This document shows positions 1 through 64,000 of a stretch of 64,000 bases of DNA, piece after piece. The position numbers and the translations under genes were made by a program. This DNA is from Parachlamydiales bacterium (GTDB lineage: Bacteria > Chlamydiota > Chlamydiia > Chlamydiales > Rhabdochlamydiaceae), in NCBI GenBank assembly GCA_003153295.1, contig PLXY01000011.1, forward strand, positions 383,117 to 447,116, in the 5' to 3' direction. Position 1 is the stretch's first letter, and each line of letters opens with the position of its first letter. The notes under the pieces are model-generated. The model had not been told where the DNA came from and made no database searches. It was given only the letters and a program-made list of their open reading frames with translations.

Positions 1-363
1 CTCAAAGAACTGCGCGAAAGATATGCTCACATTTCTCTCGATGATAAGGGAAATTTGATGAACCAAACTTATGCGTTTGCGAATCAATTCAAAGCCATGT
101 TAGAACTGGCCTTAGCGATGACAAAGAGTGCTTTGATACGAAATGAATCCCGCGGCGCCCATTTTAAACCCGAATATCCTAAACGGGATGATGCGAATTG
201 GCTCAAGACAACCATTGCCACCTATCGCAAAAATGAACCAGAAATCACTTTCAAAAAAGTGGATACCTCGTATTTAGAACCGTTTGAACGTGATTATGTT
301 CATGCGAAAAAAGTTAAGCCGACCCTCAAAAATATCCCTTCTAACATACAGCTGCCTATATGA
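1..363 (+). CDS. sdhA: Succinate dehydrogenase flavoprotein subunit, C-terminal part
   Basis: Reading frame 1 is open from the first base, so the gene begins outside the window; about 120 C-terminal residues are visible. They contain the typical end of SdhA/FrdA: a helical segment, then an ESRGAHF motif (Arg and His of the C-terminal domain) followed by a YPKRDD..W and T..Y lysine-rich tail. SdhA carries covalent FAD and oxidises succinate to fumarate at the inner face of the membrane. The stop TGA overlaps the ATG of sdhB (ATGA), showing translational coupling in an sdh operon; a cytochrome b subunit (sdhC) would be expected upstream. Identification is firm because of the motif plus the sdhB neighbour. 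Confidence 0.93.
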   Translation, partial: LKELRERYAHISLDDKGNLMNQTYAFANQFKAMLELALAMTKSALIRNESRGAHFKPEYPKRDDANWLKTTIATYRKNEPEITFKKVDTSYLEPFERDYVHAKKVKPTLKNIPSNIQLPI

Positions 364-1136
364 ATGAAAAGTTCATCTTAAAAATCTATCGCGGAGTTCC
401 CGGCAAACAATATTGGGAAGAATTCGAACTCATTGTCAAGCCGTTTTACAATCTCATTTCTGCCTTGATGGACATCCAAAAATCCCCCGTGAACCGTAAA
501 GGTGAAAAAGTTGAGCCGATCGCTTGGGAACAAGGATGTCTCGAAGAGGTCTGCGGTTCTTGTTCCATGTTGATCAACGGCAAACCGCGCCAAGCTTGCA
601 CGGCACTGATTCAGAATTTGATCGATGAATATAAAAGCCGCACTGTCACTGTTGCGCCGATGACAAAATTCCCTCTCATCCGCGATCTCGTGATCAATCG
701 AGATGCGATGTTCGAGCACCTCAAAAGGATTCGGGGCTGGGTCGAAGTCGATGGCTCTTTTGAGCGGGGATTCGGACCGAAGCAAGATCCGAAGATTCAA
801 GAAGCGCGCTATGTCCTTTCAACCTGTATGACCTGTGGCTGTTGTGTCGAAGCTTGTCCTCAAGTCAACAAAAACTCGAAATTTATTGGCCCTGCGGCCA
901 TCTCGCAAGTCCGGCTTTTCAATACCCATCCCACCGGCAAGATGCAGGCGCCTGAACGGCTCCGCGTACTCATGGAAGAGGGTGGTATCAGCGATTGCGG
1001 TAATGCCCAAAATTGCGCCCGCGTCTGTCCAAAAAATATTCCTCTCACCGAATCAATTGCTGTCATGGGGCGCGAAGTCTCTAAGCAAGCCCTTCACGAT
1101 CTAATCAGTCTTCCTGATGCCTACTTAGATAACTAA
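360..1136 (+). CDS. sdhB: Succinate dehydrogenase iron-sulfur subunit
   Basis: A 258-residue protein, the usual SdhB length. Residues 60-80 hold the plant-type 2Fe-2S ligands (C60, C65, C68, C80). Residues 156-166 hold CxxCxxCxxxCP for the 4Fe-4S cluster, and C213, C219 and C223-P serve the remaining cluster. It passes electrons from the SdhA flavin towards the membrane quinone site. It starts inside the sdhA stop (ATGA), so the two are co-translated. No further sdh gene follows; downstream lies a 240-base region and then unrelated membrane proteins, so sdhB is last in its operon. Confidence 0.96.
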   Translation: MNEKFILKIYRGVPGKQYWEEFELIVKPFYNLISALMDIQKSPVNRKGEKVEPIAWEQGCLEEVCGSCSMLINGKPRQACTALIQNLIDEYKSRTVTVAPMTKFPLIRDLVINRDAMFEHLKRIRGWVEVDGSFERGFGPKQDPKIQEARYVLSTCMTCGCCVEACPQVNKNSKFIGPAAISQVRLFNTHPTGKMQAPERLRVLMEEGGISDCGNAQNCARVCPKNIPLTESIAVMGREVSKQALHDLISLPDAYLDN

Positions 1137-1145
1137 TTCCTCTTC

Positions 1146-1358
1146 CTAATTCTGTAATTTAACTGGACTTTGAAAATTTAAATTTAATGGCAGCCTACAA
1201 CTTGTCCTCTCAGAAAGTTGTGCCACAGCCTGTGGCATTAATTGATATGCAAAATAAAGATCCCATCCTAAAATATTACGTCTAGAAAATCCTTCAATTT
1301 GAGAGATACTCTTTTCATGTAACATTTGTAAAGCTGATGTCCTAGTTTGTCCTTGCTG
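1146..1358 (-). pseudogene. Possible gene remnant, 70 codons, no start
   Basis: The minus strand between sdhB and the next gene holds an open stretch of about 70 codons ending at a TAG at 1146-1148. It is bounded upstream by an in-frame TAG at 1359-1361, with no good start (first ATG is codon 12). The peptide looks protein-like (QMLHEKSISQIEGFSRRN, then LGWDLYFAYQLMPQA) rather than random, but I do not recognise the family. It could be the C-terminal relic of a decayed gene or chance. A small inverted repeat (CCACAG..CTGTGG) lies inside. Confidence 0.25.
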
Positions 1359-1377
1359 CTAATCAACTAAAGATTTT

Positions 1378-2232
1378 ATGCTCTATGGTAAAGATTTTAA
1401 TATGAATCTACGTATAGCTGAAAATTACCAACTTTTAAAACAGGAAGTCACCACACACTGGAAAACAGGTGCGGTGATGACAGGTGTTGCTCTTGTTGTT
1501 TATCGAGTCTATGGCAAAGCAGCAGCAGGCGGTGTTCTTTTAGCGACTGTCTCCAATTACCAAATCCTTGGACAGCAAATCCGAGTTATCTCTTGGATGA
1601 ATTTAAGAAAAACTCTCATCGCTGTTGTTATCTTTGGTAATAGTTATTACAACGTGATCAATCCCCAAATGATGAGTTATTTGGCGGTTGCTTTGATGCT
1701 CATCGATAATTTTCAGCTCTCGGGCATCAATGCCGATCTCTCCACTCAAAATAAATCCCTCGAAGAAAATAACCTAAAACTCAAAGAAGCTTACGACGCA
1801 CTAAAGAAACTCGAAAAAGAGTTGCAAACGTTATTAAGCTCCGGTGCTGATCTTGAAAAGGCTCAAAAAGCAAAAACCGAGAAAGTTGAAACTCTGCAAG
1901 ACCTCATTCCAGAACATATCCAAAATATGCCGGCGCGATTGCTAAATGTGAGTATTCTTTTGAAGCAACTGATGAACACAGAAGAGATGCAAGAACGGAT
2001 GAAATTCGAAGCAGAGTTGAGAAGTAAGATTAACTCTATGGTGCAAGCTTTTGAGGGAGTTCTTGAGGAACTTCAACCTTTAACAGAAAAAGTAAGCAAA
2101 TTAAGCGACAATCTAGATCAAACCGTCTCAAAACTCCATGAGAATGTCATCCTCACCGATAGACAAATCCAAGCCTTAGGTCATGTGTTAAAAAACCTGC
2201 CCCCAAATTTATTTCCCAAGAGGGTTTTATGA
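1378..2232 (+). CDS. Inc-like membrane/coiled-coil protein
   Basis: A 284-residue protein I do not recognise. Two hydrophobic stretches (about residues 31-63 and 78-112) form a bilobed membrane region, followed by a long charged heptad-rich region (about 118-180 and 190-275) likely to form coiled coil. This layout is common to chlamydial inclusion-membrane proteins, but many other membrane proteins share it. A second ATG at 1402 could be the true start; neither has a strong Shine-Dalgarno sequence. The stop overlaps the next ATG (ATGA), so it is the first gene of a three-gene unit. Its function is unknown; the membrane plus coiled-coil reading is confident, the Inc label is inference. Confidence 0.7.
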   Translation: MLYGKDFNMNLRIAENYQLLKQEVTTHWKTGAVMTGVALVVYRVYGKAAAGGVLLATVSNYQILGQQIRVISWMNLRKTLIAVVIFGNSYYNVINPQMMSYLAVALMLIDNFQLSGINADLSTQNKSLEENNLKLKEAYDALKKLEKELQTLLSSGADLEKAQKAKTEKVETLQDLIPEHIQNMPARLLNVSILLKQLMNTEEMQERMKFEAELRSKINSMVQAFEGVLEELQPLTEKVSKLSDNLDQTVSKLHENVILTDRQIQALGHVLKNLPPNLFPKRVL

Positions 2233-3092
2233 GTACAACTGGAATTTCGACATGCAGTCGTTATTGTTGGGGACCAGTTCATATCCATCCTCAATCAGAA
2301 ACTCTATCTCAAGATCTATGGAGGATGAGCCAATCATTGATGGGACTACCGGGCTTTTTGGAAGCCGTGGCCTCTCATTCTGCCCCGCCACAGCCTTTAA
2401 CGGAACGGATTGTAGATAATATTTTTTTAGGTTTTATGGGCTTAACTGCATTGGCTGCTGCTCCTGTCATCGTTGCAGGCGCTGGACTTGCCTATGCCGG
2501 AGAAAAGCTTCTTGATACCATTGATGCCCTCCCGGGAATGAGAGTAAAAATTGAAGCGTTTGGGCAAGCATTAATCGAGCAAAAACAAATCATTGAAGCG
2601 TTTGGACCTCTATTAGATTTAGCAGACAAAGTCGCTGTTATTAATAAAAAAACAGCAGAAAAAACAGCAGAAATAAAAGAAAGCACATGCGAATTAGGTG
2701 AATTAGAGACAAACTATCCTGCAAATGCAGATTTGTTAGAAAGGGTAGAAAAGATAATCACCCGTTTGGAATTCGATTTACCCAAAACAATCTCTAAACA
2801 AAATATTTCAGGTCTAAAAGAAAAAAATCTCGCCCTACGAATAGAGATATTAAAGCAAGTTACTGCAGAAGAAGCCCAAATGAAAGCTTTAGCCTTTCGT
2901 CTCGATGACCTGATGAAAAGAGTAGGTGAAAAAGCTGAAGCCTTGCAACAGATGGAATCTCGCATGACGGAACTCACCGAGGTTAAAGAAGGACAAATTG
3001 AGGGATTAGAAAAAGATGCCAAATTTTTAATAGCTCAAACACAGCAACAAACCACGAAGATGAGGATTCAAGATGGTATCGTGGTGGTCTAG
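2229..3092 (+). CDS. Inc-like membrane/coiled-coil protein
   Basis: A 287-residue protein, second in the three-gene unit, coupled to the gene before by ATGA. Residues about 63-95 are an Ala/Gly/Val-rich hydrophobic segment long enough for a membrane hairpin. The N-terminal 60 residues are polar with His/Pro/Ser. From about 140 to the end the protein is Lys/Glu/Gln-rich with leucine heptads, a predicted coiled coil. Its size and plan resemble the preceding protein, so the two may form a heteromeric membrane complex. No enzyme motif is visible. Confidence 0.7.
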   Translation: MSTTGISTCSRYCWGPVHIHPQSETLSQDLWRMSQSLMGLPGFLEAVASHSAPPQPLTERIVDNIFLGFMGLTALAAAPVIVAGAGLAYAGEKLLDTIDALPGMRVKIEAFGQALIEQKQIIEAFGPLLDLADKVAVINKKTAEKTAEIKESTCELGELETNYPANADLLERVEKIITRLEFDLPKTISKQNISGLKEKNLALRIEILKQVTAEEAQMKALAFRLDDLMKRVGEKAEALQQMESRMTELTEVKEGQIEGLEKDAKFLIAQTQQQTTKMRIQDGIVVV

Positions 3093-3564
3093 TTGGTTTT
3101 CAAAGGATGTCACTGCTCAGCAGATGGTTCAAGACAGAGATCACGGCCTTGCTCATAATACAGATAAAGTAGATGACATTACACGAGTAAAGGAAAATCT
3201 CCGCCAATGTTTTGATGCTGTTAAAAATGCCAATCCCACTTTGTTTACAGCATTTAAGGATCCACCAGATAAAATAGTCAGCGAAAAAGAGATGGCCGAA
3301 CAACTTCGGATCGTGATGATGGCCACCATGACCAATCTTAATGGATTGGATCAAGATCTTCAAAAGGCGCGCGAAAAGAGAGAACTTCTTGAGCATCTGA
3401 TAGCAATTTGGGAAAGAATAGATCAAAATTTCGACAATGCTCTAAAAAATGGCGAGCAAGCGATAGCCTTGGATGAAAGAAACGTAGAAAATCTTACTGA
3501 ACTTCGAGTTTTGATGCAGAGAGCGGGTCAAACACCGACGTGCCGTAACGGTTCAATGGTTTAA
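3073..3564 (+). CDS. Hypothetical helical protein, third gene of the unit
   Basis: A 163-residue protein starting inside the preceding gene (20-base overlap), with GAGG upstream of its ATG acting as ribosome-binding site. The N-terminus is short and aromatic (WWSSWF), the rest strongly helical and charged with likely coiled coil over residues 35-150. No membrane span and no known domain. The last 71 bases overlap the 3' end of lplA on the other strand, so the C-terminal 23 residues are encoded on DNA that also encodes the end of a conserved enzyme. It probably works with the two membrane proteins upstream, on position only. Confidence 0.6.
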   Translation: MVSWWSSWFSKDVTAQQMVQDRDHGLAHNTDKVDDITRVKENLRQCFDAVKNANPTLFTAFKDPPDKIVSEKEMAEQLRIVMMATMTNLNGLDQDLQKAREKRELLEHLIAIWERIDQNFDNALKNGEQAIALDERNVENLTELRVLMQRAGQTPTCRNGSMV

Positions 3565-4207
3565 TAGAAAGTTCTTTCAAATTCATTTCTTTTGCCCCCA
3601 GCTGATTCTCCAGGCTCTTTTTCAGGCCGCTCAGCCAGTCGTCTCGATTCGCGAGATGATGAGATAAACGGCAAACAAACTCTTCATGCGGGCGCTCTCC
3701 CCGATAAGCGGGTGTTTTTGTCGGATGCTTTAGAAGCCCCATCCGTGCAGGCTCATAGTCCCATAAAAACGACGTATGAACGAGCCATCGGTCTTTTTTA
3801 ATATAAAGGGCGTTGCCACCGCATTTTTTTTCTCCGATGACAAAATCGTTTTCTCGTAACTGAAGTCCTTCTGTTGCAGGAGCAAGGACGGATTCTGCCC
3901 AGCGTAAAATCGGTTCTGGATAAGCTGGAAAATCGTGCTCTGCTTTATTACAAATAAAGGTCACAAACACGGTATTTTCATCGACAATCACCGTGCCCCC
4001 TCCGCTAAAACGTCTTAAGATAGGGATAGACTTAGGCAGCTGATCTAAATGGACTAAAGATTCGGCTTTACCTGAGATGCCCATGACAATGGCAGGAGAA
4101 GATCCCGTATTAATCAGGCAGAAATTCCGATCATCTTCTCGCAGCAGCTGTTCTTCTAAAAGGAGCTGATCATAAATGGAAGTGTTTTGGAGATGGAGAA
4201 TATTCAT
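3494..4207 (-). CDS. lplA: Lipoate-protein ligase A family protein
   Basis: A 237-residue member of the LplA/LipB/BPL family. Seen: the substrate-binding motif RRFSGGGTVIV near residues 64-74 and the lysine-bearing IGEKKCGGNALYI segment near 124-136, followed by VHTSFLWD. The enzyme activates lipoate with ATP and attaches it to E2 subunits of 2-oxoacid dehydrogenases in the cytosol; obligate intracellular bacteria usually scavenge lipoate. The start overlaps the stop of the REC-GGDEF gene by 4 bases. In C. trachomatis, from memory, lplA directly follows gidA; here three genes lie between them. The 3' end overlaps the convergent gene ending at 3564. Confidence 0.88.
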   Translation of the reverse strand: MNILHLQNTSIYDQLLLEEQLLREDDRNFCLINTGSSPAIVMGISGKAESLVHLDQLPKSIPILRRFSGGGTVIVDENTVFVTFICNKAEHDFPAYPEPILRWAESVLAPATEGLQLRENDFVIGEKKCGGNALYIKKDRWLVHTSFLWDYEPARMGLLKHPTKTPAYRGERPHEEFVCRLSHHLANRDDWLSGLKKSLENQLGAKEMNLKELSIKPLNRYGTSVFDPLSASKLEVQ

Positions 4208-5067
4208 TTAGAAACGATCTTGTTTCCTGTTTTTTTAGCTTCTGCAGTCGCCCTGGTTACACCCGCAAGAAGCTTTTCAAAATCGTTAGAAGACGATGGA
4301 TCGATACTGATGAGACCGATCGACACTGATAAAGGAATGCTAAATGAAGTGCGCAGCACTTCTATTCGGATTGTTTCTGCGATAATCTCCGCAGCGCGGT
4401 TGGAAGTGCGGGGCAGCATCAGAATAAATTTACCCGGGCCTTGGGGGATTAAGAGATCATTTTTCCGTAGGTTTTCTTGGAGGATGGTTTGGAGATGTGC
4501 AGTTGCATTTTTTGAAGTTGGAAATTTTTTAAACTCGTCTAGCTCTATCATGAGCAAACTGATGATCGTGGAGGTCTTGCGCGCTTTGGTAATTTCTTTA
4601 ATCGCTTGATCGCTTAAGAATGCATGTTTAGAAAGCGGTGCTGAAGATCTCATCCTAGGGGTACTGCGCTGAGCAATCTGCGTGATTTTCTTGGGCCGTT
4701 CTTGATTCTTAAAGGCGACAGTGATCCGTTGCTCTATTTCGTCTTTGTCCAATGGTTCATTGAGAAAATCTGTAATTCCTGAACGAAGAGCCTCTTGAGC
4801 AAAACTTTTTTTGATATTTGTCGTTATGAGTAAAATAGGTGTTTCTAAAAAAACAGCCGCCCGTATTTTTTCACCCGTCTCAAAGCTATGTCCTTCTTGT
4901 ACTTTTGAATCTAGGATGACCAAATCCACTCGGGTATTTTTTAGCAGTTCTAGGGCCGTTTTAACATCCGATCTTTCGATCAGATGAAAAGTGTTCTTCA
5001 ACGCTCTCTTCAAAAGCGATAGTTTGGTTACATCTTCACAGACCACTAAAGCAACGGGCAAGTTCAT
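4204..5067 (-). CDS. Response-regulator-like protein with degenerate GGDEF domain
   Basis: A 287-residue protein. Residues 1-120 are a receiver domain: acidic pair E11-D12, candidate phosphoacceptor D53 in VILD, T82/T83, but the usual Lys of the KP motif is replaced (E104-P105). Residues about 165-287 follow the GGDEF cyclase fold: an IELDEFKKF helix (normally D-x-D-x-F-K) and a late SIGLISI strand. The signature loop reads GPGKF at 210-214 instead of GGDEF, so the metal and GTP residues are lost. I read it as a non-catalytic signalling or scaffold protein. It is ATGA-coupled both to the upstream coiled-coil gene and to lplA. Confidence 0.8.
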   Translation of the reverse strand: MNLPVALVVCEDVTKLSLLKRALKNTFHLIERSDVKTALELLKNTRVDLVILDSKVQEGHSFETGEKIRAAVFLETPILLITTNIKKSFAQEALRSGITDFLNEPLDKDEIEQRITVAFKNQERPKKITQIAQRSTPRMRSSAPLSKHAFLSDQAIKEITKARKTSTIISLLMIELDEFKKFPTSKNATAHLQTILQENLRKNDLLIPQGPGKFILMLPRTSNRAAEIIAETIRIEVLRTSFSIPLSVSIGLISIDPSSSNDFEKLLAGVTRATAEAKKTGNKIVSK

Positions 5068-5495
5068 GATAGACTCTTTACAGCAAGAGAGTTAAAATTT
5101 TTATAACCTATATACGCAGTTATGCTCACCATGATGACAGCGAAAATAACAACACAAGTCTCGGTAACTATATCAGCTTTTACCGTTAATTTTTTTAAAG
5201 ATTCGTTCAAGTTATGTGCACCCTCTTCTACTTCAGAAAGACTCTTTTCAAATGATTTTTCTGCTTCATGAGCCATTAAACGCTTTTCCTCAACATCACC
5301 CATTTCCTGCCCGTTTAATTCTCCCTCTTGAGCAATTCTACGAGTGAATGCAATGTTTCCTAATTGTTGTTCACGGAGTTGATCTATTTCTTCTATCAAA
5401 ACCTTAAGATCCTCCGCATTGACGGTATAAGTACCGTTTTGAGAGGGATTACCTAAGAGCACTCGTATTCTTTCTAGTGCTGGTATCACTGACAT
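5064..5495 (-). CDS. Coiled-coil protein with C-terminal membrane anchor (paralogue 2)
   Basis: A 143-residue protein. An N-terminal helical segment with D-L-K-V-L-I-E-E-I-D-Q-L-R-E-Q-Q-L spacing is followed by a long Glu/Lys-rich coiled coil (about 45-105) and one hydrophobic span near residues 112-132, leaving a short tail, a tail-anchor-like arrangement. It shares plan and spaced residues with the gene just upstream at 5526-5939, so the two are tandem paralogues. It sits in the mnmG operon and its stop overlaps the REC-GGDEF start (ATGA). Function unknown. Confidence 0.7.
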   Translation of the reverse strand: MSVIPALERIRVLLGNPSQNGTYTVNAEDLKVLIEEIDQLREQQLGNIAFTRRIAQEGELNGQEMGDVEEKRLMAHEAEKSFEKSLSEVEEGAHNLNESLKKLTVKADIVTETCVVIFAVIMVSITAYIGYKNFNSLAVKSLS

Positions 5496-5525
5496 AAAAT
5501 CTCACCTTCTAAAAGATTTTTCAAA

Positions 5526-5939
5526 TCAAGAGACTCTCTTCGCCAAAGGAAGGGCGATAAAATTGTATTTTTCATTGAGGTGGTACAGGCTTGCTATTCC
5601 TACTAGGGCTAACATGACTAAAAGGTATAGATCGGCAACTCTGTCATGCGTTGCTTTCAACTTTTTGGCTAGTTCATCTATACGATCAACATCTTTTTCT
5701 AATCGAGAAATCGTTACGTCTTCATCTTCATGTCTTAATATTTGCCGCGTTTGCATGTCCTGTACATCTTTTGCCATATAGACCTGTTCCGTTACAGTTT
5801 TCAACTGAGCTTCACGTTGATGATCTATCAGCTTTACGAGGTTGAGCAATTCTTCCAGATCTTTACGAGTGACCACCACGGTCATACTATGAGGGTTATT
5901 TAAAAGTTGGCTTTGTAATCTTTGCAAGGCAGTCGTCAT
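5526..5939 (-). CDS. Coiled-coil protein with C-terminal membrane anchor (paralogue 1)
   Basis: A 137-residue protein following mnmG by 12 bases. Residues 1-40 contain the shared pattern L..L..QLL.NP....TVVVTRKDLEEL...IDHQREAQL; a coiled coil spans about 45-100 and a hydrophobic span about 103-123 lies near the C-terminus. The match to the 143-residue neighbour in both N-terminal motif and anchor position argues for duplication. No enzyme or known Inc family is recognised. It may be a membrane-tethered partner of the REC-GGDEF protein encoded downstream, by position only. Confidence 0.7.
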   Translation of the reverse strand: MTTALQRLQSQLLNNPHSMTVVVTRKDLEELLNLVKLIDHQREAQLKTVTEQVYMAKDVQDMQTRQILRHEDEDVTISRLEKDVDRIDELAKKLKATHDRVADLYLLVMLALVGIASLYHLNEKYNFIALPLAKRVS

Positions 5940-5951
5940 ATACCCTCAAAA

Positions 5952-7817
5952 TTAACAGGAAGAGCAACCAGGTTCGTGATCATCAGTATAAAGATTTTTA
6001 TTGCGGAGCGCAACCATCAGCACTTGGACATCGGCAGGTGTGATGCCGCTGAGTCTAGAGGCTTGTCCGACATTGCGCGGCTTGATTTTATTCAGCTTTT
6101 CTCGAGCTTCGCGGCTGAGGCCCGCAATCTGTAAAAAGTCGAGCTTAGGGGGGATTTCCATTTTTTCTACACCCTCGAGTTTGGCAACTTCTTGATATTG
6201 CCGCTCAATATAACCGGCATATTTGATGTGGAGCTCGATTTGAAAATTGATCTCTTTGCCATGATCTTGGATGATAGCGGGAAATTCTGTGAGCAATTGA
6301 TTATAAGTGGTTGCAGGGCGAGAAAGCAGCTGAGCAAAAGAGAGGCTTTTACCGTCTAAGGAAATATATTTTTTTGTGAGGAATTGAATCTGCTCAGTTA
6401 TCGTTTTTTCTTTCACTTCCAGTTTTGCAAATCGGGCTGCGTCGACAAGTCCCAGCTCGTATCCATAGCGGCGGAGACGCAAATCTGCGTTGTCTTGACG
6501 CAGCAGCAATCGATGTTCAGCGCGGCTTGTAAACATCCGGTAAGGCTCATCGAGCTCTTTGGTGATGAGCTCATCGATCATCACGCCGATATAAGCATCG
6601 GACCGTTTTAGGAAAAAGGGAGGCTTGCCTTGGACTTTGAGTGCCGCATTAATCCCTGCGATCAACCCTTGGCCTGCGGCTTCTTCATAACCTGTCGTGC
6701 CGTTGATCTGACCGGAGATGAAAAGCCCTTCGATTTTTTTTGTTTCCAATGTCGGAAAAAGCTGTCCGCTTGTGATGTAGTCGTATTCGATGGCATAGGC
6801 AGGACGCATGATCTCTGCATTTTGAAGGCCAGGAATTGTGCAGATCATTTTCATTTGTACGTCAAACGGCAACGAGGTTGAGATCCCGTTGATATAGAGT
6901 TCATCAGTCTGAAGACCTTCCGGTTCGATGAAAATCTGATGTCTTTCTTTGTCGGCAAAGCGGACAAATTTATCTTCGATGGAAGGACAATAGCGCGGGC
7001 CTCTGCTTTGGATTTGTCCAGAGTACATGGGAGAGAGATGGAGATGTTCTAAAACAACTTTTTTAGTTTCATCGGATGTGTAAGTGATATAGCAAGGGAC
7101 TTGAGGAAGGCCTGGACCTTCAGGTTCATCGTAGGAAAAGCGGATCCCTGATTCACCCCATTGCGGTTCCATCTGAGTAATATCGACGCTGCGGCGGTTG
7201 ACACGAGGAGGTGTCCCAGTCTTTAGCCGTCCCAATATAAAGCCGAGCTGTTCTAAGCTAGAAGAGAGTCCGAGCGAAGGTTTATCTCCTGCCCGTCCGC
7301 CTGCGAAAGTCGTCGAGCCGATATGAATCATCCCTCTCATGAAAGTCCCCGACGATAGGATGACGGTCTTGGCCGTGTAGGCGATCCCTTCTTGAGTCTC
7401 AACGCCGATGACTTTTTGATCTCGAACAATGAGATTTTCAGTCGTTCCTTGTTTGATGAAAAGATTAGAGGTTTCTTCCAGCTTTTTTTTCATGACCGTC
7501 TGATAGGCGAGCTTGTCGCTTTGGCAGCGTGGAGACCAGACAGCCGGTCCTTTAGAGCTATTGAGCATGCGGTATTGGATTGCAGTCGCATCGGCAATTT
7601 TGCCCATGATACCGCCCATCGCATCGATTTCACGAACGATGTGCCCTTTCGCAGTCCCGCCGACAGCAGGATTGCAGCTCATCTTGCCAATCGTATCCAA
7701 TGACATGGTCAGAAGCAGGGTTCTAGCTCCCATGCGGGCAGCGGCATGCGCCGCTTCACAGCCTGCATGGCCGGCACCGACAACAATGACATCAAATTCT
7801 TCTGGAAACGTCCACAT
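5952..7817 (-). CDS. mnmG: tRNA uridine-5-carboxymethylaminomethyl synthesis enzyme MnmG (GidA)
   Basis: A 621-residue protein of normal MnmG length. The N-terminal FAD Rossmann motif VVGAGHAGCEAA is at about 12-23, then MSLDTIGKMSCNPAVGG containing the conserved CNPAxGG loop. The second MnmG signature G-T-T-G-Y-E-E-A-A-G-Q-G lies near 370-380. With MnmE it installs the cmnm5 group on wobble U34 of several tRNAs. It is the first gene of a minus-strand operon running to lplA. It is divergent from the gene at 7898, with an 80-base promoter region between. Confidence 0.97.
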   Translation of the reverse strand: MWTFPEEFDVIVVGAGHAGCEAAHAAARMGARTLLLTMSLDTIGKMSCNPAVGGTAKGHIVREIDAMGGIMGKIADATAIQYRMLNSSKGPAVWSPRCQSDKLAYQTVMKKKLEETSNLFIKQGTTENLIVRDQKVIGVETQEGIAYTAKTVILSSGTFMRGMIHIGSTTFAGGRAGDKPSLGLSSSLEQLGFILGRLKTGTPPRVNRRSVDITQMEPQWGESGIRFSYDEPEGPGLPQVPCYITYTSDETKKVVLEHLHLSPMYSGQIQSRGPRYCPSIEDKFVRFADKERHQIFIEPEGLQTDELYINGISTSLPFDVQMKMICTIPGLQNAEIMRPAYAIEYDYITSGQLFPTLETKKIEGLFISGQINGTTGYEEAAGQGLIAGINAALKVQGKPPFFLKRSDAYIGVMIDELITKELDEPYRMFTSRAEHRLLLRQDNADLRLRRYGYELGLVDAARFAKLEVKEKTITEQIQFLTKKYISLDGKSLSFAQLLSRPATTYNQLLTEFPAIIQDHGKEINFQIELHIKYAGYIERQYQEVAKLEGVEKMEIPPKLDFLQIAGLSREAREKLNKIKPRNVGQASRLSGITPADVQVLMVALRNKNLYTDDHEPGCSSC

Positions 7818-7897
7818 ACTGGGGCAAAATTATATGTGATTTGTTTGAATAAAGCCATTCGAGATATAGTCGTAGCTTTTAAAAAGGGTAATAAACG

Positions 7898-8428
7898 ATG
7901 CCCATCTTAACAATTACGTCAAAAGATTTACAATCAGCTGGTTTAAATATTTTGTACAGTGCTGGGCATAAAATCATCGGCGGAGCTGTGGCCTATGGAG
8001 TGATTCAAGTAGCTAGACGAGTTTTTAACAGATCTTTTTATTCTGACAGCACCTTGCAAAAAATAGAAAGAGCGGCAATTTTGACCAGCTGCATCATTAG
8101 TTATTATGTGGCTTCACAAACACCTCTAAAGACATTTTCCTTTCGGAAGGCATTGGAGTTGTTCATTTTAGAAATCATCCTCAATGCTTGCTTTAAGTCA
8201 TGGCTTTCAAGAGAAGTAGAGATATTTATTCCGAGTGCCAAAGGTACTTTAGGAGGCAATCTCGGAGGAGCATGGTTAGGTTATTTTTCAGGCCATCTGG
8301 GCGGACGCACAGGGCAGATCTTGATGAGCATTATGGGAGCACAATCCTACGTAAGTATTGCTAGAGAAAACTTCTCAAGCAGTAAACGTAGACCCTTTTA
8401 TCAAAGATTTTTAGCTGATGAAGAGTAG
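7898..8428 (+). CDS. Hypothetical glycine-zipper membrane protein
   Basis: A 176-residue protein not recognised. It has hydrophobic segments near residues 23-40, 62-78 and 88-100, and a glycine-rich stretch (about 118-140, GTLGGNLGG then SGHLGG) typical of glycine-zipper membrane helices. No signal peptide cleavage site is obvious. AAAGGG upstream of the ATG is a plausible ribosome-binding site. It is single-gene, ending in a bidirectional terminator shared with the gene on the other strand. It could be an inclusion or inner-membrane protein; function unknown. Confidence 0.65.
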   Translation: MPILTITSKDLQSAGLNILYSAGHKIIGGAVAYGVIQVARRVFNRSFYSDSTLQKIERAAILTSCIISYYVASQTPLKTFSFRKALELFILEIILNACFKSWLSREVEIFIPSAKGTLGGNLGGAWLGYFSGHLGGRTGQILMSIMGAQSYVSIARENFSSSKRRPFYQRFLADEE

Positions 8429-8452
8429 CCAAAACTTTTAGATTTTGGCTAC
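8425..8452. terminator. Bidirectional intrinsic terminator
   Basis: GTAGCCAAAA and ATTTTGGCTAC form a 10-11 bp stem with a 7-base loop between two converging genes (7898-8428 plus, 8460-8546 minus). The TAG stop of the plus gene lies in the left arm. A-rich and T-rich inner stem bases suit termination in either direction. Confidence 0.7.
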
Positions 8453-8459
8453 CTCGAAA

Positions 8460-8546
8460 TTAGGTCTTATGACGATCGCGACGACGACGTTTTTTACGCT
8501 TATGTTTCGCCATTTTGTATTTTCTTTTCTTCTTAACAGATGACAT
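8460..8546 (-). CDS. AURKAIP1/COX24-domain small basic protein
   Basis: A 28-codon ORF of extreme basicity. Read directly: MSSVKKKRKYKMAKHKRKK, then RRRRDRHKT and TAA. The core K-M-A-K-H-K-R-K-K-R-R-R-R is the signature of the AURKAIP1/COX24 C-terminal domain (DUF1713) found in small bacterial ribosome-associated proteins and in the mitochondrial ribosome protein mS38. I infer a small-subunit ribosomal accessory protein. It lies downstream of the NTT gene on the same strand (30-base gap) and ends at the bidirectional terminator. Such short ORFs are usually missed by automatic calling. Confidence 0.8.
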   Translation of the reverse strand: MSSVKKKRKYKMAKHKRKKRRRRDRHKT

Positions 8547-8576
8547 ATCTTTCGTTTTTCCCTATGGTTTCAAAAA

Positions 8577-10148
8577 TTAAGTAGCAATTTCTCGGCTTTC
8601 TTCGGCAGTTCCCGCCGCAGTTTCTTTAATATTAATGGTTTCGTTATGGGCAACAAGAGACTGGAATTGTTTACCCAAATAATGAACAGCGACCATCCAT
8701 GCAGCGATGACAACGAGGAGGATAACACCTACAAAAGGAATGGTTGCAGATACAGTTCCAAAGAACATTAAAAGAGCTTGATAGATGAGGGCGCTTCCTG
8801 ATTTACCAAGGCGAGATCCCACGCCGTCAATAGCCGCTTTTCCTTTCAGTTTGGACTCTCGGCTCAAAGGAATAAAAGCGAGCTCTTTTGTGGCATCGAA
8901 AATCGTATATTTAGAAGCTCTTGAAATACATTGTTGGACTGAACCGAATAGAACGCCCAGAACTAGGGGGGTGCTTCCCATAAAGGCACCGAGGGCTATT
9001 CCTACTGAGGTATCTTTCATGAGGAGGAAGGAGAAAAATCCCACACCGGTGATCAAGAGAAGCGCAGGAGGGACCATCGCATTGATCGTCCAAGAAAATT
9101 TTCTGATCATCACACTCGTTGCAATCGCAATCATCGTTGCAGCGATGCCGACCCACATCGTGACCCTGCCCATGTAGCCATTGAAGTCGTTAGGCTGTGG
9201 ATGGATATGAAGGAGCTGGTCTTTCCAGGTGACTTCGGTCAGGTTAATACAGATGTTATAAGTGAGCACAATCGTCGCAATGCAAAGTAAATATTTGGAA
9301 CTGGCCAGGTATTTAAAGTTCTTACGGAGGCTCATTTTTTCATTTGATTTTTCCGTCTCATAGGTGAGCTGCTGACGATAAGCGGGATTTTTTAAAATAT
9401 TTTTATGGAACCAGCGGAAGATGCCCATCACAATGACTCCGCCTACAACGACGATACAGCTGATAATTAAAAGAGAATATTGCCAAGGATCATTGCCATT
9501 GGTCGCCATCCACTTTCCGGCCATATTGGAAATAATCGTCGCGGCCCCTCCTGCGCAGATCGCAGATAGATTGCCTCCGATAAGGATCAGAACGTAGAAC
9601 CGTTTGGCCGTTTTAACATTCAAAATTTCATTGGCAAATCCCCAGAAGAGGACTGTCATGATCGTCGTGCCCCAAAGTTCGGCCATCACATAGAATGTCG
9701 TATAAGTCCAATTCCGTATAAGCGCGACGAATCCTTTAAGACCGAGCGGGAAGTAGCCTTCCAACCGATCGGCAAATGCATGGGGGTGGAGCGCATCGCG
9801 GAGAGGAAATAGGATGAAAGAAAAGACCATGAAAAACCCCAAGAAGAGAGTCATCATGATATAAAACACTTTCTCGGTTGTGTACCGGTTGGCCAGTCGA
9901 GTAAAGAGAATCGTCATGAGAAGAGCCATGGGTAAGACCACCCAGACCTTCATAAAAGGGATGATTTCTGCTCCTGAAGAAGGGGCTGTAATGACGAGGG
10001 AATCTTTTGCGGCTCTTAAGATATTATAATTAAAACAAATGAAGAAAAAGATTAGTATTAGTGGTAAAAATAATTTCAATTCGCTTTTATGGACAGGGCA
10101 GAACCAGGAACGGAAACGGCCGAATTCCTGGGAACTGTTAGATGACAT
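8577..10148 (-). CDS. ADP/ATP translocase (NTT family), copy 1
   Basis: A 523-residue, about 12-span membrane protein. The N-terminus has the family pattern PVHKSELKLFLP...F.ICFNYN.LR..KDSLVITAPSSGAE; later come WGFANEI...KRFY and RNWTYTTFYVMAELW, and the conserved DATKELAFIPLSRESK.KGKAAIDGVGSRLGKSG block near 430-460. NTTs exchange bacterial ADP for host ATP, or import other nucleotides, across the inner membrane of chlamydiae and rickettsiae. A paralogue lies at 30939-32492. The exact substrate cannot be read from sequence. It is preceded by a good sigma-70-type promoter at 10193-10220. Confidence 0.93.
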   Translation of the reverse strand: MSSNSSQEFGRFRSWFCPVHKSELKLFLPLILIFFFICFNYNILRAAKDSLVITAPSSGAEIIPFMKVWVVLPMALLMTILFTRLANRYTTEKVFYIMMTLFLGFFMVFSFILFPLRDALHPHAFADRLEGYFPLGLKGFVALIRNWTYTTFYVMAELWGTTIMTVLFWGFANEILNVKTAKRFYVLILIGGNLSAICAGGAATIISNMAGKWMATNGNDPWQYSLLIISCIVVVGGVIVMGIFRWFHKNILKNPAYRQQLTYETEKSNEKMSLRKNFKYLASSKYLLCIATIVLTYNICINLTEVTWKDQLLHIHPQPNDFNGYMGRVTMWVGIAATMIAIATSVMIRKFSWTINAMVPPALLLITGVGFFSFLLMKDTSVGIALGAFMGSTPLVLGVLFGSVQQCISRASKYTIFDATKELAFIPLSRESKLKGKAAIDGVGSRLGKSGSALIYQALLMFFGTVSATIPFVGVILLVVIAAWMVAVHYLGKQFQSLVAHNETINIKETAAGTAEESREIAT

Positions 10149-10192
10149 CGATAAAAGTCCTACCCTTTACCCGTCTTGCTGGGATAGCAAAA

Positions 10193-10220
10193 ATTATAAC
10201 ACTTTTCCCATATTTGACAA
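10193..10220 (-). promoter_or_regulatory. Promoter of NTT copy 1
   Basis: On the minus strand TTGTCA and a perfect TATAAT are separated by 16 bases, placing the transcript start about 35-40 bases upstream of the translocase ATG. This matches the sigma-70/sigma-66 consensus. It shows the translocase can be transcribed independently of dnaB. Confidence 0.65.
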
Positions 10221-10361
10221 GGAAGAATAGGGGTTTGTGCTAGGGTTTTTTCAAAAACATTTTTCATGGGTTCCAGGGGAAAATCATTAAAAAAACAGTC
10301 TAAAACCTTAAAAATTATTTCTAATCGGCACTTAAATAAATTTTTTATATAAAATAAAATT

Positions 10362-11798
10362 CTAATTTGGTGAAAAAGCTGAAAAAGCCGCTTCATTATT
10401 AGAATTATTCGTATTGCGAATCGGGGCGTAATTGGCAAATTGAGCCAGCTCTTTTCTGAATGCTAAGTTAACACTGCCAATAGCGCCATGTCGATTTTTT
10501 GCCACAATCAATTCTGCGGTTCCAGGCTTATCATACGGATCGTAATATTCCCGTCTTAAAAGGAACATGACCAAATCACTGTCCTGCTCCAGCGATCCCG
10601 ATTCTCTCAAGTCGCTCATCATGGGACGGTGGCCTGCGCGCTCTTCTACCTTTCGGGAAAGCTGTGATAAACATAGAATGGGAACATTGAGTTCTCGGGC
10701 TAAAGTTTTCAAAAGGCGCGAGATTTCCGAAACCTCCAGCTGCCGGTTTTCTTGATTTCTAAAATTTCCTGAGCCTGTTAACAGCTGCAGGTAGTCGATG
10801 ACAAGAAACTGAATGCCATAAGCTTCTTTCATGCGCCGGGCCCGGGCGCGCAAGTCGGTGATTTTAAGGCCTGGCTGATCATCGATGATCATCGTATGTT
10901 TTTGCATGGTGTTGACAGCGCCGACAATCCGTTGAAATTCAATCCCATTGAGCGAGCCCGTCCGGATTTTATCCGACTCGACTTCGGCCTGAGAACAGAT
11001 GATTCGATGGAGCAACTGGTCGGCCGTCATCTCTAAAGAAAAGATCCCGACCGGAAGGTTATTTTTAAAACAAATATTTTCAGCGATGTTGAGAGCAAGA
11101 GCCGTTTTTCCCATCGCAGGCCGCGCTGCAAGGATCATCAAGTTGGAAGGCGACAGTCCATTGACCATCTTGTCGAATTCAAGGTAATGGGTCGGTATTC
11201 CCGTGATGCCGCTATCATCAGGTCCACGCGCTTGATATTTTTCTTGTTTTTCCTGGAGTTCTTTTAAATAGGGAAGTTTGGAAGAGGCTTTTGCTCCAGA
11301 AATGATATCTTTGATCAAGATGCCGCCTAACGTGTTGGCGGACTGACTGATGTGGAAGAATTTTTGCTGAGCGATATCTAAGGATGTCTGGACATCGTCA
11401 GGATTGTCAAAAGCTTGTTTTTCCACATCCTGCGCTGCATGGATCATGCGGCGTAGCAGAGATTTATTCCGGACGAGCTCGGTATATTCTTCAATATGGG
11501 CTGCGGTTCCTGCATATTGGGCCACCGTTGTTAGATACGCGATTCCCCCAATAGCTTTAAGTTGATTGCGCCGTTTAAGCTCTTCCGCAACCAAGTGTAG
11601 ATCAGCCGGTTTATCCTGAAGAAAGCATCCCTTTAGAACTTCAAAAATGACCTTATGTTCGGTGTAATAGAAATCTTGTTCGTCCAAGGAGTCCGCAGCG
11701 ATATTGAGGCTGCCGATCGACGTGAGCATGCAGCCCAGCACGATCATTTCCGATTCTTTGGAGTTAGGAGGAATTTTGGTCACAGGAGTTTCTGCCAT
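10362..11798 (-). CDS. dnaB: Replicative DNA helicase DnaB
   Basis: A 478-residue DnaB. The N-terminal primase-interaction domain (about 1-120) begins IVLGCMLTSIGSLNIAADSL; the RecA-like domain has Walker A ARPAMGKTA near 230. Further motifs are LVIDYLQLLTGSG near 330, the NRQLEVSEISR arm, and LSQLSRKVEER. No intein is present and the length is normal. It unwinds DNA at the fork. In C. trachomatis, from memory, dnaB neighbours gidA, as it nearly does here with the translocase between. A 213-base AT-rich gap separates its stop from the translocase start. Confidence 0.96.
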   Translation of the reverse strand: MAETPVTKIPPNSKESEMIVLGCMLTSIGSLNIAADSLDEQDFYYTEHKVIFEVLKGCFLQDKPADLHLVAEELKRRNQLKAIGGIAYLTTVAQYAGTAAHIEEYTELVRNKSLLRRMIHAAQDVEKQAFDNPDDVQTSLDIAQQKFFHISQSANTLGGILIKDIISGAKASSKLPYLKELQEKQEKYQARGPDDSGITGIPTHYLEFDKMVNGLSPSNLMILAARPAMGKTALALNIAENICFKNNLPVGIFSLEMTADQLLHRIICSQAEVESDKIRTGSLNGIEFQRIVGAVNTMQKHTMIIDDQPGLKITDLRARARRMKEAYGIQFLVIDYLQLLTGSGNFRNQENRQLEVSEISRLLKTLARELNVPILCLSQLSRKVEERAGHRPMMSDLRESGSLEQDSDLVMFLLRREYYDPYDKPGTAELIVAKNRHGAIGSVNLAFRKELAQFANYAPIRNTNNSNNEAAFSAFSPN

Positions 11799-11931
11799 AT
11801 CAGGTTAACTTATAGCATAAGCTGGATTATTTCAATGTGGAGCAGTAGTCCAACCTTTGTAGGTCTGAATATTTTGGAAGGGTTGTGGAAATTTGGCTTT
11901 TAATTGAGACGATTTCAAGAGAACTAGAGAA

Positions 11932-11960
11932 AAACGGGGTGTGGTTACCATACCCCGTTA
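11932..11960 (-). terminator. Intrinsic terminator of the 30-aa gene
   Basis: On the minus strand AACGGGGT, a short loop and ACCCCGTT are followed by TTTCTC. It lies just after the stop of the 11971-12063 gene and before dnaB, so transcription of the small gene should end here. Confidence 0.65.
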
Positions 11961-11970
11961 GAGATTAATC

Positions 11971-12063
11971 TCATCCACAGCTGCTGCAGCTGCTCATTTT
12001 ACGCTTTGAAGTTTTTGTCTTCTTGCGTGCAGGTTTTCTTGCTTTTGCTTTTTTCTTTGCCAT
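11971..12063 (-). CDS. Small Lys/Ala-rich basic peptide with C-terminal cysteines
   Basis: A 30-codon ORF: MAKKKAKARKPARKKTKTSK, then RKMSSCSSCG and TGA. Its support comes from a very strong ribosome-binding site (CCGGAGGGG six bases before the ATG), an upstream promoter at 12098-12126, and a terminator at 11932-11960, so it is a complete transcription unit. The N-terminal 22 residues resemble histone H1-type tails such as the chlamydial histone-like proteins; the CSSC end could bind metal or form disulfides. I do not know a named family. It may bind nucleic acid. Confidence 0.7.
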   Translation of the reverse strand: MAKKKAKARKPARKKTKTSKRKMSSCSSCG

Positions 12064-12097
12064 GTTCCCCTCCGGGGTTTAAACAATTCCTAATTTC

Positions 12098-12126
12098 TGA
12101 ATATCTCTGATCAGATTTATTAACAA
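12098..12126 (-). promoter_or_regulatory. Promoter of the 30-aa gene
   Basis: Minus-strand TTGTTA and TATTCA separated by 17 bases, about 30 bases upstream of a strong Shine-Dalgarno sequence. The spacing is ideal and the boxes each match the consensus at four of six positions. Confidence 0.45.
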
Positions 12127-12234
12127 GAGGTAAACTATTTTTATTTAAAATAGTTCAAATGAAGGATTTCTAACAACTAGGATTTAGAAGATATTAAAGG
12201 ACTTCAAAAAGTATTTTGACCTTTGCAAGTAAAT

Positions 12235-12323
12235 CGGAAAGAGTGGGATTTGAACCCACGGTACCCATTTAAGGGTACGCGTCCTTAGCAGGGACGTGCC
12301 TTCGGCCACTCAGCCATCTTTCC
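12235..12323 (-). tRNA. tRNA-Ser (anticodon GCU)
   Basis: The minus strand folds as a class II tRNA of 89 bases. The acceptor stem is GGAAAGA/TCTTTCC with G discriminator, the D arm GCTGAGTGGCCGAAGGC, and the anticodon stem CGTCC/GGACG with loop CTGCTAA giving anticodon GCT. A long variable arm (TACCC..GGGTA) and T arm GTGGG-TTCAAAT-CCCAC complete it. The long variable arm confirms serine. It reads AGC/AGU codons. CCA is not encoded. Confidence 0.97.
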
Positions 12324-12705
12324 AAAAAGGAGGATTATCTTAACCTCTGAAGGGGAATTCGTCAATAATCCCATTTTTTAATTTGGCAATAAAAAAATGA
12401 AAGTGATAAAATCACATTTGTGATTTACCAATCGGTTCTCTCTCTTTCTAAGAAGCCTTTCCCGAAGCGCCGCTAGGCGCACAATCTCGTTTTTTCATTA
12501 ACATTTTATTTTTTCATCAGTAGGCCCCGCAAAAATAATTTTTTTTGCAGCGTCTGCGGAATGACTTATTCAGGCTAAAACTAGTTTTTTTCAAACTAGT
12601 TGATTTTACAAACCTGTACGTCAGCGAAAGGTCTCAACTCACTCAAAAAAAGTGGGATACGGATCCTTTTTGCTTATTTGAATAACGAAATTAACTAGGT
12701 ACAAG
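12324..12705. other. 382-base intergenic region with hairpins, no gene
   Basis: AT-rich region between tRNA-Ser and the lysine module. It holds a perfect 18-bp palindrome (12409-12426), a GC-rich hairpin GCGCC-GCTA-GGCGC (12467-12480), and a hairpin AACTAGTTT/AAACTAGTT (12579-12601). I see no ORF with a start and ribosome site and no recognisable riboswitch. It probably contains the promoter and leader of the 12706 operon. Confidence 0.5.
12409..12426. promoter_or_regulatory. Perfect 18-bp palindrome, candidate operator
   Basis: AAATCACA-TT-TGTGATTT is perfectly self-complementary and overlaps a second small palindrome (GTGATAAAATCAC) on its left. A dyad of this size upstream of the lysine operon and the tRNA gene suits a dimeric repressor or activator. 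The binding protein is unknown; none is encoded next to it. Confidence 0.4.
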
Positions 12706-13740
12706 ATGATCACACATACAATGATAATGCGGTGCGAGGAAAGTCCTTCGGAGAGAAGGGCGCCTTTAACACCAGAAGACGCGGGTAGGCTTTTAGGGGC
12801 AGGTTTTCGCATTTTAGTCGAAACTTCTGCTCATCGAATTTTTTCTGATGAACAATATCGAAACAGTGGATGTGAAATTGTTTCAAAAGAGAGTTGGCGT
12901 TCAGCCCCCTCTAAAACGACTATTTTAGGCATCAAAGCACTTCCTGAAGATGAGATGTGCTTCAGCCACATTCATATCTTTTTTGCACATGCTTATCGAA
13001 AACAGCTGCATAGCGTTTCTCTATTGCAAAAATTTGTAGCGGGGCAAGGAACTCTTCTCGATCTTGAATATCTTTTAGACGAACGAAAAATGAGATTAGT
13101 CTCTTTTAGCCGCTATGCTGGCATTGCTGGGGCTATTGCAGGATTGAATGCTCTATTGCCTCAATCCTACCCCCTCATGGACCAGATCTCATCGACAGAA
13201 TGGAAGAGACAGCTTTCTGCCCATTTACCTGAGTTAAAATCATTCCGTTATCTCATTACCGGAGCTGAGGGACGGTGCGGTGGAGGTGTAGGTTCAATCT
13301 TTGAAGATTTGGGCATTCGTGTTGACAGGTGGACGTTAGAAGATACTCTCTCGGGTCGTCCTTTCAGCGATATTCTCAATTATGATGTGCTTTTTCATTG
13401 TGCAGCGGCTTTAACTGCTCAGCCGCTAATGGTGAAGCTTTCAGAGGAATGTCCAGAACTGATCGTCGATATTACATGCGATATTGGCAATCCCTTTAAT
13501 CTCTTAGATCTGGGCCATCATGCCACCTCTTTTGCAGCTCCTGTGCAATGGATCCAAAGAACAAATAAGCCTTTAAAAGTCGTTGCCATCGATCATTTGC
13601 CCAATCTTCTTTCTGAAGAGAGTAGTCGATGGTTTTCTTCGCAGCTTCTGCCTTTGTTGATGAAGCCTGAACACCCAGCATGGGAAGAGAGCTTTAATCA
13701 TTTTCAAAGAGCAATTGCCCATTTAGGAGGTGCAATGTGA
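12706..13740 (+). CDS. Saccharopine dehydrogenase, lysine-forming type (LYS1-like)
   Basis: A 344-residue protein. The N-terminus carries the AlaDH/PNT-type motif ESPSERRAPLTPEDAGRLL; a central Rossmann motif GAEGRCGGGV near 187-196 matches the GxxGRCGxG loop of LYS1-type enzymes, which interconvert lysine + 2-oxoglutarate and saccharopine with NAD. Slightly shorter than fungal LYS1 (about 370). An ATG at 12721 is an alternative start that aligns better with family N-termini. It is GTGA-coupled to the next gene, the partner enzyme. In context it should act in lysine breakdown or synthesis through saccharopine. The direction is inference. Confidence 0.82.
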   Translation: MITHTMIMRCEESPSERRAPLTPEDAGRLLGAGFRILVETSAHRIFSDEQYRNSGCEIVSKESWRSAPSKTTILGIKALPEDEMCFSHIHIFFAHAYRKQLHSVSLLQKFVAGQGTLLDLEYLLDERKMRLVSFSRYAGIAGAIAGLNALLPQSYPLMDQISSTEWKRQLSAHLPELKSFRYLITGAEGRCGGGVGSIFEDLGIRVDRWTLEDTLSGRPFSDILNYDVLFHCAAALTAQPLMVKLSEECPELIVDITCDIGNPFNLLDLGHHATSFAAPVQWIQRTNKPLKVVAIDHLPNLLSEESSRWFSSQLLPLLMKPEHPAWEESFNHFQRAIAHLGGAM

Positions 13741-14858
13741 GAAATATTCATTGGATTGGATCTGGATTATCTTCAACGTTTGGCATTGATGAGCTGATTG
13801 CTCATCCTAGGGGAAATTTGCATCTTTGGATGCGAGATCCTGCTAAAGCTAAATGGAACAGCTCTGCTGTTTCGATACATCAGTATGATCTTGATTGTTT
13901 AAGAGAGACGTTGTGTGCGGGAGATATTGTTGTCTCCATGCTTCCTTTTACGATGCATTTGTCTTTGGCTCAAATGGCACTAGAGCGCGGAGCTCATTTT
14001 ATCTGCAGCAGTTATCTGTCTCCTGCCTTGTTGGAGCTGGATGAAACAGCTCGAGCAAAAGGGGTTATTGTCGCAGGTGAGATGGGATTAGATCCGGGGA
14101 TTGATCACATGTTAGCGCATGAACTGGTACGAAGGTATCAAGAGGATCGGAAGGATGAGAACCACTCCATTTCGTTTCTCTCTTTATGTGGAGGAATTCC
14201 CGAGGCTCCTGGTCCTTTTTGCTATCAATTCAGCTGGTCGCCGGTCGGCATTCTGCGAGCGCTTCGTCAAGCTTCCACATGGTTGGAAGGAGGACAGCCC
14301 TGTACAGTGGGAGCTCCTTATCAGGCTGTTAAAACAGTGAGAATCAGAGGAGAGGAATTCGAATATTATCCTAACCGCGATTCATTGCCATTTATTGATT
14401 ATTACCAGCTTCCCCGAGACCGTTTAAAAAAGTTTCTCAGGGGGTCGATCCGTTCTCAAGGATGGAAAGAAGCCTGGAAAGATATTTTTTATCAGCTTCC
14501 GGAGTTAAATGAAGAAGGTCTTCAAGCTTTGAGTCAAGAGCTCTATGAAAAATACGCTTATAAAGACAATGAGAGGGATCGCGTCGTGATGTTTATCGCG
14601 CTTGATGTAACGAACCATTTAGGAGAGATTGTTCGAACTTACTCGGCCTATTTGGATGTTATAGGCAATGAAACTCATCATGCGATGACTACTCTGGTCT
14701 GCTTGCCTCTTTTGACCGTGATCGATGGAATTATCGAAGGGAGATATGCGCCGGGTATTTTAAGGCCGGTTCCATCGAAGCAAGAATTAGACAGATGGCT
14801 CCAGTTGCTAGAGCTTCATCAAATTGAGGTTCAATTTGTTACTACGGAGCGACTATGA
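13737..14858 (+). CDS. Saccharopine dehydrogenase, glutamate-forming type (LYS9-like)
   Basis: A 373-residue protein with GTG start overlapping the previous stop. It has an N-terminal nucleotide-binding segment (IGSGLSS), the VVSMLPFTMH motif near 62-71, and the diagnostic GEMGLDPGIDHMLA near 110-123 of the saccharopine reductase family (family form VGLDPGIDH). It splits saccharopine into glutamate and 2-aminoadipate semialdehyde, or the reverse. Shorter than LYS9 (about 446), closer to bacterial homologues. Coupled by ATGA to an MFS transporter, giving a compact three-gene unit. Confidence 0.82.
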   Translation: MRNIHWIGSGLSSTFGIDELIAHPRGNLHLWMRDPAKAKWNSSAVSIHQYDLDCLRETLCAGDIVVSMLPFTMHLSLAQMALERGAHFICSSYLSPALLELDETARAKGVIVAGEMGLDPGIDHMLAHELVRRYQEDRKDENHSISFLSLCGGIPEAPGPFCYQFSWSPVGILRALRQASTWLEGGQPCTVGAPYQAVKTVRIRGEEFEYYPNRDSLPFIDYYQLPRDRLKKFLRGSIRSQGWKEAWKDIFYQLPELNEEGLQALSQELYEKYAYKDNERDRVVMFIALDVTNHLGEIVRTYSAYLDVIGNETHHAMTTLVCLPLLTVIDGIIEGRYAPGILRPVPSKQELDRWLQLLELHQIEVQFVTTERL

Positions 14859-16093
14859 GCCGCGCGTGGTCAGGAGGACTCCTCTGGGGTTGTACGATTC
14901 TATTTTATATGTATCAATATTTGCTGCGGGCTGAGCCTGCAGCAATGCATCATGCTTGGGTGGAAGAGTTTCATATCAATGCGACGGAGTTTGCCTCCGT
15001 CGGCGTTTATTACTTATATGCCTATGCTGCAATGCAAATTCCCATTGGATGGTTATTGGATCGAGTAGGGATCAAACGCATCTTGCTGGTTTCGATTCTA
15101 GTTTGTCTTGTAGGAGCACTATTGCTGGCGTTTGCAAAAGTATTTTGGATGGTCCAGCTCAGCCGGATTTTCATGGGGATCGGTTCTGCAACGCCTTTTA
15201 TTTGTTCGATGAAGATTATTCAAGATACTTTTTCAGCTCGTAAGCAGCCGTTTTTTTGCGGTGCAACGTTGACAATAGGGATTTTAGGTGCAATGTGTGC
15301 AGGTCTGCCTTTATTGCTCATAGTCGAGAAATGGGGATGGAAAATATCCGCACAAGCTCTGGCTATGATCGGGGTTGTCATTTTTGCAGCCATCGCGCTA
15401 GTCATCCGAAAAAGTCCATCTCCAACGGCTATTCAAGTCGAGCGTGAGTCTTCTTGGAAACTGTGTTTTCAAGGATCCATACTTCGCTATATTTTAATTA
15501 CAATCGGGCTGTACGCTCCGCTGGCGATTCTCGTGGATATGTGGGGTATTCCTTTTCTTACTCTAAAGTATGGAATAGTGCGAGAGCAAGCCGCTTCTAT
15601 CACGATGCTGGGTTATTTTGGACTGGCAGTGGGAAGTGTAGTGATTCCTCTCATCACTCGATCGCAAAAATCACTTCATAGGATGATCTTAGGATCGCTT
15701 ATCGGGGTGGGCTTATGTCTGGGGATGATTATCTTGTCATTTCTCCCTTTAACGATGCTAGCGATTGTATTTTTAGTGCTGGGATTTTTGTGCGGAAGCT
15801 TGATGCTATGCTATCCAGCCATCGGTCTTTATACGACCCCTAAAAACTCCGGATTTCTTTTTGGTTTTGCTAATGGTTTTCTTATGCTGGGGGAAGGAGC
15901 TTTGAATTTTGGAGTGGGCGCTCTTTTAGATTTCCATGGAAAGGGAATTGTGAGCGGAGACGGGACTGCCATTTATACAGTCCTACACTATCAAAATGTA
16001 CTGAGCTGGATTTTTTTTCCGCTTTTAACGGTTTGTATTGGGCTGGCTTGGATCTCGATGAGATCACTGCGCAAGAAGATCCTCAGTCAATAA
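14855..16093 (+). CDS. MFS transporter of the saccharopine operon
   Basis: A 412-residue protein with about 12 membrane spans. Motif A-like loop GWLLDRVGIKRIL lies after the second span (about residues 63-75), as in the major facilitator superfamily. The N-terminus (YMYQYLLRAEPA) resembles the anion:cation symporter/phthalate-like branch, which includes Legionella Pht-type transporters; that is a family impression only. Being ATGA-coupled to the two saccharopine enzymes, it probably imports lysine, saccharopine or a related metabolite. The last 11 bases overlap the convergent gene at 16083. Confidence 0.8.
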   Translation: MSRAWSGGLLWGCTILFYMYQYLLRAEPAAMHHAWVEEFHINATEFASVGVYYLYAYAAMQIPIGWLLDRVGIKRILLVSILVCLVGALLLAFAKVFWMVQLSRIFMGIGSATPFICSMKIIQDTFSARKQPFFCGATLTIGILGAMCAGLPLLLIVEKWGWKISAQALAMIGVVIFAAIALVIRKSPSPTAIQVERESSWKLCFQGSILRYILITIGLYAPLAILVDMWGIPFLTLKYGIVREQAASITMLGYFGLAVGSVVIPLITRSQKSLHRMILGSLIGVGLCLGMIILSFLPLTMLAIVFLVLGFLCGSLMLCYPAIGLYTTPKNSGFLFGFANGFLMLGEGALNFGVGALLDFHGKGIVSGDGTAIYTVLHYQNVLSWIFFPLLTVCIGLAWISMRSLRKKILSQ

Positions 16094-16919
16094 AGTGAGA
16101 GCGGGAAAGGCGCTTACCATTGAGGGCGTTCCAATGGCTGGTATGGACAGAACCATCGGGATTTTGGATGGTAATGCTATGGACCGGCAAATAGACGTCG
16201 GTCATGGTGCGTATAGCAAAATTTTGCCCAAACGCGGCGCGGGCGAGCCGTTCAATTTGTCCTGGGGTAAAATGACGTCCTAAACGGATGGCGTCTTTGT
16301 AGGGTTTTGTGACAAGTCTTTCGTCCAGATTGGTTTCAGGAACGGTTCGCAATTTAGGATGTTGAAAGTGGAGCTGGTACCGATTGCCAGCTTGGACGAT
16401 GAGCTTTTTTTTGCGGCAGGTATCGAGCCAAGCATTGAGGACTTCGTGTTCAACATTGAGGGCTTTTGAAAGGCCATCGCGGTCAAGGGCCCCGCCTTTT
16501 TTGGCTAGAAGGTTTAAAACTTTAAATTCTTGGGGAGTCGCCTCGGCAGTGATGCAGTCGCCGAAGCCGTGAGTTTTTTCCCAGTCTTTCGTATGAATGA
16601 CCATTTCACCATCGGTCAAGTCCCATAGAATGATGCTCTCACGAGACTTATCATCAGAAGAGGTGTACTTCACTTCCATGAGGAGATAGGGATAGAATTC
16701 TAAGACGGGGTCTAAAAAACGATGGCGATTGTCTTTGAGGAGAGACTTACGGTGCTTTTCCATGATCTGATTGGCATTATACCTGACTTCGAGGGTGTGA
16801 AAATTGCCCATATCAAGAATGGAGGCGACTTTGCTTTTGACATCGGGATGGTTATGGGAAACCATCCAAATGCCATAACCGCCTGCTAAAATGGCTAAAA
16901 TTGTTGCAAAAATCTTCAT
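16083..16919 (-). CDS. Conserved membrane-anchored protein with winged-helix-like segment
   Basis: A 278-residue protein. Residues 4-22 are a hydrophobic signal anchor, followed by a soluble domain. A segment near 125-175 (PQEFKVLNLLAKKGGALDRDGLSKAL) has the pattern of a winged helix-turn-helix, and the C-terminal third contains TPGQIERLARAAFG. The even, housekeeping-like composition suggests a chlamydia-conserved gene, but I cannot name it. Transcribed alone, with a 160-bp palindromic element just upstream of its promoter region. Confidence 0.7.
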   Translation of the reverse strand: MKIFATILAILAGGYGIWMVSHNHPDVKSKVASILDMGNFHTLEVRYNANQIMEKHRKSLLKDNRHRFLDPVLEFYPYLLMEVKYTSSDDKSRESIILWDLTDGEMVIHTKDWEKTHGFGDCITAEATPQEFKVLNLLAKKGGALDRDGLSKALNVEHEVLNAWLDTCRKKKLIVQAGNRYQLHFQHPKLRTVPETNLDERLVTKPYKDAIRLGRHFTPGQIERLARAAFGQNFAIRTMTDVYLPVHSITIQNPDGSVHTSHWNALNGKRLSRSHFID

Positions 16920-16985
16920 ATTAATGATCTATAACAGTTCAACTGTTTTCGAAAAATAGCAACCTGATTATTATCTAGAAGCTCA

Positions 16986-17145
16986 GAGTCTGTCTACGAT
17001 TTTTTTATATTGGGGAACAGATTTCTTTTTCGATTGTTTCGATGATTTTAACTGCAATCGACTTAAACAAGTCGTTTGCAGTTAAAATCATCGAAACAAT
17101 CGAAAAAGAAACTATTCCGCAACTAAAAAAATTGTAGATAGACTC
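16986..17145. repeat. 160-bp near-perfect palindromic element
   Basis: Ends GAGTCTGTCTAC..ATTTTTTTA and TAAAAAAAT..GTAGATAGACTC are inverted, and an internal pair of 36-base arms (17022-17057 and 17076-17111) is perfectly complementary around a nested CGACTT-AAAC-AAGTCG hairpin. It sits between divergent genes (16919 minus, 17170 plus). It could be a MITE-like insertion, a cruciform-forming regulatory site, or a two-way terminator. A second element of similar size and plan is at 25697-25864. Confidence 0.8.
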
Positions 17146-17169
17146 TTAAATTTTCTCCAAGGAATTGCG

Positions 17170-17601
17170 ATGCGTACGTTTTTGTTTTGTTTTTTTGTTC
17201 TATTTTCCCCCTATTTGTCAGCAGATGAAGAAGTCCATGAATTTCGTGGAAAACATCTAGTCACCGACTATTTAGAGTGTAATCCAGAAGCTTTGCAGGA
17301 CGAGCAAGCTCTGATGAAAGTGATGTTATCAGCTGTCGAAAAATGCGGGGCTCAAATTCTCAACCATAATTTTTATGTTTTCCCCGGACATGGATTGACG
17401 ATGACCATTTTGCTATCGGAGAGTCATGCGAGCATTCACACTTATCCTGAACATGGAAAATGTTTTGTCGACCTCTTTACTTGCGGCGACAAATGCCAGC
17501 ATGAGGTGTTCAATGATGCGCTGAAGGCCTATTTACAGCCTAAACGGGTGGCCGAGATGGTCCTAGGGCGCTCTGATGAGATCAAAGAGATCAAAGAATG
17601 A
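17170..17601 (+). CDS. speD: S-adenosylmethionine decarboxylase-like protein with signal peptide
   Basis: A 143-residue protein of the prokaryotic SpeD fold. The self-cleavage/pyruvoyl site is ESHASIHTYPEHG (E84-S85), with H90 and catalytic C105 in DLFTCGD, all intact. The family decarboxylates AdoMet for spermidine synthesis; some SpeD homologues are known to act on ornithine or arginine instead. Unusual: residues 1-18 (MRTFLFCFFVLFSPYLSA) form a classical Sec signal peptide absent from typical cytosolic SpeD. AAGGA precedes the ATG. ATGA-coupled to a phosphoribosyltransferase-like gene. No spermidine synthase is in the window. Confidence 0.85.
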   Translation: MRTFLFCFFVLFSPYLSADEEVHEFRGKHLVTDYLECNPEALQDEQALMKVMLSAVEKCGAQILNHNFYVFPGHGLTMTILLSESHASIHTYPEHGKCFVDLFTCGDKCQHEVFNDALKAYLQPKRVAEMVLGRSDEIKEIKE

Positions 17602-18227
17602 TCTTTAAAGACAGACATGAGGCGGGGTTGAAGCTCGCAGCAAAGCTCGAGAAATATCGAGATCAGCCTCAAACGATTGTCATGGGACTAGCCCGCGGCG
17701 GTGTTGTCGTTGCACATGCGGTGGCGCAGGCGCTTCATCTTCCTTTAGATGTGATCGTCATCCGCAAGGTCGGAGCTCCTCAGCAGGAAGAGTTGGCGAT
17801 CGGAGCTGTAGATGAAGAAGGAGATGGTTTTTTGAATGAAGGGATCATTCAAAAATTGAACATCAGTCCCGACTATGTCCACCAAGAAGTCGCAAAACAG
17901 AAAAAAGCTGCAAAGGAGCGGGCGGCTTTGTATCGAAAAGGGCAAAAAAGAGCAGATCTTGTGGGTAAAACGGCCCTCGTCGTCGATGATGGGGTCGCCA
18001 CAGGAGCAAGCCTTAGAGCCGCTCTTCATGGTTTGAAGCAAAAAGGGATAAAGAAAATCGTTTTAGCTGTACCCGTTGCAGCAGCCGATTCGCTAAAAAG
18101 TCTCTCGAAAGAAGTGGCTGAAACGATTTGCTATTATACTCCCGTGGTTTTTCTGGCAGTCGGACAGTTCTATCGCAAGTTCGACCAAACTTCTGATGAA
18201 GAGGTCATGAAGCTTTTAGAGAGTTAG
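17598..18227 (+). CDS. Predicted phosphoribosyltransferase (COG1926 type)
   Basis: A 209-residue type I PRTase-like protein. The PRPP loop ALVVDDGVATGASL lies near residues 125-138, and the N-terminal GLARGGVVVAHAVA near 32-45 is the pyrophosphate-binding loop. Proteins of this group act as putative purine/pyrimidine PRTases of undefined substrate. The gene overlaps speD by 4 bases, so they are co-translated although no pathway obviously links them. Clean length and motifs suggest an active enzyme. Confidence 0.85.
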   Translation: MIFKDRHEAGLKLAAKLEKYRDQPQTIVMGLARGGVVVAHAVAQALHLPLDVIVIRKVGAPQQEELAIGAVDEEGDGFLNEGIIQKLNISPDYVHQEVAKQKKAAKERAALYRKGQKRADLVGKTALVVDDGVATGASLRAALHGLKQKGIKKIVLAVPVAAADSLKSLSKEVAETICYYTPVVFLAVGQFYRKFDQTSDEEVMKLLES

Positions 18228-18333
18228 GAATCACATCTCAAACGATTCCTTCAACCAAATAGCAAAAAGGGGGTCGTCGAAAATTACTCTCCCTCTTCCT
18301 GTTCCCTCTTCATCTAAAATAGTTTTTTGATCT

Positions 18334-18361
18334 CAATATTTAACAAATTTGTTAAATATTG
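18334..18361. repeat. Perfect 28-bp palindrome
   Basis: CAATATTTAACAAA and its exact reverse complement meet with no loop. It lies in the gap between convergent genes ending at 18227 (plus) and 18424 (minus). AT-rich with no T-run directly after, so it is either a weak bidirectional terminator or a protein-binding dyad. Confidence 0.6.
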
Positions 18362-18423
18362 AAAGGTGGAAAAAGTGAATAATTTAATAGAGGGGTCTCT
18401 AAGAAATCTATCTAAGTTCCTTT

Positions 18424-19326
18424 CTACTCTATTGATAAACCATGAATTTTTTGTTGATAATATCGAAATAGCTCTGGAGATTTTTTTTGCAGATAGTCAG
18501 CTAGAGGAGAAGTGACGCGGACTACCTCTTGCTGGTAAACAGAAGGTTTTTTCACTTCCTCATTGATCATGAAACGTCCAATGTCAAGATGCATCGCTTG
18601 CCCTTCCGACCAACCGTAGTTGTCATGGTCCATATTATCTAGATCAGTGATTCCTTTTGAGCAGCGGCTGACAATAAGCTGAAGGAGGCTATCGATCATT
18701 TGCTGTGCCGTTTCTATGCGGCTGTCCGCAAGAGCTGACTGTAGAAGAGGTACAAAAGGGACGCCTTTCCGTTGCAGGACAAATCCTATCTCATCGCAGG
18801 GTATTTGGTAGGTATTTCCTGTCTTATCCTTCAACTGAATTGTCTGACGAAGATGGGTCGTCGGGTGCAAATGGACATAGACCACGCCGGATTCTTTCTG
18901 CAGCTGTTGAAAAGCTAGAAAATAGCTCATGTAAGAAAGAGCAAATCTTTTTTCATTGTGTTCTTTGAGGGCAATTCTCTTGGGAGAGAAGAGATATCCA
19001 AACGGGTGGCTAATCCAGCTGAAGCGACGCATATGAGAAGGGAATTTGTAGAATTTCAGGACATAGTTCTTGTCTTGACTCTCAAAAACAAAGGTCTGCG
19101 CTCCTTTTCCTAAATAGGAAAACGGCTGGGATAAAAGATGAGCGGGAAAAAGACCTTCGGTTTCCCATGACGAATCGGTCAAAGGACGGTCGATAAAATG
19201 AAAACAAAAGCCCTTGTTAGCCTTGAAAAATATACGGTCGATTTTTGCTAGCATGCAAACCAGGAGGCAAAAAGGCATGAGGAAAGAGATCATCCATCTC
19301 ATTTTTTTAAGCCGATCCTTGTCCAT
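18424..19326 (-). CDS. Membrane-anchored protein-kinase-like protein
   Basis: A 300-residue protein not matching a named family I know. Residues 10-27 are a hydrophobic anchor. After it comes a kinase-like pattern: Gly-rich loop YLGKGAQTFVF (71-81), a lysine in YVLKFYKF (K91), a catalytic-loop-like DLDNMDHDNYG (228-238; D233, N236), and a metal-binding-like HLDIGRF (D248-G250). No HRD motif. This fits an atypical kinase fold facing the periplasm or, if the anchor is uncleaved and inverted, the cytosol. It overlaps the upstream binding-protein gene by 28 bases, so it is likely co-transcribed. Confidence 0.65.
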   Translation of the reverse strand: MDKDRLKKMRWMISFLMPFCLLVCMLAKIDRIFFKANKGFCFHFIDRPLTDSSWETEGLFPAHLLSQPFSYLGKGAQTFVFESQDKNYVLKFYKFPSHMRRFSWISHPFGYLFSPKRIALKEHNEKRFALSYMSYFLAFQQLQKESGVVYVHLHPTTHLRQTIQLKDKTGNTYQIPCDEIGFVLQRKGVPFVPLLQSALADSRIETAQQMIDSLLQLIVSRCSKGITDLDNMDHDNYGWSEGQAMHLDIGRFMINEEVKKPSVYQQEVVRVTSPLADYLQKKSPELFRYYQQKIHGLSIE

Positions 19327-20906
19327 TCTAAAAATCCATGGTCAGGAGGAAATTCTTCAAAGGTTAGGTGATCTTTGATCATAAAAGCCGTTTTCCAATG
19401 GTAAAGAGGAGTTAAAGGCATTTGTTTCATGAGAAGAGCTTCCGCGGTTTCTAGAGTTTTTGCCCTTTCTTCTTCCGTTGCGTCGAAAGCGGTTTTTTCT
19501 AAGAGACGAATGTAGTGGGCGTTTTCCCAATTACTAAAGTTTTTTGGATTGGTCCGGTACTTATATCGTTCTAAGATACTCATCGGATCAGGGTATTGGG
19601 CAAACCAAAACGTTTGAGCTAGTTCAAAATTGCGGCTTCCTAATTTGTCTAAGAACACTTTATGTTCGCAATGCTGCAGTTCGACCTTCACTCCCAGATT
19701 TTTTGCCCACTGTTGTTGGAGAATTTGGGCTAATTTATGGTTTAAATCGGAGTAAGAATAATAATAGGTAATCGTTGGAAACTCTTCTTGGCTAATTCCG
19801 AGCTCATGGAGAGCACGTAGAAAATGTTTTTTGCCCTTTCTTAAGTCATTATCTTTGAAATAAGCCAACGCGGGCGACTTTTTCAAGCAAGAAGGGATAA
19901 TTTGAGTCGCTACTTCTTCTCCTAATTGAGTGATATTATCGACAATCTCCTGCCGATCAATGGTATATGCAAATGCTTTGCGTAGATGTTTGCTGGTAAA
20001 AGGGAATTGAGCCACATTGAAAGAAATAGCTGTTGTAGCGGCAGAAGGATAGGTTTTTAAAAGCCTCTGCTGTTGATATTTTAGCACCACATCGTTCGGA
20101 ATGGGTGAAATAGCAGTGCCTAAAATATCGAGTTCATCATTTTCAAACATTTGTAAGACGGTGTTTTCATCTTTCACCATGCTGATCTGAATTTTTTCGA
20201 GGGAAATGAATTGTTTTTCCCAATAGTAGGGGTTTTTTTCAACGACGATTTCATCGTTATGTTTCCAAGAAGCAAGCTTAAAAGGGCCATTGGAAATGTA
20301 ATTTTTTCCGGCCTCGTTCATCCAGTTAGGATCCGCTACATCAAGCGTGTGTTTAATGGGAAAAAAAACACAAAAAGAGATCAGTTCAAGAAAATAGGGC
20401 GTAGGGTCTTTAAGCTCCACCACGAGGGTTTTATCATCGATAGAATGAATGCCGACCTTATCGAGGGAGATAACACCTTTCTTGGCTTCTTGGGCATTTT
20501 TAATGGGATACAAAAGCGGGGCATTAGCAGCAGGAAAGTCGGGTGTTAAGATTTTTTTCCAGGCTTTTTCAAAATCTGTCGCCGTCACAGCTGTTCCGTC
20601 GGACCAAAAAGTGTTGCGAAGATGAAAAGTGTAAGTTCTACGGTCATCGGAAATTTCAATCGATTTAGCTTGCGCCGGGGTGACCGAATAGTCGGCATTG
20701 AGTCTGGTGAGTCCTTCGAAAAGAAAAAAATGGAGCGTCGAGCCAATGAATTCGCTGCCTTTACGAGGATCCAGCGTTGAAGGTTCTCGGATGACATTCA
20801 TCCGCAATATAGGTTTTTTTTTAGGCTTGATAACGGGTTTTGTACATGAGCATGAAAGCGCCAAAAAAAGACTAAAAAAGACTATCCAGGATTGTCTGAT
20901 TTTCAT
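19299..20906 (-). CDS. oppA: OppA-type oligopeptide ABC transporter binding lipoprotein
   Basis: A 535-residue extracytoplasmic binding protein, family SBP_bac_5. I place the start at the ATG at 20906 (MKIRQSW); an upstream TTG in frame is less likely. Residues 1-22 are a lipoprotein-type signal with Cys near 19-21. Next come EPSTLDPRKGSEF near 45-57, the family segment LNADYSVTPAQAKSIEISDD, and GPFKLASWKHNDEIVVEKNPYYW near 205. It captures peptides for an Opp permease, which is not encoded here; chlamydiae often carry orphan oppA copies. The next gene encodes the kinase-like protein. Confidence 0.9.
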   Translation of the reverse strand: MKIRQSWIVFFSLFLALSCSCTKPVIKPKKKPILRMNVIREPSTLDPRKGSEFIGSTLHFFLFEGLTRLNADYSVTPAQAKSIEISDDRRTYTFHLRNTFWSDGTAVTATDFEKAWKKILTPDFPAANAPLLYPIKNAQEAKKGVISLDKVGIHSIDDKTLVVELKDPTPYFLELISFCVFFPIKHTLDVADPNWMNEAGKNYISNGPFKLASWKHNDEIVVEKNPYYWEKQFISLEKIQISMVKDENTVLQMFENDELDILGTAISPIPNDVVLKYQQQRLLKTYPSAATTAISFNVAQFPFTSKHLRKAFAYTIDRQEIVDNITQLGEEVATQIIPSCLKKSPALAYFKDNDLRKGKKHFLRALHELGISQEEFPTITYYYSYSDLNHKLAQILQQQWAKNLGVKVELQHCEHKVFLDKLGSRNFELAQTFWFAQYPDPMSILERYKYRTNPKNFSNWENAHYIRLLEKTAFDATEEERAKTLETAEALLMKQMPLTPLYHWKTAFMIKDHLTFEEFPPDHGFLEWTRIGLKK

Positions 20907-21031
20907 TTCATTCCCTAACCTACTCAAAGATGCTAAAGAGGGAATGGATTTAGGGCAAATGAATCTGTCCTAATCCAATATTAATTTTTTTGATGTGATT
21001 TTAAATAAAACTAAAACTTTTGAGTATATTA

Positions 21032-21063
21032 AATCACGCTATAAAGATTTCTATAGCGTGATT
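21032..21063 (-). terminator. Intrinsic terminator of rho
   Basis: AATCACGCTAT and ATAGCGTGATT form an 11-bp stem with a 10-base loop starting seven bases after the rho stop codon; on the minus strand it is followed by TTTAATAT. This is the end of the polA-coaE-rho transcript. Confidence 0.75.
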
Positions 21064-21069
21064 ATTAGA

Positions 21070-22437
21070 TTAATCTTTCATCGAAAGTAAGAATTCAATG
21101 TTGTTGTTGCTTTTCTTCAAGCGGCCAATGAGAAGGCTTATCGCGTCCATCGGCGACAGATCAGCAAGTGCTTGGCGCATGCTGTAGACCTTGTTGAGCT
21201 CTTCCGGATGGAAGAGAAGCTCTTCTTTACGAGTGCCGCTCTTCATCAGGTCGATCGCAGGATAGAGGCGTCGATCAGAGAGATGCCTGCTGAGCACCAA
21301 CTCCATATTGCCGGTACCTTTAAACTCTTCGAAGATAACCTCGTCCATACGAGAGCCAGTTTCAATGAGGGCAGTGGCAATAATGGTAAGGGATCCTCCC
21401 TCTTCGACGTTACGGGCTGCTCCGAAGAACCTTTTGGGTTTATGGAGAGCGTTCGCGTCAATACCGCCAGTTAAAATTTTCCCTGAATGCGGCTGCACCG
21501 TGTTATAAGCTCTGGCAAGGCGGGTCAGAGAGTCAAGGAGAATGACGACGTCATGGTGGTATTCCACTAAGCGGCGTGCTTTTTCGATGACCATCTCAGC
21601 GACTTGAACGTCACGTTCTGGCGGCTCATCAAAGGTAGAGGAAATAACTTCGCCTTTGACACTGCGCATCATGTCTGTGACTTCTTCAGGACGCTCACCG
21701 ATCAATAGAACGATGAGGAAAACATCCGGATTATTGGTCGTGATGGCATTGGCGATATCTTGCAGGATGACGGTTTTTCCGCAGCGAGGAGGAGCAACAA
21801 TCAAACCGCGTTGTCCTTTTCCGATCGGGGAAGCGAGATCGAGAACACGGGTTGTCATTCTCTCTTTCGTTGTTTCCATTACCAACCGTTTTTGCGGATA
21901 GAGAGCGGTCAAGTTTTCAAAAAGAATTCTTTCGCGCGCTTCTTCCGGAGGACGATTGTTGATTTTGTCGACTTTGAGAAGAGCGAAATATTTTTCTTTC
22001 TCTTTAGGCGACCGGATGGTTCCGTAAACGGTATCACCTTTTTTCAAATCGAAGCGGCGGATTTGGGCAGGAGAGACATAGATGTCTTCAGCAGAAGGGA
22101 GATAGTTGTAGTTAGGTGAGCGGAGAAAACCAAATCCATCAGGCAGAACTTCTAAAACGCCTTCACCCACGAGAATTTCTGTAGGATGCTCGGCTTTGGC
22201 TCTGACGATTTCAAAAACCATCTGAGATTTTGCAAGGGAGCCGAGATGTTTCAGACCCATTTCCCGAGCGACGGCATTGAGCTGGTCCATGTTCATGCGC
22301 TGAAGATCAGCGATCATGGTGATCTGTCCCTGAGCTGGCTGCGCAGGTACGTTATGTTCCATTTCATTCTGAGGGTTATCAGCTGTCTGGTCAGAGGTCT
22401 TGTCTGAAGTTAGGGGGGTTGGGTCTTCTGGTTTCAT
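21070..22437 (-). CDS. rho: Transcription termination factor Rho
   Basis: A 455-residue Rho with normal domains. There is a short acidic/Pro N-terminal extension (1-40), the N-terminal helix bundle, and a cold-shock RNA-binding domain with [19 protein letters not shown] near 93-111. The ATPase has Walker A APPRCGKT near 213, [12 protein letters not shown], and [13 protein letters not shown]. It is a hexameric helicase ending transcripts. Downstream of coaE by 10 bases, same operon; in C. trachomatis, from memory, the order rho-coaE-polA is the same. Confidence 0.97.
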
Positions 22438-22446
22438 TGATGCTCC

Positions 22447-23016
22447 TTAAATTAGTCGATCTATGATCGCGTCGATCGAGGACCGTAACATGTTCAAATC
22501 ACCATTATTGGTGATCACAAAATCTGCTTGAGCTGCTTTGCGGGCCGGCAGGTGCTGCCGTGCATGACGCTCTTCAAATCGATCGTCAAACCGCTTCCGT
22601 GCGATTTCTTTATCCGCAATCACGGCAATGACGAGATCAAAATCTTTTTCCATGCCCGCTTCGTAGAGGAGCGGCACCTCTGCAACAAAAATTTTATAAG
22701 AGGGGTTGTTTTTGACGTGATTAAAGCGTCGGTCGATTTCTTGTTTCACTGCTGGGTGTAAAATATTTTCTAAGCTTTTTAATTTTTTGAAATCAGAAAA
22801 CACAATTTCCGAAATCTTTTTTCTATCGATTTGATTTCCGACGACGATCTCAGAGCCTAAAAGCTCGATGACTTTTTCCCCTGTCGCCGTAGTGGGAGAT
22901 AACAAGCTATGCACGATTTCATCTGCATCGACAATATAAGCGCCATACTCTTGAAGAATACGACCTACCGTCGACTTGCCTGCGGCAAGATTGCCTGTTA
23001 TAGCAATTTTTCTCAA
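22447..23016 (-). CDS. coaE: Dephospho-CoA kinase
   Basis: A 189-residue enzyme phosphorylating dephospho-CoA in the last step of CoA synthesis. P-loop GNLAAGKST near residues 8-16, then VDADEIVHSLL, EVPLLYEAGM and the lid region RKRFDDRF. I choose the TTG at 23016 as start, giving MRKIAITGN. A strong GGGGGAG lies eight bases upstream inside the polA end, whereas the longer TTG form at 23034 would use that site as coding sequence. Coupled to polA. Confidence 0.9.
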   Translation of the reverse strand: MRKIAITGNLAAGKSTVGRILQEYGAYIVDADEIVHSLLSPTTATGEKVIELLGSEIVVGNQIDRKKISEIVFSDFKKLKSLENILHPAVKQEIDRRFNHVKNNPSYKIFVAEVPLLYEAGMEKDFDLVIAVIADKEIARKRFDDRFEERHARQHLPARKAAQADFVITNNGDLNMLRSSIDAIIDRLI

Positions 23017-23018
23017 AT

Positions 23019-25682
23019 TTAACACTCCCCCCAATTTTTTCCAATGGAAATATATACTTCCAAGGGGACTTTAAGGTCCATGACGCCTTCCATGATAGTT
23101 TTAACTTGAGCCGCTAGCTCGTGTATATGGGTATCGGGAGATTCAAATAAAAGTTCATCATGGATTTGCAAAAGCATATAGCCGAGGCCTTTCTGCTTCA
23201 GAAGATTGTCAATTTGGATCATGGCAATTTTAATCAGATCGGCAGCAGTGCCTTGTAGGGGAGTATTGATGGCTAATCTTTCAGAAGCCGCACGCACCAT
23301 CGGATTTTTTGCATTGATATCTGGAATGGGCCTTTGACGTCCTGTCATGGTGACAGCTCGGCCTGTTTTGCGGACGTTTTCTTTGCAAAATTCAAGAAAT
23401 TCTTTGACCCGTTTGTATCGCTCAAAATATTTATCAATAAAGGCGGCGGCTTCTCGATATTCGATTTTCAATCCTTGCGAGAGTCCAAAAGCTTGTTGGC
23501 CGTATAAGATCCCGAAGTTGACCGCTTTGGACTTTTGACGCATATCTTCGGTGACTTCTTGAAGAGGAACGTCAAAAACTAAAGAAGCGGTGTAGGAGTG
23601 GATGTCTTCGCCTTCATTAAAAGCTTTCAAAAGCACGGGGTCTTCGCTGAGATGTGCGAGCAAGCGGAGCTCAATCTGGGAGTAGTCGGCTGATAAAAAG
23701 CTCCAACCGCTTTCTTGAGGTTTAAAAGCTTCGCGGATTTTTTTGCCAACAGTGGAACGGATGGGAATGTTTTGGAGGTTGGGATCTTGGCAAGACAGTC
23801 TTCCGGTCGCAGCGACCGATTGATTGAAGGTGCAATGGATTCTGTGAGTTTTAGGATTGATTTCTTGCGGCAGAGAATCGACATAGGTAGAGCGGAGTTT
23901 TTCAAGGGTGCGATATTCTAAGATTTTGGTCACAATCGGAACATCATCCTGAAGATCTTCTAAAACATCGGCGCTCGTTGAAAATCCCGTTGCGGTTTTT
24001 TTCGGCGGATGGATGCCCATTTTTTCGAAGAGGATTTTGCTGAGTTGTTTGGGAGAGCTCACATTGAACTCTTCCCCTGCCATTTGATAGATCTCAGTTT
24101 CGAGCTGTAAAATATTGTGGGCGAGTTCATGCGACATCTTGCTTAAGATCTGCGGATCGACATAAATACCGCGCCTTTCCATTTTCGTTAAAACGTACAG
24201 CAGCGGAATTTCGATTTCTTGGAAAAGGGGCAAAAGATTTTTCTCAGCGAGATCTTTTTCAAAAAGCTCTTTCAGACGAACAGTGTAATCGACATCTTGA
24301 CAGCAGTAGTCACTCACTTGATCAAGAGGAGCGTCCTTCATGGAGATCTGTTTTTTCCCTTTTCCAATTAAATCTTCGATGGGATTTTTTATCTTTTGAA
24401 ACCTCTCTAATGCAAGATAGTCAAGATTATGGCGAGGATTTTGCGGCGTGAGCAGATAAGAGGCGATGATGGTATCAAATGAGATGCGAGGCTCGGGAAG
24501 GTTTTCATTGAGAAGCACATGAAAATCGTATTTGATGTTGTGCCCAAAAAAAGTAGGAGTCGGGTGTCGAAGCAACTCCGTTAATTTTTGCAGCACTTCT
24601 GTACGGTAGATATTTCCATTGAGCGGAACATACCAAGCTTGGGCCTCCCGGACAGCAAATCCGATTCCGACCAGTTCTGCCAGCAAGGGGCGTATATGAG
24701 TAGTTTCGACATCGAGGCAGATCTCTTTTTCTAAAATAAGCTTAGCGATAAGGTTGTCAAGAGAGGCAGAATCGTTGATCAATTGATAGTCTGTTTTTTC
24801 CTCTTTTGCAGGGGTAGCTGGAGGAGCGCGGGTTTCGAGTTCTTTAATCAGCGAGAGAAAATGCATTTCTTGATAGAAATCTTTCAACGTTTGCATGTCA
24901 GGTTCTTTGAGATGGAAGAATGTCTCTTCCTTAGGGAAATCGACCTCTTTATCAATCGTTGCAAGCCGCCGGCTCAATAGTGCAATTTCTTTTCCCTGAC
25001 GGACGGTCTCTTGTTTTTTAGCACCGGGGATCTTATCGGGATTTTCTAAAATGGCATCTAGAGTGCCGAATTCCTGAAGCAAGGCCGAAGCTGTTTTGGG
25101 ACCGAAACCTTCAAGACCGGGAATATTGTCAGAGCTATCACCGACAATGGCCAAGTAATCGACCATCTGTTTAGGAGTGATGCCATAGAGCTCTTCTACT
25201 TTTTTCTTATCGACAAGAAGATTATCTTTATGAGGCTGAATCATGAAAATAGTATCGTCGACGAGTTGACAGAGGTCTTTGTCGCTGCTGCAGAGAAAAA
25301 CTTTGATCCCTTGCTTTTCTGCCCAGACGGCGATACTGCCCATTGTATCATCGGCCTCTACGCCCGGAACCGATAAAAATGGAATTCCAGCGATCTCGCA
25401 CCAGTGATGAGCTTTTTCTAATTGAGGAAAAAGGTCTTCGGGCATGCTCTTGCGATGGCTTTTATATTCCGCATACATTTCGGTCCGTTTCTGTTTATTG
25501 TCAGGACCGTCGAAAACAGCGATGATATAATCCGGGGAAAAATCAGACATGAGCTTATAAATCGAACGAATAAATCCAAAGAGAGCATTTGTGCTCTCTC
25601 CTTTCGGATTGGTCATCGGTCCTATTCCATAATAGGAGCGGAATAGAAAATTGACTGCATCAACGACATACAGTTGTTTCAT
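23019..25682 (-). CDS. polA: DNA polymerase I
   Basis: An 887-residue Pol I with all three domains. Residues 1-290 are the 5'-3' exonuclease (VDAVNFLFRSYYG, VFDGPDNKQKRTEMYAEYK, GDSSDNIPG). About 310-480 is the 3'-5' exonuclease with apparently intact residues: LDVETT, HNIKYDF, and the YCCQD Tyr/Asp motif. The polymerase follows with motif A SADYSQIELRLLAHLS and motif C QIHDELLFE. Proofreading therefore looks functional, unlike in many Pol I homologues. First gene of the polA-coaE-rho operon. Confidence 0.97.
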   Translation of the reverse strand: MKQLYVVDAVNFLFRSYYGIGPMTNPKGESTNALFGFIRSIYKLMSDFSPDYIIAVFDGPDNKQKRTEMYAEYKSHRKSMPEDLFPQLEKAHHWCEIAGIPFLSVPGVEADDTMGSIAVWAEKQGIKVFLCSSDKDLCQLVDDTIFMIQPHKDNLLVDKKKVEELYGITPKQMVDYLAIVGDSSDNIPGLEGFGPKTASALLQEFGTLDAILENPDKIPGAKKQETVRQGKEIALLSRRLATIDKEVDFPKEETFFHLKEPDMQTLKDFYQEMHFLSLIKELETRAPPATPAKEEKTDYQLINDSASLDNLIAKLILEKEICLDVETTHIRPLLAELVGIGFAVREAQAWYVPLNGNIYRTEVLQKLTELLRHPTPTFFGHNIKYDFHVLLNENLPEPRISFDTIIASYLLTPQNPRHNLDYLALERFQKIKNPIEDLIGKGKKQISMKDAPLDQVSDYCCQDVDYTVRLKELFEKDLAEKNLLPLFQEIEIPLLYVLTKMERRGIYVDPQILSKMSHELAHNILQLETEIYQMAGEEFNVSSPKQLSKILFEKMGIHPPKKTATGFSTSADVLEDLQDDVPIVTKILEYRTLEKLRSTYVDSLPQEINPKTHRIHCTFNQSVAATGRLSCQDPNLQNIPIRSTVGKKIREAFKPQESGWSFLSADYSQIELRLLAHLSEDPVLLKAFNEGEDIHSYTASLVFDVPLQEVTEDMRQKSKAVNFGILYGQQAFGLSQGLKIEYREAAAFIDKYFERYKRVKEFLEFCKENVRKTGRAVTMTGRQRPIPDINAKNPMVRAASERLAINTPLQGTAADLIKIAMIQIDNLLKQKGLGYMLLQIHDELLFESPDTHIHELAAQVKTIMEGVMDLKVPLEVYISIGKNWGEC

Positions 25683-25696
25683 TAAAAAGGGGCCTC

Positions 25697-25864
25697 TAGT
25701 GCTCTGTTACAAAAGTTTTTGACGTTTCGGCTGCGTCAAAACCCCGCGTTTCGTCGATCGTAAAGCGCGCTGTATTTACTTAATACAGCTAGCTTTACGA
25801 TCGACGAACCCCCGGTAGTTTTCACGTCAGCCCAAACGTCAAAAACTTTTGTAACAGAGCACTA
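25697..25864. repeat. 168-bp palindromic element between sohB and polA
   Basis: 31-base outer arms (25697-25727 and 25834-25864) are perfectly complementary. Inner 17-base arms (25750-25766 and 25792-25808) are also perfect, with a nested GCTGTATT/AATACAGC hairpin, and the remaining stretches pair imperfectly. The right arm includes the TAG stop codon of sohB. The structure suggests a MITE-like insertion that supplied the sohB stop, or a processed structural element working as terminator. Confidence 0.85.
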
Positions 25865-26899
25865 AGGCTGATAGAGATAGAGCACTTTTCCATTTAAGTC
25901 AGGGTTATTGATGGGAGAGGACAGTCCTAAAGACTGCAAAAATTTATGGGGAGAAAGAGATTGGGCCAAGCTGTTGAAGAAAGGACGTTGAGGGACCAGC
26001 TGCACGACTTGATATTTTTCAGTGGAAGGGATTTGAGCAGCTGCGACCAGTTCTGTCAATGTCCGGCTATAGTCCATGTCGCCGCCGTCAATATACCCTA
26101 ATTCTTCTGCATCTTTGGCAATAAAGATATGAGCGCCATAATCATTAACTAAATTTTCTCGAGTCAGTTTGGGGCGTGCAGTCGTGACGATAGAAACAAA
26201 CCGGTCGTATAAAGCGGCCATGATCACTCTTAGATTGGCATCTTCATCAGGCTTCCAAGGTCTAAAGGGGTTGAGCTCGTCTTTATCCTTACCTTGGGTC
26301 AAAGTCAAAGCGCCGACGCCGACTTTTGTCATTGCATCGGAAAAATTGAATACAGGACCTAATCTCACACCCACAGAACCGATAATACTCGATGGAGAGG
26401 CATAAATTTTATCGGCTACGCAAGCGATGTACATGCCGGCAGAGGCGCACAGCCCATCGACATAAGCGTAGATAGGAACATTATATTTGGCCTTATAGTC
26501 AGAAAGGGCGCGATAAATGGTATCGCAATCACTGGAAGATCCGCCCGGAGTATCGACATAGAGAAGAATGGCCTTTACACGATTTCCAGTTAAAAAATCT
26601 TCACGAGAATCGAGGAGGACGCTATCAATTTTATCGCTTGTTAAGTCTCCAATTCCAATGACTCCTCGGAGATCGATGCGCAAAATAGCGGGAGTATGTC
26701 CAGAAAGCATCGAACGCTGGCCTTGAGCATCGGGCATGATGACAGGATTTGCCTTAGGGGGAAGGAATTGCGGGCCTACGATGAAAGAAAGCGCCATCCC
26801 GATCACACCGATTCCTATGGCAATCCCTAAGATAGTCGCAAGCGCGGTGCATAAAGAACGAATAGCTCCAATAAAGATCGACTCGCGCGTAAAATTCAT
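25862..26899 (-). CDS. sohB: S49 family signal peptide peptidase / SohB-like protease
   Basis: A 345-residue membrane protease. An N-terminal membrane anchor spans about 20-43. The Ser/Lys dyad is visible: the nucleophile in GLCASAGMY near residue 153 and the Lys in QGKDKDELNPFRP near 205. LLYVDTPGGSSSDCDTI is the typical S49 strand. It cleaves residual signal peptides in the membrane. Its stop codon lies inside a long palindromic repeat. From memory, sohB precedes polA in C. trachomatis too, supporting the assignment. Confidence 0.9.
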   Translation of the reverse strand: MNFTRESIFIGAIRSLCTALATILGIAIGIGVIGMALSFIVGPQFLPPKANPVIMPDAQGQRSMLSGHTPAILRIDLRGVIGIGDLTSDKIDSVLLDSREDFLTGNRVKAILLYVDTPGGSSSDCDTIYRALSDYKAKYNVPIYAYVDGLCASAGMYIACVADKIYASPSSIIGSVGVRLGPVFNFSDAMTKVGVGALTLTQGKDKDELNPFRPWKPDEDANLRVIMAALYDRFVSIVTTARPKLTRENLVNDYGAHIFIAKDAEELGYIDGGDMDYSRTLTELVAAAQIPSTEKYQVVQLVPQRPFFNSLAQSLSPHKFLQSLGLSSPINNPDLNGKVLYLYQP

Positions 26900-26929
26900 A
26901 CACCTCTCCCTATAACTGAATTTATTATC

Positions 26930-27709
26930 TTATGTCCGCGGGAGATTTTCAGCTATAAACTTTTGAACTTGCGGGGCATTTTCTATTTTTTGAAGAGCTG
27001 AAAAATGCTCTTGGGGTATTTCTTTCCAATGGATTTGAAGTCTCTCAGCAATATATGCGTCCGACCCTTGTCTTTGGATGAGGCTGCTCAAATAAAAATA
27101 ATACAAATGATCTAATTCCGGTCCATTTCGAGCATCTCCTAGCATGGTCAAAACAATATTGGTAATTTCTCTAAGTTTGTCCCCATCCGCATAAGCCACA
27201 TCTAGCATCATGATAACATGTTCTTTGGTCTTGCAGAGCCCGGGGTAAACAATATAAGTGGAAGGAGATGTCACTTCAAATAACTTGCGAAGCCGTTCCG
27301 GTTGGTTACTGAGTAGCGTAAAGATATGTTCTATATTTTCATTCGTCCAGCAATAGGGAGTCGTTAGCAGTTGTTCTAGGGGTAAAGAGTTCACGGCCTT
27401 AGTTAAATAAGCTAGCATAACTTTAGGATCTCTTTGCTTTTTCGCAATTTCATCCATTTGTAGACTGAATGATCGAGGAGTACATCGCATCTGAGCGGCA
27501 ATAGAGCGAGGTGATAGGGTATTAGGGATTCTAGAATGCCAGATCCAGGATAATAGAGACTTTAGACCGAAGTAAGTTCCCTTCTGTAAAGTTTCTTTTT
27601 CAGCGTCTTCATTCAGCGTTAATCCTTTTTCTAAAGCAGCGGCCAGCCTCTCCATATCGAGGGGAGTAACTGAGGGAATTCCGTCTGTAGTAGCTGTAGC
27701 TCTAATCAT
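26930..27709 (-). CDS. Hypothetical helical protein
   Basis: A 259-residue protein, soluble and mainly helical, without signal, membrane span or known motif. Cys residues are scattered (CTPRSFS, YCWTNEN, GLCKTKE). A repeated leucine-rich helix pattern gives a faint impression of an alpha-solenoid. It is upstream of sohB by 30 bases and may share its transcript; divergent from mscS with only 43 bases between. Function unknown. Confidence 0.6.
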   Translation of the reverse strand: MIRATATTDGIPSVTPLDMERLAAALEKGLTLNEDAEKETLQKGTYFGLKSLLSWIWHSRIPNTLSPRSIAAQMRCTPRSFSLQMDEIAKKQRDPKVMLAYLTKAVNSLPLEQLLTTPYCWTNENIEHIFTLLSNQPERLRKLFEVTSPSTYIVYPGLCKTKEHVIMMLDVAYADGDKLREITNIVLTMLGDARNGPELDHLYYFYLSSLIQRQGSDAYIAERLQIHWKEIPQEHFSALQKIENAPQVQKFIAENLPRT

Positions 27710-27752
27710 GTTTATATGTTATAATTTGGCTAAAATTTAACCAAGAAAACGT

Positions 27753-28793
27753 ATGATTTCAAATTATTTTTGGCTGCTTGAAGCACTCGCTGGTTTCTTG
27801 GGGGTCTTTGCCCTTCAATATGGAATTAAAAAAATCCTTTCATTGGCCAGTAAAACTCGAGGGGAAAACTGGCACCTTCGGATCGCTAGGATATTAAAGC
27901 CTCCTGTGACGACGCTCATCTGGGCTCTTTTTGCCGTCCATTTGGTCAAGGTTTTTGGCCGCCATTTTGATATTACTTTCGGGATGGAATATTTAGGGGC
28001 TATTCGAAAAACTGCATTGATCACCTGCAGTGCATGGCTTTTCTTCCGTTGGAAAAATGAGATGGAAAATGCACTATTGAGTGATTCTCATAAAAAAGTT
28101 GATGCGACCACAGTACGAATGGTCGGACGGTTAGTGGTATTGGTGATTGGCCTTGTCACGACTTTAATCGTCATGCAACTTTTTGGAGTTAATGTTCTCC
28201 CTCTCTTGACATTTGGTAGTATTGGTGCTGCTGCCATCGGTTTTGCTAGTAAAGATGTTATAGCTAATTTTTGCAGCGGGATTATGCTTCAGATCACTCG
28301 TCCTTTTGTTCGGGGAGATCAAATTCTTCTGCCTGAAAAGCATATCGAGGGCCATATTGAAGACATCGGTTGGTTCCGGACATCCATTCGGGATACAGAG
28401 AAAAGATCCGTTTATTTGCCTAATAACTACTTTTCAACCATGGTCGTCATTAATGCGACACGAATTACCCATAAGCGTCTTAAACAGACGCTGAAGCTGC
28501 CTTTAAACGAGATTGGGAAGATTTCCGATGCCATCCCTAAGATCCGCGAAGCCATCAGCCATACTCGAACAATCGATAACGGGTTTCCCGTTCATGTGTT
28601 TTTAAAGACTTTTGGCGACTATGCCTGTGAAATTGAGATTGAAGCTTATTCTACTATTATCGACAACGCGACATTCAATAAATTCCAGCAAGAAGTCTTG
28701 TTGAAGGTTCAAAGCATCTTGGCAGAAACGGAGATCCCGTTTGCCCTGCCTATGTTGAACCTATCCTCTATTACTCAAGAGAGAAACGTTTAG
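27753..28793 (+). CDS. mscS: MscS-family mechanosensitive channel
   Basis: A 346-residue protein with membrane spans near residues 5-20, 50-70, 90-105 and 125-150. The pore-lining helix and beta domain follow: TFGSIGAAAIGFASKDVIANF, then RPFVRGDQI and VYLPNN. These match the MscS domain order. It opens under hypo-osmotic stress to release solutes across the inner membrane. The stop overlaps the convergent pgsA end by four bases. Confidence 0.92.
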   Translation: MISNYFWLLEALAGFLGVFALQYGIKKILSLASKTRGENWHLRIARILKPPVTTLIWALFAVHLVKVFGRHFDITFGMEYLGAIRKTALITCSAWLFFRWKNEMENALLSDSHKKVDATTVRMVGRLVVLVIGLVTTLIVMQLFGVNVLPLLTFGSIGAAAIGFASKDVIANFCSGIMLQITRPFVRGDQILLPEKHIEGHIEDIGWFRTSIRDTEKRSVYLPNNYFSTMVVINATRITHKRLKQTLKLPLNEIGKISDAIPKIREAISHTRTIDNGFPVHVFLKTFGDYACEIEIEAYSTIIDNATFNKFQQEVLLKVQSILAETEIPFALPMLNLSSITQERNV

Positions 28794-29299
28794 GGTGTTG
28801 TGGACGCAGACTTTTTAAATTGGAAAAGCTCGATGAGGGCCAGTCCTGCAAAGACCACAAATGAGGCGTAAAGATACCAAGGTATCATGAAACCCAGCGT
28901 CAAAGCGATTAAGACAACAAACTGCAGCGCCGTGGTGATCTTGCCCCAGCGGATGGCCCGGAATTCATAACTTTGCCAAAGACCCGAAAGACTTAAGTAC
29001 AGCCCAAACAAGCAAAGTGCAAAATCACGAGAAATCATCATTAGCCCTTGCCATGGCAGCAACCGGTGCTCCGATAGCAAGACTCCTAGGCAAAAAACAA
29101 CAAAGAATTTGTCCATTGCAGGATCTAGAACGGCTCCAAAACGGGTCGTCGTATGCCATTTTCTGGCCAAATAGCCATCAATAGAGTCCGTGAGCATAGC
29201 TAAAAGTATGGCAATGAGCCGGACGATGGGGCTTTCAAATAAGAATAAGAAAGCCAAAGGGGCCCTGAGAAGGGATAAGCTGTTTGATAGATTAAACAT
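28790..29299 (-). CDS. pgsA: CDP-alcohol phosphatidyltransferase (PgsA-like)
   Basis: A 169-residue membrane enzyme with the CDP-alcohol phosphotransferase signature D-x2-D-G-x2-A-R-x8-G-x3-D-x3-D, seen as DSIDGYLARKW then FGAVLDPAMDK near residues 38-64. It transfers a phosphatidyl group from CDP-diacylglycerol, most likely to glycerol-3-phosphate for phosphatidylglycerol. From memory, C. trachomatis has a pgsA gene between npt1 and dnaB. It follows the DedA gene by five bases, same operon. Confidence 0.9.
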   Translation of the reverse strand: MFNLSNSLSLLRAPLAFLFLFESPIVRLIAILLAMLTDSIDGYLARKWHTTTRFGAVLDPAMDKFFVVFCLGVLLSEHRLLPWQGLMMISRDFALCLFGLYLSLSGLWQSYEFRAIRWGKITTALQFVVLIALTLGFMIPWYLYASFVVFAGLALIELFQFKKSASTTP

Positions 29300-29304
29300 G
29301 ATCT

Positions 29305-29922
29305 TTACAAATTTTCTAGGGCTCTTTTTTTCCTTCGCTTATACCAAATGTAGGTAATTACCGTCACACTGAAAGCTAAAAAAATTAACATATTGAGGGT
29401 CTTAAGATGATTAAATAGCACCTGATAATTTTGCCCTAAAACATAAAAACAATAAAAACAAACGGAAGACCAGGTGAAGCAAGCCAAAAGATCCCAAAGC
29501 GCGAATTTCAAAAAGGAAACTCGGCTCATCCCACTCGACATGAAAATACAGTTTCTCACACCAAATGGAATAAATCGTCCGACTAATAACGTCCAAAGAC
29601 CATGTTTGCTGTAAAAGCGCTGAATTTTTTCGAGTCTCTCGACCGGCATGAGTTTGGAGAACCATTTATATCGGCAAAAACGTTTCCCTAAAAGACGGCC
29701 GAACCAATAGGCGATCCAGGCTGAAAAATAACATCCCAAGAAGATAGAGAAGTAGAGATGCCATAGATGTTGTGGAATGATGGCAGCAGCTAAAAACCCG
29801 CCAACAACTATGAGAATATCGGCGCTAATAGGGATATTGAAGCCCGCAAGCAGGATAGCGCCAAAAATAAACCAATGGGCATTTTCGGCATGTAGCATGA
29901 GCCACTCAATCAACGATTCCAT
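29305..29922 (-). CDS. DedA family membrane protein
   Basis: A 205-residue protein with the DedA/SNARE-associated (VTT) pattern: re-entrant segment NIPISADILIVVGGF near 29-43, and GLWTLLVGRFIPFGVRNCIFMSSGM near 107-131 with the conserved G-R-F-x-P. It ends with a transmembrane helix and basic tail (YKRRKKR). DedA proteins are linked to lipid flipping and membrane homeostasis, which fits its operon partner pgsA just downstream. Confidence 0.88.
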   Translation of the reverse strand: MESLIEWLMLHAENAHWFIFGAILLAGFNIPISADILIVVGGFLAAAIIPQHLWHLYFSIFLGCYFSAWIAYWFGRLLGKRFCRYKWFSKLMPVERLEKIQRFYSKHGLWTLLVGRFIPFGVRNCIFMSSGMSRVSFLKFALWDLLACFTWSSVCFYCFYVLGQNYQVLFNHLKTLNMLIFLAFSVTVITYIWYKRRKKRALENL

Positions 29923-30067
29923 AAAACCATCTTCTAGCTTTGAAACGATTTTTGCACGATTAAATTTCCTATAGCATCAAGCTTATCTTGATTCGATTTT
30001 ACCTTCATTGTTTAAAAAAATGAAAATAATAATATTTTTAAAATAAATAATATGTAATTATACAATT

Positions 30068-30535
30068 ATGATGAAACGAAAAGAAGTTGATCGAGTATTT
30101 CGGTTAGTATTAGCGATTATTATAGCTTTGATGTTAATTGGGGCTGCTGTTGTTAAAATACTGTATCCTAGTAAGCTGCTCCATGATTTTTTCTTTATCA
30201 TCAGTATTTTTGAGATCGCCCTGGCGATCGCTGTCGCGGTCTTCTGGGATCGATGGGGAATGTGGGCCCTTTTGTCCCTCATTTTCGCCATCTGGGCCGG
30301 ATATTCATTATATGCTGCCATCTTTGGCCTGCCCTGCCTCTGCCTAGGGGTAGCTGTCACGCTCCCTCAAGGGACATCACTCATGGTCAATTTCTTAATG
30401 GCTGCCTTGTCTTGGGTCGTCCTCAAGGATATGCAAGTTTCCCACAAGACATTTATAAAGCTGATACTATTAGCCTTCGTTTTAGTAGGAATAGGCTTTG
30501 TATTTTCTTCTTATTTATATTACATTCGATTCTAA
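30068..30535 (+). CDS. MauE/DoxX-like membrane protein
   Basis: A 155-residue protein with four or five membrane spans. The pattern A..KI..P..L..FF..IS.FEIALAIAVAVFW and the short cysteine motif GLPCLCLG are like MauE/DoxX-type proteins, in which such cysteines assist thiol/quinone redox chemistry. It starts at a double ATG without clear Shine-Dalgarno sequence. It stands alone between divergent dedA and a small helical protein. The family is a moderate-confidence call. Confidence 0.55.
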   Translation: MMKRKEVDRVFRLVLAIIIALMLIGAAVVKILYPSKLLHDFFFIISIFEIALAIAVAVFWDRWGMWALLSLIFAIWAGYSLYAAIFGLPCLCLGVAVTLPQGTSLMVNFLMAALSWVVLKDMQVSHKTFIKLILLAFVLVGIGFVFSSYLYYIRF

Positions 30536-30602
30536 TTTTATTTAAAATTTTAATTGTAATTTAAAACAAATTGTAATTAACTAGAGATATATAGGGGGGA
30601 TT

Positions 30603-30935
30603 ATGACAAACAATTCTTCATTGGAAGCTAACATTGCTGCTGCAAAAACAGCTGTCCATGAAATGATGAAAAGCTGGAACCATTGGAAAAACGCCCGTGA
30701 TGACCGAGCAAGGTTCGAATGTATTGCTGCCTATGCAGCTGCATTTACTAGTTGCAAAGTCTACATTGAGAACTACTTAAGACGTCTTTATCCGAATGAA
30801 AAAAGAATGCCGATGAAGGTCTCACAAGATATCCGTAACATCGTCAATGACATGGACCGTATTGAAAAAGTCAATGACAAGATGCTTCAAAAAGCGATCC
30901 AGGATATTGATCAGCTCAGCAGAGATGCGGCTTAA
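30603..30935 (+). CDS. Small helical protein of unknown function
   Basis: A 110-residue protein, all-helical in composition, with balanced charges (pI near neutral by eye), no signal and no span. AGGGGGG seven bases before the ATG is a strong ribosome-binding site, so expression is probably high. Aromatic/Cys core positions (SWNHWKNARDDRARFECIAAY) suggest a compact four-helix fold. I do not recognise it. It converges on the second translocase gene three bases downstream. Confidence 0.7.
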   Translation: MTNNSSLEANIAAAKTAVHEMMKSWNHWKNARDDRARFECIAAYAAAFTSCKVYIENYLRRLYPNEKRMPMKVSQDIRNIVNDMDRIEKVNDKMLQKAIQDIDQLSRDAA

Positions 30936-30938
30936 GAA

Positions 30939-32492
30939 TTAAGAAGTTGTTAAGACAGGTTCTTCTTCTTTTGCAGTTGCAGTTTCCGAAGCTTCGGCCT
31001 GTGATTGTTCTGCAGCAAGCTGGTTGAACTGCTTGCCCAGGACTTTGACTGCAAAGACCCAGCCGATGACTGCAATGAGCAAAAGGAAGGCAACGATATG
31101 GATGCTGCCGACAATCGATCCAAAAATAATCAGCAGAAATTGATACATCAAGGATGCGCCCGATTTTCCCAGACGTGAACCCAGGCCGTCGATCGCAGGT
31201 TTTCCTTTCATCTTGGATTCTTGGCTTAAAGGCACAAAGGCAAGTTCTTTTGTCTGATCGACCAGACTGTACTTTGTTCCTCTCAGCAGGCAGTTTTGTA
31301 AAGAGCCCAAGAAAACGGCCAGTACAATAGGTGAAGTTCCAATAGCTGCGCAGATTTCAATCAGAGTAGCCTTCGGCAGAAGAAGCGCGGCAAAGAAAAG
31401 AGCGCCGGTTACTAAAGTCAGGATCGGAGCGATCAAAGCACTTTTCGTCCATCCCAAGGCCCGGATGACATTCCCCGAAATAAAGAGAGAAATCAAAGCT
31501 GCCAAGAGGGCGATCCAGAAATTGATGCCTGCCATATAAGAGTTAAAGTCGGCAGTTGTAGGATAGAGCTGTTTGACTTGGTCTTTCCAGACCACTTCAG
31601 CTAGATTGATCACGATATTGAAAGTGATCACAAGAACGGCGATGCACATGAGGTATTTGGACTTAGTGAGAAATCTAAAGCTTTTGCGCATGCCCATTTT
31701 AATGGGGGACTCCCGGTGGGCTTTCAACGTCTCTTCGGTATAGCCGAGCCCCTGGCGATTCAGCCACCAATAGAGTCCCATGCTGATCAGGCTGGTCCCA
31801 ACAATCACTAAATTCATCAAAGTGAATGACTGATCCCAGCTATTTTTCCCAAAAGGCAGGGAAGCATTGAAAATATGAGTGGTCAGATTTTTAACTAAAA
31901 AGGCGGCGGCGACCCCTGAAAGATTGGTCCCGACTCCGATCAGTCCATAGAAACGTTTGGCATCTTTAACAGAGGTGACATCATTGGCAAAGCCCCAGAA
32001 GAGCACTGTCATGATCATGGTGCTCCACATCTCCGCCATCACATAGAAAGTCGTAAAGGTCCAATTCCGGATGATGGCCACAAGACCACTGCATCCTTTA
32101 GGCAAGACGCCTTGGAGATAGTCGGCAAATTCATGAGGATGTAAAGCATCTCTGTTAGGATAGAGGAAAAAGGTAAAAGCAACAAAATAAGCGATATAGA
32201 ACCAGATCATCGCATAAAAGATCGTCCTTCGGTTGAAGAAATTCGAAAGACGCGTAAACAAGAACATCATCAAGATGGCGGTGGGCATGATGGCCCAGAC
32301 TTTAATATAGGGAAGAGCTTCAGCTCCCGAGGAAGGAGCCGTAATAATCACGCCGTCTTTTATAATTTTTAGAAGATAATAATTGAAACAGATGAGGAAA
32401 GAAATGAGGAGCATCGGAATGAATTTTCGGTGTTCTTCCCGATGTACAGGCCATAAAAAGGCACGTAAAGTGCCAAATGCCTTGTTACTCAT
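30939..32492 (-). CDS. ADP/ATP translocase (NTT family), copy 2
   Basis: A 517-residue paralogue of the protein at 8577-10148. It shares PVHREEHRKF, FLICFNYYLLK, KDGVIITAPSSGAEALPYIKVW and DQTKELAFVPLSQESKMKGKPAIDG. About 12 membrane spans. The two differ in several pore-facing positions, e.g. RAAKDS versus KIIKDG, so they may have split substrates (ATP/ADP exchange versus nucleotide uptake). The C-terminus has an extra Glu/Ala/Thr tail. Single gene with its own 180-base upstream region. Confidence 0.93.
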   Translation of the reverse strand: MSNKAFGTLRAFLWPVHREEHRKFIPMLLISFLICFNYYLLKIIKDGVIITAPSSGAEALPYIKVWAIMPTAILMMFLFTRLSNFFNRRTIFYAMIWFYIAYFVAFTFFLYPNRDALHPHEFADYLQGVLPKGCSGLVAIIRNWTFTTFYVMAEMWSTMIMTVLFWGFANDVTSVKDAKRFYGLIGVGTNLSGVAAAFLVKNLTTHIFNASLPFGKNSWDQSFTLMNLVIVGTSLISMGLYWWLNRQGLGYTEETLKAHRESPIKMGMRKSFRFLTKSKYLMCIAVLVITFNIVINLAEVVWKDQVKQLYPTTADFNSYMAGINFWIALLAALISLFISGNVIRALGWTKSALIAPILTLVTGALFFAALLLPKATLIEICAAIGTSPIVLAVFLGSLQNCLLRGTKYSLVDQTKELAFVPLSQESKMKGKPAIDGLGSRLGKSGASLMYQFLLIIFGSIVGSIHIVAFLLLIAVIGWVFAVKVLGKQFNQLAAEQSQAEASETATAKEEEPVLTTS

Positions 32493-32686
32493 GCGCCCCT
32501 GTGTTATTCGCCCTATATTCTATAGGGGTAAAACCTTAAAGACAATCAAAAATTACAAGAATCGCTACGACTTCTTCTGCTCCCCATCCATAAAAGTATT
32601 TCCTTTATTATTCAAGAAAGGTCTTTAACCCCTTGGGGTAAATTCAAGAGATTATTTATACTTCCAGCAAAAAATTGGAGTTTTTC

Positions 32687-33070
32687 ATGTCTCATCGATC
32701 AAGTGCTACGGATAGAAGTTCTCGTCCTTTTCACGGTTACACAAGCTCCTCAGGTCCTGGGCGTAAACCCGATAAAGGTCTCCAAAAAATCATAGGAATT
32801 GCTTTAATGTCGGTAGGGGCCATCTTTACTCTCTACGGCGCGGGTTCTGGGGTATCCAAATTGATAGAAGTATCTCTCAATCATTTTGGGCTGCTGTGTG
32901 TTGCTGGGACTATCAATTTCGTTTTTTGGACAGTTATTGTTTTCCCTATCGGTGGTCTAATTGCCAATGCAGTCTGCGCGGGCGGGGCCCTTATGTTATT
33001 TGGAGGACTTCCAGCGCTTCCAGGAATCGGAGTCGCATGTGTCGGTGCTTTTGTTTATTATTCAGCATAG
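32687..33070 (+). CDS. Inc-like small membrane protein
   Basis: A 127-residue protein. I choose the ATG at 32687 because GGAG lies six bases before it; an upstream TTG in the same frame is not needed. The N-terminal 40 residues are Ser/Arg/Pro-rich and polar, followed by a dense hydrophobic region (about 42-127) with two or three Gly-rich spans. There is no cleavable signal. A polar N-terminus then a hydrophobic hairpin is compatible with type III-secreted inclusion proteins, but this is inference. Confidence 0.6.
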   Translation: MSHRSSATDRSSRPFHGYTSSSGPGRKPDKGLQKIIGIALMSVGAIFTLYGAGSGVSKLIEVSLNHFGLLCVAGTINFVFWTVIVFPIGGLIANAVCAGGALMLFGGLPALPGIGVACVGAFVYYSA

Positions 33071-33195
33071 TCAAAATTTTTAGCGGGATACGGGTTCTTT
33101 ATGCCCGAAGTAGATGTGTATTTTTAAGTTTTATAGGGATAAATAGTAGCCTTTGTTAATATTTCAGCCATAAAATATAAAGAGGAGCTTCAAAT

Positions 33196-33669
33196 ATGGC
33201 TGTCAATGTTGAGTTTCCCACTACCTTGTCAAATTGTAAAATCAAAATTCCATGCGCAACATCAGACGAAAGGCTAGAAGTCATAAAAACGATGGCACAA
33301 AAAACTGCGAGTTTATATGCCAAACTTTTGACTTCGAAAGGTCATGCAGAAAGAAGCGGCTCATTACAATTTAATCACTATCCTGAATCATTTCCTTCAG
33401 CGAATGAAGTCGATCTTTTTAGAGCAACGCTAGCCCAAAACATAAGCGAGCGATTGTTAACATCAGAAAAATCCACTGTTCGTCTCAAAACTCGTTATAT
33501 TCCTGAAGATTGTCTCGGTGAGATTCTTGAAAAATGCGATATTTCACCAAGAAACTATCCCCGCGACTTTCATAAATATTTTCCGTATCATATATACACT
33601 CAGATTTCCTTAGATATTCAATCAAAGGTTTTTGAAATGAAAATAGAATATCTTCCACCTTCTATCTAA
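33196..33669 (+). CDS. Hypothetical soluble protein
   Basis: A 157-residue protein, preceded by AGAGGAG nine bases before the ATG. Mixed helix/strand, no signal or membrane span, several Cys (NCKIKIPCATSDER). No recognised domain. It follows the Inc-like gene by 125 bases and may be transcribed on its own. It converges on the EamA transporter gene. Confidence 0.6.
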   Translation: MAVNVEFPTTLSNCKIKIPCATSDERLEVIKTMAQKTASLYAKLLTSKGHAERSGSLQFNHYPESFPSANEVDLFRATLAQNISERLLTSEKSTVRLKTRYIPEDCLGEILEKCDISPRNYPRDFHKYFPYHIYTQISLDIQSKVFEMKIEYLPPSI

Positions 33670-33691
33670 GGCATAATTCTCGATAAAAAAC

Positions 33692-34573
33692 TTAACGTGT
33701 AGCGAGTTCTTTCTGTCCGAAATAGATCGAGAGGGTTCCCCCGATGACAATGAAGACAATGCCAATGAATCCCAGAAAATTCGGAAGCTGATTTCCAATG
33801 AAGAAATCGGCAAGCAATCCTCCAGAGACAATGCAAGTCGACATGATCGGAGAAATAAGCCGGACCGGAGATTTAGCATAGCATAGTGTGCTGAACAGCT
33901 GATAGAGAGCTCCGAAAATCCCCACACCCCACAAAAGAATGATGATCTCTGAAGGTAGGCTCTGCCATTGAAAAGGTAAAACAATAGCTGTCGCTACAGT
34001 ATTGAAAAGAAAATAATAAAACAGAATTTGCAAAGTCGAAACGGTTTTGGTCAGATGGCGGATCATAACGATCGCAATGGCTCCGAAAATTCCTGAGGCC
34101 AAAGCGATCAAAGAATAAGGGTTCAGAAGATGGATATCGGGCTGAAGGACCAAAAGCACACCGAGGAATCCCACAATAATCCCCATCCAGACTTTGCGCG
34201 ATGTTTTGGAATGAGAATGAATCAGAGCGGCAAAAGGGACAAAAAGCGGAAAGGTATTATTCAAGACAAGAGCATTACTCAAAGAGATGTAACGGAGGGC
34301 ATAAAAAAAGCAGGCAAAGGAAAGAAGAGAAAAACAGCTGCGCCAAATTAACTTTTTAGGATGGGCCACTTTCAATGTTGTATGAGGATGTTTGATCACC
34401 CAGGGAATTAAAATGATCAGGCTGATAGCGAACCTGGCAAAGAGCACGGTGTCTGTCGAAGCGCGCTGTCCGATGAATTTTCCGAAAAGACTCATTAAGG
34501 TAAAGCTAACGCCTGCTAGGACAGCAAATAAAGCGCTGAGGGGAAAATGTTGTTTATGCTGAGATTCAATCAT
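33692..34573 (-). CDS. EamA/DMT-family transporter
   Basis: A 293-residue protein with ten predicted spans in two EamA repeats (about 12-135 and 150-285). The first repeat begins LFAVLAGVSFTLMSLFGKFIG and the second has GIVFIVIGGTLSIYFG at its end. These transporters move metabolites such as amino acids, nucleotides or AdoMet. The start overlaps the pgk stop by four bases, so it is translated after pgk; a link to glycolysis is not evident. Confidence 0.85.
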   Translation of the reverse strand: MIESQHKQHFPLSALFAVLAGVSFTLMSLFGKFIGQRASTDTVLFARFAISLIILIPWVIKHPHTTLKVAHPKKLIWRSCFSLLSFACFFYALRYISLSNALVLNNTFPLFVPFAALIHSHSKTSRKVWMGIIVGFLGVLLVLQPDIHLLNPYSLIALASGIFGAIAIVMIRHLTKTVSTLQILFYYFLFNTVATAIVLPFQWQSLPSEIIILLWGVGIFGALYQLFSTLCYAKSPVRLISPIMSTCIVSGGLLADFFIGNQLPNFLGFIGIVFIVIGGTLSIYFGQKELATR

Positions 34574-35775
34574 GAAACCTTATCTGAAAGAGTTTCGATG
34601 CCGGGCAACTTTCCGAGCTCGAGATATTCGAGCGATGCTCCGCCTCCCGTTGAGACGTGGCTGAATTTTGAGCTTAAGCCGAGCTGATTAATTGCAGCAA
34701 CCGAATCGCCGCCGCCCACAATCGTGGTGGCCTTTAGATTGGCGATCGCTTGCGCCATCTCTTGTGTCCCTTTTGCAAAAGGGGGAAATTCAAACACACC
34801 CACAGGACCGTTCCAAAAAAGAGTGGCCGCTTTTTGAAAATCAACTGACCAGGCTTGGATGGTTTCGGGGCCGATGTCCATGCCCATCCAGCCATTAGGT
34901 ATCCCTTCGGAAATGGGAATTGTTTTAAAAGTTGCCTCATTGCGGAAACCATCGGCGATCACGATATCAGTGGGGAGATGTAACGCGATTTTTTTTGCTT
35001 CACAATCGCGGATTAGATTTTGGGCTTCTACTAAGGAGTTCTCTTCAAAAATGGAGTCTCCAATTGAAATTCCTTGAGCTTTTAGAAAAGTAAAGGCCAT
35101 CCCTCCGCCGATGTAAAAGCTGTCGACTTTGTCCATGAGAGATCTTAAAACACCGATCTTGGTAGAGATTTTTGCCCCGCCGATCAAAACAAAGAAAGGA
35201 TGCTCAGGTTTTTTAAGGAGCGGTTCTAGATGTTTGATTTCTTTTTGCATCAGAAGTCCCATGGCCGCTCTTCCAGGAAAATATTGATCGATGACAGCTG
35301 TCGAAGAATGTTTGCGGTGAGCAGTCCCAAAAGCATCGTTCACGTAAAAATCTCCAAACTTGGAGAGTTCTTTGGCAAAATTGGGATCTAAAGAAGGATT
35401 TTCCTCAGCGGGATAGAATCTTAAATTTTCTAAGAGCAGGACCTCTCCTCCCTTTAAATCTTGGACCATTTTTTCGACATCTTTTCCAATGCAATCGGTT
35501 GCAAAAAAAACGGGGGCTGCGATGAGCTGGGAGAGTTTTTTAGCGCAGATGCCTAGAGAATATTGCACATCTTTTTTTGTTTTGGGCCTACCCAAATGGC
35601 TCATCAAGATCACAGCTGCACCCTGTTTCAGTGCATGTTGGATGGTGGGTAGAGATTCCCGGATACGGGTATCGTCCGCGATCGATCCATCTTTATTCAG
35701 AGGGACATTGAAATCGACGCGGATGAGAACTTTTTTTCCTGTGAGCAGGAGGTCTTGAATTCTAAGCTTGGCCAT
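34570..35775 (-). CDS. pgk: Phosphoglycerate kinase
   Basis: A 401-residue enzyme starting at the ATG at 35775 (MAKLRIQDL); a TTG one codon earlier is the alternative. Motifs: KKVLIRVDFNVPLNKDG near 14-30, MSHLGRPK near 60, LLENLRF near 113, GGAKISTKIGVL near 200, and the ATP-binding GGGDSVAAINQLG near 372. It makes ATP from 1,3-bisphosphoglycerate in glycolysis. The gene is followed directly by the EamA gene. Confidence 0.97.
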   Translation of the reverse strand: MAKLRIQDLLLTGKKVLIRVDFNVPLNKDGSIADDTRIRESLPTIQHALKQGAAVILMSHLGRPKTKKDVQYSLGICAKKLSQLIAAPVFFATDCIGKDVEKMVQDLKGGEVLLLENLRFYPAEENPSLDPNFAKELSKFGDFYVNDAFGTAHRKHSSTAVIDQYFPGRAAMGLLMQKEIKHLEPLLKKPEHPFFVLIGGAKISTKIGVLRSLMDKVDSFYIGGGMAFTFLKAQGISIGDSIFEENSLVEAQNLIRDCEAKKIALHLPTDIVIADGFRNEATFKTIPISEGIPNGWMGMDIGPETIQAWSVDFQKAATLFWNGPVGVFEFPPFAKGTQEMAQAIANLKATTIVGGGDSVAAINQLGLSSKFSHVSTGGGASLEYLELGKLPGIETLSDKVS

Positions 35776-35798
35776 CAAGTCTGATTATTGAATAAAAA

Positions 35799-36548
35799 CT
35801 ATAATTGTGAAAATGGATTTGTTGCTTCGAAGAAGCGATCGCCTTTTTTTCTCTTCTGCAATTCAGTTCTAACAGAGAAAAGAAGGTCTTGATCAAAATC
35901 AGCATGGGCGGCCCATTGCAGATATTCAATAGAAATTTCATTGAAAGGACGGCCTTTGTATTTTCCGAGAGGCATTGTTCGAAGAAGGATAGGTTTTTTT
36001 AAACGTTCAAGCAATTGTTCTGTGGTTTTAAAACTCTGGGCTAAATATTTAAAGACGCTGATGTTGACAATGACATCGCTCATGGCCCGGTGAGCGCCTT
36101 CAGGCTCAATATTGAAATGCTCACGGAGTTTTTCCAATGAATTCGTTGGGCTTTCTCCATAAAGACGGGCTAACCGTAACGTATCGATCGTAGGAGCGGA
36201 ATCAAAAGAAGAAGGAAACTGGCATCTTTTAGCCGATTCACTTAAGAAATTAAGATCGAGCTTGATCCCATGCCCCATGACCATATGCTTATCGATCATT
36301 TTGGCGACTTGAGGCAGTACTTCGAGAATTTTGGGCTGGCCTTTGACCATGTCTTGAGAAATATGATGGATGGCCCTGGAAGATTCTGAGATCTGACATT
36401 CCGGATCGATGAGAGATTCAAACCTCTCTAATATTTCAGTAAAGGTGAACTTGATCACGGCGATTTCTATGATCCGATCGTTTTTTGAATCGAGACCCGT
36501 TGTTTCGCAATCGAGGCAAATGAAAGTATCTTTATTGAGCAAGCCCAT
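35799..36548 (-). CDS. dnaQ: DnaQ-like DEDDh 3'-5' exonuclease
   Basis: A 249-residue protein. The four acidic residues and His of DEDDh nucleases are present: LDCETTGLD near 17-25, GHGIKLDLNFL near 93-103, and the H-x4-D motif HRAMSD near 150. The C-terminal segment MPLGKYKGRPFNEISIEYL is an accessory module seen in some DnaQ-type proteins. Either the proofreading subunit of Pol III or a related exonuclease. From memory C. trachomatis has two dnaQ genes, one next to the tsaE-DUF2709 pair, as here. It overlaps engB by 17 bases. Confidence 0.88.
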   Translation of the reverse strand: MGLLNKDTFICLDCETTGLDSKNDRIIEIAVIKFTFTEILERFESLIDPECQISESSRAIHHISQDMVKGQPKILEVLPQVAKMIDKHMVMGHGIKLDLNFLSESAKRCQFPSSFDSAPTIDTLRLARLYGESPTNSLEKLREHFNIEPEGAHRAMSDVIVNISVFKYLAQSFKTTEQLLERLKKPILLRTMPLGKYKGRPFNEISIEYLQWAAHADFDQDLLFSVRTELQKRKKGDRFFEATNPFSQL

Positions 36549-37140
36549 GCAATAACTTATTAATGGTTGTAATTAGGTTTTGGCGCGAACGTGGATCCTT
36601 AATGGAGTAGGAGAGAGTATGTTCGACCGGTAATAGATGCAAGGCTTTTTCCAGGTTGCTTTTTCTCTCGCGCTCGCCGAGTGTATCGGATTTAGTAAAT
36701 ATCAGCAAAAGAGGTTTTTTATGGTGCTGGGCCCATTGAACAATGGCTTTGTCCTCTTCAGTCGGCTCGCGGCGGCTATCGATCAGCAGTATAATCATCG
36801 AGAGCGAAGATCGTTTTTGAAAATATTTGTCGATAGAGGCGCTCCATAAAAGCTGCATCTCTTGGGACCGGGACGCATAGCCGTAACCTGGCAAATCGAC
36901 GACGATCAGCTGATTGTCGACATTGAAGTAATTGATCGTCTGAGTCTTGCCTGGTTTTGCAGAGACCTTGGCGAGTTTTTTCCGATGTAAGAGGTGATTG
37001 ATAAGAGACGATTTTCCGACATTCGAACGTCCGACAAGAGCAACTTCTGGAAAGATTTTTTTATCTTTATCATAGAAGGGAGGAATCTCATCTAGTGTTG
37101 AGAGGAGGAATCGGGCTTCTGTAAAGGAACATTTTTTCAT
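36532..37140 (-). CDS. engB: Ribosome biogenesis GTPase YsxC/EngB
   Basis: A 202-residue small GTPase. G1 GRSNVGKSSLIN near 37-48, G2 at KPGKTQTINYF, G3 VDLPGYG near 83, G4 TKSD near 149 and a G5-like SYSI segment. It acts in large ribosomal subunit assembly. It overlaps both the dnaQ start (downstream) and the tsaE stop (upstream, 4 bases), a tightly packed operon. Confidence 0.95.
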   Translation of the reverse strand: MKKCSFTEARFLLSTLDEIPPFYDKDKKIFPEVALVGRSNVGKSSLINHLLHRKKLAKVSAKPGKTQTINYFNVDNQLIVVDLPGYGYASRSQEMQLLWSASIDKYFQKRSSLSMIILLIDSRREPTEEDKAIVQWAQHHKKPLLLIFTKSDTLGERERKSNLEKALHLLPVEHTLSYSIKDPRSRQNLITTINKLLHGLAQ

Positions 37141-37553
37141 AGTTCGATCTTTATCAAGCGGTTATCGAGCCCTTGATGCTCTATGGTGATCCGGATAGTT
37201 CCGGCAGGTAATTTCGCTTCTATTTTTTCCGCCCATTCTAAACAGCAGATGCCATCGGTCTGCAGATATTCGGAAAAACCGGCTCCTTCAAATTGTTCTG
37301 CTGCTGTCAGTCTGTATAGGTCAAAATGGTAAATCGGGAATTTGCCTTCGTAAATATGGAGATAGTTAAAGGTGGGGCTTGTGATTTCAGCGGGACTGCA
37401 TCCTGTTAAAGCGCTGATCATTCCTTTGAGAAAAGTCGTCTTGCCGGCTCCTAAATCACCGAAGAAAGCTATAATCTCATTGCCTTGAAGAGTGGCCGCA
37501 AAACGAGCACCTGCAGCTTGAGTCTCTTCGCAAGAATGGGTTTCAGCCTTCAT
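37137..37553 (-). CDS. tsaE: tRNA threonylcarbamoyladenosine ATPase TsaE (YjeE)
   Basis: About 138 residues from the ATG at 37553, which overlaps the end of the upstream gene by 11 bases; longer in-frame starts at 37565 and 37625 lie deep in that gene and have no homology value. Walker A GDLGAGKTTFLKG near 32-44, then SPTFNYLHIYEG and YHFDLYRL, as in TsaE. It is the ATPase partner of TsaB/TsaD in t6A formation on ANN-decoding tRNAs. Confidence 0.92.
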   Translation of the reverse strand: MKAETHSCEETQAAGARFAATLQGNEIIAFFGDLGAGKTTFLKGMISALTGCSPAEITSPTFNYLHIYEGKFPIYHFDLYRLTAAEQFEGAGFSEYLQTDGICCLEWAEKIEAKLPAGTIRITIEHQGLDNRLIKIEL

Positions 37554-38280
37554 TTTCACTGGCATCTTCAAGCCACTGGTCCATATAAGGAGCAAGCTCG
37601 TCGATCTTTGATGCCGCTTCAACAAAAGAAGAGATTTTGCTCTCGTCCAGCTGAGCTTGGATGAAAGTGAGAAAATGTTCTTCGATCTGATAGCGGTTTT
37701 GGTTAGGAACTTCGACTAGCTCTAAAGGCTTGAGTTGATTTTTAATGAAATCTTCAATCACAGCATGCTTAGAATTGAAAAGCTTGCCTGTGACCACAGA
37801 GGAGAAAACAATCTTCGTGATCGGTTCTTTTCTCTTCACGATATAATTTTTGATGACTTCAGGATCTTCAGAAACGAAAAAACGTTTTACGCGAAGTCCG
37901 CCTGCTCTTTCAGTATTTTCAGGGCATTTAGAGACCCAATCGTAGATCGCATCTTGAGGATTTGGATGAGTGTTGTCTCCAAAAACTTTTCCTGTGAAAG
38001 GGCAGATATAAATTTTTTGAGTCTGGTCGTTCACGCTCTGCTGGCCGACTTGGATTTTAATCTCGGTCTCTCTCCAGAGCTTTCCTTCTTTTTCAAGACG
38101 TTGAACCAGATCTTCTTGACTCTGATAAATGGTTTTCTCACGAGCAAAAAGAACCGGTTTGATATTAAATTTTTTCTCTAAAAAATAGAGATAAGTTGTA
38201 ATAAGGTCGGCTTTTTTTATCTTTTTAAGAAATTTTAAAACTTCGTCTTTCAGATTATCAGAGATGACAACATTTGCCAT
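37543..38280 (-). CDS. DUF2709 chlamydia-conserved protein
   Basis: A 245-residue soluble protein. From memory it matches the C. trachomatis CT538-type family (DUF2709), which also sits next to tsaE and dnaQ. A segment KIYICPFTGKVFGDNTHPNP (about 89-108) with single Cys and His and a later VTGKLFNSKHA suggests two related beta-turn units. It has no signal or span. Function unknown; its conservation in every chlamydia I recall suggests a core role. Confidence 0.8.
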   Translation of the reverse strand: MANVVISDNLKDEVLKFLKKIKKADLITTYLYFLEKKFNIKPVLFAREKTIYQSQEDLVQRLEKEGKLWRETEIKIQVGQQSVNDQTQKIYICPFTGKVFGDNTHPNPQDAIYDWVSKCPENTERAGGLRVKRFFVSEDPEVIKNYIVKRKEPITKIVFSSVVTGKLFNSKHAVIEDFIKNQLKPLELVEVPNQNRYQIEEHFLTFIQAQLDESKISSFVEAASKIDELAPYMDQWLEDASENEG

Positions 38281-38364
38281 GAATTTATCCGTAATTAAGA
38301 TTTGAGGAATTAGCGTAGCCTAAAAAGAGTTAATGTTCAATAGAGAAAGGATTGGCGAGAAAAC

Positions 38365-39297
38365 TCAAGCTTTTAGCTGCAAAAACCCCGTTCCTAGTTT
38401 CTTTAGAGAGGTATGCACTAAATTAGATACTCCATTAGATAGTCCAGGTATGCGACTTAATATTTTAAAGACACCCGCCCAAACTAAAAAGCAAAGACCC
38501 ACAGCGCTAGCTTTAATGGAGGTGTCGACGAGTAAATTTTTTACTTGTCGCCCTCTCACTTCAGATCGGGCTAGGTTTAATACGGCTCGAGACATACCTT
38601 TAGCTATTTTTTCTTGCAATTCAATGGCTTTATTTAAGTCTCGAGGTTGATCAAAATTGAGAGGGCTTTGTGTTAAAACAGAAGGAGCAAAAGGATGAAC
38701 AGCGATCTGATAAGGAGTAAAACCTTCATTGTTTTTTTGATCCAGCAGTCTTAATCCCTGCGTTGTATCTAGATCGATTAAAAAATCAATAAAGTAGCTA
38801 GGAAGCGAGAAAAGGCTTGTTTTCGCTAAGGCATGAAAAACATTATTTCCAGAAGCATCTTGCAATTTTTTAAGATCTTGAGGTCTTGCGCTGAAATAGA
38901 CTTGAAAGGTTTTCAAATAGAATGAACTCCTTATACAGTCGAGCAAAAAAACAGCACCCTGAGGTTTTTCCAAAATAGAAACAATAAGATTTATTATTTT
39001 GGTGGTCACATTTGTTTTTTCTTCGGTAAGGACAATGCAGAAATCTCGGTTCACTCGGCAGAAAGAAGACAAATGGACAAACTCTTGCGTCAGTGGGTGT
39101 GTATTGTGAATGAGTGCTCGCCACAGTAGCGGAGTGGACTTTGAATACAGCGAACCCAAAGAAGTGCGCATATCGCGGATAGGTTCAAGTACGTTTAAAA
39201 CTTGTTGAGTATTTGGATTTCGAGGGCCCTTAGGGAAAATATGTCCTACCCAGAGCTCGCTGGGAATGCCGAGTGGATTTTTTATTTGCGTTGTCAT
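38365..39297 (-). CDS. Ankyrin-like protein with C-terminal hydrophobic segment
   Basis: A 310-residue protein started at the ATG at 39297 because AAGGAG lies four bases before it; an ATG six codons earlier lacks a site. Residues about 150-215 have the rhythm of degenerate ankyrin repeats (DASGNNVFHALAKTS; LLDQKNNEGFTPYQIAVH). A hydrophobic helix at about 265-285 may insert into membrane. No signal peptide. Ankyrin-like proteins of intracellular bacteria often enter host cells; that is inference. Transcribed alone. Confidence 0.6.
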   Translation of the reverse strand: MTTQIKNPLGIPSELWVGHIFPKGPRNPNTQQVLNVLEPIRDMRTSLGSLYSKSTPLLWRALIHNTHPLTQEFVHLSSFCRVNRDFCIVLTEEKTNVTTKIINLIVSILEKPQGAVFLLDCIRSSFYLKTFQVYFSARPQDLKKLQDASGNNVFHALAKTSLFSLPSYFIDFLIDLDTTQGLRLLDQKNNEGFTPYQIAVHPFAPSVLTQSPLNFDQPRDLNKAIELQEKIAKGMSRAVLNLARSEVRGRQVKNLLVDTSIKASAVGLCFLVWAGVFKILSRIPGLSNGVSNLVHTSLKKLGTGFLQLKA

Positions 39298-39495
39298 TTT
39301 TCTCCTTAATTGCATTAATAATAAATATAGCGCTAATTATACGCAATAATATCAATATTGCGTTCGAATTCAATTTTAAAAATCAGCTTTATGCATCAAT
39401 AAGTTGTGTGTTTTTTTTCTTTATCTCTAAAATCTATAGTTGTTTTACTACCATTTTTTATGCTACCCTTAACTCCTTTAAATAAGGACTTGTGC

Positions 39496-40614
39496 ATGAA
39501 GCGCGCTGTTGAAGAATCCCTTGTTCTTAAAGAAATTCCTGTCGAAGGCTATGAAAAAGTCGTTATCGTGAACGATGACAAGGCGGGACTGAAAGCCATT
39601 ATCTGCATCCACAATTCAACTTTAGGGCCTACTTTAGGAGGGATTCGCATCTATCCCTATCCAACCTTTGAAGCTGCACTGACCGATGTGAAACGTTTAG
39701 CGCGCGGAATGACCTATAAATCAGCCATGGCAGAAGCTGGGCTCGGTGGCGGAAAAAGTGTTATCATTTGCAATCCTAAAAATAAAACTAAAGAAATGTT
39801 GCTCGCTTTTGCCGAAACTATCAACCGTCTCGGAGGGCTTTACACCTGTGCAGAAGATTCCGGTTGCACCGTTGCAGATGTCAATTTGATTGGGCAGCAT
39901 ACTCCGTACGTAGTGGGGCTTTCACAAGAAAAAAGCAGCGGAAACCCTTCCGTTTTCACTGCTTGGGGAACTTTCCGAGGCATTCAAGCAGTGCTTCAGA
40001 TGCTCGACGGATCGACTTCTGTTGAAGGCAAGACCGTTGCAATCCAAGGTTTAGGCAGCGTCGGTTCTCTTCTCGCTGAACACCTCTTCTGGCATGGAGC
40101 GAAATTAATTCTCAGCGATATCGACTGGGAAAAAACCCAAGTTCTAGCAAAAAAATACCACGCCACCGCTTGTCCTTCTGAAAATATCTTAAGCGAGCCG
40201 TGTGATGTGCTAGCTCCTTGTGCGATGGGAGGGATTATCAACCCTGAAACAATTCCTCAGCTCCGGTGCCGTGCGATTGCCGGCTGCGCTAATAACCAGC
40301 TTTTGACAGACCAAGATGCTATTGATTTAAAGCGGCGTGGAATTCTTTACGCTCCAGACTTTGTGATCAATGCTGGGGGTCTCATCAATGTGAGTTTCGA
40401 AATCGAAGAAGAAGGTTACAATCCTTTAGCGTCTAGAAAAAAGGTCGATCAATTGTATGACCAGCTGATGCGCTTGTTTGAGATTTCTGAGCAAAACAAC
40501 TGCTCGACGCACCATGCAGCAGTCTCACTTGCAGAGTATCGGATTAAATACGGTGTTAGCAAGCGTCAAACGCCGCCTCGCTACCATCACTATGAATCCC
40601 ACCGAGAGGGATAG
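39496..40614 (+). CDS. ldh: Leucine (Glu/Leu/Phe/Val) dehydrogenase
   Basis: A 372-residue protein from the ATG at 39496, which has TAAGGA upstream; the longer ORF would add a hydrophobic leader encoded by the AT-rich promoter. Substrate motif LGPTLGGIR near 40-48, catalytic region TYKSAMAEAGLGGGKSVI near 74-91, and NAD-binding QGLGSVGSLLAEHL near 185. It deaminates leucine and other branched-chain amino acids to keto acids. From memory, C. trachomatis has a leucine dehydrogenase gene (CT773). Confidence 0.92.
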   Translation: MKRAVEESLVLKEIPVEGYEKVVIVNDDKAGLKAIICIHNSTLGPTLGGIRIYPYPTFEAALTDVKRLARGMTYKSAMAEAGLGGGKSVIICNPKNKTKEMLLAFAETINRLGGLYTCAEDSGCTVADVNLIGQHTPYVVGLSQEKSSGNPSVFTAWGTFRGIQAVLQMLDGSTSVEGKTVAIQGLGSVGSLLAEHLFWHGAKLILSDIDWEKTQVLAKKYHATACPSENILSEPCDVLAPCAMGGIINPETIPQLRCRAIAGCANNQLLTDQDAIDLKRRGILYAPDFVINAGGLINVSFEIEEEGYNPLASRKKVDQLYDQLMRLFEISEQNNCSTHHAAVSLAEYRIKYGVSKRQTPPRYHHYESHREG

Positions 40615-40622
40615 AGGCAAAC

Positions 40623-42371
40623 ATGGATAATCTTATCCATATTCTTCAAGAACAGGCAAAAAAAGCGCTGAAGGCTGCAGTCGGATACGATGTCCAATCT
40701 GAGATCACGCCTTCCACTCAGCCGCAATTTGGCCATTACCAATGCAATAACGCTCTCAAATTAGCCAAAGACCTCAAAGCCAATCCTCGGGAAATCGCTC
40801 AAAAAATTATCCATGCCTGGAAAACTCTCTTAAGCGGTCATGCTCCGATGATCGAGAAATTTGAGATCGCAGGGCCTGGTTTTATCAACATTTTTTTAGA
40901 GACTTCCTTTATTTCCCAAGAGATCAACAAAGTTCTGCACGATGCGCGGCTCGGGGTTCCCCTGCCCCATCCTCGTCAGCGGATCATCGTTGAGTTTTCT
41001 TCTCCCAATATTGCCAAAGAATTGCATGTCGGCCATCTCCGTTCGACGATCATCGGCGATTCTTTAGCCCGTCTTTTTGAGTTTTTAGGACACGATGTCC
41101 TCCGTCTTAACCACATCGGCGATTGGGGCACGCAATTCGGCATGCTGATCACCTATATGCGCGAGCATGCGCCTGAAGTTCTTGAGGGGAAGAAACAAAC
41201 AGATCTGTCCTCCTTAATGCAATGGTACCGTGCTTCTAAAAAGTGTTTCGATGAAGATCCTGAATTTAAAAAAAGATCGCAGCTCCAAGTTGTGAAGCTT
41301 CAAGGCGGCGATGAAGTTTCTCTATCCGCTTGGACCATGATCTGTGATATTTCGCGTCGAGCTTTCCAAGATATTTACAATCTCCTCGATATCAAACTCA
41401 TTGAACGAGGAGAATCCTTTTATAACCCTTTCCTTCCTGAGGTTGTTGAAGACCTTGAAAAGCGCGGCATCATCACTATTTCCGACGGCGCTAAGTGTAT
41501 TTATTTAGAAGGCTTCATCGGACGCGATGATAAACCTCTACCGATGATCATTCAAAAGTCCGACGGAGGCTATAACTACGACACCACCGATATGGCCGCT
41601 CTGCGTCACCGGATCGAAGTCGAAAAAGCCGACCGGATCATCTATGTCACCGATGCCGGTCAGAGTCTGCACTTCCAAATGCTTTTCAAAGCCGCTGAAA
41701 AAGCCGGCTATCTCGATCCTAAAAAAGTCCGCGTTGATCATGTACCTTTTGGAGTTGTCTTAGGAGCGGATGGAACGAAATTTAAAACACGTTCCGGAGA
41801 TACAGAAAGGTTGATCGATCTTTTATATGAAGCTGTCAAAAAGGCCAAAGTAATCCTTCATCAAAGACTGCCCGATCTCTCTGAGAAAGAACTCCATCAC
41901 ACAGCAGAAGTCCTCGGGATCGATGCAGTCAAATACGCCGACCTCTCTTCCCACCGGATCAAAGACTATATGTTTAGCTATGATCGGATGCTGCGTTTCG
42001 AAGGCAATACCGCGGCTTTCTTGCTTTATGCTTATGTTCGCATCCAAAGCATCAAGAGAAAAGTCGATAAAGATTTAACGGCACTCCTTCAGAAAGGTAA
42101 AATTGTCCTTGAGCATCCGACGGAGATCGATCTTGCGCTCCACTTGCGCCGCTTTGGTGAAACTCTTGAAATCATCGCCGAAGAACTTCTTCCCAACCGG
42201 CTTGCCGAGTACCTCTACACTCTCGCAGAAAAATTCCATGCTTTCTTCCGTGATTGCCGCGTCGAAGGAGTTCCTCAAGAAGATAGCCGCCTGCTTCTCT
42301 GCGAAGCCACCGGACGTATTCTGCATAAGGGCCTCGAGATCTTAGGACTGAAGACTTTGGATAAAATGTGA
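40623..42371 (+). CDS. argS: Arginyl-tRNA synthetase
   Basis: A 582-residue class I synthetase. The N-terminal Add1 domain ends near 105 and the HIGH-type motif is LHVGHLRST near 138. The motif LNHIGDWGTQFG lies near 161. The KMSK region appears as DGTKFKTRSGDT near 383-394 (the class I ArgRS variant), and the C-terminal DALR domain has AFLLYAYVRIQSI. It charges tRNA-Arg. It follows the dehydrogenase by eight bases and its TGA overlaps the GTG of the next gene. Confidence 0.97.
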   Translation: MDNLIHILQEQAKKALKAAVGYDVQSEITPSTQPQFGHYQCNNALKLAKDLKANPREIAQKIIHAWKTLLSGHAPMIEKFEIAGPGFINIFLETSFISQEINKVLHDARLGVPLPHPRQRIIVEFSSPNIAKELHVGHLRSTIIGDSLARLFEFLGHDVLRLNHIGDWGTQFGMLITYMREHAPEVLEGKKQTDLSSLMQWYRASKKCFDEDPEFKKRSQLQVVKLQGGDEVSLSAWTMICDISRRAFQDIYNLLDIKLIERGESFYNPFLPEVVEDLEKRGIITISDGAKCIYLEGFIGRDDKPLPMIIQKSDGGYNYDTTDMAALRHRIEVEKADRIIYVTDAGQSLHFQMLFKAAEKAGYLDPKKVRVDHVPFGVVLGADGTKFKTRSGDTERLIDLLYEAVKKAKVILHQRLPDLSEKELHHTAEVLGIDAVKYADLSSHRIKDYMFSYDRMLRFEGNTAAFLLYAYVRIQSIKRKVDKDLTALLQKGKIVLEHPTEIDLALHLRRFGETLEIIAEELLPNRLAEYLYTLAEKFHAFFRDCRVEGVPQEDSRLLLCEATGRILHKGLEILGLKTLDKM

Positions 42372-43051
42372 GATATATAAATTTTAAAATTGCCTTATTT
42401 TTACCTCTATTAATGTGTTCAATCACATCTGCAACTGAAATGGGCTCAGATCTTAAAAACAGCCCTATGCTGAAAAGGGTTCTTGAGGGTCTTCAATTAA
42501 AAAAAAGCCCTTCTGAGCTCAACCAAGAATTACAAGCCGAAATTCTTGCAATGAAAATTGAGGACCAATCAGCAAGAGAAAAAAGCTTAGACATCAAAAA
42601 TTTCTCAGATGAAGATAAGAAATTAATTCTAGAAATCGATGCAAAGCATAATCAAAGGCTCAAAGAAATTATTTCTACATATGGTTGGCCGGGTATACGT
42701 CTTGTCGGAATAGAAGGATCCTTGGCTATGTGGCTTTTAGTTCAACATCAAGACCGTGATCCTGAATTTCAAACCCAGTGTCTGCAACTCCTTAAAGAAG
42801 CAGTTGAAAAACAAGATGCAGGCTACCGCGAATACGCATATTTACTAGACAGGGTAAAAAGTAATGGCAATCTCTTACAGGTTTATGGAACACAATGGAC
42901 CCAGAAAGAAGGAAAAATCGTTTTATATCCCTGTGAAGATCCACAGAATCTTAATCAGCGCCGTTTTGAAGCAGGTCTAAATACCATTGAAGAGTACAGG
43001 GAAGTAATGCAAAGAGCCTATCACCTCAGCGATACTGACATTTCTTTGTGA
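42368..43051 (+). CDS. DUF6624 domain protein with signal peptide
   Basis: A 227-residue protein with GTG start overlapping the argS stop. Residues 1-22 (IALFLPLLMCSITSA) form a signal peptide. The domain at about 95-215 follows a pattern I associate with DUF6624: GWPGIRLVGIEGS.AMWLLVQH.DRDPEFQ, then YLLDRV and VYGTQW, ending with RRFEAGL..IEEY. Found in many bacteria with unknown role. Preserved His, Asp and Trp positions hint at an enzyme, unproven. Probably periplasmic. Confidence 0.75.
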   Translation: MRYINFKIALFLPLLMCSITSATEMGSDLKNSPMLKRVLEGLQLKKSPSELNQELQAEILAMKIEDQSAREKSLDIKNFSDEDKKLILEIDAKHNQRLKEIISTYGWPGIRLVGIEGSLAMWLLVQHQDRDPEFQTQCLQLLKEAVEKQDAGYREYAYLLDRVKSNGNLLQVYGTQWTQKEGKIVLYPCEDPQNLNQRRFEAGLNTIEEYREVMQRAYHLSDTDISL

Positions 43052-43082
43052 TGATCAATTAACAAAATTTTTCCCAGGGTAT

Positions 43083-43802
43083 ATGGTTAACATGATGAAC
43101 TTATTGAAGAGATTTACCGTATTCTTTTTGCTTCTTCTTTTCATGATGAATATGTCATGCACTTCCAAAGAAAAACCCAAATTTTATAGTCAGTTTGGAC
43201 AAGATAAATACCTTTATAAAAAAGTTTTTAAGAATAAAAAAGATGGGGTCTTTGTCGATATTGGAGCCCATGATGGTGTTTCTTTCAGCAATACCTTTTT
43301 TTTCGAGAACTTAGGATGGAAAGGAATTTGCATAGAGCCTATCCCTGAGGTTTTTGAACGGTTACAAAAAGCAAGAAAAGCGACTTGTATCAAAGGCTGT
43401 ATCTCGGATAAGTACGATACAGCTTCCTTTCTATGTATAAAAGGGTACGCTGAAATGCTCAGTGGAATTTTAGAAAATTACGAGCCCGGACATGTGGAGA
43501 GAATAAGAAAAGAGATTCTAGAAAAAGGCTGCACTTCTGAAGTTATCCCCGTGAAATGTTATAACATCAATCGTCTCTTTCTCGATCAAGGAATCCAACA
43601 TGTCGATTACCTCAGCATTGATACCGAGGGGGGTGAATTGGATATTTTGAAGTCGATCGACTTCGATCAGTTTGATATCGATGTGATAGATGTAGAAAAT
43701 AACTATGGGACGGCTTTTCAAAATTTACTAGAGCCTAAAGGATACAAGCTCATTGCCAAGCGCGGTCCTGATGAAATCTATAAAAAATCCCGTCCTAAAT
43801 AG
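43083..43802 (+). CDS. FkbM-family methyltransferase with N-terminal export signal
   Basis: A 239-residue protein. Residues 10-24 are a strongly hydrophobic signal or anchor followed by SCTS, so a lipoprotein-type or cleaved signal is possible, though the lipobox (N-M-S-C) is poor. The AdoMet fold follows: GVFVDIGAHDGVSFSNTFFF near 54-73 with the Gly-rich loop, GICIEPIPEVFERL near 79-92, and FkbM-type YLSIDTEGGELDIL near 178-191. FkbM enzymes O-methylate sugars or other small molecules and are normally cytosolic. It follows DUF6624 by 31 bases. Confidence 0.82.
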   Translation: MVNMMNLLKRFTVFFLLLLFMMNMSCTSKEKPKFYSQFGQDKYLYKKVFKNKKDGVFVDIGAHDGVSFSNTFFFENLGWKGICIEPIPEVFERLQKARKATCIKGCISDKYDTASFLCIKGYAEMLSGILENYEPGHVERIRKEILEKGCTSEVIPVKCYNINRLFLDQGIQHVDYLSIDTEGGELDILKSIDFDQFDIDVIDVENNYGTAFQNLLEPKGYKLIAKRGPDEIYKKSRPK

Positions 43803-43811
43803 CCAAATAGG

Positions 43812-43955
43812 TTATTTGGATATCGGATGGACTTTTTCTGCAGGGCCAATCAAGGCTTTCTTTTCTTTAAAGTCCAAATAGATGATATGTCCTAAAATAC
43901 AGTCGAAATCTCCTAATTTTCTGAAATGGGATAAAGCGAAAGGTCCATTGCTCAT
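43812..43955 (-). pseudogene. 47-codon ORF or gene remnant
   Basis: Minus-strand ORF MSNGPFALSHFRKLGDFDCI, then LGHIIYLDFKEKKALIGPAE, then KVHPISK and TAA. It reads like the C-terminal part of a folded domain (alternating strand pattern, D-F-D and G-H-I-I-Y-L-D), but I cannot name a parent. No ribosome-binding site is visible. The rest of this 296-base gap shows nothing. Either a decayed gene end or a small hypothetical protein. Confidence 0.35.
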
Positions 43956-44098
43956 CAGTTAAACCATTGAATATTGACATTGACCTCTCCTTTGAAGAAG
44001 AGGTCAATTATCTTATTAAAGACAATGAAATACGAAGAAAATAAGTTCATTGATGAATAAAAATAACCACCAATTTTTTCTAAATCGCTGTTTCCTTT

Positions 44099-45190
44099 CT
44101 ACCTGAAATTCGTGCTAATGATCTGTTCCATTAAGCCTGCACCTGGAAAATCAGCCATAATAATGCCTACATAACTTGGATAATTTTTAATAATATAATC
44201 ACGAGTTAAGATATTAGTCCCTTCGTAAGCAATAGTGCAAAGTGTTCCCCAGCAATCGACTCTTGGAAAGTCGGGATAGGAATCCTTCCAGCCAGGAGTT
44301 GTCCTGCCGGTTGCTAGGCGTGGTGCGGATGTAGAGGGACTGGAATGGCCACTTGCCACAAAATAAGGAAAAGAACCAGTGCTCCCAGATAAATAATTGA
44401 TGAAGAAAGGTCTATCAAACGAGCTGTTGCTAGATGCATCCACTAGCTGTTGTTTGACCTGGGTCCATTTATCATACAAATCAGCATTGGTTGTTAACTT
44501 CCAGTGGTCTTGAATATTAAATAAGGAAGAGGAGTAGACGAGGCCGAAATCACCGCCCTTAAAATCTCTCAACAAAACAATCTTACCTCGCACATCATTC
44601 AAAATCACGCGAAAGTCAGAGCCTCTCCAAAAAAAGTTAGAGTAGTTCGGATCATTAACGTAGCTATTGAATATTGTCACAAAATCGACAGTGCTTTGAG
44701 GGTCTACATCAGATGCTTCGCCCACGCGCATCAACACAGTTTCAGAAGGGTGCTGTTGAAGAAATTGTGTTATTGCCAGCAAAACATCATTAAAATTAGC
44801 GTGTTGGTAGACCTGTCCATGATGAATTGTAAAACTATCATCGACTCGTCTGCAACGAATATCTACTACTCTCACCCCTGACAATAATTGAGTTCCGAGT
44901 TTCATTGATTGAGTTTGGACGATATCCCCTCCATGTAATGCCATGGTATCATGTGTGCCAGGCATGGATATATCTTTCAAACAACGCTCGTTCGGAACGG
45001 CCTCCATCCAGTCGGGAAAATTAACGCCGATGCTTTCATCATGCGAATAAGCCCTATCCTCATGAGCCCATCCATAGGTTACTTGAAAAGCCAACAATAA
45101 AAAAAAGATGCGCAGGATATTTGGTAAGAAAATTAACTTAAATTTTAACAGATATGATTGATTTGATGATTTGTACACTAATGCCTCCAT
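44099..45190 (-). CDS. Secreted phosphatidylinositol-specific phospholipase C-like protein
   Basis: A 363-residue protein with the PLC X-domain. Residues 22-43 form a signal-peptide-like stretch (IFFLLLAFQVTYGWA). Active-site motifs: SMPGTHDTM near 76-84 (first catalytic His) and FTIHHGQVYQ near 119-128 (second His), with VRVVDIRCRR between. Bacterial PI-PLCs cut phosphatidylinositol or GPI anchors and are usually secreted; in an intracellular bacterium it could act on host membranes. Single gene. Substrate not readable. Confidence 0.85.
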   Translation of the reverse strand: MEALVYKSSNQSYLLKFKLIFLPNILRIFFLLLAFQVTYGWAHEDRAYSHDESIGVNFPDWMEAVPNERCLKDISMPGTHDTMALHGGDIVQTQSMKLGTQLLSGVRVVDIRCRRVDDSFTIHHGQVYQHANFNDVLLAITQFLQQHPSETVLMRVGEASDVDPQSTVDFVTIFNSYVNDPNYSNFFWRGSDFRVILNDVRGKIVLLRDFKGGDFGLVYSSSLFNIQDHWKLTTNADLYDKWTQVKQQLVDASSNSSFDRPFFINYLSGSTGSFPYFVASGHSSPSTSAPRLATGRTTPGWKDSYPDFPRVDCWGTLCTIAYEGTNILTRDYIIKNYPSYVGIIMADFPGAGLMEQIISTNFR

Positions 45191-45502
45191 TTGTTGTTTC
45201 TTAAAAAGAGTAAAAAAAAGATTGCTGTGTAATAAATTTTATAGCAAGACAAATCGCCCCTAGTAAAAATAGCGAGTTAATTTGTCTTTTTCTGGTAAGT
45301 ACTGGCTTCTTTGCCCTACAAAACTGTCACCAATGATGATTGCCGATATGAGAAGCATTCCAAGTTTGAAACGTTTTTTCGAAGAGCTATATTTTTGGAG
45401 TTTAGGAGACGAAAAAGGGTTTCTATGCTCATATCGGGCAGAGAATTCTCTAGGCGAGATTTCTCTTTTTCTTGAGAAGGATCCATTTAGAAACACTCGA
45501 CA
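45191..45502. other. 312-base intergenic region, no supported gene
   Basis: AT-rich region between the PI-PLC gene start and the end of epmB, both on the minus strand. It must contain the PI-PLC promoter. A 78-codon minus-strand ORF with GTG start (45260-45496) has a hydrophobic segment but no ribosome site; I do not call it. Confidence 0.4.
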
Positions 45503-46492
45503 TCAAGTGCACAAAGACAAACTCCTTTCGAGTAAGCCCGTTTTAGAAGGCTCTCCTGCTTCTTCCTTCACATATTTAGGCACGGCATAACCAGACATGA
45601 CTTCCGTGAGCTGAGCGACGAGTATTCTTCCTTCTTCTTCAGGGACTTCGAAATGAGCCGCTCCCTGGACACGATCTAGTTGATGCAGGTAATAGGGTAA
45701 AATGCCGTGGCTCGCGAGCTTCTCACAAAGCTCTTTCAAAGTGGAGAGGTTATCATTGACTCCGCGTAAGAGGACGGTTTGATTGAGAACAGGAATTCCT
45801 AGCTTTTGGATTTTCTTTAAACCCGTCACCACTTGCGCATCGAGTTCTGAAGCATGATTGGTGTGGATGACAAAGAACACTTGGAGTCGTATTTCTTTGA
45901 GTAACAAGAGAAATTCTTCATCGATCCTTTCCGGGATGCCGATCGGAAACCGGGTATGAAATCTGAGCCTTTCCAAATGAGGGATGACATCCAATCGTTT
46001 AATCAAACTACTCAAGGTCTCATTCGATAGAGAAAGGGGATCTCCGCCGCTGAGGATGATCTCTGTGAGAGTGGGGTCTTGTCTGATGAGCTCGATTTCC
46101 TCAGCAAAGTTTTTATCCTGAGTTTCATAATCATAGTTTTGACGGAAACAAAATCTGCAATTCATGGCGCAGCTGCTGGTACAGACGAGGAGCGCCCGGC
46201 CGTGATATTTTTTCAAGAGCTTGCTCGACTGGCGGGCTTGAAGATCTCCCACCGGGTCGGCTTGAAAACCAAAGACAACTTCGTTCTCTTTTTCAACAGG
46301 AAGGAATTGAAGTAGAATAGGATCGTCCCATCTGTTTTTCTGAATTTTTTGAGCAAGGCGGAAGGGAAGATTCAGAGGGAAGCGGGAATCTTTTAAGATC
46401 TCCGGATAGTAAACAGAATCGAGCTGAAGAAACTCAGAGAGCTTCTTCCAGCAAGTAAAGTTTTGACGTTGAACTTGTCTCCAGGGAATCAT
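45503..46492 (-). CDS. epmB: EF-P beta-lysylation lysine 2,3-aminomutase EpmB
   Basis: A 329-residue radical SAM protein of the KamA/EpmB family. The 4Fe-4S motif is C-x3-C-x2-C in SSCAMNCRFCFRQNYDY near 108-124, the AdoMet GGDPLSLSNETL near 153-164, and PLP-binding region residues follow. The length (about 330) fits EpmB rather than the longer KamA (about 415). EpmB makes (R)-beta-lysine for modification of elongation factor P. efp and epmA are not in the window. Confidence 0.9.
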   Translation of the reverse strand: MIPWRQVQRQNFTCWKKLSEFLQLDSVYYPEILKDSRFPLNLPFRLAQKIQKNRWDDPILLQFLPVEKENEVVFGFQADPVGDLQARQSSKLLKKYHGRALLVCTSSCAMNCRFCFRQNYDYETQDKNFAEEIELIRQDPTLTEIILSGGDPLSLSNETLSSLIKRLDVIPHLERLRFHTRFPIGIPERIDEEFLLLLKEIRLQVFFVIHTNHASELDAQVVTGLKKIQKLGIPVLNQTVLLRGVNDNLSTLKELCEKLASHGILPYYLHQLDRVQGAAHFEVPEEEGRILVAQLTEVMSGYAVPKYVKEEAGEPSKTGLLERSLSLCT

Positions 46493-46557
46493 AACCCATC
46501 CATTTTAGGATGGGCGGAGGTATTTTGAGTAGATAAAAACTTTTTTAGGTCCAGTTT

Positions 46558-47916
46558 TTAGACGATGGCTGCTACATTTTTTTTCAGTGCTGGGGTATCC
46601 CGAGCGACGTCGGCGCCTACAGAAACAAGCTTATCGACCAGGTTTTCATAACCCCTATCGAGGAAGTGGGCGCCCGAAATCAGACTGGTATCAGGGGCCA
46701 TGAGAGCGGCAATCACATAGGCAAAGCCGGCACGTAGATCAGGTATCGTGATATCCTTTGAAACCAAAGGAGTAGGTCCTTTAACGACAATGCTATGGCA
46801 ATAATTCTGCGACTTGAAGCGGCAAGGGACATTTCCTAAGCAATGAGTAAAGTGTTGAATATCGGCTCCCATCTCTTTGAGGGTCTCTGTGTAGCCAAAA
46901 CGGTTTTCATAAACAGTTTCATGCACTATAGAATGGCCATGGGCTTGCGTCAACAAAGCAACGAAAGGTTGCTGCCAATCGGTTAAAAATCCTGGATGGA
47001 CATCGGTTTCTAGGAGAATGCCCCCTTTTAAAGGGCCACGATAAAAGAACTCAATGCCGTTATTGCGGACATTGAATCCCGCTCCGATCTCTCGCAGTTT
47101 GTTGAGGAAAGTGATCATGTGAAAATGTTGGGCGCCTTCGACAAAGACTTTACCTTGCGTGCTGATGGCTGCCATGCCTAAAGAGGCAGCTTCGATCCGG
47201 TCGGTCATGACTTGATGTTCCACTTCGTAAAATTCTTGCGCCGGCTGGATGCGGATGGTGCGGTCGACATCGACGACAATGCCAACGCCGAGTTTTTGTA
47301 GGAAAAGAACCAGGTCGACAATTTCAGGTTCGATGGCGGCATTGCGAATCACTGTTCCGCCTTTGGCGCGACAAGAAGCTAAGATGGTATTTTCAGTAGC
47401 ACCGACGGAAGGAAATGGGAGTTCAATTAAAGTCCCGCGCAGACCTTGATGAGCCCTAGCAAAATAAGCTCCTTCTTTTTTCATCGCGCGAAATTCAATC
47501 GTAGCGCCGAGTTTTTCCATGGAGCTAATATGAAAGTCAATGGGGCGCGGACCGATTTTACAGCCGCCGGCAGTCGGAACAATAATGTCTTCGTCGGTTC
47601 TGCCCAGGAGCGCTCCGATCATCAAAATCGGAATGCGGTTAGAACCGGAAAATCTTTGAGGGATGTAGGTGGTGGTCAGTTCTTTGGTGACGATCTCAAT
47701 GACGCCTTCGCTTTTGTCCCAATGCACTGTGCTTCCAATTTCTCGACAGAGGTCCACGGTAATTTCAACATCGAGAATATTAGGCACATTGAAGAAGACG
47801 CAACGTTTATCTGAAAGAAGAGACGCAACGAGAAGCTTCGTAACCGCATTCTTCGCACCCGCAGCTTTGACACTGCCTTGAAGGGGATTTCCACCTTTTA
47901 TTTTTAGTATGTCCAT
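46558..47916 (-). CDS. murA: UDP-N-acetylglucosamine 1-carboxyvinyltransferase MurA
   Basis: A 452-residue protein with the EPSP-synthase/MurA fold. K22-N23 in the AAGAKNA loop bind substrate, and the catalytic loop PTAGGCKIGPRPIDFH (C119) retains the cysteine that fosfomycin alkylates. It catalyses the first committed step of peptidoglycan. It is slightly longer than E. coli MurA (419) with a C-terminal extension. From memory, C. trachomatis MurA carries Asp at this Cys position. The next gene on the same strand upstream is an ATP-grasp protein 11 bases away. Confidence 0.95.
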   Translation of the reverse strand: MDILKIKGGNPLQGSVKAAGAKNAVTKLLVASLLSDKRCVFFNVPNILDVEITVDLCREIGSTVHWDKSEGVIEIVTKELTTTYIPQRFSGSNRIPILMIGALLGRTDEDIIVPTAGGCKIGPRPIDFHISSMEKLGATIEFRAMKKEGAYFARAHQGLRGTLIELPFPSVGATENTILASCRAKGGTVIRNAAIEPEIVDLVLFLQKLGVGIVVDVDRTIRIQPAQEFYEVEHQVMTDRIEAASLGMAAISTQGKVFVEGAQHFHMITFLNKLREIGAGFNVRNNGIEFFYRGPLKGGILLETDVHPGFLTDWQQPFVALLTQAHGHSIVHETVYENRFGYTETLKEMGADIQHFTHCLGNVPCRFKSQNYCHSIVVKGPTPLVSKDITIPDLRAGFAYVIAALMAPDTSLISGAHFLDRGYENLVDKLVSVGADVARDTPALKKNVAAIV

Positions 47917-47927
47917 ACTGCCCAGTC

Positions 47928-48962
47928 TTAGCTAGATTTTGATTTATTCGCAAGAACCTCGACAACTAACTTTCTAGAAAAAGGGAAGAGCGTTCCATTT
48001 TTTTGCACGATCGCATCAGGTAATAAGTTGCTGAGATTGCTTTTTGTCAAATAGCTTAAAGCAATCGTTTGTTTTGGGAAACGACGTTCTGAAATTTCGA
48101 GTGCAATCCATCCCATTGTTTTGCGCGCATTGATTTCTACAACTGGTTGAAGCTTGTCATTTCCCCAGATCATTGCATCGATTCCGACATGGCCAAAGTA
48201 TCCTAGCGCTTTTATTTTTTCCAAAATTGGAAATACTTTCTCTTGATGCTTTTCCAGAAAGGGAAAATATTTTCCGAATAAAAAAGGGAGATCGCCGACT
48301 TGGGTTGAATTGTACTTTCCCCGCTGGTCATTGACGCAGATAGTGGCTCCGAGAAATTCGATTTTGTCTGGATAGATTTTCCATTGAGTACTGAAATCGA
48401 GTTTTCTCTCCACCCAAGGCTCTGCAATCACAGGCTGTCCCCTTGCAAACTCTTGCTCTGCAAATTTCTTCCGATGATCTGATGGTAGAAAAAGGTGCCC
48501 TTTTCCAGAAACGCCAAAACAGGTCTTGAGGACTTTGGGGCCTTCTGTTTTATCGATCCATTTTTCCAGCTCTTCCATCGAATCGATCAGGGCAGCGCCT
48601 GGAAGTTTTTGCGATTCTTTAAAGGAAAAAGCTTTCGAGTTGACGAGCTTGACAACTTCCCACTCCGGCATCTGATAGGAGAGTTTTTTTTTCTTTGCCC
48701 AGTCAGCGATGCTTTGAGAGGCGCCCCATGACTCGATTTGTTGATAGGGGAAGTGCCTCTCCTCTAATAAATGGCAGCGAGAAATCGAAGGCGCAGGAGC
48801 GTGGGTAACGGCAATGCCGTCCTCGGCTTCAGCATAGAGAAGAGGAAGAAATTGAAGCTGCATAAAGATGGGATGGCTTTGGATTAAAGCGGCAAAGTTT
48901 GCCGGGCTCTCGGCTGCGAGTTCCGCTTCAAAATTAGTATTCGCAATATGCAGGAATGACAT
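47928..48962 (-). CDS. ATP-grasp superfamily protein
   Basis: A 344-residue protein. The ATP-grasp core is visible: VKLVNSKAFSFKES near 105-118, VLKTCFGVSGKGHLFL near 143-158 (Lys and Gly-rich loop), AEPWVERKLDFS near 184-195, and the metal-binding VEINARKTMG near 281-290. Such enzymes form carboxylate-amine bonds using ATP. No substrate can be read. It lies immediately upstream of murA (11 bases), so a cell-envelope role is possible by context. Divergent from ispF with 22 bases between. Confidence 0.75.
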   Translation of the reverse strand: MSFLHIANTNFEAELAAESPANFAALIQSHPIFMQLQFLPLLYAEAEDGIAVTHAPAPSISRCHLLEERHFPYQQIESWGASQSIADWAKKKKLSYQMPEWEVVKLVNSKAFSFKESQKLPGAALIDSMEELEKWIDKTEGPKVLKTCFGVSGKGHLFLPSDHRKKFAEQEFARGQPVIAEPWVERKLDFSTQWKIYPDKIEFLGATICVNDQRGKYNSTQVGDLPFLFGKYFPFLEKHQEKVFPILEKIKALGYFGHVGIDAMIWGNDKLQPVVEINARKTMGWIALEISERRFPKQTIALSYLTKSNLSNLLPDAIVQKNGTLFPFSRKLVVEVLANKSKSS

Positions 48963-48984
48963 CTTGAATTAGAATATCTGACCA

Positions 48985-49467
48985 ATGAAATATCGAACAG
49001 GATTAGGACAGGACAGTCACCGTTTTTTACCTGAAGGTTCTACCAAGCCGTGTATCCTCGGGGGATTGATCTTTGAAGAGGCTCCTGGGATGGCTTCTGA
49101 TTCGGATGGCGATGTTGTTTTGCATGCGATCTGCAATGCCATCACTTCGGTGACGGGCGTTCAAATTTTAGGAGGGATCGCCGATGATCTTTGTCAAAAA
49201 GACGGAATTACCGATAGCCAAGTCTATCTAGAGAAGGCCTTAGAAACTTTGGAGAGGCAAAAAATCGAGCATATCGCGATTGCCATCGAAGCTAAACGGC
49301 CTCGGCTCCAACATCGTATAGAGGAGATGCGGTCCAAGATTGCTGCTCTCATGCACTTAAAAATTATGCAGGTGGGCATTACAGCAACTGCCAGCAATGG
49401 ACTGACAGAATTTGGTCTCGGAGAAGGGATCCAATGCATATGTATTATTACGGTTACAGAAAATTAA
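48985..49467 (+). CDS. ispF: 2-C-methyl-D-erythritol 2,4-cyclodiphosphate synthase
   Basis: A 160-residue IspF. The metal-binding motif GLGQDSHRF (D9, H11) lies at the N-terminus, SDGDVVLHAICNA near 38-50 holds the other His, and GITATASNGLTEFGLGEGIQ is near the C-terminus. That end is more divergent than the usual T-A-T-T-x-E-x-L-G-F form. It acts in the MEP isoprenoid route. Followed by an Inc-like gene two bases on. Confidence 0.9.
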   Translation: MKYRTGLGQDSHRFLPEGSTKPCILGGLIFEEAPGMASDSDGDVVLHAICNAITSVTGVQILGGIADDLCQKDGITDSQVYLEKALETLERQKIEHIAIAIEAKRPRLQHRIEEMRSKIAALMHLKIMQVGITATASNGLTEFGLGEGIQCICIITVTEN

Positions 49468-49468
49468 T

Positions 49469-50188
49469 ATGACATCTTTATACTTATCAGCAACTTTATC
49501 ACCTGACGAGAATTTGACTCTTGTTGCTCGGGGACAAACAATGACAAAAGAGTATGCGGATATTCATGAAGAGTTTGTGCGGCAAGAATTTCCCGCTGTT
49601 ATTTCAACCTTAAAAATCACGGCATTTGCTTTGGGCGTGATCAGTCTCTTAATAACGGTCTTAGTGCATCGAAAAACTGGGATTGTCCTTTCTTGTCTAT
49701 GCATTGTTCCGCTGATTGGCATTTACTATATTCAGCAAAGGCAAAATGTCTTTTTGTCGAAGCTTGAATTAGTCAGTAATCAGACACGAGCGATTTTTAG
49801 CGATATAAACATTTATTTAGAGAATGAAAGGTTTTTTAAAGAAGAAGTTTTGATTTCTCTATTTAATGAAGGCACATATTACGAAGAACAAGATGCGCTG
49901 AGGGAGCTTCAAAAAATCGTGGCTCGCTTTGATCGAGATTTGCTAATTTTAAATGATGCGGATAAAAATCGACGTTATAACAAGCAGGGAAAAATCATCT
50001 CTTCGGTTCGCTCTGCCCTGGCGATGAAAACGCCTTATACAGTTCCTGGAGATGTTTGGAAGAAGTTTCAACTGACTTGTATCCAGTATCTGCATGGACG
50101 GAATAGCATCGCTACCGATAAGCCGTGCCCTTATATTTGTTTATCACGAACAAATACGCTCCATTGGTCCGCAGTTCCTTTCAATTAA
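49469..50188 (+). CDS. Inc-like bilobed membrane protein
   Basis: A 239-residue protein started at the ATG at 49469, right after the ispF stop; a longer ORF starts inside ispF and is not needed. Residues 43-66 and 70-89 are two hydrophobic helices joined by a short basic turn (VHRKTG), the bilobed hairpin typical of chlamydial Inc proteins. A polar N-terminus (1-42) and a charged helical C-terminal domain (95-239) flank it. Likely inserted in the inclusion membrane with both ends to the host cytosol, by analogy only. It overlaps the convergent SDR gene by four bases. Confidence 0.65.
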   Translation: MTSLYLSATLSPDENLTLVARGQTMTKEYADIHEEFVRQEFPAVISTLKITAFALGVISLLITVLVHRKTGIVLSCLCIVPLIGIYYIQQRQNVFLSKLELVSNQTRAIFSDINIYLENERFFKEEVLISLFNEGTYYEEQDALRELQKIVARFDRDLLILNDADKNRRYNKQGKIISSVRSALAMKTPYTVPGDVWKKFQLTCIQYLHGRNSIATDKPCPYICLSRTNTLHWSAVPFN

Positions 50189-51048
50189 CTTTCTTTGTTT
50201 GAAGCAGAATTAACAAGAAATAAATCTTGCGATACCGCTCTTCTGTGATTTTCTAAAGGAACAAACAACGCCTGCATGAGAGGAGCGTCGGGGACGACGG
50301 CATAGTGAGAAAAGTCCTCAATACCCGCTTCTTTCAAAATAGCTTCGTCGGTAAAAAACTGGCCTGTGCATTGGGTTGCAGGTCTTTGGACCAGCTCATA
50401 GGCGGCATCGCCCATGATCGAAGGCCATCGGCTCCCTGCATAAACTTCGGGTGAAAAATGGTCTTTGATGGTCTGGGTAGCAATCGTTGTTTGGGGCCAG
50501 AGAGAATTGACGGCAATCCCTTTAGATTGAAACTCGGCTGCCATCCCTAATGTGCACAAGCTCATTCCATATTTAGAAAGAGAAAAGGCCAAATGATCTT
50601 TTAACCAGTAAGGTTCTAAATTTAACGGAGGCGATATGTTGATAATATGGGGATTTTGCGCGTGCTCGAGATAGGGTATGCAGGCTTGTGCCATGAGAAA
50701 AGCTGCGCGCATACCTGTCGAAACAACAATATCAAATTGCTCAGGTCTCGTTTGCAACGTGTCAGTAAAAATCGTTGCGCTGGTGTTATTAATCAAAATA
50801 TCAATTCCTCCAAAATGAGCAGCAGCCTGAGAGACGGCTTGTTGGAGGGCTTGATGATCGCAGACATCGACATTCAGAGGTAGCACGTGCCCACCTGCGG
50901 CGGTAATTTGATCGGCGGCATGTTGAATTTTTTCGGCCGTTTCTTTCGTCAGCATCACGATATTAGCTCCCTCTTTGGCAAAACGTAAAGCGATCGCTAG
51001 CCCAATACCTTGACCTGCACCTGTGATGAGAATGGTTTTATTTTTCAT
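50185..51048 (-). CDS. Short-chain dehydrogenase, HSDL2-like, with Tyr-to-Phe change
   Basis: A 287-residue SDR. NAD(P) motif TGAGQGIG (residues 9-16), NNTS near 87-90, and the HSDL2-like segment NISPPLNLEPYW (S139). The catalytic Tyr of YxxxK is replaced: FSLSK at 155-159, read directly from the codon TTT, with the adjacent YGM retained. The family is linked to lipid or ketone metabolism. With Phe the classic proton relay is lost, so activity is doubtful or altered. Last gene of a TetR-rhodanese-SDR operon (11-base overlap). Confidence 0.85.
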   Translation of the reverse strand: MKNKTILITGAGQGIGLAIALRFAKEGANIVMLTKETAEKIQHAADQITAAGGHVLPLNVDVCDHQALQQAVSQAAAHFGGIDILINNTSATIFTDTLQTRPEQFDIVVSTGMRAAFLMAQACIPYLEHAQNPHIINISPPLNLEPYWLKDHLAFSLSKYGMSLCTLGMAAEFQSKGIAVNSLWPQTTIATQTIKDHFSPEVYAGSRWPSIMGDAAYELVQRPATQCTGQFFTDEAILKEAGIEDFSHYAVVPDAPLMQALFVPLENHRRAVSQDLFLVNSASNKES

Positions 51049-51415
51049 AAGTCCCTTGGTTTAACTCGATACGATTTCCTTGCTGAGCCCATACATCAAT
51101 CCCTTCAGCGTATTTGAGCACGTTCATATATCCTAAGTCAGCGAGCCGTTGAGCCAGTCGACTGCTTGCACCGCATTGCGCATGCGTACAATAGACAGCG
51201 ATAAGGGCATCTTTTTGGGGAAGCGTAGAAGCAAACTCTTCAGCGGAAGCTTCGCTTGTTAAAGATATTGCTCCTGGAATTCTTCGCCCATCATCCCATT
51301 TAGAGGATCTGGCATCAATTAAAATCAGGTTTGTTTTCGAAGCTAGAAGCATTTTTAATAGTGCGGTGCTGATCTTTTCACCAGCAACGGGGGTTATACT
51401 ACATTGTTCAGTCAT
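51038..51415 (-). CDS. Rhodanese-like protein
   Basis: A 125-residue single-domain rhodanese. LIDARSSKWDDGRRIPGAI near 33-51 is the conserved D-x-R..E/D..GHI-type segment, and the active-site loop VYCTHAQCGASS near 75-86 has the nucleophilic Cys followed by a six-residue loop. Rhodaneses move sulfane sulfur, or serve as sulfide or arsenate-type enzymes. It follows tetR by 11 bases and overlaps the SDR gene. Confidence 0.88.
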   Translation of the reverse strand: MTEQCSITPVAGEKISTALLKMLLASKTNLILIDARSSKWDDGRRIPGAISLTSEASAEEFASTLPQKDALIAVYCTHAQCGASSRLAQRLADLGYMNVLKYAEGIDVWAQQGNRIELNQGTYEK

Positions 51416-51426
51416 ATTGACTCCTT

Positions 51427-52017
51427 TTAATTTGCCCAGCCTTTCAGCAAGGTGTTAAGTCCATTTTCTAATATCCGTTTACATCTGACTAAATCTTTCT
51501 CGGGGGAAATAAAAAGCTTTAACAGTCCACCTAGGAAGATTCTTAGCACTTCTAGAGCATCCTCGATTTGCTGCTCTGTTGAAAGTTGAGAGTAACCTAA
51601 ACCTCTTAACCCTTTTCCAATCAGATCAATTACTTGTTTCATCTCTAAAGGAAAATCGTGAGGGTCCATTTCTGTGCTCACAAGCGTGAAGAGTTCTACT
51701 CGATGAGGATCTTGCATCATGAATTCAATATCCGCCCAGATTAATTTTCTGAAATAAGCCTCGGAATTATTTCCTAGCTTAACAGCCTGCATGGCTATGA
51801 GTAATTCCTCGCAGACTTTGGAAAAGAGATCTCGGACAAGAGAGTCTTTATTGGGGAAAGTTTCATAGACAACGCAAGGGCTGTATTCAATGAGATCCGC
51901 GAGCTTTCTCATCGTTAAAGAGTGGATGCCTGAGGATTGAACGAGCTTCATCGCTGTATTCAATATCAATTCTTTCCGCTCGATCTTTTCTTTAGCTCTT
52001 CGTTCTTGCGCACCCAT
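51427..52017 (-). CDS. TetR/AcrR-family regulator
   Basis: A 196-residue regulator started at the ATG at 52017, which has GGAGA five bases upstream; the longer ORF starts inside the promoter. The N-terminal helix-turn-helix reads GIHSLTMRKLADLIEYSPCVVYETFPNKDSLV (about 28-59), the classic TetR form with the Y-x-x-F motif. The C-terminal domain binds an unknown ligand. First gene of the tetR-rhodanese-SDR operon, with its own operator inside the promoter (52044-52058). It may also control the DHA2 pump upstream. Confidence 0.9.
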   Translation of the reverse strand: MGAQERRAKEKIERKELILNTAMKLVQSSGIHSLTMRKLADLIEYSPCVVYETFPNKDSLVRDLFSKVCEELLIAMQAVKLGNNSEAYFRKLIWADIEFMMQDPHRVELFTLVSTEMDPHDFPLEMKQVIDLIGKGLRGLGYSQLSTEQQIEDALEVLRIFLGGLLKLFISPEKDLVRCKRILENGLNTLLKGWAN

Positions 52018-52039
52018 GATATCTCCATAACATGAGTCT

Positions 52040-52068
52040 ATTATAGAACAGTGTTCTAATATATACAA
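52040..52068 (-). promoter_or_regulatory. tetR promoter with embedded operator
   Basis: Minus-strand TTGTAT (52063-52068), 17-base spacer and perfect TATAAT (52040-52045). Inside the spacer and touching the -10 box lies the dyad TAGAACA-G-TGTTCTA (52044-52058). A repressor bound there would block polymerase, so autorepression is the simplest model. Confidence 0.7.
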
Positions 52069-52237
52069 ATATATAGTATAAGTCCTTGATTTTTAAATGG
52101 TAATAATTTTTTTTTTATGAATTTTTTAGTCAAAAATAGAATTAGGATTTTTTCATGCATGAGTTATAGAGAGCCATTCTATAAATCATTTTTAGGCATA
52201 AATGTGAGTTATAGAAAAACACCCTCAATTGGAAGCT

Positions 52238-53773
52238 TTAATCCCAACCCTCAGCAGGCATATCGGGCAATTGATGCTTGGATTTCCGATGATATAAAAA
52301 GAAGACCAGTATTAAGGCAATCGATAAGAGTCCGGCAAGGCCTAAGTGGGTATAGAAAAATCCTGCCTCTTCCGCTTTATAAAAGTACCGGAGAAGAATA
52401 GACCCTTGTTCCGAGGAGAGATCCCGAAGGTATTCTTTGGCTTGCTGCGCGCCGGCAATCATATTCTGTAATAGAGAAGAAGGGATCATTTGAGTTTTTG
52501 GGTTTTCCTGAGCTAGCGATTGCAGGGTATTGAATTGGGTCGTGTCAATGAAAGCTCCTAGCACTGCCACTGCCAAGGTCGCAGAGAAAGACCGGATGGT
52601 TGCAATCGTCCCAAAAGCGCTTCCTGCTTTGGTCTGAGGGACTGCTCCCATCGCTGAAGCATAGGAGGGTGTAAAGACCAAAGGAATTCCCAATCCAAAA
52701 GTCACAAGGCCAATGAAGAGAATTCCCAGAGAACTCTGAAAGAAGAAAGCGGTCCAAATAAAAGAGAAAATCAAGAGTAAAAATCCGATGGTGATGGGAA
52801 TTTTGGGTCCGAATTTATCCGAAAGCATTCCTCCGATAGGAGATAAAAAGAGCACGGGACAGGAAGAGAGTACCGTGATGACACCTGTTTTCATTGGCGA
52901 CCAATCGAGGACATCTTGGAAAAAAATCGCTCGGAAGACAGTGATCATTAAAATAAATTGAATCGAAAAGACACTGATGTTCACGGCTTTAAAAATCGGG
53001 TGTTTAAAAAGAGAAAGATCCAAAAAAGGATGAGGTGCTTTCTTCTCTCGGAGCAGTAAAAAAATAGTGGCGATGAAGAAAAAAAGAAAACAAATGATGA
53101 CCTTAGAAGATGTCCACCCCCACTCTCTTGCTTGCATCAGAATCACAATCAATGAACCGGAGCTGATCACAAAATAAACAAAACCCCGTAGATCGAATTT
53201 AGGTTTTTCTACCTTCGAAGGCTGAATAAAAAGATAGACCAGGATTAATCCTAGAGCAGCGATCGGTAGGTTGATCCAGAAAATCCATCTCCAGGAAAGA
53301 GCTTCGGTAAAATATCCGCCGACAAGAGGTCCGATGATTAAAAAAAGCGAGCTGGCGCTGACGTTGATACCGGTGGCTTTTCCTCTTTCGCTCGGAGGAA
53401 ATAAAGACATGAGGAGCGCGGTGGAAGCAGGAAACATGAGGGCGGCTCCAATTCCTTGCAAACCTCGAGCGGCAATCAACCAAAAAACATCGGGCGTGGC
53501 TCCGCAAAGCGCAGAAGCGATTGAAAAGATGATCATGCCGAAAGTGAAAGCTTTTCGATGGCCCATCCAATCGCCAATCTTACCCCCGGCTAAAACCAGA
53601 ACAGCTGTGACCAGAAGATAAGCATTGATGCACCATTGGAGTTGAACATTTGTCGCTCCCAAATGTTTTTGGATCGTGGGAAGCGCAACAGGAAGCACGC
53701 TCTGATCAACAAAGACCATTGCTAAGGCAGGCATCAGGGCGAAAAGGCCCCACCATTTTCGATTTTTACTCAT
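52238..53773 (-). CDS. DHA2-type MFS efflux pump (EmrB/QacA family)
   Basis: A 511-residue protein with about 14 membrane spans. It begins with MVFVDQSVLPVALPTIQKHL, a DHA2 motif (D..I...ALP.I...L), then KIGDWMGHRKAF (motif A) near 65-76 and GPLVGGYFTEALSWRWIFWI near 143-162 (motif C). Drug:proton antiporter by family. It lies upstream of tetR on the same strand, with about 220 bases between, so the TetR operator does not obviously cover its own promoter. Confidence 0.9.
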   Translation of the reverse strand: MSKNRKWWGLFALMPALAMVFVDQSVLPVALPTIQKHLGATNVQLQWCINAYLLVTAVLVLAGGKIGDWMGHRKAFTFGMIIFSIASALCGATPDVFWLIAARGLQGIGAALMFPASTALLMSLFPPSERGKATGINVSASSLFLIIGPLVGGYFTEALSWRWIFWINLPIAALGLILVYLFIQPSKVEKPKFDLRGFVYFVISSGSLIVILMQAREWGWTSSKVIICFLFFFIATIFLLLREKKAPHPFLDLSLFKHPIFKAVNISVFSIQFILMITVFRAIFFQDVLDWSPMKTGVITVLSSCPVLFLSPIGGMLSDKFGPKIPITIGFLLLIFSFIWTAFFFQSSLGILFIGLVTFGLGIPLVFTPSYASAMGAVPQTKAGSAFGTIATIRSFSATLAVAVLGAFIDTTQFNTLQSLAQENPKTQMIPSSLLQNMIAGAQQAKEYLRDLSSEQGSILLRYFYKAEEAGFFYTHLGLAGLLSIALILVFFLYHRKSKHQLPDMPAEGWD

Positions 53774-53854
53774 GAAAACTATTGTTATTTTTTGATGGAA
53801 TATCTAGCACTTCTATTCTCCATATCATAAGTGAAAGTTTTTTAAGAAATCTTG

Positions 53855-54505
53855 TTACGCACTGCAACCATGCGGGCCCATCTGTATAGGCCTTGTACGA
53901 TCGATATAAACTTGCAGTTGTTCGATAACAAAGCTCAGGTTATTCTCTTTGAGCGCCTTCGTCAGAGGCCATCCACGTTGGGGGAATTGATACGAGAGAA
54001 TGCCTCTGAGTAAAATATCAACCATCCTTATATTTTTTTGATGGGCTGCATGCAAGGCTGCTTTTGCACGCTTGTGAAGGTCTAAGTTTCCACTCGCAAG
54101 TAAAACCAATAAGATGTGCTCATTTCCAGTTTTTACAGTTTCCATAACGGATTCATATAAGCAATGATTGACATCTATGCGAAGTAATTCCTCGATATAC
54201 ACTTCAAGGCTTTCCCGAACGGCGGTGATCATGGCGAAATTATAGGTTTGGAAAGAAAGCTGGTGATTTTCACTGAGATTCTGCATCAAAATCATCGCAG
54301 AATTCCAATGACTTTCTTTGATAGCGCTCATTACAGCTTCATTACAACACTGGGACCCGGGATTAATGGCAGCAAGCAATCCAATCAAAGCAGCCTCATT
54401 GCCAGTATAAGCAGCTTGTTGAACAGCTTCTGCCGGTGTCATCTGACTCAGCATTGAAGTTGCAAAATGTCGTTGTAGACCCATCAGGGTTACACCTGTG
54501 CCCAT
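53855..54505 (-). CDS. Ankyrin-like repeat protein
   Basis: A 216-residue helical protein. Repeating units of about 30-33 residues (e.g. AAYTGNEAALIGLLAAIN; AVRESLEVYIEELLRID; TVKTGNEHILLVLLASGN; AHQKNIRMVDILLRGI) follow the helix-helix rhythm of ankyrin repeats, with degenerate TPLH loops. No signal or span. Eukaryote-like repeat proteins in this phylum are often type III effectors; not shown here. Single gene. Confidence 0.6.
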   Translation of the reverse strand: MGTGVTLMGLQRHFATSMLSQMTPAEAVQQAAYTGNEAALIGLLAAINPGSQCCNEAVMSAIKESHWNSAMILMQNLSENHQLSFQTYNFAMITAVRESLEVYIEELLRIDVNHCLYESVMETVKTGNEHILLVLLASGNLDLHKRAKAALHAAHQKNIRMVDILLRGILSYQFPQRGWPLTKALKENNLSFVIEQLQVYIDRTRPIQMGPHGCSA

Positions 54506-54652
54506 TTTTTAAACTCCCTTTATAATTTTTGAGCTAAATTTTAACCTTGTCGAGGGATAGTGGTCAAGTTTTGTAGTAATAATACCCTCAATAAATATTC
54601 TAAGCTGATTTACAATCTACTGAGAAAAAGGGAAATACAAGGGAGTTATAGC

Positions 54653-55099
54653 ATGATAATTTTAAACAAAGGCATGCCTCATATAGAAGAAAACAAAGAG
54701 TTAGCTCGATTATTGACCCAGGCTCAAAATGAGCAAGACATCGCTCTTTTAAAAAAGTTGCTTTCTCCTCGTTTTAAATCCCATATTTCCGATGTTCCTT
54801 TTCCTTTGACCCGGACTCAATATATTCAAGGCGTCAAAATGTCCCATCAAGCTTTTAGCAACTTGATATTCACGATAGAAGACTTGATTGCCGAAGGAGA
54901 TAAAGTGGTGGTTCGTATAACTGCCCGTGGCAAACACACAGGAAAGTATCAAGGCTTTATCACCTCTCAACAAAAAGTAAGATTTCAAGGGATTGCTATC
55001 CGGCGCATTTCAAAAGGTCAAATTATCGAAGAGTGGCAGACGAATGATCAGCTCAGTTTACTGCAGCAGATTGGACTCTCCGTCAATCATATCATTTAG
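54653..55099 (+). CDS. SnoaL-like ester/polyketide cyclase-fold protein
   Basis: A 148-residue protein started at the ATG at 54653, with AAGGGAG upstream. The SnoaL pattern is visible: LARLLTQAQNEQDIALLKKLL..F..H, DLIAEGDKVVVRITARGKHTGKYQGF, and ending RISKGQIIEEWQTNDQLSLLQQIG. The fold (NTF2-like) covers cyclases, hydrolases and carriers; the exact substrate is unknown. Single gene. Confidence 0.85.
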   Translation: MIILNKGMPHIEENKELARLLTQAQNEQDIALLKKLLSPRFKSHISDVPFPLTRTQYIQGVKMSHQAFSNLIFTIEDLIAEGDKVVVRITARGKHTGKYQGFITSQQKVRFQGIAIRRISKGQIIEEWQTNDQLSLLQQIGLSVNHII

Positions 55100-55278
55100 A
55101 TTGCTGGAGAAAAAGATATGTTTAATCTCTCTCATTAGTCATTGATTTTTGGTCTTTTACCGTCTAGACTTACCCTCAGAAAATTGTAGACCCTGGTCTT
55201 ACTGAAGGCTGATGTTATGCGTCAGAGATAATTTAGGCGGATTGGGGTTGTTTTTTCTGTCTTTAAGTTATTTGTTTT

Positions 55279-56727
55279 CTACTTAGTTAATTTATCCTGG
55301 AGCACTTTTTGATCGAGATCCATCCATCTTTGGGCGTGGTACGTATCCCGTAACTTCGCATAGGCATGTTGAGGGTAGATCTTCCAAAATTCTTCAGGTG
55401 TGTAATAAGAGTAGCTATATAAGACTTTCCGTCCGTGTGCAAGTTGGGTCCATTTCTCTAGTTGTCGAATGAGTTCTGAAGGAGAACGGGAGCTAGGAGA
55501 AATTCCATAGACGCCCACATTCACAATGAATGAACTATTTGAAGCTGGAAGAAAATGGGGAGATAGAATTTGAAACCTTTTTGAAATAGGCGTCGGACAA
55601 AGCCATAAGGGATAGATTTTAATTTCTTCAAAGATTTTGGTCACAAACGTCACAACATTTTCTGCCGGGATGCAAAAATCTTGAATGATAAAGCGGTCGG
55701 CGACCCAATCTTCTGATTTAGAATGGAGCCAAGAGTAAAGCCGATGGCTTGTCATGGCCCATCCCCATAAGAATCGAAAGAAAGGACCTGGATCCTCGGG
55801 TCCTGTGAAATTTTCTGGTTTGAAAGAAGGGAGGAGCTTCGCAAGAGAAGGTAAATTAAAGCGGCTTTCTAAAAGATAACGAGGAATAGAAGACCAATGT
55901 GTTCCATACGACCCGATCCAAAAGGCTCCCCTGTCATGCCGAAAGAGATAGTCGAGTAGGGGAATTTTTTCTTCCTGCCCCTCAGTCATTTGTTTAGCAT
56001 GGCAATAAAACCATTCGTCCCAGGGAGACTTCAATGAAAGAGAATGGGGTACAGTTTCTGGGACTTCCAAAAAGGATCCTTCGATAATCGTGATATGATC
56101 GGGTGCAAAGACCAAACCCTCCACAAAATCAGGCGCTGATATCGCTCCATGGATACGCTCGAAATATCTCACCGTGTCTGAGATCGAAGAAAAAGTCCGG
56201 TAGTTGAGTTTAACCCAAGGCGTAGCAGGAATTAATTCGAGTTCGATGGAAAGAAGAATTCCCAGTGATCCATACGATCCGACAATTCCATAAAAAAGAT
56301 CGGCATGTTCTTGTGGGGTAGCGCGGACGACCGTGCCATCGCCTAAGAGGATTTCATAGGCCAGGCAGTTATCGCTGAAGAGGCCGTACCGATGAGATGC
56401 ACTCTCTAGCCCGCCTCCCATGATAGCCCCGCCGACAGTGATGCCTCTAAACTCGGGGATCACCGGAACCATCATGTTATGTTCTAAAGCAGCCTTAACC
56501 AACTGTTCCATCGTGACACGGGGTTCGACGGTGATGCGCCGGTGGCCGGTATCGATCTCAAGTATGCGATTTAGATGATTAATGTTGAGCTGAGAGGATT
56601 CAGATTTATAGGATTGGGATCGGGTGATATTAGAAGGATGAGGATGATTGCGGAGACTGATCTGTCCTGTTTCTTTGAAGAGTTGCTGACGTAAGGTTTC
56701 GACGTCTTGATCGTGCTCATGTTTCAT
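55279..56727 (-). CDS. FAD-binding oxidoreductase, DHCR24/DWF1-like
   Basis: A 482-residue VAO/PCMH-type flavoprotein. The FAD domain reads SNITRSQSYK near 34, RITVEPRVTMEQLVKAALEHN near 63-83, and VPEFRGITVGGAIMGGGLESASHRYGL near 88-116, then EILLGDGTVVRAT. This pattern and the following LFYGIVGSYGSLGILLSIELEL resemble plant and animal delta-24 sterol reductase (DWF1/DHCR24). Bacterial relatives exist, so a sterol substrate is inference. Last gene after nudix and oxygenase; a hairpin lies between. Confidence 0.8.
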   Translation of the reverse strand: MKHEHDQDVETLRQQLFKETGQISLRNHPHPSNITRSQSYKSESSQLNINHLNRILEIDTGHRRITVEPRVTMEQLVKAALEHNMMVPVIPEFRGITVGGAIMGGGLESASHRYGLFSDNCLAYEILLGDGTVVRATPQEHADLFYGIVGSYGSLGILLSIELELIPATPWVKLNYRTFSSISDTVRYFERIHGAISAPDFVEGLVFAPDHITIIEGSFLEVPETVPHSLSLKSPWDEWFYCHAKQMTEGQEEKIPLLDYLFRHDRGAFWIGSYGTHWSSIPRYLLESRFNLPSLAKLLPSFKPENFTGPEDPGPFFRFLWGWAMTSHRLYSWLHSKSEDWVADRFIIQDFCIPAENVVTFVTKIFEEIKIYPLWLCPTPISKRFQILSPHFLPASNSSFIVNVGVYGISPSSRSPSELIRQLEKWTQLAHGRKVLYSYSYYTPEEFWKIYPQHAYAKLRDTYHAQRWMDLDQKVLQDKLTK

Positions 56728-56778
56728 AAAGATAAGAGTTAACAGAAGAAAATAATCTTTTCAAAAGATTTTATCAAC

Positions 56779-56807
56779 CGAGCGAGCTCAGAAGATGAAC
56801 TCGCTCG
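56779..56807 (-). terminator. Hairpin between oxygenase and FAD oxidoreductase genes
   Basis: CGAGCGAG and CTCGCTCG form a perfect 8-bp GC-rich stem around a 13-base loop, 7 bases after the oxygenase stop. No clean T-run follows, so it may attenuate read-through rather than fully terminate. Confidence 0.45.
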
Positions 56808-56813
56808 AATATA

Positions 56814-57839
56814 CTAATGAACCTTTTCTTCCTCTTTCACAATATACCGTTTGAAAGATTCTTCATGCCACCGGCGATAAGTGCAAGGCTCACCTGGTTT
56901 TCCTCCATATCTGGCATCTTCGGTGAGTTCAGAAGAAGAATAGATAACTGTATCCATGTGAGGTATAATAAAGAGTGCCATGGTCAAACGCTCTACTGAT
57001 CCTTTGGCCTTGTGAACACGGTGTTCTGTGGCTCTGATCGCATCATTGGTGACCAGCTGACCAAATTCACCCACTTGAAATAGCATGACATCCGGGTCGT
57101 CAGCTTTCACTTTTTGAAAAATCCCTTTTGCAGTTGTGCTTACGAACAGTCCCGCTTCCAGCGGCTCCGGCACAGCTTTGCCATTCATAAAATAAAAAGC
57201 AGGAAGAAGGGCTGTGATTAATCCATGATCAAAGTGAGCGCCGCACCAGTAAGGATTATCCAGATCTGTGCTATCGATGCTCTTTCGATAATATAACATT
57301 CGTCCTATTCGGGGTACTCCATCTAAGGAAATTCCGGTCATAGATCCTAAAAGCCCAATTTTTTTCATGACCGCCTCTCCCATCTCAGACATCATCATTC
57401 CTAAATCTTGAAAAGGACCTCTTAAGTCCATCTCTCGTGGCCATTTGTTGAAGGGACTCTCTGGAACAAGTCCGTAATAGGAAACTTTTAAATCATCAAT
57501 AACCCATCTGCCATCGGGCCGTTTAAATTTCTCTTTGGCTTTTTCATAACCCAGGAACATCTCTCCAGCTTTAGGAGCATAGGCTTCTTTGACTTCTTCG
57601 GGCGAAGCAGAAAATTCTCGGGCGGTTTCTATATATTTTAGAACTTTTTCTTTGTATCCTGGAATGCCCTTGATTCCTACAATCCCTTTTTCATGCAAAG
57701 CTTTTTGCAATACCTTCAGTGCTTCAGGATCATTCTGTTCAAAAGCTTGGTAAGGAATGATGTCTAAGGGCAAGATTTCAATCTGTTCCATCCCTTCACA
57801 TGCAAACAAAATACCTAAACTCAATAAAATCTTTCTCAT
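56814..57839 (-). CDS. Isopenicillin-N-synthase-like 2OG-Fe(II) oxygenase with signal-like N-terminus
   Basis: A 341-residue member of the IPNS/2OG-dioxygenase superfamily. Iron ligands H202-x-D204 (AHFDHGLITAL) and H273 (TEHRVHKA), and 2-oxoglutarate-type R284-x-T (RLTMALF) are all present. Unusual: the first 16 residues (MRKILLSLGILFACEG) look like a signal peptide with a weak lipobox. Related enzymes hydroxylate or desaturate small molecules. ATGA-coupled to the Nudix gene. Product unknown. Confidence 0.85.
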   Translation of the reverse strand: MRKILLSLGILFACEGMEQIEILPLDIIPYQAFEQNDPEALKVLQKALHEKGIVGIKGIPGYKEKVLKYIETAREFSASPEEVKEAYAPKAGEMFLGYEKAKEKFKRPDGRWVIDDLKVSYYGLVPESPFNKWPREMDLRGPFQDLGMMMSEMGEAVMKKIGLLGSMTGISLDGVPRIGRMLYYRKSIDSTDLDNPYWCGAHFDHGLITALLPAFYFMNGKAVPEPLEAGLFVSTTAKGIFQKVKADDPDVMLFQVGEFGQLVTNDAIRATEHRVHKAKGSVERLTMALFIIPHMDTVIYSSSELTEDARYGGKPGEPCTYRRWHEESFKRYIVKEEEKVH

Positions 57840-58372
57840 GTCAATTCCTCTTGTTTATTCCATCCAAATTCTGAAAAAAAGCATCCTTCTTGAACCATAT
57901 GGATAGCATGTCGGATCACAGGGGCGGTATTTTTTGGTAGGGCATTCATCGGATAAAAAGCCAATTCGTCACAATGATCAGGTTCATTGTTCATCAAAGT
58001 TCCTTCATATTCCTTGGCTTTGAAAATAACATCCATTTGCTCAAAAAATATACCTTCAGGCATTCGATGGAGTCGATGGATGACATGGCAAACAGAAAGG
58101 TTTTCGGGCCTAAGGATAATATTAGCTTCCTCTTTTGCTTCGCGGATCAGTGAAGATGAGACGGGCTCATTTCCGTCATGGCCTCCCATAGGGACCGCAT
58201 ACCATCCATCATCAAGGCCCGTTTGGAAGCGACGAGAAAGGAGAACAGAGTTTTTTTGTATGAGCATCAAAAGCACACCCACTTTGAGTTTGAAGCGAGT
58301 CTTTTCTTTTTGAAGAAACTTTTCTAGAGACGTTTGTAACATATCAGCCATCCTTTTATTGAAGCCCAGCAT
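57836..58372 (-). CDS. Nudix hydrolase
   Basis: A 178-residue protein. The Nudix box is seen as GGHDGNEPVSSSLIREAKEEANI near 73-95, with the R-E-x2-E-E core intact. It should hydrolyse a nucleoside diphosphate derivative. ATGs at codons 8 and 11 are alternative starts, the latter preceded by AAAGG. First gene of a three-gene operon with the oxygenase and FAD oxidoreductase, divergent from lysR with 60 bases between. Confidence 0.88.
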   Translation of the reverse strand: MLGFNKRMADMLQTSLEKFLQKEKTRFKLKVGVLLMLIQKNSVLLSRRFQTGLDDGWYAVPMGGHDGNEPVSSSLIREAKEEANIILRPENLSVCHVIHRLHRMPEGIFFEQMDVIFKAKEYEGTLMNNEPDHCDELAFYPMNALPKNTAPVIRHAIHMVQEGCFFSEFGWNKQEELT

Positions 58373-58392
58373 AGCTGCTTGACAAACATAAG

Positions 58393-58414
58393 CGATAATT
58401 ATTAATATTTATCG
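58393..58414. promoter_or_regulatory. Divergent-promoter palindrome, candidate LysR site
   Basis: CGATAATTATT-AATATTTATCG is a 22-bp dyad with one mismatched pair, midway between the divergent Nudix operon and lysR. A TTGACA box lies just left on the plus strand at 58379-58384. The size, AT-rich centre and position suit binding of the adjacent LysR-type regulator. Confidence 0.55.
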
Positions 58415-58432
58415 GACAAATAAGTAATTCTT

Positions 58433-59314
58433 ATGAAAAAACTCCCTCTTAACCTCATTTACTTGAAGTATTTTTTTGATTCTGTTCGGTTTGAGAGCAT
58501 TTCAGACGCAGCAAAAGTGAATTTTGTAAGCCAGTCAGCAGTGAGCCAGGCCATTGCGAAATTAGAGGAGAGTTTAGGGTTCGAGCTCATCTCGCATCGA
58601 CCGAATCGATTTAAAATGACAGAAAAAGGTGAGCAGCTTTTTGTCAGCGCAAGAGAAATTCTCCAGAGTATACAACAAGCCGAGGATCTTTTATTGAAGG
58701 ATGATAGTGGAACCATCACGATCGGTTGTACGCATAGTTTTTCTCTGACTTTACTTCCTATTTTTTTAAAAGAATCCAAACGGCTCTACCCCTCCTTAAA
58801 AATCCGTTTCCGTCTGGGCCATTTTTTTGCAATCCGGGAATGGCTAAAAAAAAGAACCATCGATTTTGCCATCTTGATTAACAATGAAGATCTTTCACAA
58901 TTTGATTTGGAAGAGATCTATGAAGGAGAGTTTCGGCTCTATAAAGCTAACGATTGTGTAGAAGAAGATCTTTCTTTTCTTCTTGATTCGGACGAGAGGC
59001 GAGAAACAGTGCTTCTTAAAAACTGGTATCGATCTCGTTATGGATGCGAATTGCCAGTTCACATGGAGATTTCGAGCTGGGGCGTGATTGCCAATTTAAC
59101 CGAGCATGGTCTGGGCATCGGTTTCTTTCCCGATTATTTAGCTCGTCTTCAACATACAAGCCTTAAGCTATCTTCCTATGAGCATGATCCCATTCCTTAC
59201 AAACTATTTGCTCTCTTTCTTAAAAACATTCCGCGCAGTCGTCATGTCTTATCTTTCCTAGAAATCTTGACCGATCGCTCCTTGCTTCGTAACCCATCAC
59301 TTCTTTGCTGCTAA
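58433..59314 (+). CDS. LysR-family transcriptional regulator
   Basis: A 293-residue LTTR. The N-terminal winged helix has YFFDSVRFESISDAAKVNFV, then SQSAVSQAIAKLEESLGFEL (about 12-50). The effector domain spans about 90-290 and begins TITIGCTHSFSLTLLPIFLKE. LTTRs usually control the divergent neighbour, here the Nudix-oxygenase-FAD operon, and themselves. The 3' end overlaps the convergent membrane protein by 18 bases. Confidence 0.93.
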   Translation: MKKLPLNLIYLKYFFDSVRFESISDAAKVNFVSQSAVSQAIAKLEESLGFELISHRPNRFKMTEKGEQLFVSAREILQSIQQAEDLLLKDDSGTITIGCTHSFSLTLLPIFLKESKRLYPSLKIRFRLGHFFAIREWLKKRTIDFAILINNEDLSQFDLEEIYEGEFRLYKANDCVEEDLSFLLDSDERRETVLLKNWYRSRYGCELPVHMEISSWGVIANLTEHGLGIGFFPDYLARLQHTSLKLSSYEHDPIPYKLFALFLKNIPRSRHVLSFLEILTDRSLLRNPSLLCC

Positions 59315-59800
59315 GTGTTCATGAGGTGCTTTCGTATACTTATAGAAATATGTCAGATTCCGTCCGATGACTAACCCTGTCGTTAATCCCGACACACCCA
59401 AAATAAATGCAACGGTGGACGTTTTATTTGTGAGAGAAGGATCAATAGCAAGCAGGTAATGAATAGAAAATTGAATTAAAAAAATAACCATAATTAAAAT
59501 CAGAATCGTCCAATCTCCAGGGATCGCTGCGAGATGTTGCTGTTTATCTGCTCTTACTACGACTTTCCTGACATGAAGATAGCCCAAGTAGATTCCTAAA
59601 ATTCCCCCACAGATGAGAAAAATGAGTTGCGAAGGGATCGGTGGGCCAACCCGATAGACGTTTTCAATGGAAAACCAGGCGAAGACAAGTGGAATAACGA
59701 TCAGCCTTTGGGGTTTTATGATTCTTTTGTAACACCCTTTAATGCTGAGATAGAGCAATCCCAAAAAAAGAATATAGACCCAGCTTGGTACCGATTGCAT
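59297..59800 (-). CDS. DUF6622-like membrane protein
   Basis: A 167-residue protein with four or five predicted membrane spans (about 7-20, 32-48, 58-75, 93-115, 125-145). The opening SVPSWVYILFLGLLYLSIKG and P.RLIVIPLVFAW pattern recall a small bacterial membrane family (DUF6622). Function unknown. Single gene, convergent with lysR. Confidence 0.6.
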   Translation of the reverse strand: MQSVPSWVYILFLGLLYLSIKGCYKRIIKPQRLIVIPLVFAWFSIENVYRVGPPIPSQLIFLICGGILGIYLGYLHVRKVVVRADKQQHLAAIPGDWTILILIMVIFLIQFSIHYLLAIDPSLTNKTSTVAFILGVSGLTTGLVIGRNLTYFYKYTKAPHEHLAAKK

Positions 59801-59912
59801 AAACTCCTTCTTAAAATTCCTGCTTAACCGATTTTTTAAATCTTTTCAAAGGTTCCCTTTTACTATCAATGTATGAAGAGAGTAAAATATTTGACCTAAC
59901 AGAAAAAAGAAG

Positions 59913-60674
59913 ATGAATAAAACTCTGATTAAAATTGAATCGGTCAAAAAATCTTATCAAGACAGAAAGACGATTATAGAGGCATTAAAAGGAATTTCTT
60001 TGGACATTCAAGAAGGAGAGATTTTCGGACTACTCGGGGTCAATGGTGCCGGAAAAACCACCCTGTCGACGATCCTTGCGGGTTTGCATCCACCGACTTT
60101 TGGTGATGTGCAATACAAAGGAAAATCCATCTATGACGACATCGTAGCTTATCGGAAAATTGTAGGATTTTGCCCCCAGAAACCGAACTTCGACCTATCG
60201 CTGACTTTGGAAGAAAATTTAATTTTTGCAGGACGGTATTACCGGATGGCTTTGCCAGATATTCAAAAGCAAATCAAAAAATTAATGGATCAGTTCCACC
60301 TCCACGAATATGCAAATTCTAAAGCATATGTGCTCTCAGGCGGCTATAAGCAGCGGTTTCTCATTGCACGCACTTTGATACATCAGCCTGAATTGATTAT
60401 CTTGGACGAACCCACGGTCGGACTCGATCCTCATATCCGTCATCAATTATGGGAACAGATTTCTGAGCTAAAGCGAAATGGGTCTTCAGTCTTACTTACA
60501 ACGCATTATCTCGACGAAGCTGAACATTTATCCGATAGGGTCTGCATGATCGATGGCGGATTGATCAAGACCATCGGTACTCCGGAGAGTTTGATGAAAC
60601 TTCATGAAAAAAACCGTTTGGAAGATGTCTTTTTAAAACTGATGCAAAAGAGCGATGATGTTGAACAGTCATAG
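59913..60674 (+). CDS. ABC transporter ATP-binding protein
   Basis: A 253-residue ATPase. Walker A GVNGAGKTT near 42-50, Q-loop FCPQKPNFDL near 88-97, signature LSGGYKQR near 137-144, Walker B LIILDEPTVGLD near 158-169, and the H-loop in LLTTHYLDEAEHLSD. It belongs with ABC-2 type exporters (DrrA/NodI style). It overlaps the permease gene by 20 bases, so both form one exporter. Confidence 0.95.
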   Translation: MNKTLIKIESVKKSYQDRKTIIEALKGISLDIQEGEIFGLLGVNGAGKTTLSTILAGLHPPTFGDVQYKGKSIYDDIVAYRKIVGFCPQKPNFDLSLTLEENLIFAGRYYRMALPDIQKQIKKLMDQFHLHEYANSKAYVLSGGYKQRFLIARTLIHQPELIILDEPTVGLDPHIRHQLWEQISELKRNGSSVLLTTHYLDEAEHLSDRVCMIDGGLIKTIGTPESLMKLHEKNRLEDVFLKLMQKSDDVEQS

Positions 60675-61467
60675 TGTTTCTCAAACATACGGGGGATATT
60701 TCACGACAGTCGGCTATTTAATACGGCGCGATTTGCGAGTTTTTAAGGAAGAATTTTGGGGCAAGTTTATCGATCTCTGTATTCTGCTTGTCACAACTAT
60801 TCTTATCTTCAGCTATTTTCTTCCATCTTACGGGCTGAGTGCAGATTATGGACCTTTCATCCTCATTGGCGCGATCGCCGGTTTTGCTTTTTTTGAGGTC
60901 ATCGGCAAAGTCAGTATAATGATTGCCGATATGGAAGGAGACAAAACGATTCTATATACCCTTACGTTACCAATTCCCTCTTGGCTTGTCTTTGTTTACA
61001 TTGGGATTTCCTGGTCTCTTCTTTCTTCTATCCTGAGCCTTCTGTTATTTCCTTTAGGAAAATTAGTTTTGTTCTCCCAATTCGATCTTGGAAAAATAAG
61101 TCTGGTGAGGCTTATTCCAATCTTTCTGCTAAGCAATCTCTTTTTTGGGTTTTTTGCTCTTTGGTTAACCAGTGTTTTGAAAAAAATGAGCAGCCTTTCT
61201 CATTTGTTTGTCAGGGTCGTTAATCCGATGTTTATGTTTGGTGGATATATGTATTCCTGGTATGCCGTCTACCATATTTCCCCCCTCGTTGGATATGCGC
61301 ATCTTATCAATCCTGTTCTCTATGTTATGGAAGGAATGCGAGCCGCTGCTCTAGGGCAAGCAGGGTATCTGCCTTTTTGGTTTAGTTTTACTGCTCTTAC
61401 CATCTTTACACTCGTGATTGGATGGGATGCCTTGAGAAGGCTTCAAAAGAGACTCGATTGCGTCTAA
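60655..61467 (+). CDS. ABC-2 type permease
   Basis: A 270-residue membrane protein with six predicted spans. The double ATG at 60655/60658 lies inside the ATPase gene. A cytosolic leader with RRDLRVFKEEFW (about 23-34) then spans follow, and PLVGYAHLINPVLYVMEGMRAAALG near 216-240 is the usual ABC-2 C-terminal pattern. The substrate (lipid, polysaccharide or drug) is unknown. Confidence 0.9.
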   Translation: MMLNSHSVSQTYGGYFTTVGYLIRRDLRVFKEEFWGKFIDLCILLVTTILIFSYFLPSYGLSADYGPFILIGAIAGFAFFEVIGKVSIMIADMEGDKTILYTLTLPIPSWLVFVYIGISWSLLSSILSLLLFPLGKLVLFSQFDLGKISLVRLIPIFLLSNLFFGFFALWLTSVLKKMSSLSHLFVRVVNPMFMFGGYMYSWYAVYHISPLVGYAHLINPVLYVMEGMRAAALGQAGYLPFWFSFTALTIFTLVIGWDALRRLQKRLDCV

Positions 61468-61529
61468 TTTTTGTCTTATTCTCTAACCTCCTTATTTTAA
61501 AAAACTTAGGATGGATCTCCTTATAATCC

Positions 61530-61617
61530 CTTATCCAGAAACTCCAATATAATTGCATATTTTGGATAAGATTTTTATCATTTTAGCTTAAATATTCAAA
61601 AGAAATGGAGATTCTGG
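61530..61617. promoter_or_regulatory. Inverted repeats in the abiE leader
   Basis: CCAGAAACTCCA (61535-61546) and TGGAGATTCTGG (61606-61617) are inverted with one mismatch; nested CTTATCC (61530-61536) and GGATAAG (61564-61570) are a perfect inverted pair. A TATAAT lies between at 61548-61553. AbiEi proteins of other systems bind inverted repeats upstream of their operon to autorepress, and this layout fits. Confidence 0.6.
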
Positions 61618-61647
61618 TTAAATAAAGAATAGAGGAAAGACGTTTAT

Positions 61648-62268
61648 ATGCACCAGGTCTTGCGTTTTGCCAAAACAGCTTATATTGAAACTCAAAATCT
61701 CATCCCTTTACTGAGGGACTATACGAATCCCTACAGTTGTATTTCCCGCATGGTAAAAAAGGGGGAGCTCATCCGTTTAAAAAATGGCTTTTTTGTCATC
61801 GCTGAAAAACTTGAGAATACTCCTGTTCCTTATGAGCAAATTGGGAATCTTCTCTATGGTCCCTCTTATATCAGTTTTGAATGGGCGCTATCTCACTATG
61901 GAATGATTCCGGAAGGAGTTTATGTTGTAACAAGCGCAGTTGCAACTAAGTCAAAAAGTTATAAAACCCCCTTGGGAACTTTTGACTATACCTATTTGAG
62001 CCACTCACGTTATGCCATAGGGATTGATCAGAAGGAAAATCTTGCAGGGAGATATCTGATTGCGACTCCAGAAAAAGCATTGGCCGATCTAGTTCACTTA
62101 AAGAGTAAAGGTTTAGAAGCTAAAGATTTGTTGGTCGATCTCATTGAAGGTAGGAGAATCGATGAAGGGGATTTAAAAAATTTGAATAAAAAACATTTGC
62201 TGGAAATCGGTGAGAATTATCGTTCTCGAGCCGTCAGACAGCTTATTAACACTCTGGGATTGTTATGA
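61648..62268 (+). CDS. abiEi: AbiEi-family antitoxin
   Basis: A 206-residue protein. The N-terminal winged helix (about 1-55) has RMVKKGELIRLKNGFFVI, and the AbiEi domain has PSYISFEWALSHYGMIPEG near 71-89 and IATPEKALADLVHLKSKG near 137-154. It neutralises the nucleotidyltransferase toxin and represses the operon in related type IV systems. ATGA-coupled to the toxin gene. Confidence 0.9.
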   Translation: MHQVLRFAKTAYIETQNLIPLLRDYTNPYSCISRMVKKGELIRLKNGFFVIAEKLENTPVPYEQIGNLLYGPSYISFEWALSHYGMIPEGVYVVTSAVATKSKSYKTPLGTFDYTYLSHSRYAIGIDQKENLAGRYLIATPEKALADLVHLKSKGLEAKDLLVDLIEGRRIDEGDLKNLNKKHLLEIGENYRSRAVRQLINTLGLL

Positions 62269-63137
62269 ATGACTCAATTGTTAAAAAAATGGTCAACCGA
62301 TATCAAAACTCCAAAATCAGTGAACAGACAAAGATCCGGGAAATTTTACAACAAACAGCTCTTTTGGGATTAAAAAGGCAGGGCTTTTTTGAAAAAGCAG
62401 CTTTTTATGGTGGAACGGCTTTGCGAATTTTATATGGCCTCGATCGATTTAGTGAGGATTTGGATTTTACTCTATTACAGCCTGATCCCGCGTTTGATTT
62501 TACTCCATTTTTAGATGGAGTGCGTAAAGAGCTTGCAGCTTTCGGTTTTGAAATGGAAGTAGCTCAGAAAATCAAAACGATGGAAACAAGCGTGATCTCA
62601 GCCTTCATGAAAATGAATACAATCAAACTTTATTTAGCAATCGGTGAAGAAAAAAAATCCAAATCCATCAATCACAATGAAACCATTCAGATTAAGCTAG
62701 AAGTGGATATCGATCCCCCGTCTTATTTTCGAGTGGAAGAACACATCGTTCTCAATCCTACATCCTTTTATGTCTCGACTCTTCATCGTAGTGACTTATT
62801 TGCAGGAAAAATGCATGCCATTTTATATAGAGCTTGGAAAGGTAGAGTCAAAGGTCGCGATTGGTATGATTTAATTTGGTATATTAAAAACAATGTTCCT
62901 CTAGGTCTTCGTTATTTAGAGGAATGCATGCGGCAAACAAAAAATCTGGAATCTAACAAATCATTAACTCGAGATCGTTTGATGGAGATGCTTCGGTCAA
63001 AAATTCAGGGGATTGATTGGGAAAGCGCCAAAGCCGATATGCGCAGTTTTATTGCAGATCCAGAAAGGCTAGATATCTGGTCTTCTCAATTTTTTTCAGA
63101 CCTGATTCAGCATCTTCTTATAGAGGATTTAACCTGA
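62265..63137 (+). CDS. abiEii: AbiEii-family nucleotidyltransferase toxin
   Basis: A 290-residue protein of the AbiEii/DUF1814 family. The nucleotidyltransferase motif is AAFYGGTALRILYGLDRFSEDLDFTL near 45-70 with GG and D-x-D; motif III lies at KLEVDIDPPSYFRV near 145-158, and the conserved ...HRSDLFAGKMHAIL..R.KGRDWYDL.W segment near 180-210. Related toxins transfer nucleotides to tRNA ends. Intact catalytic residues suggest an active pair. Confidence 0.9.
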   Translation: MNDSIVKKMVNRYQNSKISEQTKIREILQQTALLGLKRQGFFEKAAFYGGTALRILYGLDRFSEDLDFTLLQPDPAFDFTPFLDGVRKELAAFGFEMEVAQKIKTMETSVISAFMKMNTIKLYLAIGEEKKSKSINHNETIQIKLEVDIDPPSYFRVEEHIVLNPTSFYVSTLHRSDLFAGKMHAILYRAWKGRVKGRDWYDLIWYIKNNVPLGLRYLEECMRQTKNLESNKSLTRDRLMEMLRSKIQGIDWESAKADMRSFIADPERLDIWSSQFFSDLIQHLLIEDLT

Positions 63138-63312
63138 GTTTCGCTGTAATAATTTCTTCACTGATAAGATTCTCGAAATGACGATTGATATGGCCCATTT
63201 CTTCAACTGAAAGATACTTCGCGCTTGGAATAGCCGCGGCCAGTGCTTTTCCAGGATCGGGCAAGATCAGAGTCGGAACCTGGAAATATTGAGGAATAGT
63301 CGGGACCCATAT
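63118..63312 (-). pseudogene. Alpha/beta-hydrolase C-terminal fragment
   Basis: Minus-strand frame of 64 codons ending at TAA 63118-63120. The peptide VPTIPQYFQVPTLILPDPGK then ALAAAIPSAKYLSVEEMGH matches the C-terminal end of alpha/beta hydrolases, where the last Asp and catalytic His (E-G/M-G-H) lie. The usual G-x2-D-x2-P turn appears deleted, and a TGA at 63313-63315 cuts the frame exactly where the IS element begins. The stop codon end overlaps abiEii by 20 bases. Clearly a truncated gene. Confidence 0.7.
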
Positions 63313-63324
63313 TCATCATTTGAC

Positions 63325-63364
63325 AGCACGGAAACCCAGTCCTTTAGGACTGGGAGAAAGTGCT
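63325..63364 (+). mobile_element. IS200/IS605-type subterminal hairpin
   Basis: CCCAGTCC-TTTA-GGACTGGG (63335-63354) is a perfect hairpin, enclosed by AGCAC (63325-63329) and GTGCT (63360-63364). Such imperfect palindromes near the ends of IS200/IS605 elements are recognised in single-strand transposition. It lies 54 bases upstream of tnpB and just after the break in the hydrolase gene, so it marks the left end. The right end is beyond the window. Confidence 0.75.
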
Positions 63365-63417
63365 GCTCCTCTTATATATTTTAAAATAAAATAACATTTA
63401 ACTATATTTAGTGCCCG

Positions 63418-64000
63418 ATGAAGTACACCATCAGCATATTTCTTGAAACGTCTAGGGAAGATAAGCTGAAATTTGTAGCGCTTCAGGATGCCTATCACAG
63501 GGCCTGTAATCAGATCATTCCTAGTGTTGTCGAAGAAAGATGCTGGAATCGTGTCGCTTTGCATCATTTGGTCTATAAAAAAGTACGAAAAAATTCCCTT
63601 TTGGGATCTCAGATGGTCTGCAATGCTATTTTTTCCGTATGCAAAGCATATAAAGCTAAAGCCATCGGCAGAAATGAACCCGTCCCAGTGATTCAATTTC
63701 GTAAAAATAGAAGCGTCCATTTTGATAAGAGAACCTACTCGATAAAAGGGAATATTCTCTCTTTGTATACCCTTGAGGGACGCATTCGCATTCCCATGCG
63801 AATGGGTTCTTTTCAGGAGAAATATTTTTCTGAGGGGACACCAGCAGAAGCCGAGCTCATTTGCCGAAAAGGCAAGTGGTATTTTAACCTGGTTTTGGAT
63901 CTTCCCGATCCTCCAAAAACACAAAATACTAAAATGATCGGTATAGATCTGGGAGAAAATGTGCTGGCAGCTATTAGCACAGGAAAAATGTATGGCGGAG
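63418..64000 (+). CDS. tnpB: IS605-family TnpB (OrfB), N-terminal part
   Basis: Frame open from the ATG at 63418 to the window end, 194 codons. The N-terminus resembles TnpB (KYTISIFLETSREDKLKFV, with helical REC-like part), and the first RuvC motif is present as MIGIDLGENVLAAIS (Asp near residue 177). TnpB proteins are RNA-guided nucleases that help IS605 elements persist. No frameshift in the visible part. A tnpA is not seen upstream, so the element may be an orfB-only type. Confidence 0.9.
   Translation, partial: MKYTISIFLETSREDKLKFVALQDAYHRACNQIIPSVVEERCWNRVALHHLVYKKVRKNSLLGSQMVCNAIFSVCKAYKAKAIGRNEPVPVIQFRKNRSVHFDKRTYSIKGNILSLYTLEGRIRIPMRMGSFQEKYFSEGTPAEAELICRKGKWYFNLVLDLPDPPKTQNTKMIGIDLGENVLAAISTGKMYGG

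Follow-up and report, generated by a model that had tools for sequence, protein, structure and literature searches.

A degenerate REC-GGDEF protein, resident at the mnmG-lplA junction in ten families of Chlamydiota, is a candidate non-enzymatic switch and adjoins a likely inserted pair of orphan anchor proteins

The ligand for which the inhibitory site of GGDEF domains is known is c-di-GMP. Dead GGDEF domains that keep the RxxD motif act as c-di-GMP receptors, and the example given is PopA of Caulobacter, a dead cyclase with the architecture REC-REC-GGDEF (available part of PMC10333796). A degenerate GGDEF domain is also carried by the GdpP-type c-di-AMP phosphodiesterases (available parts of PMC10333796 and PMC10745434). 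DgcR (6zxb/6zxm) is a REC-GGDEF diguanylate cyclase, and its NCBIfam model is named for Leptospira. On the receiver side, ChxR of Chlamydia trachomatis is among the pseudo-receivers discussed in the accessible text of PMC12632262.

In Chlamydia, c-di-GMP signalling is described as not maintained (same part of PMC10333796), and a census of 2005 reported for chlamydia that, HKs and STYKs apart, the transducers had been lost (PMC1183210, as far as its text was available). GGDEF, diguanylate and related terms were not mentioned in the main text of three chlamydial genome papers (PMC9723776, PMC9816063 and PMC8242063). A literature search at the level of titles and abstract starts, with most subscription papers outside its scope, found no description of the REC-GGDEF gene reported here, which we call RGG.

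The window (the whole stretch of 64,000 nucleotides that was analysed) comes from a 2.26-Mb assembly of 12 contigs. On the minus strand, five genes form one tight run in the order mnmG, ccA, ccB, RGG, lplA:

5952..7817, minus strand: mnmG (gidA), which opens the run and encodes an enzyme that modifies the wobble uridine of tRNA (TIGR00136, E 1.9e-254, 846 bits)
5526..5939, minus strand: ccA, orphan of 137 aa, paralogue of ccB, C-terminal hydrophobic stretch at residues 100-122
5064..5495, minus strand: ccB, orphan of 143 aa, C-terminal hydrophobic stretch at residues 103-133, preceded by a heptad pattern
4204..5067, minus strand: RGG, degenerate REC-GGDEF protein of 287 aa (Response_reg 4.4e-13, GGDEF 2.7e-11)
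4708..5058, minus strand: pseudo-receiver half of RGG, about residues 4-120 (D53, T82, Glu 104, K86-K87)
4204..4623, minus strand: GGDEF-like half of RGG, about residues 149-287, with GPGKF (residues 210-214) replacing GG[DE]EF
4456..4467, minus strand: inhibitory-site motif RKND of RGG (R201-D204), the RxxD pair
3494..4207, minus strand: lplA-like lipoate-protein ligase, which closes the run (PF21948, LplA-B_cat, E 4.7e-25)

The gap between mnmG and ccA is 12 bases and that between ccA and ccB is 30 bases. Overlaps of 4 bases (ATGA) join the ccB stop to the RGG start and the RGG stop to the lplA start. A preliminary description of this DNA had listed the same run (mnmG, two anchors, a REC-GGDEF-like gene and lplA, tightly spaced), and that description is confirmed. 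Against TIGR00545, lplA scored 70 bits, which is below the model cut-off of 280. Shine-Dalgarno-like elements (GAGGG / AAGGTGAG) were found upstream of the ATG in both cc genes. Other hydrophobic, helix-rich genes of genus level lie nearby, at 1378-3564.

The phylum was searched with RGG (232 genomes, threshold E 1e-9), and 68 other genomes gave matches at or better than the threshold. Loci were fetched for 64 of the 68 (G180, G138, G137 and G092 were left out), and the locus of G006 (1.8e-9) was added, giving 65. In 64 of these 65 loci, RGG adjoined mnmG, lplA or the gene of a small protein that we call SSP. mnmG was located ≤700 bases upstream in 54 loci, and lplA or SSP ≤700 bases downstream in 61; both flanks were present in 51 loci and neither in one. 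The loci span ten family codes (f1, f2, f3, f7, f8, f13, f14, f17, f27 and f28). This distribution indicates that RGG has its inherited place at the mnmG-lplA junction and is not an insertion. Hence, the proposal of a three-gene insertion into a conserved operon holds at most for the two anchor genes, which do look inserted, but not for RGG. The adjacency of gidA and lplA, which the preliminary description had given as a chlamydial trait, was seen among the loci fetched from f5 (2/2), f22 (3/3) and f10 (5/6), families other than f4, the small-genome family that we take to be the Chlamydiaceae; one f10 genome (G049) has lplA with no mnmG nearby.

Three forms of the gene were present across the 66 loci, window included: 55 degenerate, 3 with a canonical GGDEF motif and 8 with the receiver half only. 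The RGG tree was built with a quick method, contains five long-branch rows and omits one second copy and 9 rows that are partial or cover the receiver only. In it, a branch with SH-aLRT 100 sets all 54 full-length degenerate rows apart. Next to this clade come the three canonical proteins of the syntenic locus (89); the other chlamydial GGDEF proteins, five in number, are more distant.

On a tree of mnmG from 80 loci, the junction held RGG and SSP in 30 cases, RGG alone in 16, the receiver half only in 4, the receiver half and SSP in 3, SSP alone in 11 and neither in 16. These proportions are not population frequencies, as the sample was picked by matches and the junction lies close to the contig end in some cases. 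At least 16 changes of presence were needed for RGG and at least 17 for SSP, counts that cannot separate gain from loss. RGG is therefore dispensable in many lineages. Because there is one locus and one clade, repeated loss from an ancestral locus appears to be the simpler reading.

SSP (108–152 aa, with a signal-peptide-like start) lies between RGG (or mnmG) and lplA in many genomes. It was found in 71 of the 232 genomes, two of them weak matches, and in none of the window's genus. No Pfam family matched it above cut-off, and its predicted model, a small beta-barrel plus a helix, is of uncertain kinship. RGG without SSP and SSP without RGG both occur, so the two are not an obligate pair.

The distribution of the anchor genes was very different from that of RGG. 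At E 0.001, ccA and ccB matched only themselves and each other (1 of the 232 genomes of the phylum), and among 5.8 billion proteins no relatives were found beyond themselves: ccA returned an identical entry (P0002) and ccB an 88-residue piece with 99% identity (P0001). They were absent genome-wide from the four congeners, of which two (G146 and G149) have incomplete assemblies. They were also missing at the mnmG-RGG junction in all three congeners whose contigs span it; the contig of G146 ends inside RGG, which places it outside this comparison. In G148, the nearest relative (RGG about 75% identical), mnmG overlaps RGG directly, and 12 bases separate the two genes in G147 and G149. Given the absence of the anchors and the state of these junctions, a lineage-specific insertion of the ccA/ccB pair ahead of RGG is likely and would be the simplest explanation.

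The preliminary description had called the two proteins paralogous, coiled-coil and C-terminally anchored. Paralogy was borne out: ccA and ccB share 23% identity (BLASTP, single comparison, E 4e-8), and their alignment score of 98 compares with shuffle means of 31–35 and was reached by no shuffle in three schemes of 2000 shuffles each. By part, the similarity of the N-terminal 50 residues alone was reached by 2 of 5000 shuffles and that of the rest by none of 5000. On this evidence, we regard them as true paralogues. The anchors were recovered as well, as one hydrophobic stretch near the C-terminus of each protein (hydropathy only). The coiled-coil label drew partial support: the heptad pattern just ahead of the anchor was clear in ccB, where 1 of 300 shuffles equalled it, and not in ccA (61 of 300).

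The original proposal was that ccA, ccB and RGG form one inserted, membrane-tethered signalling complex and an undescribed system. The tandem order, the ATGA overlap of ccB and RGG and the paralogy of the anchors are in line with it, but relatives do not carry the three genes as a set, an outcome that the preliminary description had itself named as refuting it. Degenerate RGG is present in 54 other genomes and the anchors are in none of them, so the expected recurrence of the trio was not seen, and the anchors have neither a second genome in the phylum nor a relative in the protein database. Moreover, short overlaps are common at this junction, where RGG and SSP, and SSP and lplA, overlap in relatives too, and thus they do not argue specifically for a complex. 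We consider an inserted complex very improbable.

A functional separation of ccA/ccB from RGG is a more serious alternative and, in our judgement, a real possibility, although less than an even one. The anchors would then be fast-evolving membrane proteins, possibly exported to a host-facing membrane, that share the operon promoter. Their orphan status fits this, as does their A+T-rich composition (GC of 0.40 in ccA and 0.37 in ccB, against 0.48 in mnmG) and the presence of the genus-level hydrophobic genes nearby. The orientation and the translational coupling, however, fit the operon closely. The bilobed hydrophobic domain characteristic of Inc proteins was not seen in ccA and ccB, which have one stretch each (hydropathy only).

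RGG has the fold of a diguanylate cyclase domain without the motif for catalysis. GG[DE][DE] was found in 0 of the 55 degenerate rows, and the window has GPGKF in place of GG[DE]EF. In the alignment, DgcR has GGEEF and the receiver Lys where RGG has GPGKF and Glu. The inhibitory-site pair ranks among the best conserved columns of degenerate RGG, with R201 in 48 of 55 rows and D204 in 52 of 55; R201 is replaced by a residue other than Arg in 7 rows. As ordinary GGDEF domains often have D204 as well, part of its conservation may be structural.

In the other half, the receiver fold (PF00072, 4.4e-13) and the phospho-acceptor Asp (D53, 51/55) were retained, and position 82 is Thr or Ser in 51 of 55 rows. 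These residues would suit an ordinary phosphorylated response regulator in which the GGDEF half is merely the output domain. Against this, the column of the conserved receiver Lys has Glu in 40 of 55 rows (position 104 in the window) and Lys in only 1, and little is left of the acidic pair: 45 of 55 rows have Thr or Ser at position 10, and the window reads C10-E11. RGG thus lacks the conserved Lys and acidic pair of a phospho-receiver, and phosphorylation-dependent operation seems to us highly unlikely. The history of the receiver was less simple than phosphorylated first and not phosphorylated later, since the D53 column of the three canonical syntenic proteins has Ala, Glu and Asp. Like ChxR, RGG has a receiver whose predicted mode of action does not depend on phosphorylation; ChxR is a member of the DNA-binding OmpR/PhoB subfamily, whereas RGG has kept the Asp, lost the Lys and carries a GGDEF-like half (ChxR as presented in the available text).

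Loss of the catalytic motif, absence of the GGDEF half in 8 of the 66 loci and the frequent loss of the gene could also be expected of a decaying, functionless relic. The selection data contradict decay: dN/dS was 0.055–0.096 in four pairs, and RGG is under purifying selection, as measured in relatives because the pair of the window and G148 is saturated at synonymous sites. The frames are open in ten families, and a derived pair of residues, K86-K87, is conserved in degenerate RGG. A relic is therefore hardly credible.

Around RGG, the c-di-GMP pathway appears to be gone. All domain counts that follow rest on partly incomplete assemblies. GGDEF domains were detected in 72 of the 232 genomes. 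Of the 55 carriers of degenerate RGG, 53, among them the window's own genome (G000), had RGG as the sole GGDEF protein detected or no GGDEF above threshold; the other two (G197 and G207) have a second GGDEF domain. EAL domains were found in 1 of 232 genomes and PilZ domains in 2 of 232, and neither in any carrier. HD_5 was found in 1 of the 30 genomes searched, among which were 6 of the 55 carriers. G058 has a canonical GGDEF protein at the RGG locus, together with PilZ and HD_5. With no other GGDEF in 53 of 55 carriers and no EAL or PilZ in any, RGG therefore seems to have outlived c-di-GMP signalling.

This bears on a PopA-like role, in which RGG would sense c-di-GMP via the inhibitory site. 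PopA is a precedent (available part of PMC10333796), and by description, not by sequence, RGG is like it in combining a receiver with a GGDEF domain that has lost the catalytic motif and kept RxxD, a pair that is among the best conserved columns; it differs in having one receiver and not two. The other attribute of such a receptor, a source of c-di-GMP in the cell, was not evident in 53 of the 55 carriers. As no source is evident, c-di-GMP should be absent from the cell and is unlikely as the ligand, and we rate a PopA-like receptor as unlikely.

Another cyclic dinucleotide, c-di-AMP, is available in these bacteria and makes the boldest candidate for the ligand. The diadenylate cyclase (DAC) domain was found in 28 genomes, G000 among them, of the 30 searched, six of which are carriers. 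RGG shares with the GdpP-type enzymes, as described in the available parts of the two papers cited above, a degenerate GGDEF domain and a cellular setting that includes a c-di-AMP enzyme. It is unlike them in its lack of a DHH/DHHA1 domain (none found by domain search) and of a hydrophobic segment (none found by hydropathy). Because of the DAC counts and the dead GGDEF domains of GdpP-type c-di-AMP enzymes, the inhibitory site of what was once a diguanylate cyclase might have been re-tuned, so that RGG would be a c-di-AMP receptor, docked at the membrane here by the anchor pair. This is a speculative suggestion that we consider quite unlikely to be correct. We know of no earlier c-di-AMP receptor on a REC-GGDEF frame.

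The reading we favour, with a confidence only a little above even, is that RGG is a conserved gene of the junction and likely a non-enzymatic, ligand-gated switch, and that ccA and ccB are paralogues found only here and likely a recent insertion. The ancestor would have been a diguanylate cyclase with a receiver domain, and catalysis would have been lost as c-di-GMP signalling disappeared in these host-dependent bacteria. The GGDEF-like half would have survived as a sensor that binds a nucleotide at its inhibitory site. A nucleotide bound there would set the state of the pseudo-receiver half, which would relay the bound or unbound state to a partner through the K86-K87 face, without phosphorylation. 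Receiver-only lineages retain K86-K87. As these residues are kept where the GGDEF half is gone, contact with the partner would be the core function, with ligand sensing as a dispensable extra. Going by gene order, its sole support, ccA and ccB may place RGG at the membrane in the window's species; co-translation with ccB may bring it near the membrane here, which would not be needed for the core function.

The real and well-conserved oddity of this locus is RGG, the shell left over from a lost signalling enzyme, and the interest does not lie in a three-gene system. The stages stand side by side at one locus in ten families: the canonical motif, the lost motif, the receiver only and the gene gone. 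RGG is thus a clean case for what stays useful in a signalling enzyme after its messenger is lost. If the c-di-AMP suggestion were true, a chlamydial switch would read the one cyclic dinucleotide that these bacteria still make. In obligate intracellular bacteria, whose signalling proteins are few, RGG is a candidate switch, often adjoined by the gene of SSP, a small exported protein and a partner in gene order.

On one side of mnmG, the window holds a frame on the other strand, followed by an ATP/ADP translocase gene, one of two in the 64-kb window.

7898-8428, plus strand: open frame of 176 aa, with mnmG on one side and an ATP/ADP translocase gene on the opposite side
8577-10148, minus strand: first ATP/ADP translocase gene, assigned by resemblance of the translated frame
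30939-32492, minus strand: second ATP/ADP translocase gene (PF03219, 2.1e-168)

The 176-aa frame is absent from the nearest relative, G148, because the corresponding gap there is shorter than 200 bases. In the same genome (L035:5845-5903), the 3' end of mnmG overlaps the 5' end of RGG, the REC-GGDEF-like gene, in a different frame, the extent of the overlap varying with the choice of RGG start. By contrast, mnmG and RGG are separated by a 12-base gap in the congeners G147 and G149.

Between sdhB and lplA lies an overlapping trio of genes for hydrophobic, helix-rich proteins.

1378-2232, plus strand: first gene
2229-3092, plus strand: second gene
3073-3564, plus strand: third gene

A Pfam search with the trio returned nothing above the cut-off. 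The trio is also present in the congeners G148 and G146, and G149 carries a diverged relative of the first gene and two more frames in the same place.

Two further pairs were found in the window.

12706-13740 and 13737-14858, plus strand: overlapping genes in which an alanine-dehydrogenase/PNT N-terminal domain and a saccharopine dehydrogenase domain are encoded
61648-62268, plus strand: frame of 206 aa, upstream of the following gene
62265-63137, plus strand: AbiEii-type nucleotidyltransferase (PF08843, 4e-32)

The first pair resembles lysine-ketoglutarate reductase/saccharopine dehydrogenase in split form. The second is likely a type IV toxin-antitoxin pair: the 206-aa frame had no match in a Pfam search and could be the partner of the nucleotidyltransferase.

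The mnmG-lplA junction itself varies across the phylum. SSP, a small exported protein family with no Pfam name and a small beta-barrel as its predicted structure, was found in 71 of the 232 genomes.

L039:5918-6286, and equivalent positions in other loci: SSP gene, between RGG (or mnmG) and lplA

At the same junction, genome G058 (L092) holds a canonical GGEEF protein. As PilZ and HD_5 domains are also encoded, G058 is probably one of few chlamydial genomes with a c-di-GMP pathway.
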